In this document: one piece after another, positions 1-64,000 of the stretch
How positions within the stretch are numbered: the stretch's first letter is position 1
Layout of the letters: the number at the start of each line of letters is the position of its first letter
Source: Daphnia pulex
Taxonomy: Eukaryota; Arthropoda; Branchiopoda; Diplostraca; Daphniidae
Assembly: GCF_021134715.1 (NCBI RefSeq)
Contig: NC_060019.1
Location: forward strand, 7,750,001-7,814,000
Direction: 5' to 3'
Length of the DNA: 64,000 nucleotides
Made by a program: the position numbers and the translations under genes
Notes under the pieces: generated by a model
Database searches by the model: none
What the model was told of the DNA's origin: nothing
What the model saw: the letters and a program-made list of their open reading frames with translations, nothing else

Positions 1-3000
1 CTTAGCGTGACGTCCTATACACATTTAGGTTGTGTGTGTGTGCTGGACTCTATGTAGTCCATTTGAGTAGGAAACGCGCCAATAAGGCGTAAAAGAGTGA
101 ACAATGGGGGGACCCAGAATACACACAGAAAACTCTTTTTTCGGTTTGGGGTTTTTTTCAAGTCGAACATTCCCGGCCGTTTGTTTTTGACAAATCGCTG
201 TAGCTGCTCTTGTTCAATGTTGGTAAAAACGTGTAGATGAGAGTTAGAAAACTGGAGGTTGTTGTGATGAATAAATGAGTGTGTGTGTGTGCCAGGGGCT
301 AGTCGATTTCATTGATTCATCATTTATCTGTGCTGTGCTGGGATAATTTCTACGAATCGTGGCGCTTCTCATGAAGGAGCTGAGAGACAGGAATGCCGTC
401 GTCGAAAAACGGTGGAATGAAAGAAGAAGAGAATAAAAAAGAGTAGAAAGAAGAAAGAAAGAAAGAATCCCCTGGAATGGAAAAAGAAGAAGAAGAAGAA
501 AGAAACAAGGTAATCTCACTTGATGCCAAACCCCTCCAGGGCAGCCCCTGTCAGAGTCCCCTCCACCAGCAATCAGCGACCATTTTCAAGGCGCCCCCAC
601 CAACATCTAAAATGGCCGCTGCTTGTTACACACTCTCGGGCCTCTTTACAAGGATGTTTCCACCCGACTTGGCGACTGTGTGTGTATGATGCCGTTGTCG
701 AGTTCTTTTTTTTTTTACTTCCTTCTTCTTCTTCTTCTTCTCCCCAACACACAAAAGTGCTGAGAGTTCTTCTTCTCCTGGACCCCATAGATGGGCAAGG
801 GTGCGAATCGTGGGGCCGCCCAAAAAAAGAAGAAACAACTGGGAAAATAACAAACATATACAGACTCAAGATTTTTATATTTTATTTTTTTCAAAAATGG
901 CGGCATATGTTTATTTATACGATGTTTAGACTGGCGACTTTTTTTATTTTTAAAAAGGTGTTGTTAATGTGAAAATCATAATTTTCTGTTTTCTTCTTCT
1001 TCTTCTTCCTTGTGCTGTGCCACTTTTTGGGTTGTTGTTAAGGCTCTTGGAATGGATGTCACCGCAAATGGCGCCGAGTCTGGAAATCATTTTACACAGT
1101 CGGAAGCCTCAAACAAACGCGCGGGGAAGGAAAAAAAGTATGTCGATTTGTTTGGAAATGTCGTCGTCTACACACACAACAGGATTCGGTGCATTTCTCG
1201 GGATTCGAACGCCCCTTGAATGAATATTTAATCGTAAGGTTTTCCTTTTTATTCGCGCAATTATTAACAAACAAGTGGAAGAAGAATTTTTCTCTTTTTT
1301 GGAAAGAAGAAGAAGAAGAGAAATGGCTTTTTGACACGAGGGATGTGGGGCGGCTTTGTATGCTAATTTCTCTCTCTCTCTCAGCGTTTCCTCTTTGTGG
1401 AGAGGAGAAATGGCCGCCCGAGAATAAAAATGGCGGAAAAAGGATCTCCCTCTATGACGTCGACGCTCTTTTGTTTCCCCCCTCCATGTTATTTTGTTTT
1501 TCGACACTTGTACAAAACATCAGCAGAAAAAGAAGAAGATATATACTTTCCCGACGGACGTTCTTTTTTTTTTTCCCAGCGCTCCCGACGTCGTCGTCTT
1601 TCCTTTGTCACGGCACCAGGGGGGGTGGTGGTCGTCGTGACCGCCGCTTTTTAAAAAAAGAAATATTTATTTAATTTTTCTTTTTAAAAAAACCAACTGC
1701 ATACACAAGTTTCTTTTTAAAAAAGAATTTTATTTTTTATTCTTTTTTGTGGTTTTTTAAAATAAACGACACTAGCGCCAGCAAATTGTCCGGTTTGGTT
1801 AAAAGTCAACAGGAAACGGAGAAATGATCGTCCAGATCTCTGACAAATATAAATAAAATATAATTTTTGAAAGAAAGACGAAGAAATGGGTGATAACGAT
1901 AGTATATATATACCGAGTGTGTGTAGTGTCGTGATTTTGTTGTCGAGTTGATCACATGCAATTTACGAGTGTACACGAGGCGCGGGGGGAATCTAAAAAA
2001 AAGAAAACGAAAAAATGTTTTTCTCTTTTTTCGTCCCTTTTTTGGGTGTGTGTGAAGGGCCTCCTCTCGGCTTATGGGAAAAACAAAACCCAAAACAATT
2101 TTGTTATTTTCTTTTTTTTTCTTTGCCTTTTTTTAAAAGAATTTCCCGTCAGTTGCGTGCCGATGTTGCACGATACAACCGAACGACGACTACCATTTCG
2201 GACACAAAGATCTTTTTTTCTCCTATTGTTTTTCTCTTTTTCTCTTTTATTACAAATCAAATAGTATCGGTCACAAAAAAATTCTTTTGTTTGGCGACGG
2301 GAAAAAATGTTTTTATTAAAAAAGAAGGGGGAAGGGAATCGTCATGGAGACCGCATGTGGCCGGCGGCCGTGAGTTGTGTGTGTCTTCCACTCTAAAAGT
2401 ATTACAAGACAAAGGCCAACCTCACCTACTCATTAGGCGCAAGAGTGGTAGGTGGTTTCCCCCCTCTTCTTCTTCTTGTTGGTAATTTGCTCCGACCGCA
2501 AGACTTGTTATTTCCCATCTGTGTATGTTATCCAACAAGATATTATTCCGGCAGCCATTTTCTTTCTTTTTTTTCACTTTTCCACCCGAAAAAATAAAAG
2601 GCGAAAGAAAAAACAAAATGGGGGAATGTGTGTACATCAAAAGAAGAAGAAGTGTATCCATTTTCGGTGGTGTGAAGGGAAGGAGAATCGCTTGTTTAGA
2701 CGTTGCCAGATGCCGTCGGTTGGTGCTGGTGTGCGGATCGATTTTTCTTTCATTCCACTCGTATTCGTCTAGAAGAAGAAGAAAGGGAAGAAGAAGGAAA
2801 AACATTTCCCAGTGGATTGATGCTCTGCCGTTGTTGATCTGATGATCTCGCTCCCCCTTCTCCCAGTCCTTGGGATTTATACATTTCTTCTCTCGATAAA
2901 ATCCCCATGAGAAAGTAAAAGAAGAAGAAGAAGAGTCTTTCTTTTTTCTCAACTGCTTTTCAACACTTAACACTTATTCGTGTTTGATTGTTGCCATGTT

Positions 3001-6000
3001 TTTGATGTGGCAGCCGAAAAAATGTCGGCCACGGTTTCTTGATATTATATTAACAAAAAAGATAGTTGCTTCTTTTTATTGTTGTTTCTTTATTTGCCAG
3101 GGTCGTCTGCTGCTCGGTTACCTCCCCGCACCCAACGACGGTTTTGTACTAAACAGCTGTCAATTGACGCCGACCTCCCCACCATCCAAACCACCACCCA
3201 CTCCTTAATAATCGATCATTAAAAGAGGGTCGATATAAGAAAAATGGTGGAATGAAGGAAACGGATGAAATCTGGGAGAATGACGGACACGTGACCACAC
3301 AAAGAGCAATCTTGTTTTTATTTCGAGATGAAGACCCCACGGGGCTTTCTCCCCTTGCCTTTTTTCTCTCTCTGTGACGTCACCACTTCTCTCTCATCCG
3401 ATACCCCACCATCATCATCAAACAGCGCAAATCAATGGACTTTAGTTATTTCCCCATAAGGGGGCGTGACATTCCTGCAGTTAAGTACGTGTGTGTGTGA
3501 AGAGTAAATCGATGGCTTCTTTTGTTTCTATTTTCAATTGGCGACGACGAAAATAATGGGGGGGAAATTCTACACTGTAAAAATGCGAAATGGGAGAGTC
3601 TCTCCTTTCTGGCCCATCTGGCAACGTTCCACCCGAAATGATCAAAATGCACACACAACTCTGATCACACACACACAACTTTTTTCTGCATTAATTGTGA
3701 ACTGGGAAGAAGAAGAAAAAATAAAGAAGAAGAAGAAGAAGAAGAGTTTCCACCGATATAACCCACGGGGGTGTTTTATCTTCTCCCACAGAAAGCGAAT
3801 GGAAAGAGAAGAAGAAGGAGAGAAAGAAAGAATAAAGAAAAAAGGAGAAGCTGAAATCAACGGCCATTTTAGCGACGACGGCGTGGCTGCCAGTCGGGTA
3901 AACGCCCTCTGACGAATTCGTCGTTAATCAACGGATTTCAATCGCCCAAAAACTGCCAATGCATCGCCAATGATTGGCAAACTGATCCACTCGTCTTGTC
4001 CGTCCATTTCCGGACGATCCTTTCCATTTCACGATGATTGCCGGCCATCTTTGAGTCTCCTTTGTTCGATGGACGAGTCGCCTCCAACGATGGCCGTTGC
4101 TTGCGCCACGTTATTTTATCCCCCCTTCCCTTTTCTCCTACAGCTTTTCGCCTCCCAATTTTGTAGGAAGGCGGAATTTGGAAAATAAAAATTCCTCTCT
4201 CCAAAATTAAACACGTTTTTTCGCCATTTTTCTATCATTTCCCCTGTAGAAAAAGTTGCAATTCAACTCGGCTTCAAAAATATGCGAATCAAGACGGTAA
4301 AAGAAAACGATCGGCGCGGTTTTGTGTGTGTCGACGCTGCCGCCACCACACGGTCGGAGAGAGTATCATTTCCGCATTCCACTTTCCACTGTTTAGCATC
4401 AACTCTCTCTCAGAGGAGGGGGGCTAAAGGTTTTTTTGCGCTCTCTCACAACAGCAGTCGGCCCGAAAGCCGTTGAGACGAGCGGTCGCTCCTGTACAGC
4501 GCTCTTCTTTTATTTTTTTTTTACACACAAAACATTTTAATATAATCCGAGAAAAAGAAAAACTTTTTTTCTTTTATTTAAAAAAAAAAAAAAAACTGTT
4601 TTTTAGTGTCTGCTGTGTCTGTGTGTGTTGTGTTGTGTGCATTGTGACAGGATGACCGTTGGATTACCGCACGAGGAATAAATCAGAAAAATCATCTGAA
4701 AGAAAAAAAAAGCATCCAAGTAAATATGAGCGAGAGAGGTTCTTTTATTTTTTCTTCTTTTGTCTGGTCAAGTGACTATGCGGCGACGCAGAAACAAATA
4801 TAGACTCGGTGTAGAAGAAGAAAATGGTGGTGGTGTTCATTTGGCGTCGGATGGCGTCGTCCGTTACGTGTTGATTACCGTTGCGACGACAATCAATTAG
4901 TCTGACGCGCTTTTCTCACAAGTTTCATCACCACTTCCTTATGCGACTCGCTTCATCCACTTCCTTTTTTGGCATCTTCTTTTGGACAAGGAGAGAGAAA
5001 ATTGTCTTTTTTAGTTTTCGACGGCCCATTTTCTTTAATTAGATTCAGCCTGGGTTTGTTTTTTTTTGTGTTGCAATCATTGTTTTTGTTTTTTAATGAA
5101 TGGACGCGCGTGATCGATCACCTGTAATTAGCGAGCCCTCCTTTTGTCTGTAACACTTTTTTTTCTTTGATTATTTGCATTGACACTTTGTTTTTTGTTT
5201 CTCCGGCGGAGTATTTGATCCGCACCGGAACTCTTTTGTTGTTGAAGCTTCTTTTATACTGTACACACATCACATTCCCGGTAGTAGTAGTAGGCTATTA
5301 TTGATTCAAAGTTGCTGCATGCAACTCTTTTCATCTTTTTTCCCAAACTGCCGAGATGAAAGTGAACGAAAGATGCCCCTACACTCGAAAGTCGATTGTT
5401 TTGTTAGTCAATTGAAAAAGATAATGACGTGAGTTTTTCCCCCTGCTCCCAACCAGAGTAGTGGTCGTCACAGACAGGGGAAAAAAAGTGTCTTTGTACC
5501 GGGGGTCTATAATGAGATTAGCCACTGGATTGAGCCCGCACGCGTGTGTGTGTGTGTGCTAAGACCCATCGTTCATAATTAAACGTCAGAGAGAGAGTAA
5601 AAAGGAGGAAGTGGGCAAAAAGGAGATTTTCCACGAGGAACGGATGTTGAACATGAAATGTGAGGGACACGCCCCCTTTTTAACACTGCCGCCAGATGGT
5701 GTGTTTGTATCCTCTGAGGGCCTTTATCAGACACGACCCTCGAGCGTATTGATTTCATCTCCCCTACTCTCCCATCTTCCGTTGTTGATCGTTTCCCCGT
5801 GATACCAATCACGATCGGTGATTTGGAGCGTGATTGAGCTTTTCATAATATCCATCTGCCAAAATATATATATAAAGCCCCGGGAAAATTTTTGGCGGTA
5901 TTGTCCGACCCATTAAATCACTTGAATAAATAAAAGAATCCGACCGTCTCTATTATTAGACACTGAAAAATATTTTCATTGTCGACAATCAGATAGTCCA

Positions 6001-6240
6001 GGACAAGTTTTTTTCTTTCAAAAAAAGGGGACAGAGTCGTTAGTCTGGTCGACGTGACTAGAGGCCACAAAAAAGAAACACACATTTTTGAACAGGGGGG
6101 AATAGACAACCGACATTTTGTCTCGAGTTGGAAAGTCGCCATCGATTGTGTGTCTCTTTTTATTTTCTCCGCTCAATCATCTGGCAGCAAACAAATGGCA
6201 ACATTTCATTCATTCAATTCATCCATTTTTTAATTTACAG
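1..6240. other. Non-coding upstream region / first intron of scribbler
   Basis: I found no ORF here with recognisable protein sequence or consistent splice phase. The open frames are low-complexity translations of CT-, GA- and T-rich DNA. The stretch ends in a good splice acceptor (TTTACAG at 6234-6240), so at least its right part is an intron of scribbler, and one or more non-coding first exons probably lie inside. Visible content: GAA/CTT triplet tracts (about 486-502, 721-743, 2766-2800, 2922-2934, 3705-3752), GT/CA runs (5542-5558), repeated AAAATGGC/GCCATTTT motifs, a palindromic CRE (3375-3382) and a CTCF-like site (5689-5702). No transcription start could be fixed. Confidence 0.6.
3375..3382. 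promoter_or_regulatory. Palindromic CRE/ATF-type site TGACGTCA
   Basis: An exact TGACGTCA palindrome in the scribbler upstream region. It is the classical binding site of CREB/ATF bZIP factors. Function is inferred from the motif only. Confidence 0.3.
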
Positions 6241-6458
6241 GTAATCGTCTGCTAGTCGCGCCAAATTCAAATCATCGCCGAATTGAAAGAAGAAGATTAT
6301 TCATTCAAATAAATAGCCAAGTGATTGCGTGAGTGTTGGTGTAGTAGTGGTGACATTGTTTTGCCCTCCGTCCCGATGGTTGGTGCGCCGGCCGCCGCCT
6401 GTGAGGCTCGCGCGCCCACAACCGACGCCGCCCGCAGCAGCGCCGCGTTGCCGGACCA

Positions 6459-9400
6459 ATGAAAGAGTCGGGCCCGCTGGCTGCTGCAGGACTGGAGGAG
6501 GCGCGGCCCGATTCTCTGGGTTGTGCACTTGCGCCCAGCGCCGCCGTTGCTTCGATTAACAACAACAACAATAATAATAATAATATTATCATCAGCAATA
6601 ACAACAACAACAACGTCGTGTCTCCAGTGTCGGTCCCCAATCCGGCAGCAGTAGGCCCAGCCACCAGCGCCGCTGGCCAGCCAACGACGACGACCGGTGG
6701 AAGGTCGGGCGACCCGACGAATTTCGAGTACGAAGACTCCGAATGGGATGTTGGCATTGGCAATTTAATTATCGATTTAGACGCCGACATTGAAAAGAAT
6801 AATTCAGGAATTACCTCAGCTACAACTACACCGACCCAGAAAGGGAATCAACAGGGTTCCGGCGCCGGAATGCCCAGCGGAACCAGTCCAAATAGTGGAG
6901 CTACCGGCTCATCGCCCTTAAACACAAACAACGGCAGTGCTGCGGCTGTGACGGCAACTACGACAACAAACTCTACTACGGCCGGAGCCACAACAACAAC
7001 AGTCAAAAGTGGTGGTGGTGGGGGCAGTAACGGGTCGGCGGGTGGGAAGATGGCAGCGGCCGTCCACTCGGCCACAGTTGAACCCGGTTTGAAAATGAAG
7101 ATTAAACGGACAAAACCTGGGCCAGGCACCAGGTCCTCGGAGACCAAACACGAAATCGTCAAGACCTCGGAGGGTAATGCAGCAGCAGCAGCAACAACAA
7201 CAACTGGATCAGTGCAACAACCTACAACTGGGCCGGCAGTTTCTTCGTCTGCAGCAGCAATCGGTTCGCCGACGGCCGTCACAGCTGTGACGGCCACTGT
7301 GGCAGCAGCAGCAGCAGCCGTCCGCCAGCCTCAACTGGCCGGAGCCAACAACAACAACAATAATAACAACAACAACAACAACAAGCGTGGACCGTCGGCC
7401 AACCACAAAAGAGACAAGTCCAGGGAGAAAGTTGCCAATCCAGGGGGAGCTGTCAAAATGCAAACAACAACTGGATCATCCGTGGGGACGTCGACGACGA
7501 CGACAGCAGCGGCCGTCACGGCAACCGCATCCGTGACGGGAATGATGACGACATCGTCGGGAGTCACGGTGACTCCGGTAACCGTCTCCGGGGGCGGATC
7601 GCCGGCCTCTTTACGCGCCGGAATGGTCGTCCCATCTTGCACGACAAGCAGTTTGACAGTGACTCCGGTTGTCGTCGGGGGAGGAATGTTGCCCAGCAGC
7701 CGGACTCCTCCACTCTCCTCCTCCACTGTTGTCCTTCCGGCCGGAATGGTCAACGGAGGAGGACCCACCAACGGGTCCAGTCCCACCTATCCCGGCTGCA
7801 ACAGCACGGCATCTCCCGTGACAGTCACGCCAGTCGGTGTCACCTCTCTTCTCAACAACCTGGGCGGCCCAGGCCGTCCAGACGCTCTCATTGTTGGCAC
7901 AAATAAAACCTCCTCGTCGTCCGGCTTGATGACGTCGACTTCTTCTTGCACAGAGCCGCCGAGTCCCCCAGCCAAGAAATGGCGCACATCTGGCCATCTG
8001 GCGTCGGATAAAGTAAGTTCTTGTTTAATTCCTTAGACTTTTATTTTATTTGCCTTGACACTATATAATTATACGACTGGTACTATCATTATTATGACTT
8101 TCTTGTTTGAAGAAGAAGCCCCAAAAAAAAAAAAAAGAAATAATAAAAACGAAAAAGGCAATGATTTTTATTAGCAACAAAGATGAAAGTAATAATCTCT
8201 ATTTAGAAGTTGTCTCCCAAGACTTGGCAACTGTTTGGGGAAGAAAAAGAAAACGCTCGTTGCTGCTAGACACACACACAAACTTTTCCCCGAAAAGTAA
8301 TGTGCTCTCTCGCGTGTGTGTGTGTTTGGAATTTTGGATTCGGTTCTGCTGCTGCTGCTCGAAGGAATATCAGCAATGCAATTAGTTGAGAGAAACTTTT
8401 CTTCAGCCCAAGTTGCTGCTGCTGCAGTTTGCCCTTGGGGAAATTTGAGTTTCGGCTACCCAAACTATTATTTTTCGAGAATTTCCCATTTTCTGTGCCT
8501 TTCATCATTGGATTCTGATTCGTCTTTTTTTTTTAAAGAAACAAGATTTTATATTTTTCTTAGTCGTCAAAAGTTTTTGTTTGCTCTGCTAATCTTTTTT
8601 GAGAAATGGGTCTGGCAATTATTATTTTTGACCTGGTGGTTGCAGAAACCTATAATAACCCCTCGACAGCTCTGGGGGGCGTCTCGGGGGACCAATCACA
8701 GTTAAGTGAGGGGGGAGGGTTAGAAAAATTGGGGAAAAGGTTAGGTCAAAGATGGCAGAGTAAATTGCAGACGAACTTTTCCACACACACAAGTCTCAGC
8801 ATGATTTACTCGATGGTCGTCGCGTGTGTGTCTGCAGTGCCGGTTAAAGTGTGTGAATCTTAAAACAACAATGACCAACAACAAGTTTTCTTAAGTTCTT
8901 GTGGAAAATTTAATTTTTCTCCCCTGTGAATTTTGTCTCCACAACGTGGCGTTCCATTTAGTTACAAGTACATGTAATCCGTTTAGTGGGGACTCGGGAT
9001 GCAAAGTTTGGTGATTATTCATTAAGAGTTTGCGTGTGTAATTGACGTCATCGCCATTTTGGAAAGACGAACGTGGGTTGAATGAATCGACGAGCAAAGT
9101 CGTCGTGATGGCCCAACAAATGTTGACGGTGATGGCCGAAGCTGCTGCCCAGCAGCAGCAGCACGGCACTTCTCCCACCAGTCAACCACAACAACATGCC
9201 ACGCCACGAGTCAAAGTCAAAGGCCGTCGAAGGGTCAAGAGTCGGACGTCGTACTCGCTTTCTCTTAAATTGAAAGCCGTCGAAGAAGCTGAACGATCGG
9301 GACTGAGAGCCGCTGCTCTTAATTTAGACATAGACGAACGAGTTTTACGACAATGGCTCACGAAAGCCGAAGAATTGCGTCAGGCTGGTCTTACCAATGC

Positions 9401-12400
9401 CGGATCGACCCGCCGGCTCAGATCTCGTTCGGCCTCCAAAATCGCCTCCGGTGTCTCATCTTCTCCCGAACACGAGGTTCATTCTACCGTGTCCCCAGCT
9501 GCTATATACTTTATCTCTTGTAATGTTGTTTATTATTCAATCTAACAAAAAGTGTGTTTTTATTATATATTTTGACAGGTTGCGGATCCAAGTCCTCCGC
9601 CGCCAGCACTGTCGACAGCCAGCAGCGTGACGGGTGGAAATCGGAGCGTGACTCTATTGGCTGTGACACCACCCAGTGCCGGATTGCTGGTCAACGGTGT
9701 GGGGGGCCATAGTAATCCATCGATGATGTCGGTCACATCTTCTTCTAGTCCCAGTGCCGATGGCTCTCCGTGCTCCTCATCCCATTCGACATCCTGCTCA
9801 TCGTCGCTGGTCGTCTCCAGAGCGGATGCTTGTGTGGGCACGTGCAGTGCCTCCACCATGACGGAACCAGAGTGCCTAGGACCCTGTGAACCGGGCACCG
9901 CCGTCACCTTAGAAGGAATCGTTTGGCATGAAACAGAAGGAGGTTCGTTTAGTTTGTTTTTCTTAAATAATAATACATTCCGTTCACGTCATTCAACACA
10001 TCTTATTCTTCTCCACACACAGGTGTTTTAGTCGTCAATGTCACATGGCGAGGTAAAACATATGTTGGCACATTGATGGATTGTACCAAAAATGACTGGG
10101 CACCGCCAAGGTATATCAATTTCATTCACCATCTCATTGGCCACATTCCAAAACAATTTTGTTTTATATTTTTTAGATTCTGCGATTCCCCGACGAGTGA
10201 TGCCGAGTCCCGTGCACCAAAAGGCCGTGCCAAAAGAGGCCGCGGAGCGACCAGCACGCCAGTGCCGACCGGCGGGGCCGGTGGTGTCGGAGTAGCCGGA
10301 TTAGCCGATGCCTCGTTGAGTCCCATGCACAGCAAATTGCGGAATGGAGCTAAAGGGCGACGTGGAGTGGGCGGTGGCAATGGCGGAGGTGGACTGCCGG
10401 CCCCACCCAGTCCAGCCAAAGAAGTTTTGACTTCGGGTGGCAAGCGAAAAGGCAGCAGCGGCGGCAGTGGACCTAGTGGTGGTGCTAGTGGCGGAGTCAA
10501 AAACCTGGACGAGGCGGCCAACGGCAGTGCCAACAAACGGAGTCGTTCCAGTTCGAGAGGAGCCGGGTCTTCCAGCCCGTCCATGGATCCACCGCCTGTC
10601 GTGTCGACGGCAGCGTCTCCAATGTTAATCGAGTGCCCGGAGCCCAACTGTTCCAAGAAATATCGACACATCAACGGCCTCAAATATCACCAGTCACACG
10701 CTCACGGAGGTATCAGCACGGTCAACGCCAACGGTGGAGTGGCCGCTGTGGCGGCGGAAGCGAATTTCGACGAAGATTCCAATCAGGACGTGACGATGGT
10801 GACACCTACCAAGAGTGGCAAAGAAGTGCCAACGACGACGCCTCAACCGGCTGCTGAAGAGGCCATGGAAGTGGCTCCTTTCACCGGCAAAGTGCCGATG
10901 CCTCCGCCACCAGAGTCGACGACGACGACGACTACTTCTAGTGGCACGTCGTCGACGAGTGCCTCCTCATTGAATCCCGTTTCAGTTGGTGTCACGACTG
11001 CAACGGATTCTGCCGCTTCGCCACAGAAACCCCCAAAGCCCAGCAGCCCACGGCTTCCGGCACCTAGTCCCATCCAACTTCTTTCGACGTCATCTTCGTC
11101 ATCCTCCTCCCCGTCTGTGATACCGACCGACGCTACTCCTTCGCCCGTCACTAATGGATCCAGCAAACCGGCCGTCGAGCATCTCTTCACTCCCATCGTC
11201 ACTCAGCCAATCAACACGACGTCCACCACCACCAACACCACCACACCTTCTTCGACTGCCTGGACTACTCTGACGCCCAATCCGCGTAGTCCGGCCATGG
11301 CCGTCACTGCTACTACTCCCAAAGTGACTGGCTCTGACGCCGAATCGGTCGAGCGGAAGGAAAGGTCAAAGCACAAGAAGAAGAACAAGGACAAGGATCG
11401 TGAACGCAACGAAAGGAGGGATCACGCCGCCAAGAAATCTCCTGGAGCGCCGACAGTGACGGCCAACGGATCGCTCTACCACAATATGACGTCAGCCGTC
11501 GCCAATCCGTCCAGTCCGGCCTCTACGGGCACCATCGGAGCCGATCCTTCTGGCGTTAACTCATTAACTTCCGGCATTGGCGCCACCAATGGCCCCATAC
11601 TCGCCACCGATTCCAACCGCGAAGATGTACAAAGTCCAGCTTATTCGGACATCTCGGACGCCAACGATCAGTCACCTTCCTTACTTGACGCCGAGCTGTT
11701 GGAGAGCAAGAAAGTGGCGGAAAAATTAGCGGCCGAAGCGGCTGCTTGTCTTCCACCAGTGGCCGGCCCTGGAGCTGGACCCAGTGTTCATCCGGCTTTG
11801 GGTTCTTTCAGCATGTACCCGTTTTATGGTCAACCCGCGTTCATGCCACCAACGGCAGCCGACCAGCAGGCCGGTAAAATGCTGATGAAGCCCGAAGAGA
11901 GAAGAGAAGATCCAGCTGTCAAACCTATTCCGGCTCAAGCCGCCGGAATTCCGCCACTACCACCACCACCACCTACATTGCCGGCTAGCAGTGGTCATCC
12001 TGGTCCAGGTGCTTTGTATCAACCGCCCTACGGATTCATTCCACCTTATCCGGCGTATCCAATGGATCCAGTGATGATTGATCCAACCGCTTCCGCCGCC
12101 AGATCGACCAGCAAGACACCGGATCAAGGAGGATTGGGTATCCCTCCAGCTCATTCGCCGAGAAGGATCGACTCGAGTCCGGGTCGTAAGGACGAAAAGA
12201 AACCTCCTATCGGCACGTCCGTCACACCCGTGGCGCCCATCAAGAGCGATCCGGCTTCTCTGCCACCATCCATGGCCATTAGCATGACAAAGGATCCCAT
12301 CAAGGAAGAAATGAAGAAAATGGCAACTCCATCCATAGAAAAGATTCTTCCTCCTTCATCTCTACCACTTCCCGGTCCTATCAGCGTTCCGACTGGCCCT

Positions 12401-12709
12401 AGTCCGTTGGGTCCTCCCGGCATGCCCGGATCCGGTCCACCTGGATCTGGTCCACCGGGCCAAGGAGCTTTCGACACGGCCATGTTGTACCAACGGCAAC
12501 ATCAAGAGGATCTGCGTCGCTTCTACAACGTTTACGGTGGTGACGATCCGATGCTCGGTCCAGGCCCTGGCCATCCAGCAGGCATGGGCATGTTTCCGCC
12601 TCCGATGAATTCACCAGGTTCTGGTCCTCCTGGACCAGGTTGGATGGTCAATGGTCCCAAGAGTTCACCACTAGATCCTCAACAGCCTCCGTCTCAACAG
12701 CAGATGATG

Positions 12710-12747
<38 letters not shown>

Positions 12748-12982
12748 ACAACATAACCAACAGCAGCAGCAGTTGCAGCAGATTCAACAGCATATACACC
12801 AGCAGCAACAAATCCAACAGCAACAGCACCAACAGCAATTTCAGCAACAATTGCAACATCAGCTACAACTCCAGCAGCAGCATCAGCAACAACAACATCA
12901 ACAGCAGCAGCAACAGCAACAGATGCAGCAACACATGCAAAACCAGGCGCTCCATCAGCACCTTCAGCAGCAACATCAACAA

Positions 12983-13020
<38 letters not shown>

Positions 13021-13024
13021 ACAG

Positions 13025-13073
<49 letters not shown>

Positions 13074-14074
13074 AACAGCATCAATCGCGCAAATCTTCGT
13101 CCAAATCTTCGTCGTCTATGCCCAGCTCGGCTTCGAGTCCAAAATTGCGGCCGCCTTCCGTCGACCGGAAACAGGAGCATAGAGATAAGGAGCAACAGAG
13201 GCCCAATGAAAAGATCTCGGAAGGAGTTAAACCGACGATGGAAACTCAAGGACCACCACCTCCGCCCGGACCACCGCCAGGTGCCGGTTTGTCGCCGTAC
13301 GGAATGTATCCCAACTTGTATCCGTATGGATTACCGTTCGACCCATCTCATCCAGCCTACCGGAACACGATGGCTTCCATGTTGGGTGGATCACCTCACA
13401 ATCCATTCGGTCCAGACCCGAGAAACGGCCCGTCTCCGTTTGGTATTCCCCACCATCCGCACCAGTTGTCGCCGGCTGGAATGAGAGGCTACCCGTCGGG
13501 TCCGGGCGGATTTCCCGGTCCTTCTGGTGAAGATTTGAGCAGAGCGCACGCGCTGGAAATGCTACAGCACCAAGCCAACCAGTATTACGCATCACTGGCT
13601 GGCCCACCTCCACCACCTCCACCTTCATCGGCCCAGCAAGGAGGAGCTCCGACGAGTTCTGGCCCTATTTCCGGCCCTGGTTCCCAGCAATCTCAATCTC
13701 AGCAGCACAAAATCCACGAGCTGGCGGAACGGGCCATGAAGTCACCTCCTGCCTCGCCGGCCGTCGGCCACGACAAGAACCAGGTTTCAATGGGTTCTGG
13801 TCTCGGTCTAATACCTCCCAATCCGTCGACAACGCCAACTGGGCCCGGCCAAATGGCCAAGATGTCGATGAACATGGACCGTCGCTCTCCGTCGATGGGT
13901 TCCAACAATCCACCTCGATCTTTACTCAGTTCGTCGGTCGGGCAGCCCGGAGCTCCGCCGATGCCGCCATCCTCTGCTGGATTCCTCCCGCCTTCGTTAG
14001 CCGCTTCAAATCATCATCAGTATCCGCCTTCCGGCTCGCCCTATGGCGGACCTAAACCTTTGCTTCGACCGTAG
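6459..14074 (+). CDS. sbb: Scribbler/Brakeless, ZNF608/ZNF609-family transcriptional co-regulator, long isoform
   Basis: Four coding exons fit in phase: 6459-8012, 9579-9942, 10023-10110, 10177-14074, giving 1967 residues. The first coding exon starts at 6241 after TTTACAG; 6459 is the first ATG in frame after several in-frame stops. Family signatures: an acidic N-terminal block with [13 protein letters not shown] (about residue 90), the block [19 protein letters not shown], then [12 protein letters not shown] and [18 protein letters not shown], a single C2H2 finger starting [19 protein letters not shown] (about 821-845), and [11 protein letters not shown]. These match animal ZNF608/ZNF609 and Drosophila scribbler, nuclear co-repressor/adaptor proteins. 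The rest is disordered: poly-Asn (6559-6614, 7347-7383), Ser/Thr/Pro-rich stretches, a very long Gln/His tract and Pro-rich segments. The 10111-10176 intron is in frame, so retention would insert residues without a stop. Family identity is firm; exact start and untranslated exons are inferred. Confidence 0.93.
8013..9041 (+). other. First coding intron of scribbler, left part
   Basis: It opens with GTAAGT after the codon for Lys518. I see AT-rich and GT/CA-rich DNA and no exon with usable acceptor and donor. It leads into the candidate internal promoter at 9043. Confidence 0.5.
9043..9062 (+). promoter_or_regulatory. Candidate internal promoter of scribbler: CRE plus YY1/Pho-type motif
   Basis: TGACGTCA (9043-9050) is followed at once by CGCCATTTTGG (9052-9062), a YY1/Pleiohomeotic-type core. 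The pair lies about 50 bases before the ATG of the alternative first exon at 9108. An in-frame stop at 9039-9041 and the lack of a pyrimidine-rich acceptor between there and 9108 favour a transcription start here over an internal exon. Motif evidence only. Confidence 0.4.
9108..9476 (+). CDS. sbb: Alternative first coding exon of scribbler carrying a Brinker-like helix-turn-helix
   Basis: The ATG at 9108 opens 123 codons ending at a GAG|GTTCAT donor in phase 0. The next exon (9579) starts in phase 0 (VADPSPPP), so this exon and the long first exon are interchangeable. The joined isoform would have 1572 residues and keep the zinc finger. After a short Gln-rich start and a basic patch ([11 protein letters not shown]), residues about 42-92 read [15 protein letters not shown], then [10 protein letters not shown], then [15 protein letters not shown]. 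This follows the layout of Brinker/CENP-B-type HTH DNA-binding domains: aromatic-rich FKLK-like first helix, Ala-rich second helix, R-x-x-QWL recognition helix. The exon ends basic and Ser-rich. The ORF and phases are seen; the HTH family and isoform are inferred. A separate short gene is unlikely because the exon ends in a donor. Confidence 0.65.
12694..13081 (+). repeat. Long CAG/CAA glutamine-repeat tract in scribbler
   Basis: About 130 codons, almost all CAG or CAA, broken by His, Met, Leu, Ile, Phe, Asn and Ala codons in the first two thirds and nearly pure from about 12988. The mixed CAG/CAA use should slow repeat expansion compared with pure CAG. The complementary strand reads as poly-Leu and is a shadow. 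Confidence 0.9.
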
Positions 14075-14230
14075 ATATACATATTTATATATTCATCAAT
14101 TTTTTCCCCTTTTGTTGTTTATCCTGTCACATCATCCTCCGTGTTAGCCATCGCCGCACGCAAGTGATCTCTTTCTCCCTTCGCTTCATCCATTTTTTTT
14201 AACTTGTACATCCTCTTTATCACGCTGCCT

Positions 14231-14256
14231 ACACACACACACACACACACACACAC
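14231..14256. repeat. (AC)13 microsatellite
   Basis: Uninterrupted AC dinucleotide run in the presumed scribbler 3' UTR. With the TG run at 14391 it could form a stem of about 24 base pairs in the transcript. Confidence 0.9.
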
Positions 14257-14390
14257 CCATCGCACTTATATGCGAGCGTGTACAGTTCCACTACCATCTT
14301 TATTTTGATAAATTCATCCAATTCGGCTTATTATATATTTTCGTGTCGTTGTTGTTGTGTAAAGATAGGATATCCAGGGAGCCATTTACC

Positions 14391-14413
14391 TGTGTGTGTG
14401 TGTGTGTGTGTGT
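14391..14413. repeat. (TG)11 microsatellite
   Basis: Uninterrupted TG dinucleotide run about 135 bases after the AC run, complementary to it. Confidence 0.9.
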
Positions 14414-16277
14414 ATTTAGGGAAGTCTGCACCATTTAATTTAAGTAAAAAAAAAAAAAACTAAAAAGGCAAAAATAATATTCATTCAATCATTTCCCTTG
14501 TTGTTTGCGTTTTCTCACCTTTGTGATATACCTCTCTCTCACTCTCTGCGCTGGACTCGCTCTTATCAAAATTATCAAAATTATTTTTTTTAAAAGATTG
14601 CAAAAGAGAAAACAAAAATAATGAATCAACTTCTGCAAAAAAAAAAGATTGGATTTTAAAAAAGAAATTTACTTGATTAACATCCGCGACATCCCCCTTC
14701 CTTTTCAACTCTCTCCTGATGACAAAATGATTTTTCTCATTAAAGGTGGCGGCCCCCTTTTTTCTTCGTCCTTTTGTCTTAAAAATTACAAAAAAGAAAA
14801 TGATTCAAAATTTTGATTGACGGGGGGTCACAGTGAAAAAGTAGAGTTTGAAATATGAAAAAACGCGCGCGCCTGCTTCTCTCCTCGTCGTCCTTCATTT
14901 TCTGGTGTGTACAAAAATTTAATAATTAATAATAATAAGTTTATTATTTCCAGCTGAAAATGTTTCCTTGTGCATTGTGTTTCCCCCCCCCCACATTTTT
15001 TCGTACTGTGTGTTTGTGTGAGTGTCTATGATGCGCAAAATTTTGCCAGAAAAATTTAGAGAAACTTTTTTTTTTCTTTTTTCTTTTGAATTTGGAAATG
15101 TGTAATAAGATGAAAAATGTTGATTTCTTTAAATATGACATTATGATGTGCCGTGTGTGATTTCTATGCTCTCGCTTCTTTTATTTTTATTTGATTTTTT
15201 TTTCCTCGTCTAGGATTCCGGGAACGTCCGTAAAACATTTTCATTGTCCCGTTTTCCCTACGTCGTCACAGCAACTCCCCTTTATCGCGCCCGCCGACTA
15301 ACCCAACTGTTTTTTTTTTTCTTCACTCCCCCTCGTACGCTTGTTAAATATGATTGAAATTCACACCACCAACCACACAAAATACAATCAAGATTTTTTC
15401 GAAAAAAAAACAAACAAAACAAACTTAACCCAAAAAGTTTCGTGGATTTCGTGGTACCGTTGAAACACCCAAATTTGGTCACGAACTAGCGCGGATGCTG
15501 TTTGCAACTGGTTTGAAAAGTGAAAAGCCGTGAATCATCACGCTGGCCACCTAGTGGATGGCTCACGGGGTTTTTGTTTATTGGCCTCGCACCGGGAGCC
15601 TGGAATCTGTACACACGAGAGAAAAAGAAAAAATCAGGAAACTTTAGCGCTCACGCCGAAAGGAAGTGGATTGGTTTCCCGGCTGATTTGGTGAGCGTGA
15701 CCGCAGCAACGGGAGGGAGTGGGGTGAGCGATCAACCGAATCCGTAATATACTTTGCGTCGCCACCACCAATTTATTGAACCCATTTATTTCCGTTTTCT
15801 CTAGTACTGCTGCACATTGGCATCCAGAAATAAGCCAGTGGCCAGTTGTCATGTGACGTATACACACACACAGTTAGACCCTCTCTCGTTCCATCCCCTT
15901 GGCTACTTTTGATGCTGTGCATAACGGGAACCCCTCCTCTGTGTGTGTGTGTGTGTATCTGGCCATGGGCATTCGGCGTGAGTCGTGCGCACGCGACACA
16001 CACAGAGGAGAGAGAGAGGAAGAGTTATATGAGGACGGCCAGTCTGGAGGCAACCACCGGCTCGATCGGTTCCTTTAACGTTTCTTCGTTTTTTTCCGTT
16101 TTCCACCCCCCAAAACAAAATAATATAGGCAAAACTCACGCACACCACGTTCATCTCTTTTTCATTGGCGGGCGGTTATTTCTTTTTTGAAAATTTTTCG
16201 TTTGATAATAAGAAAAGGACAATTTATTTTTCCACCTCCGCCGATTTAAGACTAGCGAATTTTAAAAAGAAGTTCCA

Positions 16278-16376
16278 ATGGATCCGTGGATGATTGCCCT
16301 GGTCACCATTTTCATCTTGTCTTTCCTAACGGTCGTGGCGTGCATCATTCATCATTTCTTTTTCGACGATCATTGA
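16278..16376 (+). CDS. Candidate 32-residue single-pass membrane micropeptide
   Basis: ATG to TGA gives 32 residues: MDPWM, then an uninterrupted hydrophobic helix (IALVTIFILSFLTVVACII), then HHFFFDDH. Length and layout (very short N-terminus, one membrane helix of about 20 residues, tiny polar tail) resemble arthropod and vertebrate micropeptides such as the SERCA regulators sarcolamban and sarcolipin, but I see no specific sequence match. It lies 352 bases upstream of the first ATG of the PLEKHO-like gene on the same strand. It could be an independent smORF gene or an upstream ORF in that gene's leader. Existence as a protein is inferred from hydropathy and codon structure only. Confidence 0.4.
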   Translation: MDPWMIALVTIFILSFLTVVACIIHHFFFDDH

Positions 16377-16727
16377 CACATCAAATTTTATTTTTTTCAG
16401 TTTTTATTTTTTTCAGTTTATAGTTTTGTTGTTTTCTTTTTTCGTCGTTCCGCTGCAAAATCGTCACGCCCTTTTTTCCACCCAACCAAAATATTACAAT
16501 TCTTTTTTATTTTTCTATCCGTATTATTTATACCCAAGTGTTTCGCATCCGGTCACCGGAAAACCCAGAAAAATTCCTCATTTTTATCATTAGCTGCGTG
16601 TGGATATCATAAAGAAAGATTGACGTTGTGACACTTAGTTTCCCCTCGGTGTTTGTGTGTGTGTGTGTGCGCGTGTGTGTGTGTGTTATCTGTCGAGGCC
16701 AAGTGCGTCAGTCAGTGAGAGAGAAAA

Positions 16728-19700
16728 ATGCCAGCCGTCAACACTTTGGTAAGTGATTGCTCCAGTAAAGTAGAAAAAAAGGAAAAAAAGAAACAATTTT
16801 TACAAGAAAAATATGTCGCCTTATTATTATAACGGAGAAAAAATATTTTTTCTCCTCTTGCTCGTCGTTGTAACTTGCCGAGAATTTTTTTATCAGCGGT
16901 TTTCGCCCGTTTTCCTGTACACACACACACACACACACGGGTATATATAATATGACGTCGTCAATTTTTTGTTGTTGTGCCGGGAAATTTGGAGTATAAT
17001 ACAGTGCCGGCTGAGTCGCGCGGTGCCTCTGCCGTACATGGTTCGATCGTGATTTTCTGGCTCCCCCCTTTTTCTGTGTTGTGTGCTGTGCGCTCACCGT
17101 TAACTCCACTACTACTTTTGCTGCTGCCTTTCCAAATTGCCAAGTTTGGAATTGAAAGTCATGGCGCCGCAAAAATTGTTGGTACGCGCGTTATTCTTTT
17201 CTCCTTTCATTTTCTTATCGATCAAACAGATTGGCTCCGCACATGATGATTGTCATTATGTATCTAGGCTGTGTCTATAATAAGTAGACGAAAAAATAAT
17301 TTTGTGTGTGTGTGCTGTGTGTTGACGAGCGCAATCATCGTCGTGCCCGGCGACCTGAAGAAGGGGATAGACGACGACGGCTATATCGTTAGATTGATCG
17401 CGTCAATAGATGGGAAGAGACCAGATGCTTTTAGATCTAATCGGCCACGCAACAACGAGCCCCCTTCCAAGATTGACGACGTCATCCAACAACACAGTTT
17501 CGATTTTTCTCTCTCTATCCCAGCAGGGCATTTCCTAGAGCCATAAGACCGCACCCTTCATATTATCTTGTATTCCAGAGCGACCCGTTGATGAGAGCGC
17601 TCGTTATCAGCAACTTTTATCAAGCAAGTCCAACTCTTTTTCTTCCGTTTCTATTTTCAATTTCTTCAAAAAAATAAAAAAAGGCCATCGACACACGTAC
17701 GAAGAAGAAGCCATCAACTTCTTTTCCCTTTTTCCAGTTCGAGTCTTAAAAAGATTGGCGTTTCCATCGATTGATCTTTCTTTTACTCCCCGTTCGTCGC
17801 AGCAGAGAGACTCGTGATCCAATTAGATCGATAAAAGAAGACGAGAGTCAGCAGTAGCACACGCAAGCAATCTTTAAAAATCATCTCGTCATATAAAAAG
17901 ATAATAAACACAACGACTAACGTCTGTGAAGAAGAAGAAAAGAGCCACTCGTTTTATTGATTGGCCCTTTTTTTTCTTCTTTTCTTATTCTCCGGGTGTT
18001 TTTGGAGGGGATGTGATGTCCCTCCGAGAGCAAAGTCTTGGGGAGGTCGACCTTTCTATGTGTGTGTGTCAGCTGGGATCCATCTACGACAAGAGCAACT
18101 ACTGTTATTATTATTGTAAGGATCTTTTAGTAGGCAAGCGGCAGTATACACAGCAGCAGCATAACATGCAATATGTATGTATGTATCTAGCCTAGCTAGA
18201 AGCTTTAGATGGAACGTTTCATCCATTGATTAGTTGTAGACGTCATCATTTTCTCTGTACATGCGCCCGTGTTGGCCATGTCGTTTCACATTGTTTTCCT
18301 CCTATAGAAGCAAATACTTGTAGGTCGAAAAAATCGTTCGTAACCAAAGTTAATAAAACCGAGCCAGTGTTGTGCTGTGTGAGGAAAAACACAACACATT
18401 GACAGAAATATAAAAAACCCAATTTTTATTATTCCCAGTTAAATCCAGCCCATCCTGGCTGACTCATAAGGACAAAAAACACACACAACAGCCAACGTTC
18501 TTATTTCTCTCCCTTCGACGGCAGGTCTATATGCTGGGTGGGGGGAGGTACCGGAGGTATAAGGCCGGAAAGAAATGGGTAGGGGGGAGAGCTCCCGACG
18601 CCGAGAACGAGACTTTGCCTACACACAAACGACATCTGCTTCCTGGATCCGTCCGTCGTTGTGTCGTTAAGAGTTGCCTCCTCCTCCTCCTCCTCCTCCG
18701 TCACCTGCCCTCCTCTCTCTCTCGGCTTGTCTCGCTGATTTGTTTGTTTCCAGCCACAAACGGCGGCCATCGGGGGACTTGTAAAAAATAAAATAAAAAG
18801 GGAAACCGGCTCGGCTTCTCTCCTCCCAACCAGTGAGTGAGAGGGAAAGAAGAAAAAAGGAGAGCGTGAGCGCAGATGGAGGGGGGGAAAAGGGGACACG
18901 ACCGCTACACAACTCATCAGTCGCGAGCTGATCGTCAAGACTTGCGCAACTTTTGTGTATCTCCTTTTGAGTTTTTTGTTTTTTTGTTTCGATTTCCCCA
19001 GCTGCTGCTGCTCTTATTTAGAACTTTGTTGTGCTCCGTTGCGTGAACGAATTCGCGTGTTTGATTTTTTTATCCCGCGCGCTGACTGCCTGTCGTCGTC
19101 GTCATGGAAGACGTGACCGTTCAACCGCGCGCTCATCTCGCCATCGGCCGCCAGTGGAAATCGCGTTCCGTTCTGCTTCTGCCCAACTTTTCCAGGGAAA
19201 AAGTATCTCTCTCTCCACTTATATTCCATGTCTTTTATTTGATCGACTTTTGAAAAAAAATAAAGGGAAAATAGCGTAAATATAGTATATAACTCAATCA
19301 GAAAAGAAAAAAAAACAAATATTCCGTAAGTGTATACAGCCGCCGGTGCTATTATATGGCGCCGTCAGTTCCCAACCAACCGCGAAATCTCCAAAAAGAA
19401 AAAAAGGGGCCCCGCGTTATTGCCAATGTTTTTTGACAAGCCAGTCGAGCGAAACTCCGCGATTAATCACCGCTCTCGCGTGTGTGTGTGTGTGTGGTAT
19501 AGAGTTATTATATCATCTCTCTCTCTAGCTATATACAGATGCGTGGGGGCCACAATGAGCTCTGCAAAAAAATGCCAAGTTATTATATTTATTCCAATAA
19601 ATATATTTTTTGTTTTATATTTTTGTTTTGCTTCCAGCTGCCAGTTAGATTTATTATTGTAAAATCCAATTCCAATATCGCAGCGCTTCCGGTTGCAGAG

Positions 19701-22700
19701 GTCCGGCAGCACTTTAACAATTGAATTGTGTGTGTACAGAGAATCAATCAAAAAGTCAACCAACTACCGAAAAACTTTTATTTTTATTTTTTTCCAATTT
19801 TTAAAAAATTTCATATTTAAAAGTTAGACCGATAAAAAAAAAACTATTTTAGAAAACAGGGAAAAAATATTTTGAAAAAAATTCTTTCGAGGACATGTGC
19901 TTCACATCGTGTACTATCCAACAGCTCCCAGCTCGGCAAAAGAATGTCAACAATTTTTTGGAAACATTTTTTCTGTTCCAACCCCCGCCTGAGCTAGTGC
20001 TGCTGCTGCCCTTTATTTTTTTGTGGTTGCCTTATTTGAATGCGCGTTCCCTTTTTTTCCGAAATAGATTTTTACCGGGACCCGTCGCTCTCCTCCTTTT
20101 TGGTTTCTCATTTCGTGTTGTATCCGAGAGTCGCGTTCCGGAATGATTCGAAACGCGCGCGCGCGCGTTTTTTTTATTTTTTCTCCCGTGGGCTATATAG
20201 TCCCCCCCCCTCTTCTTTCGTGCAACTGTCTCTCTGGCGTTTCTCATCATCGGGACGGAATGTCGTTGTCGGCCATCTTCTCATTTCCTTTCGTCTAGCG
20301 ATCCGAGACTCACGAGGGGACATCATTCGACAATCGACCGTGTTTCTTCCTGTTTTCTTCCTGCGCTGCACAAGAGAAAGGGAAGGGGGACGAGACTCTT
20401 GTGTTGTTTCTCAAATGACGTCATTCCTCAAACGGCTTTCATCTATTCGAGAAGGGACTGGCTTATGTAATTTTAACTGCGGGGGCTACATATTATTACC
20501 GCTGCTGCTGCTGCTGCTGGCAGCGTTTCATTAGCATACCTTGAACGGGGGGCGAAAAAATTCGGAGATAATAAAAGACGATTGATTCCCCCTTGAGGAG
20601 AATCATTCTGTTCACATGTGTGTGACTTTTGTGTGTACATTTCTTTAACATTTCTTTAATTTTTTAAATGATAACTTTCTTTTATTTAGCCTCCACCCGT
20701 GGCTCCTGGACCGGTCATTCAACACGATGGTCCCGTCATGCAGCTGAGCGGCAAAGGACTTTTAGTTCCAGGCTCCTGGAAGCGTCGCTACTGCGTCCTG
20801 GACGGCCGTCGTCTCTACTACTATCAGCTCAACGGGGTAAATAATAAATAGCCAAACGTACGTATATAAAGAGCAGAGCGCCAGCAGACGAAGCTCTTCA
20901 TTGTTCCAACACCTCTCGGATATTTTCTGGGTTTCCCCCCTCTAATGAAAACGTGTGGGAGCTAGGAGGGAAGTAAGAAATAAGGTGACGACGAGATCCT
21001 ATTTTTGACTTCCGGCTTCTCTCGTCCCGCTGCCTCTGCTCAGCTGTGCGGGTTAGAAAACAGCAACAACGGGAAGTTGTCTAGAAATCAACGCCTTCCT
21101 TATCTTCTAGCTGATGTGAACTGCGGGAATGAGAAACCCCAAAACCGAGTCGATTTCGTGCCCATAATAAGGAAATCGAAAGAAAGTAGACTGACAACTT
21201 AACGGCATATCGTTTATTTAGTCTAACAGTTTTAGATTAGCCAAAACTCGACCGGTTTTTTATTATTCGTGTTGGCACACTTCTCTGAATTTGTTTTTTT
21301 TTGTACATAAATTAAATATCGTGGTTTTGATCTGGTGATTTCACTCTTTTCTTTTTGTTGTTGTTTTGTCCATTTAAGGAAAATCAGGGTCATCTCCATT
21401 ACCGTGACAAGACGAGTCACTACGTGGACTTGGACAACTACGACATTTGCGAAGAAGCCAAAGGCATCAAAACCGCTTCAAATGTATTAGTCATCAGCTC
21501 GTCAGAGATCGAGAAATCCTTTTTCGACACGGTATGAACAATCTAATCCAACATACTCGTATATATAAATAAATGTATACACGTATTATTTATACAATGA
21601 CTTGTGCCGATTTCTCTTTCTACTGTACACCCTAGATGGGCATATAAACTTTTGACTCACGTTTTTTTTTCTTTTCTTTTCATAATGCAGGGGCGGCTTT
21701 ACCTGTCGGCCGAGACTGCCAAAGAAATGAACGAGTGGATCAGTCAGATCCGGTCGGCCATGTCGGCCCTGCGAAACGGCCCAGCCAAGGCTCAGCCTCC
21801 TCCCAAGAGCTCGTCCAAGTCGGCTGCTGCTGATGTATCGACATGCTCCACTGCTGAGGTTAGCTTTCTCTTCCTTTTCTCTCTCTCCAGCAGTGCACAG
21901 TTGAACGCATCGCCGAGAGTCACACCCGTCACGCAAGACGAACCCATTAGAATTCTAGAAAAACCGTGGGGAGAAAAAACAATAAGCAAACAGTGTCGAG
22001 CCCCATGTGCGGGACAGATGCGCAAAAGGAGACCCTCGCCGGGCCTTTTTTTTTTTCAATGTGAATCCACTCCCCAAACGGACACATTCCTCGGGGTAAT
22101 CGAGTCACGTAACGTGTGTGTAAGCTGTGAATCCGTGCAGCGGTTGTTATTTCAGAGTGTTCCTTTCCGTCCGCCTGGAGCCACACCCTCGTCGTCGTCC
22201 ATTCTTAATGGCTATTATAACGTCATTTCTCTATCATAGACGCTCTTTTTCTATATATGAACGCCGATCAAAAATCGATGGCCGGTGGGAGGTTACACGA
22301 TCGGAGCGCGTGAGAGGGGTGTCGAATCGCGATGATGGATCTCTACTACTACCCCACGTTCTTTTTAAATCGATATTTAATTGACGGGGGGCAACTCAAG
22401 AGAGAGAGAGAGAGAGAGTCCGCCGGAAGGGGCCACACTGTCATTAACTAATGGCCCTGACTGATTCGTTTCGCCTCCCCTCGTGTACATGTTGGTTCTC
22501 TCACTACTAACGAGGAACTGGTTTGATGCCGTCTGACGGATGTATATATGCAAGACGTGTGAGATGAACATCATGTTCTTCGTTACATACGTACAAAATG
22601 GAAAAACAAGACCGGCAGGATTTTCAATTTAAAACTAATTTCGTTGATCGATATCCGCAAACCGTCGGCGAACGCCCCCGCACTTTTCCCACGAAGCGCA

Positions 22701-25700
22701 AACTACCCCGCAGGGGGTCCCATCTCTATAGACGAGAATTTACACAAGACAAACACGCTCCAGGGCGCGCAAGACTCATCAAAGCATTAGTGAATGTGTC
22801 TGTGTGTGTGTATAGTTCCCTGGGCGGGCTGTTTTTTTTCTTTTTTGGCAATAAGGTTCCAGGCAAAAATCGATAGACTTCATTTTTCTTCTCTTAAAAA
22901 TACTATACGATCCTCTCGCCAGCCGATCCTTTCCAACTTGGATATATAATACGTATACGTATATACACTCCGTCATAGAGACTTTGCCTTTCATTATAGC
23001 CGCGGACCACACACACGCGGCCAGGAGATAAATAGACACACGGCGGCGACTATTATTGTACGGAGCCTAGGCTGCGCCGATGGGTGGCGGGACTATCGGA
23101 GTGCGCGCCCGGAGAGCGGGCGATCGATTTCAATCCGAATGTGTGTGTGTGTCTGCCGGGCTGGTGCAGCAAAGACAGATGCGAGTGTATTGGGTGGAAA
23201 ATAATAACGGGAAAGTCAAAGAGAATGGCGGGTGGAGGGGGGCTACGTCAAAAAAAGATAAGGTACATATAACAATAACAATAAAGAATGAAGACGGCGA
23301 ACCGGCTAGTGTTGAGAGAAATCGATGAAGCGAGAGCGCGGCCAGTGGCGGTACTCAATTCGTCCCAATCGGAGGCCAACAGAAAAATATATGAGAGACA
23401 CAACAAAGAAGAAGAAGAAGAAGCAGAAAAAGTTGATTCTTTTCAAAACTTTTGTGTGTTAGGGGAGAGACTTTTTTTCGATATAGTCAGAAGGGGCCAG
23501 AAGGTTTTCAGGTTTCGACAGAGTCATCAGTCGGGTCGTTTTGACGTTATTATCATCGACCATTCAGGCCAGCGCACAGCTCAAACTGTTTCATTTGTGC
23601 CCGTCCTTTTATCATCACCAATTCACACCCACTCTTTGTTGGGAGGTGGGAGCCTTTATCTTTCTAAACTGGGTCCTCTCCTCTCATTACACCCAGTAAT
23701 TTTGTAATTAGGTCTGAGATAACTTTGTTGCATATAAAATGTGTCTCAAATTGCGTTGTATTGCAGCAGGCGGCCAAGATGAACACGACCGAGACGGGAT
23801 TAGAAACTTCCATCTTGCTCCTGAATCCCGGCGAACATTTGGATTGCATCACCAAGCAGAGGGCCAAGGGACCCACTGGGCGTCGACTGCCGCGCCAGGC
23901 CAAGTCCCGACTCTATCCGGCGTCGGACGCCGTCCAGCAACAGCAGCGCAGTGAGAGCCTCCCGCGGCTAGAGCCGGCGGTCAACAACGATCCCGTCAAC
24001 ATCAGGTTGGGTCATGTCAAGCACGCCACGGCCATCATCCCTGGCAATCGTTTGATCAATCGCATGATGGAATTGGACAGCGTCGATGAAGACGAGTCCA
24101 CTGTGGTCGTTGAGCCCGATCCTCCTCCACCAGTCCCGATCCTTAAAATTCCCGATGAGGAAAAACTCGCCGTTCCCGATCATTCCGGTTTCGACCAGTC
24201 GTGGTTTCTCGGGAGCGCTAGGGCGTCGTCTGGTCCAACCACTTTATCGCCGCCACCGCAAACCGAATTAATCGGTGGTGGTGGTGCTGGTGCGGAACAA
24301 TCCGACGCCCAGTCCTCGTCATCGACGTCCCTACCGACAGGCGTCACTTCTCGTCCGGCCAATCGATACTGGACTTGCAATTTCCTCTAATCAATAATAA
24401 TAAAATAACCTCCCCTCCCAACATAGTAGTTTGTGTGTGTGTGTTATCTCTTTCCCGGTGCCACTTTTTGATTCTTTTATTTTTTCAAATTGTTTTGTAG
24501 TTTATTTGCTTGCCTGCATGCCTGCCTGCCACACATTGATCGTTTAGGTTTTATTTTAATTTGCTACATGTACATGTACTATATGTTTGTTTTTTTATTA
24601 TTATTTTTGTGCTGCATGTTTCTCTTTTTTAGTGGAAATGTCAAATGTTGATATGCATTGTGCCAACATATCGTCGCCGGAATGCGTGATATGTGCAATT
24701 AGATGTCGAGTTTCTAGCCAGCGCACGTATATATATAACCCCCCTCATAATCTAACCTTATGTTCCTCTCTACTATACACAACACACACGCCCGCCCATG
24801 TCTGGATTTTTTCGTGTGATATGCTGCAAGTTCCACTGTTGTCCCTAACTTGATATGATCATGTGAAGTTTGGTGGAATGCACGCGCTTCAATTACTGAC
24901 GAGCCTGACTAATGAACTCGTCAGATGCCAATCTGAATCAGCTCAATTTGTCTAATGACGATGGGAAAATCAATGCTGATGACTGGCATCCGTTCAATGG
25001 CATTTCTCTCTCGGTAGATATACGAATGGTATAGATACGAAAGCGAATAAGGAGCTCGGGCTTACATCAGTATAGACTCTCTCCCCATCTAAACGCCTTC
25101 AATGCCAATCAATACCTGAAAGAAAAGTTGTGACTGGAGGAGAAATGCCAAGCTGGATATAGATCTGCAGCGTGTATAAGAGATCTTACAGATATATAGG
25201 AGCCAGGAGAGACAAGAAGACGATTGGTGGTTCTCTCTGCTGTGACGGAGCAGAGCGAGTCTTTCTTTTTCTTCTTCTTCGGGTGGGATTGAACGACTGC
25301 AATCAATGGCGCTCACTCCAACCAAGTCCCGAAAGATACACATCGTTCCCCTTTCTTCTTCTTGGTATATTGACACGAAGTACCCTCTGGCTCTCTCTAT
25401 CTCTCACTTTCCCTCTTCATTATTATTTCCTCTTGCTTGGCAATCGGCAGCAGCCATGGCAACCCAAGTCTCCAAACCCAAATAGTTAATCTAAGAAACT
25501 CTCTGTCGGCCCCGCCGGCTGATTGATGTTCGATCGCCGGCTCTCCATCCAGCAGCTGACGCATTCAAATGAATATAAGAGTCGAGAGTGGTATTTGCAT
25601 GCACCGATTGGGGCGATGATGAAACCATTCTTTAATCGATGAAATGATGCTATCTACATTTTAAATGTACTATCTTTAATTTTTTTGGGTGATTGATGGA

Positions 25701-28671
25701 TGGATTTTTAGAAGCAGTCAGCTAAGCCGGGGCCATCTCAATCAGCAGCAGCACAATCGCTCCTTTGATACCGGCCAGCATCATCAGAATAAGCGGGCGG
25801 CAGCTTACGCCTACAGTTCCAGCGAGGAGAGTTTGAATTTATCGTTCGCCCAGCAGCCGCCGGATCAGCAGCAACAACAAGACGAGGAGACGGTGGAGAC
25901 GTTGTGCGAGATTCCTTTGATCCATCACTCGACCAGCACACCTTCGCTGGTCGCTCATCCGTCATTCGGCCAAATGGTGGCCAACAATCATTGGCTGAAT
26001 ATCGGATCCAGCAGCTCGACTCCTCGACCAGTCACTTCCGGCAAGCGCCGCTCCGTTCAGCCTTACAGCTGCACCAGCACCGACGATCCGCCCGGATTGC
26101 CACACCAGTACCAGCTCCTGCTCCAGCAGACGGCCGCCATTAAAACGACGCTGTCCGGATTGGAAGCGGATTTCGGAGCGTCGAGACGCGACATGGGCTG
26201 GTTGCAGGAGAATCTGACGACCGTTCAAAGCGCCACCGGAAGTGTTTCCGACAAGGTCGTCAAGATGCAGTCGCAGGTGGCCAACATGGAGCGACAGATC
26301 AACGGAGCCGTCAAGGTTGGCCGGCAATAAATAAGCCCAGCAGTCGTCTGCTACCCCACCAAAAAATATCGCCCGGCTTATTAACGACCCCCTTCTTGCT
26401 TATTCCCTTATTCTCTCTTCACTAGATATCATTTGGAAACTCTTGCCAAATAACCCACACAAACACACTTCTCTGGTTGATTCAATTAATACTATCTTCG
26501 TTTTCTTCCATTTTCTGTGTGTCCCGCTTATTCTATATATACTAATGACTGTTGATTTAGTGAGTGCGTACCCCCCCTCCAGTGTCTGATTAACCCTCCC
26601 CAGCAGCAGCAGCACGAGACTATGGTGTGTCCTTTAATACTCTGCAACTGTGTGCCCAATTTATTTTTGGCGGACAAGCGGGATATGAGAGCGTGTGTGT
26701 GTGTGATGTCCGTGTGTTTGCGTGAGCGTCTGCTGTTTGATTGATGGTCATTGATTCGTTCCCCTCTCCGTGTGTTGCCACTGAGCGAACCCGAGGAGCA
26801 TATAATCGTTTTCCAGTGTGAAGAAGCAGTCAGGGTTGAATAATAAGATATAACCCGATGAAAAAAAGGAGAAAATAACTTAAAAACACACACACAAGCA
26901 TCTGTATGCATTATTTACCCAGTGACATATCATCTGTCAGGCCTATCAGTTCCAATCATCTAACTTTAAACATTTGTTTTAGGATTGAGAGTTATAAGGA
27001 AACGATTTCATGGTCTATTCGACTATTCATGTATGTGTTTATACGAAACATTTTCCCCCCTTCAGAATTCAACAATTTCCCTGCGAATAATCGACAGTCG
27101 TGTCTCGTGTGTAGGATTGCGACGAGCTATCGCTTATGTCGGCTGCGTAAAGAGTTAATCCAAGCCAATGTTAAGTTGCGAACCTGGGCGTGGTGATGGT
27201 GCTGACTGGCTCCTGTGACAACGAATCAATAACGCGCATGCATAATCCTATACGTCATACCCCCCACCCCCCCCCCCCCCCCGTCGTGAATTCGCCTTCG
27301 TATTATATTCTTAGAAAACACAAAAAAACAAACATTTCTCCTTATCTTTTTTTTGATTTTTCGTTGTTGTTTGTTTGTCTGTTGAAATCCCTCCCGCGCG
27401 CTGTGCGACCGTCGAAATCGCGTTTGGCTTTTGTTTCGGTCAAAGCTGTTTACGACGATTTCGTGTAATACCTATTCTGCTGTACACGACGAGCGTTTGG
27501 GAATAGTCTATATTATACCCGACAGGTTTCGTGAAAGTAGATTCGTATATGTACACGGGGCGCGTTCTTATTCTCCTTATCAGCCGCGTGCAGCACCAAG
27601 AGCCCGGCTCGCCGTGGGGGAATCACGATCGAATACATATAACATCTCTCCCTCGCCTACATGTACCGTGTCTGTAATGGGGTCCGAAAAAGGGGAATGA
27701 GGAGTGATTTTATTGTGATGACGTCATGAAGGACTGGTGCTTGTGTATTTCAGTTGTTACATTCATATCGTTGCATGTTGTAGTTTGAAAGTGGGAAACA
27801 AAATGAAGAAGAGGAAATGTTCACCAAAAAGAAAAAAAGGCAAAAATAATTCGAAACATCCTCTGAAACTAACAACTTTTTCGTTCTCTTTCACTGATAA
27901 TACTAACCAATCGATAAATTGTTGATTATTCTAACAATAACACAATTACGCAGGAATGTTGACCATTTTACATACTACCGAGGAGGAGATTAGCTGGTAA
28001 ATGTAGGCGGCGTTAGACTTAATCTAAGGTACATATTATCCCGTTAGGAAGCGCAGCAGTTGCAGCAGAGGGCCAATGATGCGCTGAAATCGGCGTCGGA
28101 TGCCGAACGTGACTTCCGGCGGCTGGAGAACGACTGCCAATCGTTGCTGAATCAGCTACTACGTCAACAGCAGTCGTCGAATTCGTTGGCCGATCCACTG
28201 TGTCTCAGCCCAATGACTCCTCATCCGCCTGGAAGCTTGATGATGATGAGCTTCCAGCAGCAGCAGCAGCAGCACGGAGCGGATACGAGCGGTCATCATT
28301 TCTGCTCTCAGCGCTCTTCCAGCCAACTCCCGCCGTTGGCACCCGTTCCGCAACTCAACATCCCGCCCACTTTCGATTTCGCTGCCCTGTTGACTAAATC
28401 TATGCCGATCGGATCGTCGGCAGTGGCGGCGGCGGAGCCCCGAATGAAATCCTCCTTCCGGAGCGAGGGTGTCAATAAGAACGGAACCAAATCCATTTCG
28501 TTCGGGCCGATCACGACGTACGCCACGTCTCCTACAACGGATCCTGATGATGTCATCCCGGCTGCCACCAGCACTCTGCGGAAGACCATCAGTCATAGCA
28601 GTGGGCCATCGTTCGTTCTTCCGGTTTCGGACTTTAATCAAAATTCCCCACATTCTATGATGACTTCTTAG
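16728..28671 (+). CDS. PLEKHO-like (CKIP-1 family) pleckstrin-homology protein, two alternative C-termini
   Basis: Exons in matching phase: 16728-16748, 20690-20836, 21379-21531, 21691-21858, then 23767-24005 or to a stop at 24390, then 25712-26315 and 28048-28671. The long form is 651 residues; the short form ends at 24390 with 370. The PH domain spans about residues 25-137: GKGLLVPGSWKRRYCVLDGR, YVDLDNYDICEEA, GRLYLSAETAKEMNEWISQI. The DLxxYxxCEE block and the later ITKQRAKGPTGRRLPRQ resemble vertebrate PLEKHO1/PLEKHO2, which bind phosphoinositides at the plasma membrane and partners such as CK2. Only the long form has the C-terminal coiled coil (end of the 25712 exon into 28048), like the zipper-like C-terminus of PLEKHO proteins. 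The 24005 donor (CAG|GTTGGG) is supported because its phase 2 end fits the 25712 acceptor exactly. The acceptor at 23766/23769 is a tandem CAGCAG. Confidence 0.8.
16749..20689 (+). other. First intron of the PLEKHO-like gene
   Basis: GTAAGT at the left, TTTATTTAG at the right. It contains CA/GT runs, a GAGAGA-rich stretch, CG dinucleotide repeats (20154-20167), a palindromic CRE (20416-20423) and a TATATAG-like element near 20193. An internal promoter is possible. No coding exon was recognised. Confidence 0.55.
20416..20423. promoter_or_regulatory. Palindromic CRE inside PLEKHO-like intron 1
   Basis: TGACGTCA with flanks that extend the palindrome (AATGACGTCATT). It lies 267 bases upstream of the first PH-domain exon. 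Confidence 0.3.
21859..23766 (+). other. Intron between the PH-domain exons and the C-terminal exons of the PLEKHO-like gene
   Basis: Donor GAG|GTTAGC, acceptor TTGCAG. It contains an AG run (22399-22418), GT runs and a GAA tract (23407-23425). No exon recognised. Confidence 0.5.
22399..22418. repeat. (AG)n run
   Basis: About ten AG units in the PLEKHO-like intron, a GAGA-factor type sequence as well as a microsatellite. Confidence 0.85.
24391..25711 (+). other. 3' UTR of the short PLEKHO isoform / intron of the long isoform
   Basis: An AATAAA lies at 24399-24404, only nine bases after the stop, so it may be too close to serve. The rest is AT-rich with no recognised exon and ends in TTTTTAG before the 25712 exon. 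Confidence 0.45.
27260..27282. repeat. Poly-C run
   Basis: Twenty-two C residues interrupted by one A. Such tracts can fold as i-motif/G-quadruplex and are a common site of sequencing length error. Confidence 0.85.
27719..27726. promoter_or_regulatory. Palindromic CRE in last PLEKHO-like intron
   Basis: TGACGTCA within the longer palindrome ATGACGTCAT. Motif match only. Confidence 0.25.
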
Positions 28672-29092
28672 ACAACAATTTTCAATCAATTTCTTTTTTA
28701 AAACTGTTTAGGCCTCAACCAAAAAATTATTTTTAATTACAAGGATATATTCCCGGTGGATTCTCTGTTAAGGTTTGAGAATTATAGGGAAACATTTGGT
28801 TTTTTTTCAATTTTCGTTAGTCCTTTCAGAAGAAACGTGTGAACTTATTCGCCATTTGTGGGAATTCCAGCGATTTTTTAATTGCTTTTCAAACTAAAAT
28901 TTGTTTAGACTTAATTTGAATTAAAACTCCCTTTTACTTTTTTTTTGTATATCGACTAATTCCAAATCTTTTTTTTCCAGCAATGAAGTACTTCCATTTC
29001 CTATTCTTCCTTTTTATTAGTTTGAATTACTTTCCTACTTTACTTTTCATTTGGTTATTGTATCGTTTTTTTAATTTTGTTTTTAAATCAGC

Positions 29093-29098
29093 AATAAA
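29093..29098 (+). terminator. Candidate poly(A) signal of the PLEKHO-like gene
   Basis: AATAAA, 422 bases after the long-isoform stop, in a T-rich 3' UTR. It is the first AATAAA seen downstream of that stop. Confidence 0.5.
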
Positions 29099-30950
29099 TA
29101 GGAAAAATATTAGAACAAAAAAATTAATTTATTGAAGGATTATCTTTGTTTACAATTTTAGATAAGTTATCTAACCTAAACAACATGAAACTTAATTCCG
29201 TTGCACCGATATTTTGCTTCTACGGAACGCCGAAGGACAACTTTTGTGGAGCGCCTAATCCGTCAACAAAAATATGTAATTTAAAAAAAAAAAAGAGTTC
29301 GGTCACTTTGGTGAATTTGATCATCATCGGTGAAAATGATTGCGTTCCAGCAAAAACGATATTCCGATTTCCGAACGTAGTTTTAAATGTTACCGCCAGA
29401 TGGCTCTATTTGGGACGGATTCGGCCCATAGAAAGTTGGTCTGCTTCTGTGTTCAAGTTTCTTTGTTTTTACGGAGGAAATTCCACCCCAAATAATATGT
29501 AAGTAAATTTATAACTTTCATAGCCAATGTATAACTGTATTATACTATTATCATACTATTTGTTGATGGATTAACACTTAATATAATGAAAAATAAAAGC
29601 GTTCACCCTACAGGGCAGCTAGCTATAAAGCGATAACTCCGAATAGATGTAGGAATAATCTTGTGAGATGTGAGAACTTGATACATGCCAGATAGGTTAC
29701 GTGGTAGTCCCTGGTAGGTAACTATTAAGACCGTGAAGTTTATAAATCTGATTGACTTAGTTGAGGTAGTTTTGAACATTGAATTCATCACCAGTTCACC
29801 ACCAGATTTCTTCTGTCTATGAGTCCAGAAAGACACAAATCGTCAAGTAAATACTCTCTGGGTTCATCCTGAAGGATCAGAAATCTATAGTACTCATCAT
29901 ATTTTTTAAAGAAGCTTTACTTCTGATCAAGCTGGTTATGGAAGAAGGATAAAACCCGATGTCAGATGGTTAGGTTCTCTTTGCCAAATCTCAAAGCTAA
30001 AGGAGGCCCTTTTAATTGTTTATTCACTTGACCACATGCTAAGTTGGTTAACTCGATCATTGAGCTATGGCTTCTACATCCCATTTTTCTTACTAACGCC
30101 CGAATAATACTCGCAATCCATACTACCTCTCTCTCGGTCGAATCCATTCCTAATTCTTCTACTAAAGAGACCACGCATCTGTCGAGTATATTCGTTTTCC
30201 TCCGACTCTATCCTTTACTTCTGTTGTAATCTGTTCCTGCGTGTTTCTAAAATTCCCAAACGTTTTTTGGCGCACATGGCAATCACATGCTACTACTCGT
30301 TGATGCGATAAAACAGCAGCATTACCGAAACGATGTTGCCTCCTATATCCATACGTCACTTCCCATCTGTAACTAACTATTCTATCCCTTGTTATTTGAA
30401 TAATTCTCCTTTTTTTCTTGTAGGAGTAGATTCTATACTCCTACAAAAATGTAGGAGTGCGGTCGTAGGGTGCAGTCGAGGCAGGCATGAAGGATTGAAA
30501 GTCGTACATTTATTTCCTTCACCAGGTGATCAGCTGCATTTTGCAGTCCCTCTTTAAAATTACATTTATTCGATTTTCTCAATTTTTATTTGTCGATAGA
30601 TTAATTGATAGATTTCCGTAACGCGACGGGGTAGGAGTTCTCAAATTTCCTTGAGAACTTACTTGGCTTAAATTTACTTGGCTGTATGTGATACGTGCCA
30701 AAGTTTGAGCAGGAGTTAAGGTGAGAATGACGAGTTGGGTTAGGAAAGTAAACCTCAATTATCCGTGAACTCATTCAGCACTGCCTAGAAAGTCGTCACC
30801 TTGTGTATTAAGGAGCGTTCATCAATGAGTATTTCAGGGGCTAAGGGGGTAAAGGTGGAGTATTCTATCTGACGATGAAACAAACACATATCCGACACAC
30901 AGGACATACCCGAGATGAGCTGCTTCCAGTGGCCTTTTCTTCTGAGTATT
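29099..30950. other. Intergenic DNA with short unassigned ORFs
   Basis: A 118-codon frame at 29146-29502 (+) has no recognisable domain. Three short minus-strand frames (30359-30162, 30174-29962, 29836-29603) have a more protein-like composition than neighbouring DNA and overlap or follow each other with frame changes, which would fit a decayed coding sequence, perhaps of a transposon. I cannot name a family. A CTCF-like motif is at 29393-29406. Confidence 0.3.
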
Positions 30951-30959
30951 TTCAAGGGG

Positions 30960-31645
30960 TCGTGTGTTCCGTGAAGGTGAAGTTTTTTGTACCATTTTGT
31001 TTGTTTATTAATTTTTAATTCCCGTAGTTGCTGTCCGATCATGTGGGACGTTGTTGCAGCCTATGCTGGTGAAAGATCTTTATGCATTAAGTTAAACTGG
31101 CTGTTTCTTGGTGCTGGTGTCGTGTTACCGAAGTTGCATCATTATTTTGTTAAATTGTCATTGGGTCTGTTTACCATTTATATGTTAAGAAGGAACAGAA
31201 ATATGGGGAATTTATGTTAAACAAACAATAAACATGTTTTCGGGATTGCGAAAGGAACGTAGAGGATGTTGGGGTGGGGAGGATTTTAATTAAAAAAAAA
31301 TGTTGAGGTTTGTTGTAAAAAAATACCGACGTGTTGGGTAATGATGAAACTTTATTAACCTATAAACCCTTAATCATTTTACCTACTTATGTTTTCCAAA
31401 CCGCTATTAACCTATAATCATACAAACAGATACCTACTCATCATTTCCCACATCCCTACAATCCCACACATTACCTACATATCATTCCTCTAACTCCTTT
31501 TGCAACACTTATAATGTTCAAAATAAATTTAAATCATGAAAGAAAAATCTCTTTATTTTCTATCTGAAATGTAAATTATTTTAATAAGCAGAGCGTCCGG
31601 TCAGAGCTGGTCCGTTTCAAGACAATTCTTTTTTTTTGTGCGAAT
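30960..31645. repeat. Copy 1 of a diverged ~700-base repeat
   Basis: It shares ordered blocks with 33170-33890: a GTTGTTGCAGCCTATRCTGG block, TTGGTGCYGG, ATATGTTRAnAAGGAACAG, an AATAAACATG block, a pyrimidine-rich run of ACCTAC repeats, and the end block CAGAGCGTCCGGT followed by a T-run and GTGCGA. The unit is not recognised as a known family. An open frame (30987-31220) has a counterpart in copy 2 but both are short and diverged. Confidence 0.65.
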
Positions 31646-31652
31646 ATTTAGC

Positions 31653-31998
31653 GGTATGGTGACCGCGTAGAACTCCAAAGACAGAAGAACTCCACCGACA
31701 ATAGAACACCAATATTTTCAATAATTTTAAAAATTTCTTTGTATGCGACAGTAGAGCTCCAAAGACATAAGAACTCCTTTTTAAAATATTAACCCGACAC
31801 TAGAACTCCACTACGCGACAATAGAACTCCAATAATTTTTTTAAAATTTATTTTCATGTCCGATAATAGAACTCCAACGATTTTAAAATATGCACTGCAG
31901 TTCTATTGTCGGGTATTTTTATTTTTTATAATATTTAAAAAATGAGTGCTTATGTCTTTGGAGTTCTACTGTCGTTGGAGTTTTACGATCGCCATACC
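31653..31998. mobile_element. MITE-like element with terminal inverted repeats and internal GAACTCC subrepeats
   Basis: The left end (GGTATGGTGACCGCGTAGAA) and the reverse complement of the right end (GGTATGGCGATCGTAAAACT) form imperfect terminal inverted repeats that continue into AGAACTCCAAAGACA. Inside are at least six copies of a unit close to CGACAATAGAACTCCAA in direct orientation, with inverted copies near the right end. There is no coding capacity. It directly follows copy 1 of the 700-base repeat. Confidence 0.6.
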
Positions 31999-31999
31999 T

Positions 32000-33169
32000 T
32001 GCCGGCTATTGGCTGTCACTAGGTGGATAATGTCCGCTCCGCTAGATGGCGCGAATGGGTCCGTTATTCTGCCATTTCTTCTAAAGACACTGACTGAGCG
32101 GAAAGGTCCAGTTACTCATTCTGGTGTGTTTTTTCCATGTTTTTTACTGACATACTTCGTGTGTTGAAACTGCTATCCATTTTCTCCAAAATATCTCTTG
32201 CTCGTTTCATCACATGCGGAACACTTTCAGAACAATTAAAGTATATAGTTGATCGCTACAGATTTAGTTAATGACTAGAGAGTAGACCCCTTTGTTTCTC
32301 TGTTGCAATTATGAGTTAAAACCATTATGGAAATGTGGATTACATTTGTTATTTTCAAGTTGGAAAACTTGACAACTACAAATTCCTTTGTAAGATTTAT
32401 CAAGGTAATTCTGAGAGATTGTATAGTTTAACTTCATACTTCTGTCGTTTTGTTATATCACATGAGATTCTGTTCCTTGATAGTAACTTGATTTTGTTTT
32501 TCAATAGCCAGGTGAAGTCTGCGCTTCTTTGTTGCAGTCTAATGTGCACATGGATTGGTTGCAGTCATCCAGTGAAAGGTGTGATTAAATTGAGCTGTTG
32601 CATGCAGTCTTTGGTGCTGATGTTGTCCTGGAGTGTGGGAGAGTTCCATGCTTCAAGTCTTCTGGGATCAGCCACATCTGAGTTAACGCTGGATCATGCT
32701 GCATTGTGGTTGCCGAAATGTTGAACATCTAGTAGAGCTGCAAGAAGACTCCTTGAAATGGTAATTTGATAAAAATTATAAGTTCTAACTTGGGAAGTAT
32801 CATGCTTGTGCTACTATAATTGCTTACATTGTTTAATTTTAACATTTGGGGATTTCATCATGTCAACAGCTCTTTCCTTCGATCATATGTAAATTGAGTT
32901 ATGGATTGTTTAAGGGGAATTGGTTAACAAGATAGTTAGGCAGATACTGTAGAAGAATGTTTTTGTTTCGCTGCAGAGCACTACAAATTTCAAATGAATT
33001 TGTATTGAAATCTTAAATGAGTAATCTAGTTTCATGTAAATTTTTGTTTAAACTATAGTTATCAGATAGTGCTTCCATAGAATATTTGGGTGAACTCCAT
33101 TTGAAGTGATTTTTTATTTTATTTTATACAAAATTTCCATTGATCAAACATTAATTTCATTTTGGTTAT
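32000..33169. other. AT-rich spacer between the two repeat copies
   Basis: No recognised gene. A CTCF-like motif occurs at 32039-32052. A 129-codon frame (32335-32724) has no recognisable domain and is probably chance. Confidence 0.4.
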
Positions 33170-33890
33170 AGGTTTATGTTTACGTAGCAGTGATGTTGCT
33201 GTCCAATATGGCATGTTGTTGCAGCCTATACTGGTGAAAGATTTTTTGCATCGAGTTATGCTGTTGCTGTTCCTTGGTGCCGGACTGCTGGTGTTGTGCA
33301 CAAAAGTTACATACAGTTTTAATTGTTATTTGTGTCTGCAGTTAACCGTTTATATGTTGAAAAGGAACAGAAAAGTTCCTTGTTGTTGAATCGCTGGAGT
33401 TGTGCTACATAAGTTACATCCAGTATTTTGTTTGATTGCTATGTGCGTCTATGAAGTTAACCGTTTATATGTTGAGAATGAAAAAATAGTAATACGGGGA
33501 ATTTTTACGTTGAACAAATAATAAACATGCCTTCGCGATTGGGAAATCAGCGAGGAGGAGATTGGGGGGGGGCAATTGAATATCATTAACTAGAAGAAAT
33601 CGTGGTTTGTTTTAATAAGGTAGAAATAAAATCCTTTGTCTATCACATCCATATACCTACCTATATAACTACATCTATTCCTCAAACCCCATAACTTCCA
33701 CCAACATCCATTCCTTAAACTCCCATTTCCCCACAAATGTCAAATATCTGTAATATGTAAATATTATTGTTGAATAAATAAACAAACTATAAAATATGTA
33801 AAACTCACTTTTATTCTGGAACACTTACAAAACAAACAATTCATTAAACAGAGCGTCCGGTTCGAGACATTTTTTTTTTTTGTGCGAGGC
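33170..33890. repeat. Copy 2 of the ~700-base repeat, with an internal tandem duplication
   Basis: It is homologous to 30960-31645 over its length. The part around AAGTTACATMCAGT and GTTAACCGTTTATATGTTGA is present twice (about 33293-33380 and 33401-33480), a tandem duplication not seen in copy 1. It ends in the same CAGAGCGTCCGGT, T-run, TGTGCGA block. Confidence 0.65.
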
Positions 33891-34401
33891 TTTTTAGCAA
33901 GTAATCCGCCACCCAATTTGACAAAAAGTGATAGTTTGTTTTCACGGAAAATTGCGTCAGACGGTTAAAAAATTTCTAGTTCAACAATCTCATGTAGAAA
34001 TTTGCATCTAGTCTACTGGTGCAAATTGCGATTCTTTAAGCTTGATTATTTAGAAGATGTGTTAAAAAAATTGTGAGTAGCCAATAAATTGAACTATCGC
34101 TTTTTCAGAATATTTTGAAGATAGATCACAAGAAAATCTAAAAACAACAAAGTGATCTAAAACCAAAATATTCAGAAAAAGTGGATTAGTTCAATTGTTT
34201 AGCTACCCACAATTGCTTTTAACACATCACCTAAATTAATCAAGCTTAAAGAATCACAATTTGCACCAGTAGACTAGATGCAAATTTCTACATGAGATTG
34301 TTGAACTAGAAATTTTGTAACCGTCTGACGCAATTTTCCGTGAAAACAAACTATCACTTTTTGTCAAATTGGGTGGCGGATTACTTGCTAAAACTCGCAC
34401 A
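33881..34401. mobile_element. Long near-perfect inverted-repeat (foldback/MITE-type) element
   Basis: The left arm from TGTGCGAG and TTTAGCAAGTAATCCGCCAC (33881 on) is repeated inverted at the right end (ending CTTGCTAAAACTCGCACA at 34401). The outer 170-180 bases of the arms match almost perfectly, including the block around AAATTTGCATCTAGTCTACT. The inner parts (TTTTTCAGAATATTTTG against CAAAATATTCAGAAAAAG) are more diverged. The transcript or single strand would fold as a hairpin of roughly 250 base pairs. It has no ORF, so it is a non-autonomous element. High arm identity points to a young insertion or to gene conversion between arms. Confidence 0.8.
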
Positions 34402-36900
34402 TGCAGTGTCGGCGTAGATCCAGGGAGATTACCTGGAAATGGAAGAAGAGAGAAGAGTGCGAGGCAAGTTTTACTGGGGAGCGATTAGTCATACTAGGCT
34501 TCCGGGTTAGACTCATGACCCTTTAAAAGTTTTCGTCGGATCATATGCCTTCCAAGTCCCCGTTCGACCAGAGCCCTCCCCTCCTCCTGGTTTCACAGCG
34601 GGTGAGTGACCAACGGCGGACGTTGGTTAGTGGTTAGTTAGGGAAACGGGACCACAGAAAAGAAGGGAGCCCAGAAATGCACTTGTAATTTAATCTAACT
34701 ACACAATTCATCAGTCTTGGATTACAGCATTCTCTCGTGGGTTTTCAGTTTCACCAATGGAGTCCATGATTAGTAGCGAAGGATTACCCTGTAAGCAGAA
34801 TGAACATTGATTCGGATGACAATAATTTTCAATAAGATTGTAGCGACAAATAGCAATACCTCAAATCAAGAGGGACTGTGTAAGGAGCTAAATAGGGAGA
34901 TTCAAGGGTAGCAGCCATTGAGTTAGCAAACAAGGGACCTTGTTGACTTCATTGAAAGAACATTACTTTTCATAAAGTCTGTCATGCAAATTTATGAACC
35001 TGAAGGTTAGAACCTGTAAATGAAAAAAAAAAAAACATTTAAAAAATAAGTAAAAGAATAATTAAACAGTTAAGTATATACTCACGCAATATTTTTCTCG
35101 CCAAAATCATCATCTCGTCCAAGGAAACGCCATCACACATCGCGAACAGCCAAAAATCTAAAGGGTAAAACTCCGTGCTGTGTTGAGTGTGAGAGTAGGG
35201 TAGTAGAAGCCGGTTGGGTAGTCGAATGATGCTGGCCGCCTAACCTAAATGATGTTCATGTAGGCCGCATCTTCTCGGTCATTATCTAAATGGGTAAATC
35301 AAGAAACAAAATGTAAACAAAATTTTAATTCAGTGACATGACAATGAAGTTACACAGGTAACAACAATCAGCTTTCCTAAGCAATCCAGAAGATGGAATG
35401 AGTCAAGTTCGATGACAAAACGAATGATCCGCGTTGAACGTGTGGTCATTGCCTTATTTTGGAGGGATAACCAGATACCCCACATTTGATCTTATAGGCA
35501 ACATCTAAATAAGAAACCAAACAATCGTCAAAATTGCTATTAGTATGACAACTTCTCTAAATTCAATGTAAACACAACTTACAATGATGATAGCATGATC
35601 ACAATATTTAACCTCTTTTTTTTGTTGTCTAAAAATAGGGAGATTCAAGGGTAGCAGCCAACAGGTTAGCAAACAAGGAATCTTGTTGACTGTAAGTCCT
35701 TTTTCTTGGAAAGACATAACTTCTCATAAAGTCAGTCATGCCAATTTAGAAACCTGTAAATAAAACAAAAATTCATGTTAGACTGTAATTAATAAAGTTC
35801 AGTAACATGACAAGTGAACTTATACATGAAACCACCAATCAGTTATCCAAAAATCCAAGATTCTCTAGAAGATGGAATGAGAGATTGGTCCATGCTGGAG
35901 TCGGTGATCTAGCAAGTTCAACAGAAACAGCCGATAATTAAGATTAATCCTAATAAAACATGAGAAGAATATATGTTTTAGCATTAAATAAAGCTAGTGT
36001 TGGTTTTTACCTGTATCATTTCGATGACACATTCAGTAGAATACAATGAGTTTGAACAAAATAGTTGACGGTAGGTTGCACGACTTTCACGTTTACTCTG
36101 ACTGTGAGTAGATGAAAACCATTAAAGTTATCCAACATATACACGGAATAGAACACATCACCGACAAGTTACAGACGAAATCACTCGAGTTTACCTATGA
36201 ATTCATTGGTAATTTTCAAAGCTAGCTTAACCTTCTTCATGGCTTAACGTTGACTGTTGACTCAGATGAAATCATTAACCTAGGTTACAAGCTGTTTTTT
36301 TTTTAGTTTGAATGGTCTGATTTCTCGGATTTCGTGGCAATAGATTTAACCTTTCACGTTCTGAGTGACAAAGAAGCGAAGAAAATCAAAATTTCGCGTT
36401 TTGGGGCAAGAAAAGGGAATTTTGTATGTAGTTCCATATTTCACCGCTAGTTGGCGTTGCGACGAAACTTTTTTTTTTTTACTTTTTTTTGTGATGGATT
36501 CGACGTGCCATATCATGCAGTGCGCTCTAGTGTCCAAAGACGCTATCGCACTCCGGTCTCCGGAGTATATGACTATGACATACACGCCCTGGGAACAATT
36601 TTTTCACGAACAATTTTTTTTTAGCGATCACTTTTTGATCGCTAAAGTTAAAGAACATTTTAATGATTGATCGCTAAATTTTTTTTATGAATTCGTTTTC
36701 TACTTGTGCCACCTATGAATTTATATGCTCAATTCGGGCAATAGCTGTCGTTAAATATTGTTCACTATTCTGCGCAACGTCACAGGCGCGCAATAGGTCG
36801 TTAATGGTTTGTTGTTTGTTTACAGAGGCATTTGCGTAGATTGATGAATTGGCTCTATTCAAACAAATCATCTACGCTAAGCGTGGTAGACAGAAAGCTA
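34402..36900. other. Intergenic DNA with diverged short duplications
   Basis: The block GGGAGATTCAAGGGTAGCAG with about 130 following bases occurs at 34897-35010 and again at 35637-35760. A second pair, centred on AGAAGATGGAATGAG with CAGTRACATGACAA upstream, occurs at 35330-35405 and 35805-35885. No protein-coding gene recognised; a non-coding transcript is possible. A CTCF-like motif is at 36444-36457. Confidence 0.45.
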
Positions 36901-36919
36901 GGCCTTCCGCCATTAGACG

Positions 36920-37390
36920 CAATTAGACGTCGGGTGCAGGTGACGCGTTAAAAATTATTACACTAATTCATAACTCATGTAAAATTTTGCGTCTAGTCTA
37001 CTGGAGCAAATCGCGATTCTCTACGTTTTTTAGTTTGAGGTATTAATTTGAAAAATAGTGGGTTGCCGAAAAATCGAACTAAATCCACTTTTACAGAACA
37101 TTTTGAAGTGGTTTTAGCACACGAGAAAACTGATAACCAAGGTCAAACAAAATTATTTTTTAAATAGTACCAAGCATTAGTTTTTACCTACTAATGATTG
37201 CAACTGGATAATCCAAAAATAGAATTTTTTCGACTTTGGAGTTTGGATGTCAGTTATGAACTAACACCCCTTTAAAATTTTCTGAAAAAGGGGACTTAGT
37301 TCGATTCTATGGCAAACAACCATTTTTAAAAATTAATATCACATAAACAATCAAACGTAATAAGTCAAACAAAAGTAAAATTTTGTGGTA
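36920..37390. mobile_element. Decayed relative of the 33.9-kb hairpin element
   Basis: The segment TAGTCTACTGGAGCAAATCGC followed by GATTCT (about 36995-37022), then CACTTTTACAGAACATTTTG and, in the other half, TTCTGAAAAAGGGGACTTAG, corresponds to the arms and centre of the 33881-34401 element, with much divergence and without intact ends. Confidence 0.5.
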
Positions 37391-38517
37391 GGGAACGTAC
37401 TGGCCGCCATCCGGGACCAAGTTGCGATCTTTTCGGTATCGACATGCCGTGTAATTAATTTTAGATTTAAACTTACCGCGAGTCTTCCTCCCCTGGTCAG
37501 GCAGCTATTATGAAAAATAAAACGTGAAACATTGGTGATGTCGCTAATAAACTCCAGCAGTGGTTGAAAGCCTTCCTCTGGGCTCTGGCTCTCCTCCCGG
37601 AGGGTATTTGTATTCCTAATCGTTCAGTTTAGTTCAGAGAAAATCTCGATTTTGGACGATTTTCAGTGTGCACATGAAATCGAACGTAAATTTAATGAGG
37701 ATAACAAAAATCAGGTTCTTTTTGAATTCGACGTTCAATAATTACCGATAATTACCACGCTAGAGATAAATTAGCAAAAATTATGAAAATAAGCTGTGTT
37801 CCCAAACATACAAGCGTAAGTTTTCGTACCAAATTTATATTGTTTTAAAATGTAGTTGACGATGTTTTCGGAAGTAATCCTTGAAAACGCCAATACAGTT
37901 CTTATGCAGCAAAATTAAAAAAAAGTTTCAGTCAATAACATCGAATAACATTTAGCGGTATGTGAAATGTTAGGGTCTGCTAGTTTGCACACGTCTCGTA
38001 TGAAGTGAAAGCAAGAAAGCAAATTTACATTAGAAATTGTTGGTTATTTACTTTTGTTCAGTAATAGAGTTCCAGAAAAGGATAAGTTGTATGATGTAAA
38101 CCGTCACCATACATGTCCTGGAAACCGTCGACGGTGACATGCAACTAGAATGACAATTTCATTTTTTCATACATATACATGTAAACTAAACAACAATCGG
38201 CAAACTCGATGAATATTTATATAATATAAGATTTCTAAAATTGGTCGTTCAGCATTCTGTGTGGCCAAACCTCAAATTTCAAAATCTTTAAAAAAAAACT
38301 AAAAATGCCAGGATAGTAAGTATTCTAGAAAAAAACAACAACAACAAAACGGAAACAAAACGCCTCACTTACCTTAACGTTGGTTGTTGCTAATTACTAG
38401 ACAAGATGGCCGAAAAGGTGTTTTGGTCTCGAAAGATAAGGAAGTGGCTAAAATTATATCCCATCCATGAAATAACATGTCTTTGTTGATCATTTATAGC
38501 TACTACAGAACACATTT
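37391..38517. other. Intergenic DNA, nothing recognised
   Basis: AT-rich sequence without a recognisable ORF; it includes the presumed 3' UTR of the Pol iota gene at its right end and a short CAA run near 38336. Confidence 0.5.
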
Positions 38518-40101
38518 TTACACTTTACGGAAGTACTGTAATAAGTTATTAGGTTTTTTGGTTGCGATTGGCTTCTTATTTTTCTCCCCAGCCAGCAGTT
38601 CCTTCTGGATCTCCACCGGGAGCTCGCGAAAAACTTGAGGATCGACACCTTTTGGACAATCAAAATCTGCTGACTGTTGGGAGGTGCTTGATGATGGTAT
38701 TTGACACTTCATATCTTCTAAAACTTCTTGACGGATGTCATCAGGTAATTCTTGGAGGACAGATTCGTCAAAGCGTCCACGCTTAGTTGGAGGTGGCAAA
38801 GTTTCGTTCGGTCGCGATGAACTAGTAAAATATTTGTTGATGGAATTTTTCGCTGGGCTTTCGATGCCAGAGGGAAAACCAGAGAACGAAATACCCAACA
38901 ATGTAACTTGCCACGATTCATCGCAATTTACTACCTTTTCGAAGAGATTCATTAGAGTCGTGATGACTTTTTTTTCTTGATTTTCACTTAACGGTCCTAA
39001 TGGCGCGTTGCTAGGAACTCCAGTCGTAAGATCTATTGCAGTCTGGCGGGCCTCTCTGACACTGTGATTGGTCGCATGTAATTTCCGAACTGTCAATTTA
39101 ACTTGACTTGGTCTACGGCCATCCTTCTCCACTAACTCCCAAACTCGATCTAGCAGGCACTTGAGCTTCTTGCGCACTTCAGTTTCACTTTTGATTGTAG
39201 GAAATCCATCTTCGGCTCCAATAGATTTCGGTCTGTCGGTTATTTTGACACGACTATCGTCGATCCCAAAACTCAGTTGTTGAATTTGGTTAGCTGTTTT
39301 GACTCCAAGTGCTTCAATAAGCTTAAACAAATCTGCTGCTTGAAGTTTTTCTATGGTGTCAATACCAAGAACCTCTAGTTTTCTGTTCATTGCTGAACCA
39401 ATTCCAGGAATATTTCTAGGATGCTTCAATGATTTCATCAAGTTTAAAGATGATGCTGAGAACAAGGTGGTTTGCTGATTTGGTTTATGGGTTGCTCCAA
39501 CCAATTTAGCTAGAAGCTTGTTACAAGCAATTCCAGCACAGGAGGTGATTCCAAGTTCACTTTTTAGTTGATTTCGCATTTCCTGAGCAATAATAGAACC
39601 TTCTTTTAGTCTGTCTGTACAACCACATGCACAAGTTTCATCACTGTTCTTTTCTTCGAAAATGTGTCCAGAAACTTCTGGTTTAATTTCAGGGGACTTG
39701 TTGATTTTGTGGGAAATGTCAATAAAATTTTCATCCAAGCCAAGTTTCTCCACAAATGGGCTGAACGATTGAAGAATTTGATAAATCTTCTCTGACATGT
39801 CTCTATACTTTTTCAAGTCCTCTCCATTTGCAAGTACTAAGGAAGGGCACTTTTCTAGTGCGGTCTTTATTGACATAAGTTTCTCAACACCCAGCGCTCT
39901 TGCTTCATAGTTACAGGTTACAACAATATTTTTCTGTTTGATACCAAGTGGTTTGCCACATAAAGATGGATTTAGAATCATTTCAACTTGGGCATAAAAA
40001 CAGTCGATATCTATATGGATGATAACGCGTTCATGTTTTTCACTTGACTGAATGGCAACACTATTGTACGAGAAATCGTCACCTAAATCTTCTTCCTCCA
40101 T
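38518..40101 (-). CDS. POLI: DNA polymerase iota, Y-family translesion polymerase
   Basis: A single uninterrupted ORF of 527 residues. The Y-family active site is intact: HIDIDCFYAQVE (metal ligand D31) and LGLDENFIDIS (D123, E124). Pol iota signatures include VVTCNYEARALGV, ANGEDLKKYRDMS and SCAGIACNKLLAKLVGATHKPNQ, in the order palm/fingers, thumb (HPRNIPGIGSAMNRKL), then little finger (about 290-415). Two ubiquitin-binding motifs of the ELPxxIQxEL type lie near residues 453-470 and 490-503. The last ten residues, NNLLQYFRKV, look like a PCNA-interacting PIP-box variant (LLxYF). The protein inserts nucleotides opposite DNA lesions at stalled forks. It is shorter than the human protein, mainly between little finger and UBM2. 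It is intronless, unlike every other multi-domain gene here, and is divergent from DPM3. Confidence 0.96.
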   Translation of the reverse strand: MEEEDLGDDFSYNSVAIQSSEKHERVIIHIDIDCFYAQVEMILNPSLCGKPLGIKQKNIVVTCNYEARALGVEKLMSIKTALEKCPSLVLANGEDLKKYRDMSEKIYQILQSFSPFVEKLGLDENFIDISHKINKSPEIKPEVSGHIFEEKNSDETCACGCTDRLKEGSIIAQEMRNQLKSELGITSCAGIACNKLLAKLVGATHKPNQQTTLFSASSLNLMKSLKHPRNIPGIGSAMNRKLEVLGIDTIEKLQAADLFKLIEALGVKTANQIQQLSFGIDDSRVKITDRPKSIGAEDGFPTIKSETEVRKKLKCLLDRVWELVEKDGRRPSQVKLTVRKLHATNHSVREARQTAIDLTTGVPSNAPLGPLSENQEKKVITTLMNLFEKVVNCDESWQVTLLGISFSGFPSGIESPAKNSINKYFTSSSRPNETLPPPTKRGRFDESVLQELPDDIRQEVLEDMKCQIPSSSTSQQSADFDCPKGVDPQVFRELPVEIQKELLAGEKNKKPIATKKPNNLLQYFRKV

Positions 40102-40469
40102 TTCGGAAAGAGTAAGGAAAAAGTTTAAACAAACAATAACAATTCAACTACCGGCAAATGACAGCACTGTAGTGTCGTCTGCTTTGTTACTATGAGCCCG
40201 AAGCGCAAAGAAAATGAAAATTCATTATTTCAAAATATTTCATAAGCTAATTGATTATTTTCTGATTGAAATGAAGAAAACTTAAAAAATGAATTAGTGT
40301 TGTTTTAAAATATCACGAAATAATAAAGATAACCATATGAAAATGATCAAGTATTTCAGGCAACTATGCAGAAATTCATGACATTTGATTTTTACATGAC
40401 ACGCCAGCAAATTCTTTTCTTTCTGTCATTCGTTTTTTCTCCTTGTTGTCATTCTGTCAATTATTCACT
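40102..40469. promoter_or_regulatory. Divergent promoter region between POLI and DPM3
   Basis: Only 368 bases separate the two start codons, which face away from each other, so both core promoters must lie here or overlap the 5' UTRs. No TATA box in either direction is convincing. Confidence 0.6.
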
Positions 40470-40817
40470 ATGACAAAATTGGTTGAATGGTTGGGTGGTG
40501 CAGGCTTGTTTGCTGGTGTTTGGGCTTACCTCTTTATCAGTACACCAGTTGGAAACTCTAGCGACTTTGCCCGGCATTTCGTTCTGTTCCTACCATTTTA
40601 CGTATTACTCGCATTCGCAGTAAGTTTTGTTTTTATATGATATGGTGCGTATTATCTATAGCAATTTTTTCCCTCATTATTGCAGGTGATTTCTGTTTCA
40701 ATAATTGCTTGGAGAGTCTACACATTTAATGACTGCGAGGAGGCTGCCAAAGAGCTAAAACAAGAGATAGTTGATGCCAAAGCTGACCTCATAAAAAAAG
40801 GATTCAAACTAGACTAA
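40470..40817 (+). CDS. DPM3: Dolichol-phosphate mannosyltransferase subunit 3
   Basis: Two exons, 40470-40619 and 40686-40817, in phase 0 with GTAAGT and TTGCAG borders, give 93 residues, the usual DPM3 length. MTKLVEWLGG at the start, two hydrophobic helices (about 9-26 and 39-60) and the C-terminal coiled region FNDCEEAAKELKQEI then DAKADLIKKGFKLD match DPM3. It anchors the catalytic subunit DPM1 in the ER membrane for synthesis of dolichol-phosphate-mannose, the mannose donor for N-glycans, GPI anchors and O-mannosylation. An upstream TTG-initiated extension was rejected; the ATG matches the family start. Confidence 0.95.
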
Positions 40818-41394
40818 AACATGATACTCTTTTCCACTTTGTATTGACTGATTGCATTTTCCTCAAAATACACATTCCTCAAAATCTGAAAGTGTTTTGA
40901 GGACAGCTAAAATTGTTAGTGAGATTTGATAGTTCCATTTCTTAACACACTTCCATTAAAAGAAGTTTGTCAGACCTGCAAGACAAGACAATGTAATGTA
41001 CACAGCTTTGGAATCCCCATAAGCATTAAAAAGCACTAATGAAACAACAAAATATTCTCTTACACTACAGTCCTCTTTGCTGTCAAGAGATGTGCAATGC
41101 ACAGAAAAGTTAATTGTTTCTTCTATTTAAACAGATTTAAAAAGTGAAATGTTCAATATAGGAAAAGTCAGAAATTAGTTTCCACTGTAAGGCCTTGTCA
41201 AATGATTACAAAAACATAAAATTCATCACAAGAGTGTCAAGCAACCTTGTCATTCACACACTAAGGCAGTATTATCTGGTATCTATAGCTTTCATGCTAC
41301 TTCCTTACTCTAAGAGATAAATCAACAGAATCATATAAATAGTAAGGAATAAAAATGTTGCATAGACACTTCGTAATTACGAAAGATTGCAATT
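40818..41394. other. Convergent 3' region of DPM3 and egalitarian
   Basis: Both 3' UTRs must end in these 577 bases. ATTAAA at about 41026 is a possible poly(A) signal for DPM3. No ORF recognised. Confidence 0.5.
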
Positions 41395-44300
41395 CTACTG
41401 AAACTGGGCAGGTTTCGTCTTTTTGGGTGAAGGCGTTAGGCAAATATCCGAGGCAGAAGTGTCCCCCTCAGGGAAATAGACTTTGGTGATTACTATGTCA
41501 CCGGTGGAAAGTGTTTGACAGCCAACATCTGACATATACCTCCCGGGAAGAGAGTCGCGCTGCAAAACGTACTTGGTAGTGCTATGGCAATCGCAATTAC
41601 AACAGCTGCTACTCAGTTCACTAGAAGACAGCGTGATGGACGAAGGGCTGCTCGCTGTGGCAGCCGATAGGATAGCTTCGAGACGTTCAATCTTATCCAT
41701 TTTTTCAATGCGCTGGTCAGACAAAATCTCATCTACTAGCTGCATTGATGCGGTTAGGCTCAGGCTTGAATAAGGTGACCGAACCGAGCTAGAAGGCGAC
41801 AGAGGACAGCCTAAGGAAAAAAATAAGTACGATACAAAATTGGTCAACATGTAGGTGAACATTTCATCAATCACATACCATTCGAACCAATGAGCGAAGT
41901 TTCAGGCGATGTTTTTTCGCTGCTTCCTTGCGAATCCAGACTTCGTGATTCGCCATCGGCAGTAGGTGATTCGTTGCCATCATTAGCGTCGTCACTGGTA
42001 CCCCCCAGTGAGTTCTGCTGTTGATCTTGTCTTTTAGACTGAAGCTTTTCAAGTTTCTTAGCCACTTTGTAAGATCCATCAAGCTTTTCCCTTTCTTCTT
42101 CAGTCAAATCCAAATGCCTTAAAACGAAAACGGTATTGAAAAATATGAAATAATCTAATATGCAAATACCGGCAAATTTTTATTACCTAAGTAATCGGAT
42201 TTCTCGGTTGCTAAGCACAACCCCCTTCCCCTGCACGGCAGCTAACTTCTGGCGCAACTCCAAGACCTCCATTTCCATCTTGCGCTCTTTTTTGCTTCTT
42301 TTCACTTCATCAGGTTGCAGCAAGGCAAGCAAGTTTTCGGCGCATAGTTCCTCCAACAGCGGGCGGAATTCAGGCTTCACAGTGTTGTTGAGCAAGTCGT
42401 AAAGGTGCGGAACTAGTGGCATCACGTCATAAGCCGCGTATAAAATCATGTCCCTAGTCAGCGGTCTTCGGGCCCAAAAACGCTGATCTCGTTTATAGAT
42501 AGTCTTGACCAATTCTACAATAAATAGAAAGTAAAAACATTATATTGGAACTAAATTTCGAGGCTAGTGATCATCAGCAGCATAGACGCGCATGCGGTGG
42601 CCGGTGAACAGTTGGGAAGCGTAAAGTATCCACAACCAAAATACTGGCTCAATCGACCTATTATCCGATATGCGGAAGTGAAGCCCTACTTCCCCAACCC
42701 CCTTTCAAATCCTTTCTCCAACCACCAGCCCACAGGGAATAATTGCTACATTTCCTATAGTAGTCGGAGCACTAGGCTATTCAGTAAATCCGTAAAAGTG
42801 CTAGACAATGGGCCGACAAGTCATATAACAGCTTTGGTCAACAGAAGGGGTATAGAGGGTGGGGACATCTACTACTCTCCCAAACAATGACACCAACAGA
42901 AAAAAGCAGCTTACCTTTGAACGGATTAGTAGGTAGATCGTAATTTTCACACATAGCGTTCAAACTAGTCGTCTTGACTTTATGTACTGCACGACCCGTC
43001 TCTTGCAACTGGACGACAGCATGTGCAGCCTATTTTCATTCAAAAGAGGCCAAATTAATTGATTCGATTTACAATGCGGTCAAGCATGCAGTTCGTCAGT
43101 TATGCTTCAGCCTAGGGCGCAAGTAGGAGTAATTTAATACCTGTGTGTCGAATACGTTTTCCAATTTCACATTCCAGCCCAAATTCAAAGCTGCACTATC
43201 ATTTTTGCAGTCATGACAGACCTGAATATTTGTTTTTATGCAATTAGTAATTATATATAATACTTAATTTCCAGTGAGCTAGTAGTACCTTGACGATTTC
43301 TTTAGATATAATCAAGTTGGCAAGCATTCCTTGACTCATAATGGCTGGGCAAGTAATCAAATCGAAAATGTAAATAACACCAGAAGGGAGTCCAATCACA
43401 GCCAATGTTACCTAGAAAATATATGGACATTGAGAATTAGTCTAGTGGCACATGGGATCGATTCGCTAAATCTAGAGTAATACCTCTCCGTTGTTACCAC
43501 CGACATTGACACCTTCGAGGTCTAACGAGACGACTTTCTGGGAACTCATTATATCGTTAACAACAACAATACTTTCTTTAGTTGAACTGATGACCCGTGT
43601 TGACTGAAGGACTCGCATTTTGGACGGAGAGGTTACTTCTTTTGTAGGAGATTCGTGCCCAGCAGGAGTCCTATCACGACCAGTGTTTTCTGCTAAGGTT
43701 TTCATTACAATTGAATTGACACGTTGCTTGAGACTCTGTTTTTCCTGGGAAGATTGCAGTGAAGGAGGAGGCGAAAACGAAGTTAGCTCTTGAGTCTTGG
43801 TAACGTGCGGCGCCTCAGTAATCTCAGCTGCTTTTCGGAGATTGTAGGGAATGATGTCAACAATATTTGCTTGGACATGGAAAATGTTGGAATGCAGCTT
43901 GAAGAATGTGGTCAAGTCATGACTTGTGCTGAAAAGATTGACCCATGATTCTCTAGGATAGCTTTTCGTAACAGCTTCCAACAATTCTTCAACATGCTTT
44001 GGTCCATTCCTTTCTACAAACATTCTGAAATATATCAAAAACTAAAAACAAATAGAGGTTACTAACCATCTTCTGTGCATTTAAAATTAAGAAATTAATC
44101 TTACCTTATTTGTTAGTTCTGGGTCCAGCTTGATCTGCTCAAGTTCTTTGAAAGGTTTGATCTCCATGCCTTCGTATTCTTTCAGGAAGATAGACTCGTC
44201 ATGCATAATGAATACTTCAGGATGTCTTTCCAGGAAATCTTTAAACTCTCGAATGTGCTGTCCAGTTATGTGGCGAATTTCAGGAGAAGCTTGTGAGCGA

Positions 44301-44683
44301 TGACCAAGCAGACTTCTCATAGGAACTTCAATGCCAGCTCCATACTGCTGCATCTTGTTGTGGAAATAATCTACAGCTTCCTGTTCGTAGTCTCGTTTAC
44401 CATTTGAATTTTGCTGGTTTCTGCTTGAATCAGGACCAGTCAGAACAGCTGCTGTAACAAAGTCTCCATCAACAGTAAATACTGATGGATACTGCGAAAG
44501 AAACTTCTTCAATCCAGATTGTGAGCCACCTGCAATTTGTCTCATAGTTTTAGTAAAACCTTTTGAGCCAAATTGACAGCTCAAATCGTGAAGTGACCTC
44601 GGCTGCCCCCGTTCCAACAGTCGTTCCAGAAAAAAAAGTAATGTCATATTTCTCACGACATCATAGTCGTTAGTCGACTCCAT
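41395..44683 (-). CDS. egl: Egalitarian, BicD/dynein mRNA-cargo adaptor with a 3'-5' exonuclease fold
   Basis: Eight exons fit in phase: 44105-44683, 43484-44041, 43289-43411, 43141-43221, 42915-43029, 42187-42514, 41879-42117, 41395-41810, giving 812 residues. The N-terminus holds three homologous helical repeats (LLFFLERLLERGQPRSLHDL; EAVDYFHNKMQQYG; YFRMFVERNGPKHVEELLEA). A DEDDy exonuclease domain follows (about 360-570): VVSLDLEGVN, VCHDCKNDSAALN, then ILYAAYDVMPLVPHLYDLL, so the acidic residues and the tyrosine are all present. The tail has charged coiled sequence, Ser-rich stretches and SDVGCQTL near residue 770, which fits a dynein light chain LC8 motif. In Drosophila, Egl links localising mRNAs to Bicaudal-D and dynein and is needed for oocyte fate. 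The 44041 acceptor was chosen over TTTCAG at 44025 because only it keeps the phase. Confidence 0.93.
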
Positions 44684-46674
44684 AACTGATTTGAGTACTA
44701 CTTTACAAGAAATTTATCTACAGCTAAAAGATTCAAGAGTCAGACTAATAAAACAATAAAAAAAAATGTAACTCAATCTGGAGACGAGTGTGTCACGGGA
44801 GGCAGCAGGGTTGAAGTTAAAATGAAGGCAAGAATCTCTCCCTCAGCCCAGACTGGGAATTCGATCCGCCCAGAACTAGCAGCTGACTGCTACTAACTTT
44901 TGTTTTAAGGTCGGTTCCGTGAAGACATAGACAAAGAATAAAAGAGGGGGATCTTCACGAATCACGGTGGTACATGGGCAACTATTTCCTGTCTTGGTAT
45001 AGGGAGGAGCTTATTGCGATGCAAGCGTTAGCCATTGGACTAGAGAAGTCAGCTGACTGACATACCTATCAATGAAAATAAAGCCTACACATTTGGCCAC
45101 ATCCCCATGACAAATGTTGAAAACAGTGTTTCCATGGAGAAGATGCTATGAATTTGCTTTTACTCTATGATATATTTGGTTCAGCAACCACACGAATAAA
45201 TCTATTCGTGCAATTAATCGATTTACTAGGAACTTTTACAGTTTACTATGCTTTTCTAAATTGTGTCAGTTTTCAACAGAAAACAAACCTGTTTCTTTTT
45301 CAGGTTTAAAACAAAACTACACAATTAGCAGAACAAAGTTGGCCTTGATGGAATTTATCCCGGAAGTAATGATATTACTATCTCTCATCAAAACACAACA
45401 CGATAAAAGCGTGCTATGGGATTTTAACCGTAATACACGTAGCTTGTCTCATTATCAATTCTTAAAAATAAATGCTCGATCAGCTGAGAAAATTCCATTT
45501 AAAATAATTACGAAGAATCTAAAAAAACCGCTAATTTTCCATAATTTAACATGTCACTATCAATCACAATTCTTAACATGCAAGGAAAATATAAATAATT
45601 CCATTCCATCACAGAAGCTGTGAATAAGTATGCAAAACAGTCGGCTGTCTTTTTATTGTATAGTTACTAACAGAAACATGCCCGCAATCCGCATGCGTAG
45701 CCTGCCAGAACAAGAAGACGAAAGCGCCGCAGAAACTAAACGCACACTGGCGCTAGTGAACATATCATAATCTAATCTTTATAAATTCTCTATATATTTT
45801 GAGATCGTTGCTCTTGACTCGTCTATAAACGATACCTTGTAGCCAAGTGCCTAAGGTATTTCCACCACAAAGTTCCAGATTCTAGATCCCCCATCGCTGT
45901 AATCGAATAAAGGACTTGTTGTATCAAGAGGCCGATGCATTCATGCAACAAATCGTGTTTAAGCGCTAACCGCAGATCCAGAAGAATGGTTTCACAGCGG
46001 GATTTTTTTCACATATACTGTACGTACTCCATTTCATTATTTGTATAAGGTACGACAAGGTTTGTTTATAAGGGTCAAGTGCACTTAATAATAACATTGT
46101 TATTGATCGGCCGCATAAACAATCCTACTACGTTCTAACATTTTTTTTTCTCAATATTTCACCGCAGTAGTCCCGATTGCATCATGGCACTTGAAAACAT
46201 ATTCGATTTTAAGCTTACAAAAACAAGTCAGCGCCTTTCTCAGCACACACGGATTCCGTTTCGGATACGTATGCAATTATTTCAGTTCGAGCCGCTAACT
46301 GAAGCGCGAGACCCACGTGAACATGAAAAATGTAAGCTTCTAGATTACTAGAATTCCCTCGAGGCTATATCTACTTGACGGAGCGACAGCCGTGTGAACA
46401 TTTACTTTTGTGTGACGGTAGCTCTCAACACTTGGTTGCCCTTCGCCAAACACTTTAATTCACGCGTTCAGTTTACACCCAACTGGTGAATTCCGCCATC
46501 TAGTGTTATCACAAAAAAGTCGTTATTTTAAGAAGTAAAAAACCATTAAACAAGCGTTCATGAACGTTACACTTGCATGTGTATGAAATACAAATGAAAT
46601 ATTATTTCTGGACACAAACATAGACACAATAGAAGAGCAATTTAACCTAATTTATATGTTTAACTAGTCAAATT
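44684..46674. other. Upstream of egalitarian / downstream of MANF
   Basis: It contains the egl promoter side, a possible tRNA-derived SINE (44860-45050), a CTCF-like site (46493-46506) and the MANF 3' UTR side. A 120-codon frame at 45261-45623 (+) has no domain and no coding character and was not annotated. Confidence 0.45.
44860..45050 (-). mobile_element. Possible tRNA-derived SINE
   Basis: On the minus strand, TCTAGTCCAATGGCTAACGC (about 45046-45027) resembles an RNA polymerase III A box and D-arm. About 165 bases later, CTGGGCGGATCGAATTCCCAG resembles a T-arm with a B box inside. The A-B distance is longer than in an ordinary tRNA, so it is either a SINE with an insertion or a chance pair. 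No second copy was found in the window. Confidence 0.3.
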
Positions 46675-47395
46675 TCATAAGTCTTCCCTGACGTATTTAG
46701 GTTTGAGAACTTCTATTCTCTTGATGAAGTCTCCTTTTTCGATACAATCTTCACAGGTTTCATCCCAGTCGCTCAAAATCTTTTTCAAATCACGAACTTT
46801 AAGTTTTTTCAAATCAACGGTTTTAACGTCAATGCTCTTTTCTAAATGACAAAATCAAAATTCAGATATTTGTTCATTAACAAGTGTGAATAATAATCAA
46901 ATACCAAATCTCAAGTCACAAATCTGGTTGTCCTTTTTCTTGAGCTTCTCGCAAACTTTGTCAACAGGTGTAGACCAAGACAGGGGTTTAGCCATTTCAC
47001 TTAGAATTCCAGTAGCTGACTCTTCCAAGCCTCCGAGATAGTAACACTACATGTATAAATGTGAAATTATTACCATTTATGTGAAAATTGTTAAATCAAT
47101 GTTTTAAACTTACAAATCTGTGTTCTTTATTTTTAGCTGTTTTACAATAGGTTCTGAATTTGTTTTCAATGACTTTTGAGTCTTTCTTTTCATCTGATGT
47201 CAATCCGGCTGAAAATTTTTCAACAACAGCAAAGCAAACTGTAACACAAAGAAAAAAATGTTTATCCTTTCTTATATAATTAGTCATTTTTAAATGATAA
47301 AAAAGCAAACCTTCACAATCTGATGCTTTGAGTGCATAACTTTCAAAGATGGCAAAGATGGAGAGAAAAAATCCGCATAATATTAGCTTGTTCAT
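46675..47395 (-). CDS. MANF: MANF/ARMET, ER-stress neurotrophic factor
   Basis: Four exons in phase: 47311-47395, 47114-47238, 46905-47046, 46675-46841, giving 172 residues. A signal peptide ([21 protein letters not shown]) precedes the saposin-like N-domain with [12 protein letters not shown], a lone Cys in [35 protein letters not shown], and the SAP-like C-domain with a CEDC (CXXC) motif. All eight family cysteines are present. It ends in REDL, an ER-retention variant of KDEL/RTDL. MANF is an ER-resident and secreted protein of the unfolded protein response that binds BiP/GRP78 and supports dopaminergic neurons in flies. The ATG was chosen because it directly opens the signal peptide. Confidence 0.95.
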
Positions 47396-48228
47396 TTTGT
47401 TTTTTAAATGCAATCGAACACAGACAGTCTAAATAATAATTATAAATCAAATTTTCGTAAAAAACTTTGCACGTCCAACTCAGGCAAGTTCTTTCTGTAC
47501 AACTGTCGAATGATGTAGTCGGAAGTCCTGTCAAAGAATAGCAGACAGAAATCTGCCGGTCGACCCTTCCTCTGCTTGCCACGTCTCTGGGAACACGTTC
47601 GTTGATTTCATTGGTCGGGTGGCATGACTGGCATCAACATCGTAAAAAAAGGAAAAATATTTTTTCCAACATTTATTTCTCAAAATCTTTTTGACGCGCG
47701 CATTTTAATAACATGTGGTGAAATTTCGATTTCTGTTTTATAAAATTTTATAGTTGTTGACCCATTTTTTATAAAACATTTTATCTAGAAATTGCGTCAG
47801 ATTATTGTAAATATTATTATCACGAAATTCACGACAGAATTCTTAAATTCGAATTGATAATGCGACAGTAGGTTATGTAAGTTAATTTCATTAAGCGCTT
47901 ATACACAATTTAAATAATAACCTGAAACAATATTCACGAAATAATCCGTGTTCGAGCCCGCGGCAGAAGCGGTAAATAGCCTTGGGCGCATGGTTTTTAG
48001 TGGCGGAAACGAGGTATACAATTTGTATAGCCTTCACGAAGATCGCTGAAGGCCATCTTGCTTAAGAATGAGCCAGCAAAGGTGAGCTCATATACCTGTG
48101 TGTATACAACACATCTAGAAGAAGAGAAAGGCACAAAGGCAGTCAGGTGTTGGCGAGCGTTGTGACTAGAACATTTGTTAGAAGGGAAGATTTTTCTTCT
48201 TATAGTTTGGTGCTTTAATCCCACGATA
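47396..48228. other. Divergent intergenic region between MANF and the 106-residue gene
   Basis: 833 bases with the MANF promoter at the left. No coding exon recognised. Confidence 0.5.
47578..47614 (-). promoter_or_regulatory. UPRE-like and CCAAT elements upstream of MANF
   Basis: On the minus strand AGACGTGGC (47586-47578) is one base from the XBP1/ATF6 element TGACGTGG, about 185 bases upstream of the MANF ATG. A CCAAT box (47614-47610) lies 24 bases further up. MANF genes of other animals are induced by XBP1/ATF6, so an element of this kind is expected; this one is identified by motif only. Confidence 0.4.
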
Positions 48229-49504
48229 ATGGGTGAGTGATTCTGATTCAAGCAACAACATAACAGAACACATGTAATTGTGTTTAGTTTTGAGTTGATT
48301 AACATTTGTCTTAATTCTCATGTGATAAAGCTGTATGTTCTTACGAATAGAAAGTGTTCGTCAAGTAGGCCAACGCCTCGCTATTTCGTTTCCCTTTCGT
48401 GTTCCATTTACCAACTAAGGATTTAACTATAAAATAATTTCCAGCAACGCAAATTTCATAATTTGTTTTTGTTTTATTTTTACAAATAGATTACCTGAAT
48501 AATTTTGTACTTCTGATGCTTCTTATGGTATAACAATTTTTAAAAATTTCCGCTTTTTATTCGTTATTAAACCTAATGTTGCAACATCTTCTTTGAAGGT
48601 TGGTACAGTGCTTGCTGGAGACATGTTACGCAAGTCAATCGTTTATGACAAAAACACGCCGGTAAGGGAAAGAAAGGAAAATTTTTATCTCAAGATAATA
48701 ATTGGATATTCTAAATATACAGGACGTATTTTATTGTCCACAAGAAAAACCCACCGGCTTTGACAATATGATCGTTAAAGCACGATCGTTAAAGAAACTG
48801 TGCGAATTCGAAGGGCAACAGCTTCCCAAACAATACAAAAGCGATTGTTACAATGACGTCGATGAAACTGAATTCGCATGCAAAGAGAAGCACCGTATCA
48901 TGGTAAAGTGATTTTTATGAATCATCCTATGTGTAGATCTAATTACGTAGAGTAGATTAGTTGACACCGCGGAAGGAATTAAATTGCACGTCCTAATTGC
49001 TTGAAAAAAGCGCACCCATTTGTGTTATCTCGCAAGTTCGACCTTGAACCGGACATTTAGTTTGCTGCCTATCTGATTACTGATAACATGAAAATTTTAG
49101 CAAAACCGTTACATAATTTTCATTTCACCGTATTTTACCAAACCTTAACTAACTGTTTTTAATATTTAAATTTATTAACAATTGCAACTATTAATCCTAA
49201 CTGGAATGCTTTGACTCTAAAGAGATTAAAAGAAGCTAACGAGTCCGACAATTCGATTGCGGATGCGTACGAATTATAACTCCGTCGCGGACGGGGAAAA
49301 CATCGCCATGTAATCTACAAACAACTAATTATCCTAATATTAACTGGGTAAACATATTTGTTATGAACTCTGGAATAGAAAATTAATATGTACCTCCTTG
49401 TTTGTTTGTCGATCATCCAGAAACGTCTCAACCCTCCTGGCAGTGAAAATAATATCGACTTTCATCTGGAAGCTCGCAAGATTAAAAAACTAAAGGATTT
49501 CTAA
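48229..49504 (+). CDS. Unrecognised small protein, 106 residues, four exons
   Basis: Exons 48229-48232, 48609-48661, 48723-48902, 49421-49504. The first coding exon is only ATGG before a strong GTGAGT donor. Joined at the acceptor GGTACAG (48608) it gives MVLAGDMLRKSIVYDKNTP in frame with the later exons DVFYCPQEKPTGFDN to KEKHRIM and KRLNPPGSENNIDFHLEAR, ending KIKKLKDF. The protein is hydrophilic, Lys-rich, without signal peptide or membrane helix, and has five cysteines in the third exon region. I do not recognise the family. A second acceptor ten bases upstream (48598) would shift the frame and end after 17 codons, leaving an internal ATG at 48623 that starts a 100-residue form. Exon phases and codon make-up support a real gene. 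It is transcribed away from MANF. Confidence 0.6.
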
Positions 49505-50072
49505 GTTTTTCATCATGGTTACAAAAAAAAAAGGAACAAGTTCTCATTATTAATGGAAGTTACCCGTCAGATCGGCAGGGTCGATCAGGGTCGATCGATC
49601 CAAGCGAAGACTAAAATGTTGACTCGCATCGTGGCCCATAACGTTGATTATTTTTCGCTTTGCTGTCTAAACAAACAGTGCAATAAAACTTCTAATTTAC
49701 ATCGCCAATTGAAAAATCCTTTCCTGTTCTACTGTTAAACCTGTGTTACATACTAAAATGAAAAATAACATGTGATTAATTCGAAAACTGCTGTGTGTGG
49801 ATTTTATACACGTCATCAATCGATTTAATAACATATTGATCATTGCATGTGAAAGAACATTGGTTATTTACGTTTAAAAATTTAAGAAAGAAAGAAAAAC
49901 AAGATGATAAATTTTGTTTTCAGTTGACCCTTTACTTTTTAGTTTTTACGTGCCTTGACAGTCACGTTCATACTTCGTGATCGGCCATTGTTTGTTGTTG
50001 TTTTATTGGATTTGACGTTAGTTCGTCTGCAAACACACAAGTTTTAGTTGAAATAGATAGTAGAAAACCACC
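49505..50072. other. Intergenic region before centrin
   Basis: AT-rich; the presumed 3' UTR of the 106-residue gene and the upstream region of centrin. No gene recognised. Confidence 0.45.
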
Positions 50073-50156
50073 ATGGTGAAACTGACAGCTGGCGCACGCG
50101 TAGAATTATATAAAGCTGTTGCTCAACTCAGCAAAGTAGAACTTGCAATGAACTAG
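50073..50156 (+). CDS. Short ORF with strong Kozak context upstream of centrin
   Basis: ACCACCATGG opens a 27-residue frame (MVKLTAGARVELYKAV then AQLSKVELAMN) that ends 43 bases before the centrin ATG. The context is close to ideal. If it lies in the centrin leader it is an upstream ORF. A TATATAAA inside it (50107-50114) would instead place the transcription start after this ATG. Protein status is unproven. Confidence 0.3.
   Translation: MVKLTAGARVELYKAVAQLSKVELAMN
50107..50114 (+). promoter_or_regulatory. Candidate TATA box of centrin
   Basis: TATATAAA, 86 bases before the centrin ATG, which would give a start site near 50140 and a leader of about 60 bases. Confidence 0.4.
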
Positions 50157-50199
50157 TTTCGGTTAACTCACTATATCGTCGCAACAAAAAATATCTGAA

Positions 50200-50750
50200 A
50201 TGGCTACTGGCGGACCGTCAAGACGACGATCAAACCCTGCTAAAGGTGAACTGAGTGATGATCAGATGAATAGTATTTATGAAGCCTTTGCTGTATTTGA
50301 TGTAGAAAAAAGTGGCAAAATTGCATCCCAAAACCTCAAGGTATGAAAGAGTTATAAGACTATTTTGAAAGACGAGTAATTTTTGTTTTCTAGCTGGCAA
50401 TGAGAGCACTTGGTTTCGAACCCCGAAGAGAGGAGATAAAAAAGATTATCAGTGAATATGTCAAAGATGAATCTGATTACATTACTTTAGAACAATTTGT
50501 GAGTCTCATGACAGAGAAGATAGCTGACAAGGGAGCAAAGGAAGAAATTTTCAAGGCTTTTTGCCTTTTTGATGACGACCATACTGGAAAAATCACATTC
50601 AAGAACCTCAAACGTGTAGCTGAGGAACTTGGAGAAACTCTCAGTGAAGAAGAACTTAGAGAGATGATTACAGAAGCAGATCAAGACAATGATGGAGAAA
50701 TTAACCAAGATGAATTCTTAAGAATCATGAAAAAGACATGTCTTTACTGA
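50200..50750 (+). CDS. Centrin, EF-hand protein of centrioles and basal bodies
   Basis: Two exons, 50200-50340 and 50394-50750 (phase 0), give 165 residues. A basic N-terminus ([20 protein letters not shown]) precedes four EF-hand units. EF1 ([12 protein letters not shown]) and EF2 have lost standard ligands, EF3 is [12 protein letters not shown], and EF4 ([12 protein letters not shown]) is canonical. The ending [11 protein letters not shown] is the centrin-type C-terminus, which separates it from calmodulin. Centrins act in centriole duplication and basal body structure and, for the centrin-2 type, in nucleotide excision repair with XPC. I do not assign a paralogue number. Confidence 0.94.
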
Positions 50751-51595
50751 ATACCAGAATGATCTAGAAATGCCAAATTTGTCTTGCTATCAGCAGTATC
50801 TGTACAATCAGCTATGTACAATCTATTGTTCCCACTTTGGATACTTTGTGTATTTATTTACTGTATTTGTATTAAGATTTGATGGGAAAAAAGTGTAATT
50901 TTCGTTGATAAAACCGCGTTTATTGTAACAAGTTTTCCTTTTTTTTTACTACATAGACCCGATTACAATACCATTTCTAACATCTAAAGATAAACTTCGA
51001 GGAGTAGCAATACATTACACCTCGGCTAACGACTACGTTGACGGAAGGGTGGGGGGTGAGCAAAAATACATATTGGACACGATGGAAACACCGTGACAAT
51101 AGCGACAACCACTCGAGATGACACTTTAGTTTTCTCAGTGATCACTTCTAAACCATTGCACACTACATATAAAAACAACTGGTAATATTTAAGGGTCTTT
51201 GTTTTGCGGGGAAGGAACCCAAGTGTAACATATTTTTTTGTTCCATTCCCGAACGACTATACAATAAAAATGGGGCTAAAATATGCTGGGGGTTATCAAC
51301 GCCAAGAGGTTCCATATATCTCGTAACAGATTTGTACTTGGAGTTCGGTCTCACAACAGAAAATCACCATTAATCAAAACAAAAGGAAAAAGAAAAATCT
51401 TTTTTTTTTTAATAACTTGGAAGGTAATAATTTGAACCTCTGAAGAAAACTGTGCAAAAATAAAGTAAAGGGGATGTCATCTTGAGGAGAAGGGGGGGGG
51501 GGGGGGGGAGAATTAACACCTACGACCAAGAAGACGAATGGCTTCTAAAAGTTGATGTCGATACGATGGGGACGAAGTATGCGGATTGTTATCTA
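50751..51595. other. Convergent 3' region of centrin and the PAR-bZIP gene
   Basis: A minus-strand AATAAA (50924-50919) is a possible PAR-bZIP poly(A) signal, though far from the stop. A G-run at 51492-51508 lies in the PAR-bZIP 3' UTR. No ORF recognised. Confidence 0.45.
51492..51508. repeat. Poly-G run of 17
   Basis: Seventeen G on the + strand, that is a C-run in the PAR-bZIP 3' UTR about 90 bases after its stop. Confidence 0.9.
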
Positions 51596-53941
51596 TCACT
51601 TTTTGCCGGGTTTCTCATATTTTTCCAGACTCTTAAGTGCAGCGTAGTACAACTTCTTCCACTTTTCCACCTCAGCTTGCAAATCGGCATTCTGAAAAGA
51701 ACGACAGGAAAAATAAACACGTACACAATAGCGGAAACCAGAAAAATCAGAACCGAATAGAAGATAATTTGAAAAGATATTTGACAAGTTCAGTAGATTA
51801 AAAACTTTTATAATTGGAACAAGGCACTCACTACCTTGTTTTCGAGGAAATTTGCCCGCATGGCGATCTGGTTCTCTTTAACGCGACGTGCATCACGCGA
51901 ACGTTTGGCCGCCATATTGTTCTTGCGACGTCTTGCCCAATATTTATCATCCTTCAAGTCATCTGGAACATACTAGGAAAAAAAAACATAGGCTCTATAA
52001 GGAATAACGCTTATATTTAAACTAGAAAGCAATTTACCTGTTTCTTCGATTTCTTTGACATTGGTTGAGGGCGTAATTCTTCCGGAGAAAATTGGCGACT
52101 CTTGGGATCGAAATCTTCTTGGCCAGGAACATAGGAACCTTTTTAAAAAAGTAAAAAAGTAATGAAATCCAATTTGTTGCTAAGGGATGACGCTTAAAGT
52201 TTATTTGAATTTCATTTCCCAGTCGACTACCATCGTCTGAAGAATTGTCGTTAAAGGACGAACAAGTCGAGACAGCGGTGCGCTTGCGTCTGCCCACAGG
52301 TGGCCTCGCCTTCTCCAGAGACGTCGGGGCGACAGTATCCAGCTCCGTAGAATTCGAAGATTCGGAGGCGTTGCTGCATTCGTCATCTTTCTGCTCAATC
52401 TCGACTGGACTGTGGCTATCGAAAAGAATGCAAATGAAAAACACATCCCCCCTTTTATTCGAAATTACAGAAATACCAACCTCTGATAATTAATAGGAGT
52501 GCCAATAGAGCTGCCCGCCTTGTTACTATCCGCACTCTCGCTACCGCTGGATGGCAGCGAGCTGCGAACAAGACCGGATCCGGAGCTTCCATCCGCACTA
52601 GCAATCGAGCGAGGTGGAGTGAGGCTCTTGGAAGGTGGAGAACGCCCTTGACCTTCACCTAATGGGATGCCATTTTCGGACAGAAATTCGTCCAGATCCA
52701 TATATTCCATCTGAAAAATACAAGAGTTTTATTTTTTATTTAAATTTAACTTTCATTTCAACATTGTTTATGGATCAAATTTCTTTTGCTGCATGAGAAA
52801 AAGTTTGGCTATCCACAGGGGAGAAAGGAAAGAAGCCGGTGTCGAAATCCGATCGATAACAGCATAGGAATGGCTTGAGATCCCAACTAATTGAATAAAA
52901 ATCTGAATGCACGGCTTCTCTTATCCCTAAGCAACCCGTTTTGACTGTAAGTTAGCCCATTTTCCACAGCCGTTGAATGACTTTCACCGTGCCAATCAGA
53001 TCAACTTTGCAGGGGCTCCATTTCTGCGAAGAAAACGAGGCCCTACAGTATATCATACAAAGTCACTGGAATACGTGACGTGTGGACTGTTTGAATTCCA
53101 AGTTTCATCCGTGGGCGTCAAACTTATTTGATAAAAAAAACAAATGCTAGTCGTACGACGTAGAAACGTTTTCTTTCCCATTTCCCCTCCGTCTCATTCT
53201 CCCATCAATAATCAAGTCGACCCAGTCTAGACAGAATTTCAATAATGTGTAAGCCTAGAAGGTGGAAGAGAGAACAAACACAGGGTTTGAAATCATAAAG
53301 TATGTAGGGTTTACGAACCTTGAGATCTCCATTATCCCAGAGTGAAGGGCCCAAGAAAGACGACTGAGCTTCTAGGTAGCCCCAGACTTCGTCCGATTCT
53401 TCTTTTTTCTTGTCACCATTTTCATTGCTGCCGCCACGGGATGGAGATGTGTTGGTGGTCATCATCGGAGCTACTGACGAGCCGATTTTTTGCGTCGGCA
53501 CAACGGCCGGAGCGCTGGTTAGCCTATCTGTTGGATACAAAGAACACATTCGGAATGAGTGTTCAACTGTTGAAAAACAAAAATGTCAATTCACACACAA
53601 AAAAAATCACTTAAAACATGAAACGGACCATGTAGCATTTGGGGAGGAGGCCCAGGGAATTGGGATGCTATCGGCTGTTGGAAACGATTCTGTTGAGGAT
53701 GTGGTTGAACCCAAGGACCCCATGGTGATTGGGCCCATCCACTCTGAACCCCAGAAGTCGGCACTGACTGCGAATAAAGTTGGTGTTGATTGTAGCCTCC
53801 CCGCTGGACAGCCATAGCCGCATGAATAGCTTGCGAATTATTGTTGGTGGCCAACATGTGGGCCCAGTTATTCCATTGAGCGGACGCAACAGCCGAGGTT
53901 TGATACTGGCCAAAGCCAGTGGGAGGAAGGTCACTCGACAT
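51596..53941 (-). CDS. Pdp1: PAR-domain bZIP transcription factor (Pdp1/TEF/HLF family)
   Basis: Seven exons in phase: 53629-53941, 53319-53527, 52481-52710, 52231-52415, 52038-52138, 51835-51972, 51596-51691, giving 423 residues. The N-terminus is Gln/Pro-rich. [11 protein letters not shown] and [16 protein letters not shown] are the conserved PAR-family activation motifs. The PAR segment ([19 protein letters not shown]) leads into [18 protein letters not shown] and the basic region [11 protein letters not shown] (about 347-392), then the leucine zipper in the last exon ([20 protein letters not shown]). Such factors bind TTAYGTAA-type sites as dimers. Drosophila Pdp1 is an output and feedback component of the circadian clock and acts in muscle and fat. 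The ATG at 53941 is the first ATG of the open frame; alternative upstream first exons, usual in this family, may exist. Confidence 0.93.
52711..53318 (-). other. Intron of the PAR-bZIP gene
   Basis: A 608-base intron just before the exon that opens with ATGGAATATATGG. Because that exon starts with an in-frame ATG at its acceptor, an alternative promoter here could give a shorter isoform. Confidence 0.5.
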
Positions 53942-54496
53942 GACACCCGACTTGTCGACAAGTTGAATTGACACTGAAGTCGCTCGGGTTGGTTAGATAG
54001 GAAAATATAACGACTACTACTACGAGTTCAAGATGTCGCAATTTCCCCAAGAGACAACAGTGGGAGCAGGTAGGCGGTCGTCGAAGGTGCGCAGCAACTC
54101 AAAAGCCCCGTCACCATTGGGGAGGAGCCGAGAGCGCGGCTTGTTGAATGCAGTTGGGGAAAAGGGGCGCGTGTGCGATACGGTTCGTTTCTTACGAATC
54201 TCTTCAACTGGATATAAAATGAATAAATATAATAAAACAAGAAGTGCAGCTCTATCTACTTCTTCCGTAACAAAAAAAAACTGCGCAAAATGTGGAAGAG
54301 GAGAAGCCCTGACAATGTCGGTGGGATTGAAAAAGATCTCAAGTGGGCGAGTACAGAAAACCCAGACGTGCTGAAACAGTAAGATCGCAAAGAGGCGGGT
54401 TTGCTGGCTTCGCGTGATGAATCGATAGAATTACTTGAGGAGCCCCCAAACAAACGGAATGATAAAGAAAGACGGCTGACGACAAACTAACGAGTG

Positions 54497-54515
54497 CACA
54501 CACACACACACACAC
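54497..54515. repeat. (CA)n microsatellite
   Basis: CA run about 560 bases upstream of the PAR-bZIP start codon. Confidence 0.85.
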
Positions 54516-54697
54516 TAGAAGGCGCGTCCTGAAATCCTAGATCTGATATTGGAAGAAAAATGGGCGGGGAGTTGTTTCTCTCAGACTGACCAAGTGTCAG
54601 ACAGGGTATAAATTAAAGAAAATATGGGATTTGTAACTGAGATAGAAGAAGAAATAAAAAGTTGTTTGTCTCACAGCCAAGATAACACGAGGCAGTC

Positions 54698-54703
54698 CAC
54701 GTG
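54698..54703. promoter_or_regulatory. CACGTG E-box upstream of the PAR-bZIP gene
   Basis: A perfect palindromic E-box, 757 bases upstream of the annotated ATG. In Drosophila, Pdp1 is driven by CLOCK/CYCLE through such sites. A single hexamer is weak evidence. Confidence 0.35.
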
Positions 54704-55005
54704 AGAATCACTTTTTTTCCTATATTGTTGCAAACCGCCAAACAGATGGGAAAGCAGGTGATCGCTACGTATATTTGTGTGGCGTTGCACGCGCTGGCCA
54801 GCGTCCAACGATTACACTATCGGGTTAACGAAATTTAGAGCCTCCTATCCTTCCCATTGGCTTTGGTGAAGGGCACTGCCCAGCCATGATAAGACACAGT
54901 AACAGATGACTTGCATTTCTGGACTGCACTGCATCTGTTTAGCCACATGCTTGCTCCAATTGGGTCCTGGGGATATTCACTAAGCAAGTGTTTTTGGATT
55001 CACTA

Positions 55006-55026
55006 ACACACACACACACACACACA
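55006..55026. repeat. (AC)n microsatellite
   Basis: AC run of about ten units in the region upstream of the PAR-bZIP gene. Confidence 0.85.
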
Positions 55027-57181
55027 GGTGAAAACTTGTTAGAAGTGATCATCTGAAAAGGGGTTGCACGCCCATAAAAATAGTCAATTTGGCAACTCTA
55101 ATATCAATTCTTAGAGAGTCCCAAAAGCACATCAAAGCTAAACAGCTACTATGGAAAGTCTGGTAAACAATGTATGCTAATGAACAGGGAAAGGAATATT
55201 ATTGGAGTCAATCTTTGTGAACTACATCTCATTCACCAATAAGTGGCAAATGCATTTGAGAAACGATTAATGACCAACATTTTAGATGACATTTCTGCGA
55301 ATGCCATGAACTGTGCATCCAACCATATTTAAAGAAGTTAAAAAAAAATATATATTATTTATAAACTGCCATCCAAGATGGCCGTGTTGCTAAGCCATAA
55401 AAGTTTCAACAGAAAAATCGTTCGTATTGATAATAAACAAGAGCAAGAAAGAAATGTTCGTCCAAAACATAGTATAGACTTACTAGAATTCGTTGTATTG
55501 TGTATTAACTCCGTATTTTCTAGAAGACTTCGTAAACTGTAGTTAACTCCCGGGAACACGGGATCGTTGCGCTTCATCTTTTCACTTTGCAAGACCTTGT
55601 GTGCGATTTCAACACGCCAACTTTCTTGTAAACAACTCGTCTGGAGAGGTCTTTGGGTAGAATAAGTCGTAGTAGTACTACATAGTTTCGTGAATCTGCA
55701 AACTCCCATCTACCGGGTGATTAAAGAAACGTTTTCTGGACCAATAATTTCGAAAAAACTAAAAAAACAATTAGAACAACAAATAAATCAATTTTCCTAC
55801 TCACAACATCAATTAATATAATAATAATATCGTCTGGATGTTACTAAGAAAAAATTTAATAGGATCTTTAGTCATTAATTCTGAAAATTCATGTTTTCAT
55901 TTTCAAACTTTTTTCATCTGTTTTATTTAATTGGATCGATTGGGGGTTAATTGAAGAGTCAATAAAAGCCAAATATACCACAAGCTGGTCAATAACAAAC
56001 AGCAAAGTGTACATTAGGATCCAAACTATTTACAAGGCCAAAGCCCAAGAGTCCCGCGGCCTTCAGGTGCACTCTGTAATGAAACCTATTCGCGCTGTTG
56101 ATCAATGTTTAAACGAAAGGAAATGCAGCTCAATTGGGATTTCTTGCTTGATTGAATCCCGTGTACAGAGACCTCTAATGCCTGCTCAGTAGTGAGAGCA
56201 CGGACGTTAAACGTTGCTAGGAAACCTCTTGTGCCGGTTGTTATGGAGATGCCAGACAGCCAGAGAGCCAGGTTTCACAGAAATATTCGCTTTCACTCTA
56301 CCGTGCCCCCTTTTATATGTTTTTATATCCATTATAATATATCCTGGCCTCGAGAAGAAATACAGTTCCTTCGTTTGAAAATTGACACCCAATGCGCCAT
56401 AATATCGTAAGAAAAAAGTGCAGATTGAGTGCTCTTTGTCGGGAGTTTTAGTATATGTTGTCGTCGTTTCGGGACGTGGGCAACCAACCCCATTTTCTCC
56501 ATTGCACATACGACAGCAGTCGCGAGAAAAAGCGATCGATTTCAGTTTCTTTTTACTCTCTTTTCTTTTTTGTCGTCGAGATCTGCAGTTTCTTTGTGCT
56601 TTCTCCAAAGGCCACGATACGCCATGATAAACTTCCCGGACTCGGCGATATTTTCCAGGTGAAAGGAGACTGAAAGTACATCCCCCGGCTGCCGTAGTCA
56701 TGACAGCAAAGACGTGATCAATTCACGAGAAGAAAGGGGGATACAAAAAAAAAGAAGAAAAACTGCCACTTTCTGTTTGATCAGGCGTCGTATTATGCGC
56801 AAGATATGACACTCTGCCACTCGGGTTTTGTGTAGCGTTTAACGAGACTTTGTATTTCATGAAGGGGGGAAAACAAGAATTCTTTATCGTCATTATCTAA
56901 ACTTGTTAGCAAAATAAATAGTTTTGAATTTCCCCGAGAAACACGTTTACATGCGTCACGTTCCGCATCTTGTCGCCCGCTCGCCGATGAAATCCCGAGA
57001 AAACAGATTGACATCACCTTGGATACGCCGGAATACGTGGGCAATCTCACTATTTAAGATATTCTTTAATTAATGATTTTTCTTCTTCTTGTGTTTTGTC
57101 TGGTATTCTTCTTTCTTTCAACTGCTGTGCGCGGCGGAAAGTTCGTGTTATCCAGTCGACCGAGACAGGAATTCGTTGGAT

Positions 57182-58365
57182 TCATGTTTTGTTTTGTCTG
57201 GCCGTTATACAAAATCGACTGCGGCAAGCGGATCGGAATTCGGAACTCAGCGCGTAGTAGATGAGCGGATTACAGGCAGTAATCAACAGTTGAATGGTCC
57301 GGATGTAAAGAAGTATTGTCATCCATCCGTGACAAACGTTGGCCAGCTCAGTATGACTGCAGATGTAGTTGAATGTCAGGAAGAGTCCTATCGTTCCATT
57401 GCTGATCAGAACCGGAAGAGAAATGACGAAGTAGTAAAATCCGGCCTCCAATTCTAGCCGACTGGCCCGGGTCCTTTCCGTCGTTGATGTGCTGTACTGC
57501 TGCGAGGTCGTCGTAACTATGCACTTGGAATCGACTGCCAATTCCTTCTTGAATTCCGGCTGCTGGGTTCTTGTATTAGTGTGCTGGTATTTGACTTGAA
57601 ACAGATGCCGATCTGTCCGTCTTAGATTGGGATGAGCACGGTAGAGCTGCTTCACGTGGCTGTACGTCAGCACTTGCAAAACGATCCCTATCAGCGACGA
57701 GGCCATCACTGTTATGCCCAACAGAAATAATTTCCAGGACGACAAGCCATTTCCGGGCATAAAATAAGCAGATTTCTCCTCAAGACAATTGGCCACTACT
57801 AAACAGACCAAGACGACAAAACCAATCAGTATGAAGGCTAGAACAACCACTCGGTTGGTCACGTTATCCTTGTGCCTGTGAAAAATCAAATAAAAAATAA
57901 TTAAATATCGAATTATTTCAACAGGTTTAGTTATGCAATTTTCAAATTTAAATGACTTTTTTTTTACCACAGGTAACAGGACACGGCCAGGTAACGCTCG
58001 ACGGCGATAATAGTGTAACCAAGAGAGAAAAAGGCGAAAGGAGTTCCTTTGAAGAAAACGAGAAATGTGTAGGCTGGTCGAGTTGGGTATGCCGCTGATA
58101 ACATTTCGATGGCTGCCAGGAGATTGACAAACATTGCCATCACCGTGACAGCCACCCAGCAGGTGTGTCTGGGGTGTCGCAGCCGTCGGCATTTAGCGAA
58201 AACGAATAGAACAATCAGATTCGACGGCAAGCCGCAACAGACGCAGACGATCCGGGCGATCAAGAGAAAGCGGCTGGGTAGTTGCGGAATGGTGAACTCA
58301 TCTTCGTTGTTGTTTGAGTTCTCCCAGTCCGAATCTTCCCCGCTGCTGTAGTTACTGCTGTTCAT
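57182..58365 (-). CDS. Atypical class A (rhodopsin-like) G-protein-coupled receptor, orphan
   Basis: Two exons, 57968-58365 and 57182-57875, join through a split Trp codon and give 363 residues. The N-terminus has two sequons (NSS, NYS) and an acidic stretch. TM1 contains GLPSNLIVLFVF (N1.50 kept). The TM3 end reads AVERYLAV, an ERY variant of DRY. TM7 has NPLIYY, the NPxxY motif. A long, Gln/Thr-rich third intracellular loop with many basic residues links TM5 and TM6. Several hallmarks are altered: the TM2 Asp position reads NLL, TM4 lacks the usual Trp, the stretch before TM3 has no Cys although the second extracellular loop keeps one (ANCLEEK), and TM6 (FYYFVISLPVLISNG) lacks the CWxP motif. 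I cannot name the ligand class. Confidence 0.85.
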
Positions 58366-59383
58366 TTCCTACTAAAGGAATGTAGACGACTAGGGCCGCG
58401 TCATCGAACCGTACCCTTTTGAGGCGAAAAAAGTGGTGATTCGGTGATCCAGCGCCGACCACGCTGGCCACAGAAAAACAAGAACTTAAGGTCACGGGTT
58501 GTTTAGATTACCAAGCCTTTCAGCACATGCGCTGAACTGCGAGAAAAACAACTTTTTCTTTCTTTTTTGCTTCTGATCAGTCTTGCCGCAATTTAATCAT
58601 ATTAGTTTTATGATTCTATATCCCCCTGTCCAACGATCACCACGAGTATCTCCTGTCCTTATTCTTAATTAAAAATTTAATTCGAACCCCCCAGCAGCCA
58701 TTCCCCTGACACAACTTGCGTTCGCGGCAGGTTCCACTATAGGGGGTTTATTGAAACCTGATGAAAACGCAGATCAATCTCATGGGTGAGAGGGGAGGGT
58801 GGTTGATCATCTTGTTGACACTCGCAGCCTCTTTTCTCTTTCAAAATACTTTTGATGGAGCCCAAGTCGTTAGAGGATCAGATCCAATAGAATCGCGAAT
58901 CCCTGCGCCACAAAATGTTTCATACCTGATGACATTGCCCGTCGCGAAACGCATTAATCTTGTTTCTCAGCTGTCAAGTCTTAAAAATTAATTTCATCAA
59001 CACATCATTTTTTATCAAAAAATATACCGGTTCGAAGAAGACGGATGAGTGAAACCCATCTTCTAAGACTCAACTTTTGTAAAGGCTACTAAACTACTAG
59101 TGATGTATAAGAGAAAATTGTAAAGGTAGATTCAAGAATCAACATGACTAGCAATTTCAAGAAAGGTCTATAAAATGACTCAGTTTGAGATATTAAAGTT
59201 AGTTTAAAATTCTATTACGAAGAACAGAGTTTTATGAGTTTTAGCGATTCAACGCAAATGAAGAGATGAAATGTTCAAGAAAATGAGATTGTTTATAAAT
59301 ACCACTGAATCATGCTGGTAATTTCACCAGGAAAGACCAAAAGTCCATCCAATTCTACAAAACTAATAGGATTACTATGTTCC
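58366..59383. other. Intergenic region between the GPCR and integrin genes
   Basis: It holds the GPCR promoter side, the small ORF at 58761 and the integrin 3' UTR. Nothing else recognised. Confidence 0.45.
58761..58991 (+). CDS. Candidate small secreted peptide, 76 residues
   Basis: The ATG opens 76 codons. The start (MKTQINLMGERGGW) is followed by a hydrophobic core (LIILLTLAASFLF), like a signal peptide, then a polar segment with one sequon (NVS) and no cysteines or dibasic amidation signal. It is on the strand opposite to both neighbours. No family recognised. It could be a chance ORF or the only coding exon of a small gene. Confidence 0.3.
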   Translation: MKTQINLMGERGGWLIILLTLAASFLFQNTFDGAQVVRGSDPIESRIPAPQNVSYLMTLPVAKRINLVSQLSSLKN

Positions 59384-62300
59384 TCACGCATTCGGTTGCG
59401 GCTCCGTGTCCGTTCCCTCGCTGTTCCCGTCTCCTGGGGTTGTAGTTTCCTCCATCAGGCCGCCGTCTTGCGGATAGCGTTGGCGCTTGAAAAAGCCCAT
59501 CTGCGCGAAACAATTTCATATTGATAACGAATGTAAGCATAAGAAGATGAAGCTCATAAATTCCAGAAATACCTTGTGCAGTCCAACGACCATCAGACTC
59601 AAAAGAATAATACCGGCAAGGACAGCTAGAACAATAATCCAAGAGGCAACAGCCAATGTTCCTGGTGGCCCTTGTGGAAGGAAGTACGTCGTGGCAATTG
59701 CAACGTCGGGTCTAGAAAATTTTGCCAAAAATTTAGGAAGAAGAAATTAAACATTTTTTTAAAATTTAAACTAACTTGTGACCGTAGGGTTGTGGAACAT
59801 TAGCCGGTTGTCGAATGACAACCCGTGCTGCGCTAGACAAAATGAAGACATCCTCGTTGACCATGAAGGAAACTAAGAAATAATAAAAGAAAAGAAACAT
59901 TATTCGAGTAATATCGGATGATTACAATTAAGAATCGGGCATCAATACAAATATTCTGAAGAAGAAGAGTTCCAGTCAAAGAAATCCTGATGGGAGACTC
60001 AGTTGATAGCGGACCGAATGCTGAGCAAACATACTTTACGCAATTGGCGTTTGGAGTATTGAAACAATCGATAAATGCGGTTCGGTTAGCTACCAGTCCG
60101 AATTTAAACGGAGGTTGGACTAGCAGAAAAAAAAAATGTTTAAAACATCTTCAGACTAAAAATCACTTTTTCTACAATACTTTTAACAGTTGGACTGGAA
60201 TTAATAAATTCGCGGAACCTCTGGATGTCGTCTATCGATTGACCTGAATTATAATCTAAACGGCAGACAGTATTGCGCAGCCCTCCCTTTTGCGTTGCCT
60301 GGAAACATTGCATTCAATAAAATGTCAAAACAGATTTGCCAAAGAAAGAGAGTTATCGATTTCATACATCAATGGAAATGCTTGGGAGCTCGACGACGGG
60401 TAGCGTCACTCCTTGCGTACTAAAGACGCTATTAGGGATTAAGATTTCGATTTCTACTTCTGCAGCACTGGGTAGAACGTTCCGCACCTACGTTTCATAT
60501 TTGAGGTAGGCGTAAACGAATTATTATTCAAATCACATTTAATGAGGGGGACGGGGGGAGAAGTACCTCATAAAGATGCTTAAAAATTATTCGATCTTTA
60601 AGTCCAGCCGAAACTTTCGTTTCGTTGGACCGCTGATATGTTTGCTGTTCCTCCACGGAATTTCTGTAAAAGACGAAATTTAATAAAGTTATATCATTTT
60701 CAATAAACTGATTTGATTCGTCTACCCTAAGATTTCCACGTCAATGGCGGTTCTTAAAGGTATGGTCAGATTAAATAGCGGCTGCCTGCCCATGGCTGCA
60801 ACACCATTCATCCTGGCCTCGACGACGACGTTCAGAACATCGCTACCACCACTCGGGACGGACATCAAATCCAGTTCAAACTCCATCCTTTCCTAGTATT
60901 GTTGCAATCACGGAAAAAGGTAAGAATCAACTCCTTGAGACTTGAGTGAAGGAAACACTAGAGATATAGTACGGTTTTAGCTCGTTTAAGAGGATTGACA
61001 CGCAGTTGACACGAATAGATTAATTCTTCTGAAGAAGCAAAGCTAGGCTTTTGGCACAAATCAGCTGGAGTGCGTTTCAGATTGGTGTAACTCGGCAGTT
61101 GAATGTCTAACGTTGTCAGATAGGAAGGTTCGCCATGGTTTACCAACCTCACTTCAAATGAAATCGTGCTTTTGGATCCAATGACCAGCTCTCTGGAGGA
61201 AATAGGCTTAATGACTTGAAGGGCTTCACTAAATAGAAATATTGTACTGACTTGAGATTGGAGATGAAATTCGCCTCTACTTCCAAGTCTTCTTTGCAGA
61301 TGTTGTCGGCACCGCATTCGGAAGTGAAAGCGGCAGATTCTTCAATGTAGTTTTTTTCCGTTTTATCTATCACAGGGCAAGTAGCGCAGAATGTATCCTT
61401 CATTTCTGTTCAGGAAAAAAACAATCATATTCGATCAATTGTAAGTAATTTATTCAATAATATTTTGGTGAGAGCCCAAACCAGTTTTCCGTATGCCAGT
61501 GCCGCCTGTAATAAGGATATGTTGAGATCCGACTGGGTCCTTTTTTAAAGGTTCATCCTTCATGGGAATACACGTGTTATTTATCGGACGGCCATCCCCC
61601 AGTAATTTCCCCGTCAAACGGAAGATTGCCGGACGTGAAAAATCTTGGCTGTAATAAGGTGTTTTCTTTTGATACAGAAAAATAAAACGAATGAAACTTG
61701 AATTGTGAATGCTGTAATTTTAAAATACCGCCACGTTGAGTTTGAAACGTTGGCACGACGGAAATCCAGATTTAAGAATGCCAGTATAATTGAATGGCTG
61801 CTGTTGACTACCAGTCGTACCGTCTATATCTAAAATCAGTCTAGGCTGGTTGACGTATTCAGCATCAAAGTGAAAATTATAACCAACACCTAAAAAGAAT
61901 GAATCAATCAAACGTTCTGATTCGTTATTGATAATATTATGTAATACAAATCTGTGGGATGGTGAATTTTGATTCGAAGGAACTACAAACTCTCAAAAAG
62001 ACCGAGCCTCCGTCCGGATCAATCAAGCTGTTTTCGGCTCTTATTGTCAATGCTAATTGGATAACAGGGCTGGAGCGGAACACAATAGCGTGACCGGACA
62101 TGAAACTCCCCACTGCAAGATCTTTACGGATCAAATTGAATCGTCATTTCGCAATTATTGTACAAAATTTAAAATAAATACCTGGATAACTATTTCCGTC
62201 CATATCGGCAGCGACGAGACTAATACCAAATCCTTTGAGGTTGTTCAATGGAAATACAAAGTCTGCAGCCGCGATTCGCTGCCAATATCCAGTCTCCGGA

Positions 62301-64000
62301 TGACGGTGAATATCGTACATACCGCCAAGGTAGATGTAAACAGCTCCTTTATCGTTCTCGTAAGGTGCTCCAATAACAACATCTGTTAGAAAATGGTAAA
62401 ATGACTTTTCTACTCGTTCGATTTGAAATCATCGATCATACCGTTGAATCCATCGCGATTGATATCACCCACAGAAGCCATGGTTGTACCGAAGCGGGCG
62501 TCTTTAGCTTTACTGCCAAACAGTGCTGGCGATCTCTCCAAATTGTCATTTCGATTCAGGTAGAAATAAACTTTTCCTTCGTCTCCGGTTCGATCCCCTA
62601 ATTCTGGTTGAAGACTATGCTGTGGCGCACCGACCAATAATTCCGCTTTCCCATCACCAGTCAAATCAACCGCCAAAACCGAAGCACCGAAATATTCGCC
62701 CAATTGTGTACCATTTAGTTCTAGTCGGATGTTAAGCTGGGAATCCTGACCAGGAAAGAAATCAAATAACAAAACCTAGCAACAAAGAAGAACAATTAAT
62801 AATGGCTTTATTAGGCATACACGCAGCAATTAGTTAATTACATACTTTGCCTTTCATTCCAGCAGCCCGTGGAGCTCCTGATACGTAGAGCAATTTGCCA
62901 TCATTAAAAAAGATTCCAGAGTGAACCGAATATCCTGCGTTGAATACCTTTGATCATTTTTAATTCCTTACAATTATTGGAACAAATGTGTGTTTTTTAA
63001 TTACCGAAATAATCGTTGGGTTCTAGTACGCTTATCTTGGCTGAGTTCGAGACCAAGGTGTCACCAAACTCGATGATATCCTGCGTATCTTGTCGCTTTC
63101 TTCTACTAGGCACACCGGAAGGATTGTCTGGAGAGTAATCACTAACACGAATTACAGCACCCGTCCACTTGAAAACTCCAGGAGCCCCAATAATCATTTC
63201 CTCCTATTAAACAATTTAATTTAAAAAAAAATCAAGAAAAAACAAAAACAAAATAACAATAACAAACCAACAGTTGACATGATATCTGATCGAATGAAAG
63301 TTATAACATTTCTTACGATTTTATCTTTTTTAAGAGCCATGTGAACGGAAAAGCCGGACTGTCCGTACGCGTAATTGTAGGTACCGTTTCGGTCATTCCC
63401 AATTACTTGTTGCTCTATAAATTAAAATTAAAATTAAAATTACAGACTACTACTTTGAAACCGGTGTCCATCTTTACCTTTAGAAACAATAGGCAGAACC
63501 TTGACGAAATCCTTGTTCTCAGAAACTTGATGGTTATTCCAATAACAGGCACCATTCATGTAATGCTCAGTGGACGATAGACTGTTCGACCATCGGTAAC
63601 CACAAACCTTAATTTTTAAAATGAATCGAGAAAAAGATCACGTATCGGTGAATAAAACGAGACAAGAATAAAAGAATTTTTAAAAATTTAAATGTTTACT
63701 GCAACGCGGCCAGTTGAAGGATTGTTGACGGCCATGGCACCGCCTAACCATCCGTAATCCTTGCGATCTTTATACAATCTATCACGATTGAATTGCGATG
63801 CTAAATTCAGTATGTAAAAGAGTTTTATTCACAATACCGTTTTACCGCTATTTTCATAAAAATTACCTTCACTTTCGACAATCAAGGGTTGGCACTGATC
63901 ACGATTCGGATTTCCCAGAAGACATCGGTAGACTTGACCTGGTTCTTTTAAGTTCGCATGACTAGGAAAAGTAGAATTGGCCCTAGGTGCTCCCACCAAC
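59384..64000 (-). CDS. Integrin alpha subunit, 3' part (1079 residues in window)
   Basis: Twenty-one exons in phase, from the window edge: 63867-64000 (partial), 63700-63800, 63478-63607, 63317-63414, 63005-63203, 62846-62934, 62442-62775, 62182-62382, 61948-62121, 61729-61889, 61482-61665, 61252-61405, 60973-61228, 60726-60892, 60567-60663, 60368-60487, 60181-60298, 59949-60119, 59776-59872, 59573-59711, 59384-59500. The protein starts in the first FG-GAP blade (LVGAPRAN), and later blades carry cation loops (DLTGDGKAE, DINRDGFND, DMDGNSYPD). Thigh and calf domains follow (CGADNICKEDLEVEANF), then one membrane helix (WIIVLAVLAGIILLSLMVV) and the tail MGFFKRQRYPQ, with the GFFKR motif. It pairs with a beta subunit at the cell surface for matrix adhesion. 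The tail resembles alpha-V/PS2, some propeller stretches the laminin-binding group, so I leave the subfamily open. The propeller holds a furin-like RRKRQ; none was seen in the calf-2 region. The 5' end, with signal peptide, is outside the window. Confidence 0.93.

Follow-up and report, generated by a model that had tools for sequence, protein, structure and literature searches.

The window analyzed in the present study, a stretch of 64,000 nucleotides from Daphnia pulex, carries a gene that we take to be scribbler, the orthologue of ZNF608/609. Scribbler/brakeless of Drosophila and ZNF608/ZNF609 of vertebrates were regarded as the same gene on the basis of shared motifs, namely an acidic motif in the long first exon and the VLVVNVTWR...PPR exon, together with one C2H2-like motif (C-x4-C-x12-H, read by eye) in the last coding exon used. 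No Pfam family, zinc fingers included, was matched at E up to 0.1 by the 356-aa shared piece that holds the C2H2-like motif, and none was matched by 157 aa taken from the long first exon (E up to 0.1) or by this exon as a whole (E up to 1). Therefore, the name scribbler/ZNF608/609 rests on the motifs listed above and on the initial annotation. Very long, nearly pure poly-Q tracts were observed in 10177-14074, and the long first exon contains poly-N and runs of A/T-rich residues. Elsewhere in the window, a 527-codon ORF on the minus strand (38518-40101) presumably resembles a Y-family DNA polymerase, and a 116-codon ORF (50400-50750) presumably resembles a centrin/EF-hand protein in its C-terminal part. 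A candidate alternative 5' coding exon is located after the long first exon of scribbler and before the exon at 9579, and the features of this region are collected in Table 1.

Table 1. Features of the scribbler locus and of the candidate exon (a slash marks the exon end at a donor).
Feature	Position	Strand	Description
Scribbler long first coding exon	6459..8012	+	518 codons; phase 0 end; donor AAA/GTAAGT, 9.77 bits (general donor weights)
CRE TGACGTCA (9043-9050) and YY1/Pho-like site GCCATTTTGG (9053-9062)	9043..9062	+	Possible promoter elements; presumed function
Upstream ORF	9082..9108	+	8 codons; stop (9106-9108) overlaps the exon ATG (TGATG)
Candidate alternative 5' coding exon	9108..9476	+	123 codons from ATG; phase 0 end; open frame, codon score, in-frame join
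HTH-like stretch, residues 45-91	9240..9380	+	Pfam, PHROGs, pairwise comparison with Brinker
Putative 102-nt intron	9477..9578	+	GTTCAT...TTTTGACAG; AG ends at 9578; weak donor
Next scribbler exon, common to both isoforms	9579..9942	+	Phase 0 start; in-frame translation
Shared scribbler exon	10023..10110	+	In-frame translation
Last shared coding exon used, to stop codon	10177..14074	+	C2H2-like motif by eye; long poly-Q tract

The initial annotation had claimed an intact 123-codon ORF at 9108-9476 whose phase matches that of scribbler, and both claims held. No stop occurs from the ATG at 9108 through 9476, a GT follows immediately, the exon at 9579 begins in phase 0, and the long first exon ends in phase 0 at 8012. 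An in-frame join to the shared scribbler exons is thus possible: the candidate exon followed by the three shared exons translates into 1572 aa with no inner stop, and the long first exon on the same shared exons yields 1967 aa. The frame around the exon contains no stop from 9042 until one that ends at 9545, where translation of the unspliced sequence would stop. An open frame of this length is weak evidence when taken alone, because 482 of the 55,980 overlapping 123-codon control windows, which were drawn from stretches that we took as noncoding, were likewise free of stops. The codon score of the frame (0.276) was above that of every one of the 55,980 control windows (maximum 0.218), and unrecognized exons, which are possible among the control stretches, would make this test stricter. 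The score was trained on 11 ORFs of our own choice, three of which are exons of scribbler itself. The other two forward frames contain 6 and 3 stops over the exon. Most of the codon score is due to the Q/A/S-rich ends of the exon; the HTH part by itself scored 0.025, with -0.17 and -0.20 in the remaining two frames, and another codon model gave negative values for several windows of 14 codons within the HTH core, with a minimum of -0.61, the poorest of the exon. Both codon score and GC drop from the window 9483-9524 onward, slightly 3' of 9476.

Several HTH families were matched by the protein encoded in this exon. In Pfam, HTH_Tnp_1 (E 0.0012), HTH_29 (0.0077) and BrkDBD (0.013) were matched by the whole exon, and HTH_Tnp_1 (5e-4), BrkDBD (0.0033), HTH_29 (0.025) and CggR_N (0.062) by a 71-aa core, all over the same stretch. 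BrkDBD (PF09607) scored 15.9 bits with the whole exon, 16.6 with a 99-aa piece and 17.7 with the 71-aa core, and HTH_Tnp_1 (PF01527) scored 19.5, 19.7 and 20.7 bits; since these scores lie under the curated cut-offs of 23.4 and 24.1, respectively, formal membership was assigned for neither family. An HTH family was matched by none of 10 full-length and none of 9 core shuffles. Unrelated Pfam families were matched by 5 of the 10 full-length shuffles (E up to 1, once at 0.0038) and by 2 of the 9 core shuffles, and a lone E-value near 0.001 therefore carries little weight. In PHROGs, two transposase families were matched, at 2.3e-4 (residues 36-99) and 0.0042 (residues 42-89), and so were two families without an assigned function (0.04 and 0.35). 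The single NCBIfam match was weak (IS66 accessory protein, E 0.075), as was a non-HTH Pfam match of the 99-aa piece (FAM220, 0.45).

Pairwise comparison also pointed to Brinker. The Smith-Waterman alignment with the Brinker domain of PDB 2glo gave a z of 5.93, a score equaled by one of 2000 shuffles, whereas the z was at most 2.63 against four Tc1-like HTHs from the same genome. The likeness to the Brinker DNA-binding domain (PF09607) runs end to end, with the K-L, E, R-A-x-A, I, R, W-L and L-R positions in common; the differences are an identity of only 28%, a spacing between helices one and two that is 5 residues shorter in the candidate, and the score under the Pfam cut-off. BLASTP of the exon against Brinker returned no alignment at E up to 100, and in a phmmer search of the PDB 2glo was absent, the sole match being a ribosomal protein (E 0.68). 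AlphaFold without an alignment predicted two helices for the exon (mean pLDDT 59) and folded a core of 60 aa into one long helix (pLDDT 88; 59-73 in the other four models); these models give the HTH no support, yet, as models made without an alignment, they would not exclude one. Thus, the initial description of a Brinker/CENP-B-type HTH stood for the Brinker/transposase type, through Pfam, PHROGs and the pairwise match, but not for the BrkDBD cut-off, nor for CENP-B_N and HTH_psq, which were absent from the Pfam matches at E up to 1, in a search whose HMMER filters drop most weak matches. Judged by its sequence, the exon likely encodes an HTH of the Brinker/transposase type.

The genome (133,188,837 bases, 13 contigs) contains one copy of the exon and of the intron sequence that flanks it. 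The Brinker domain as a protein query found no match in this genome, and a BrkDBD profile search gave 0 candidates, a result that is uninformative as the control genomes gave 0 too. The HTH_Tnp_1 profile gave 11 matches, one of which is the 9108-9476 exon (19.6 bits). Among the matches elsewhere in the genome, L003, L008, L009 and L011 look to us like the N-termini of Tc1-type transposases, L002 and L004-L007 lie on the minus strand, and the eleventh match was assigned no locus. Neither the exon nor the shared scribbler region returned a match from the bacterial/archaeal and viral collections, as expected from collections without animals. In 8013-9578 we saw no transposon ends; the inverted repeats there consist mainly of A/T runs and of a CTG run. 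BrkDBD is described from Passer transposases and from POGK, which is domesticated (PMC7386202), and the exon could therefore stem either from an old transposase or from a brinker-like gene. The pogo/Passer transposases and POGK (BrkDBD + HTH_Tnp_Tc5 + DDE_1, as given there) resemble the candidate in the N-terminal position of a BrkDBD-type HTH before other domains, but they differ in that neither a second HTH (Pfam) nor a DDE part (Pfam and PHROGs) was found among the family matches of the exon.

A GT does stand in phase 0 after 9476, as the initial annotation had it, but the donor GAG/GTTCAT, whose weakness was not mentioned there, scored 0.94 bits compared with 9.77, 4.49 and 6.55 at the three other donors of the gene, all computed from general donor weights rather than from weights trained on the host genome. 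The donor of the 9579-9942 exon, GAG/GTTCGT, has the same unusual TTC but is better, and a donor at 9551 (6.45) sits 3' of the stop, 27 nt ahead of the acceptor. Two sets of splice weights trained on 264 kb were set aside: the first chose GTs within coding sequence, and the second retained only 13 introns, 2 of them implausibly placed within the long first exon, though 9477-9578 was also picked. The phase-1 donors at 9450 (3.21 bits) and 9519 (2.22 bits) outscore the one at 9476 on the general weights and are in frame with 10023 alone, so that a real scribbler exon might instead be joined to 10023, skipping 9579-9942 and setting the HTH directly before VLVVNVTWR. We consider this rather unlikely: the acceptor at 9579 is nearer and good-looking, to which either donor would be joined only with stops, and 9519 lies within AT-rich sequence of poor codon score. 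It appears highly improbable that the exon is a cassette which, placed after the long first exon and before 9579, would insert the HTH within the long protein; both neighbors are in phase 0 and no stop interrupts the frame back to 9042, but the AGs in 9042-9108 have poor pyrimidine tracts by eye.

The same weak donor would suit a coding exon that lies in the scribbler intron unjoined to scribbler, whether as part of a small gene of its own or of an old fragment of a transposase, and this type of HTH does occur in transposases. Against such an origin are the single copy, the missing transposon ends in 8013-9578 and the missing DDE part, and strand and exact phase agree with scribbler; we regard it as improbable. 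It is to a like degree improbable that 9108-9476 is a chance open intronic frame with a coincidental likeness to an HTH. The equally open control windows, the sub-threshold Pfam scores and the weak donor would fit with chance, but the codon score tops every control window, the match to Brinker would have to be accidental, and several HTH families fall on one stretch compared with 0 of 19 shuffles. In 9108-9476, an open frame, codon bias, HTH-like sequence and a phase match to scribbler come together, and the probable explanation is in our view that this exon is real and serves scribbler as an alternative 5' coding exon, which would provide an isoform that carries a Brinker-like HTH. The initial observation is thus partly confirmed, and the exon status of 9108-9476 is that of a candidate.

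Possible promoter elements were observed upstream of this candidate exon. A perfect copy of what we take to be a CRE, TGACGTCA, and a site that we take to be YY1/Pho-like, GCCATTTTGG, lie 46-65 nt 5' of the ATG. In the window, the CRE occurs 5 times against 1.08 expected and the YY1/Pho-like pattern 3 times against 0.50 expected, counts that weigh little because the motifs were noticed before being tested. No TCAKTY initiator was found in 8013-9200, the lone TATAWA in the same interval is at 8062, and Rfam gave 0 matches across 6000-15000. The short upstream ORF that overlaps the ATG could dampen or couple translation of the exon.

Herein, we propose how the isoform with the HTH might arise; its promoter, splicing, DNA binding and function are those that we infer. 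A promoter within intron 1, just 5' of 9108, would start transcription, and in the resulting mRNA 9108-9476 would be the first coding exon, spliced to 9579 over the 102-nt intron. The 1572-aa product would lose the long N-terminal segment with the acidic motif, keep the rest of the protein, and gain a basic patch and the Brinker/transposase-type HTH. The likely effect would be that the body of a co-regulator contacts DNA via its own HTH and not via partner factors. The isoform could bind DNA free of partners, or it could vie with the long form for cofactors. The initial interpretation is partly supported, through the HTH-like sequence and the phase match to scribbler; the switch from adaptor to sequence-specific DNA binder might follow from the proposed domain change.

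The scribbler/ZNF608/ZNF609 proteins are single-finger co-regulators, and how they are recruited to their targets is, to our knowledge, not settled. In the portions of the published reports available to us, Brakeless of the fly is counted as a co-repressor acting with Rpd3 and Tailless (PMC7536075), Zfp609 and scribbler are termed single zinc-finger proteins (PMC5263256), and a figure legend refers to several sbb transcripts in the fly (PMC5159827). The candidate HTH isoform differs from what is described in those portions, where the zinc finger alone is mentioned (PMC5159827, PMC5263256). The same portions of the scribbler/Zfp609 literature mention no HTH isoform, which does not prove that such an isoform is unreported, and it may already stand unremarked among the predicted isoforms of public gene models. 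We tentatively hypothesize, as a possible though doubtful extension, that the intronic promoter yields a direct sequence-specific binder, with a Brinker-type HTH on a ZNF608/609 body, which would be conserved in crustaceans or more widely and perhaps act at Brinker-like sites, linking scribbler to BMP/Dpp targets. If it is made, the HTH isoform would provide one direct path to DNA, and a testable motif, for scribbler/ZNF608/ZNF609.
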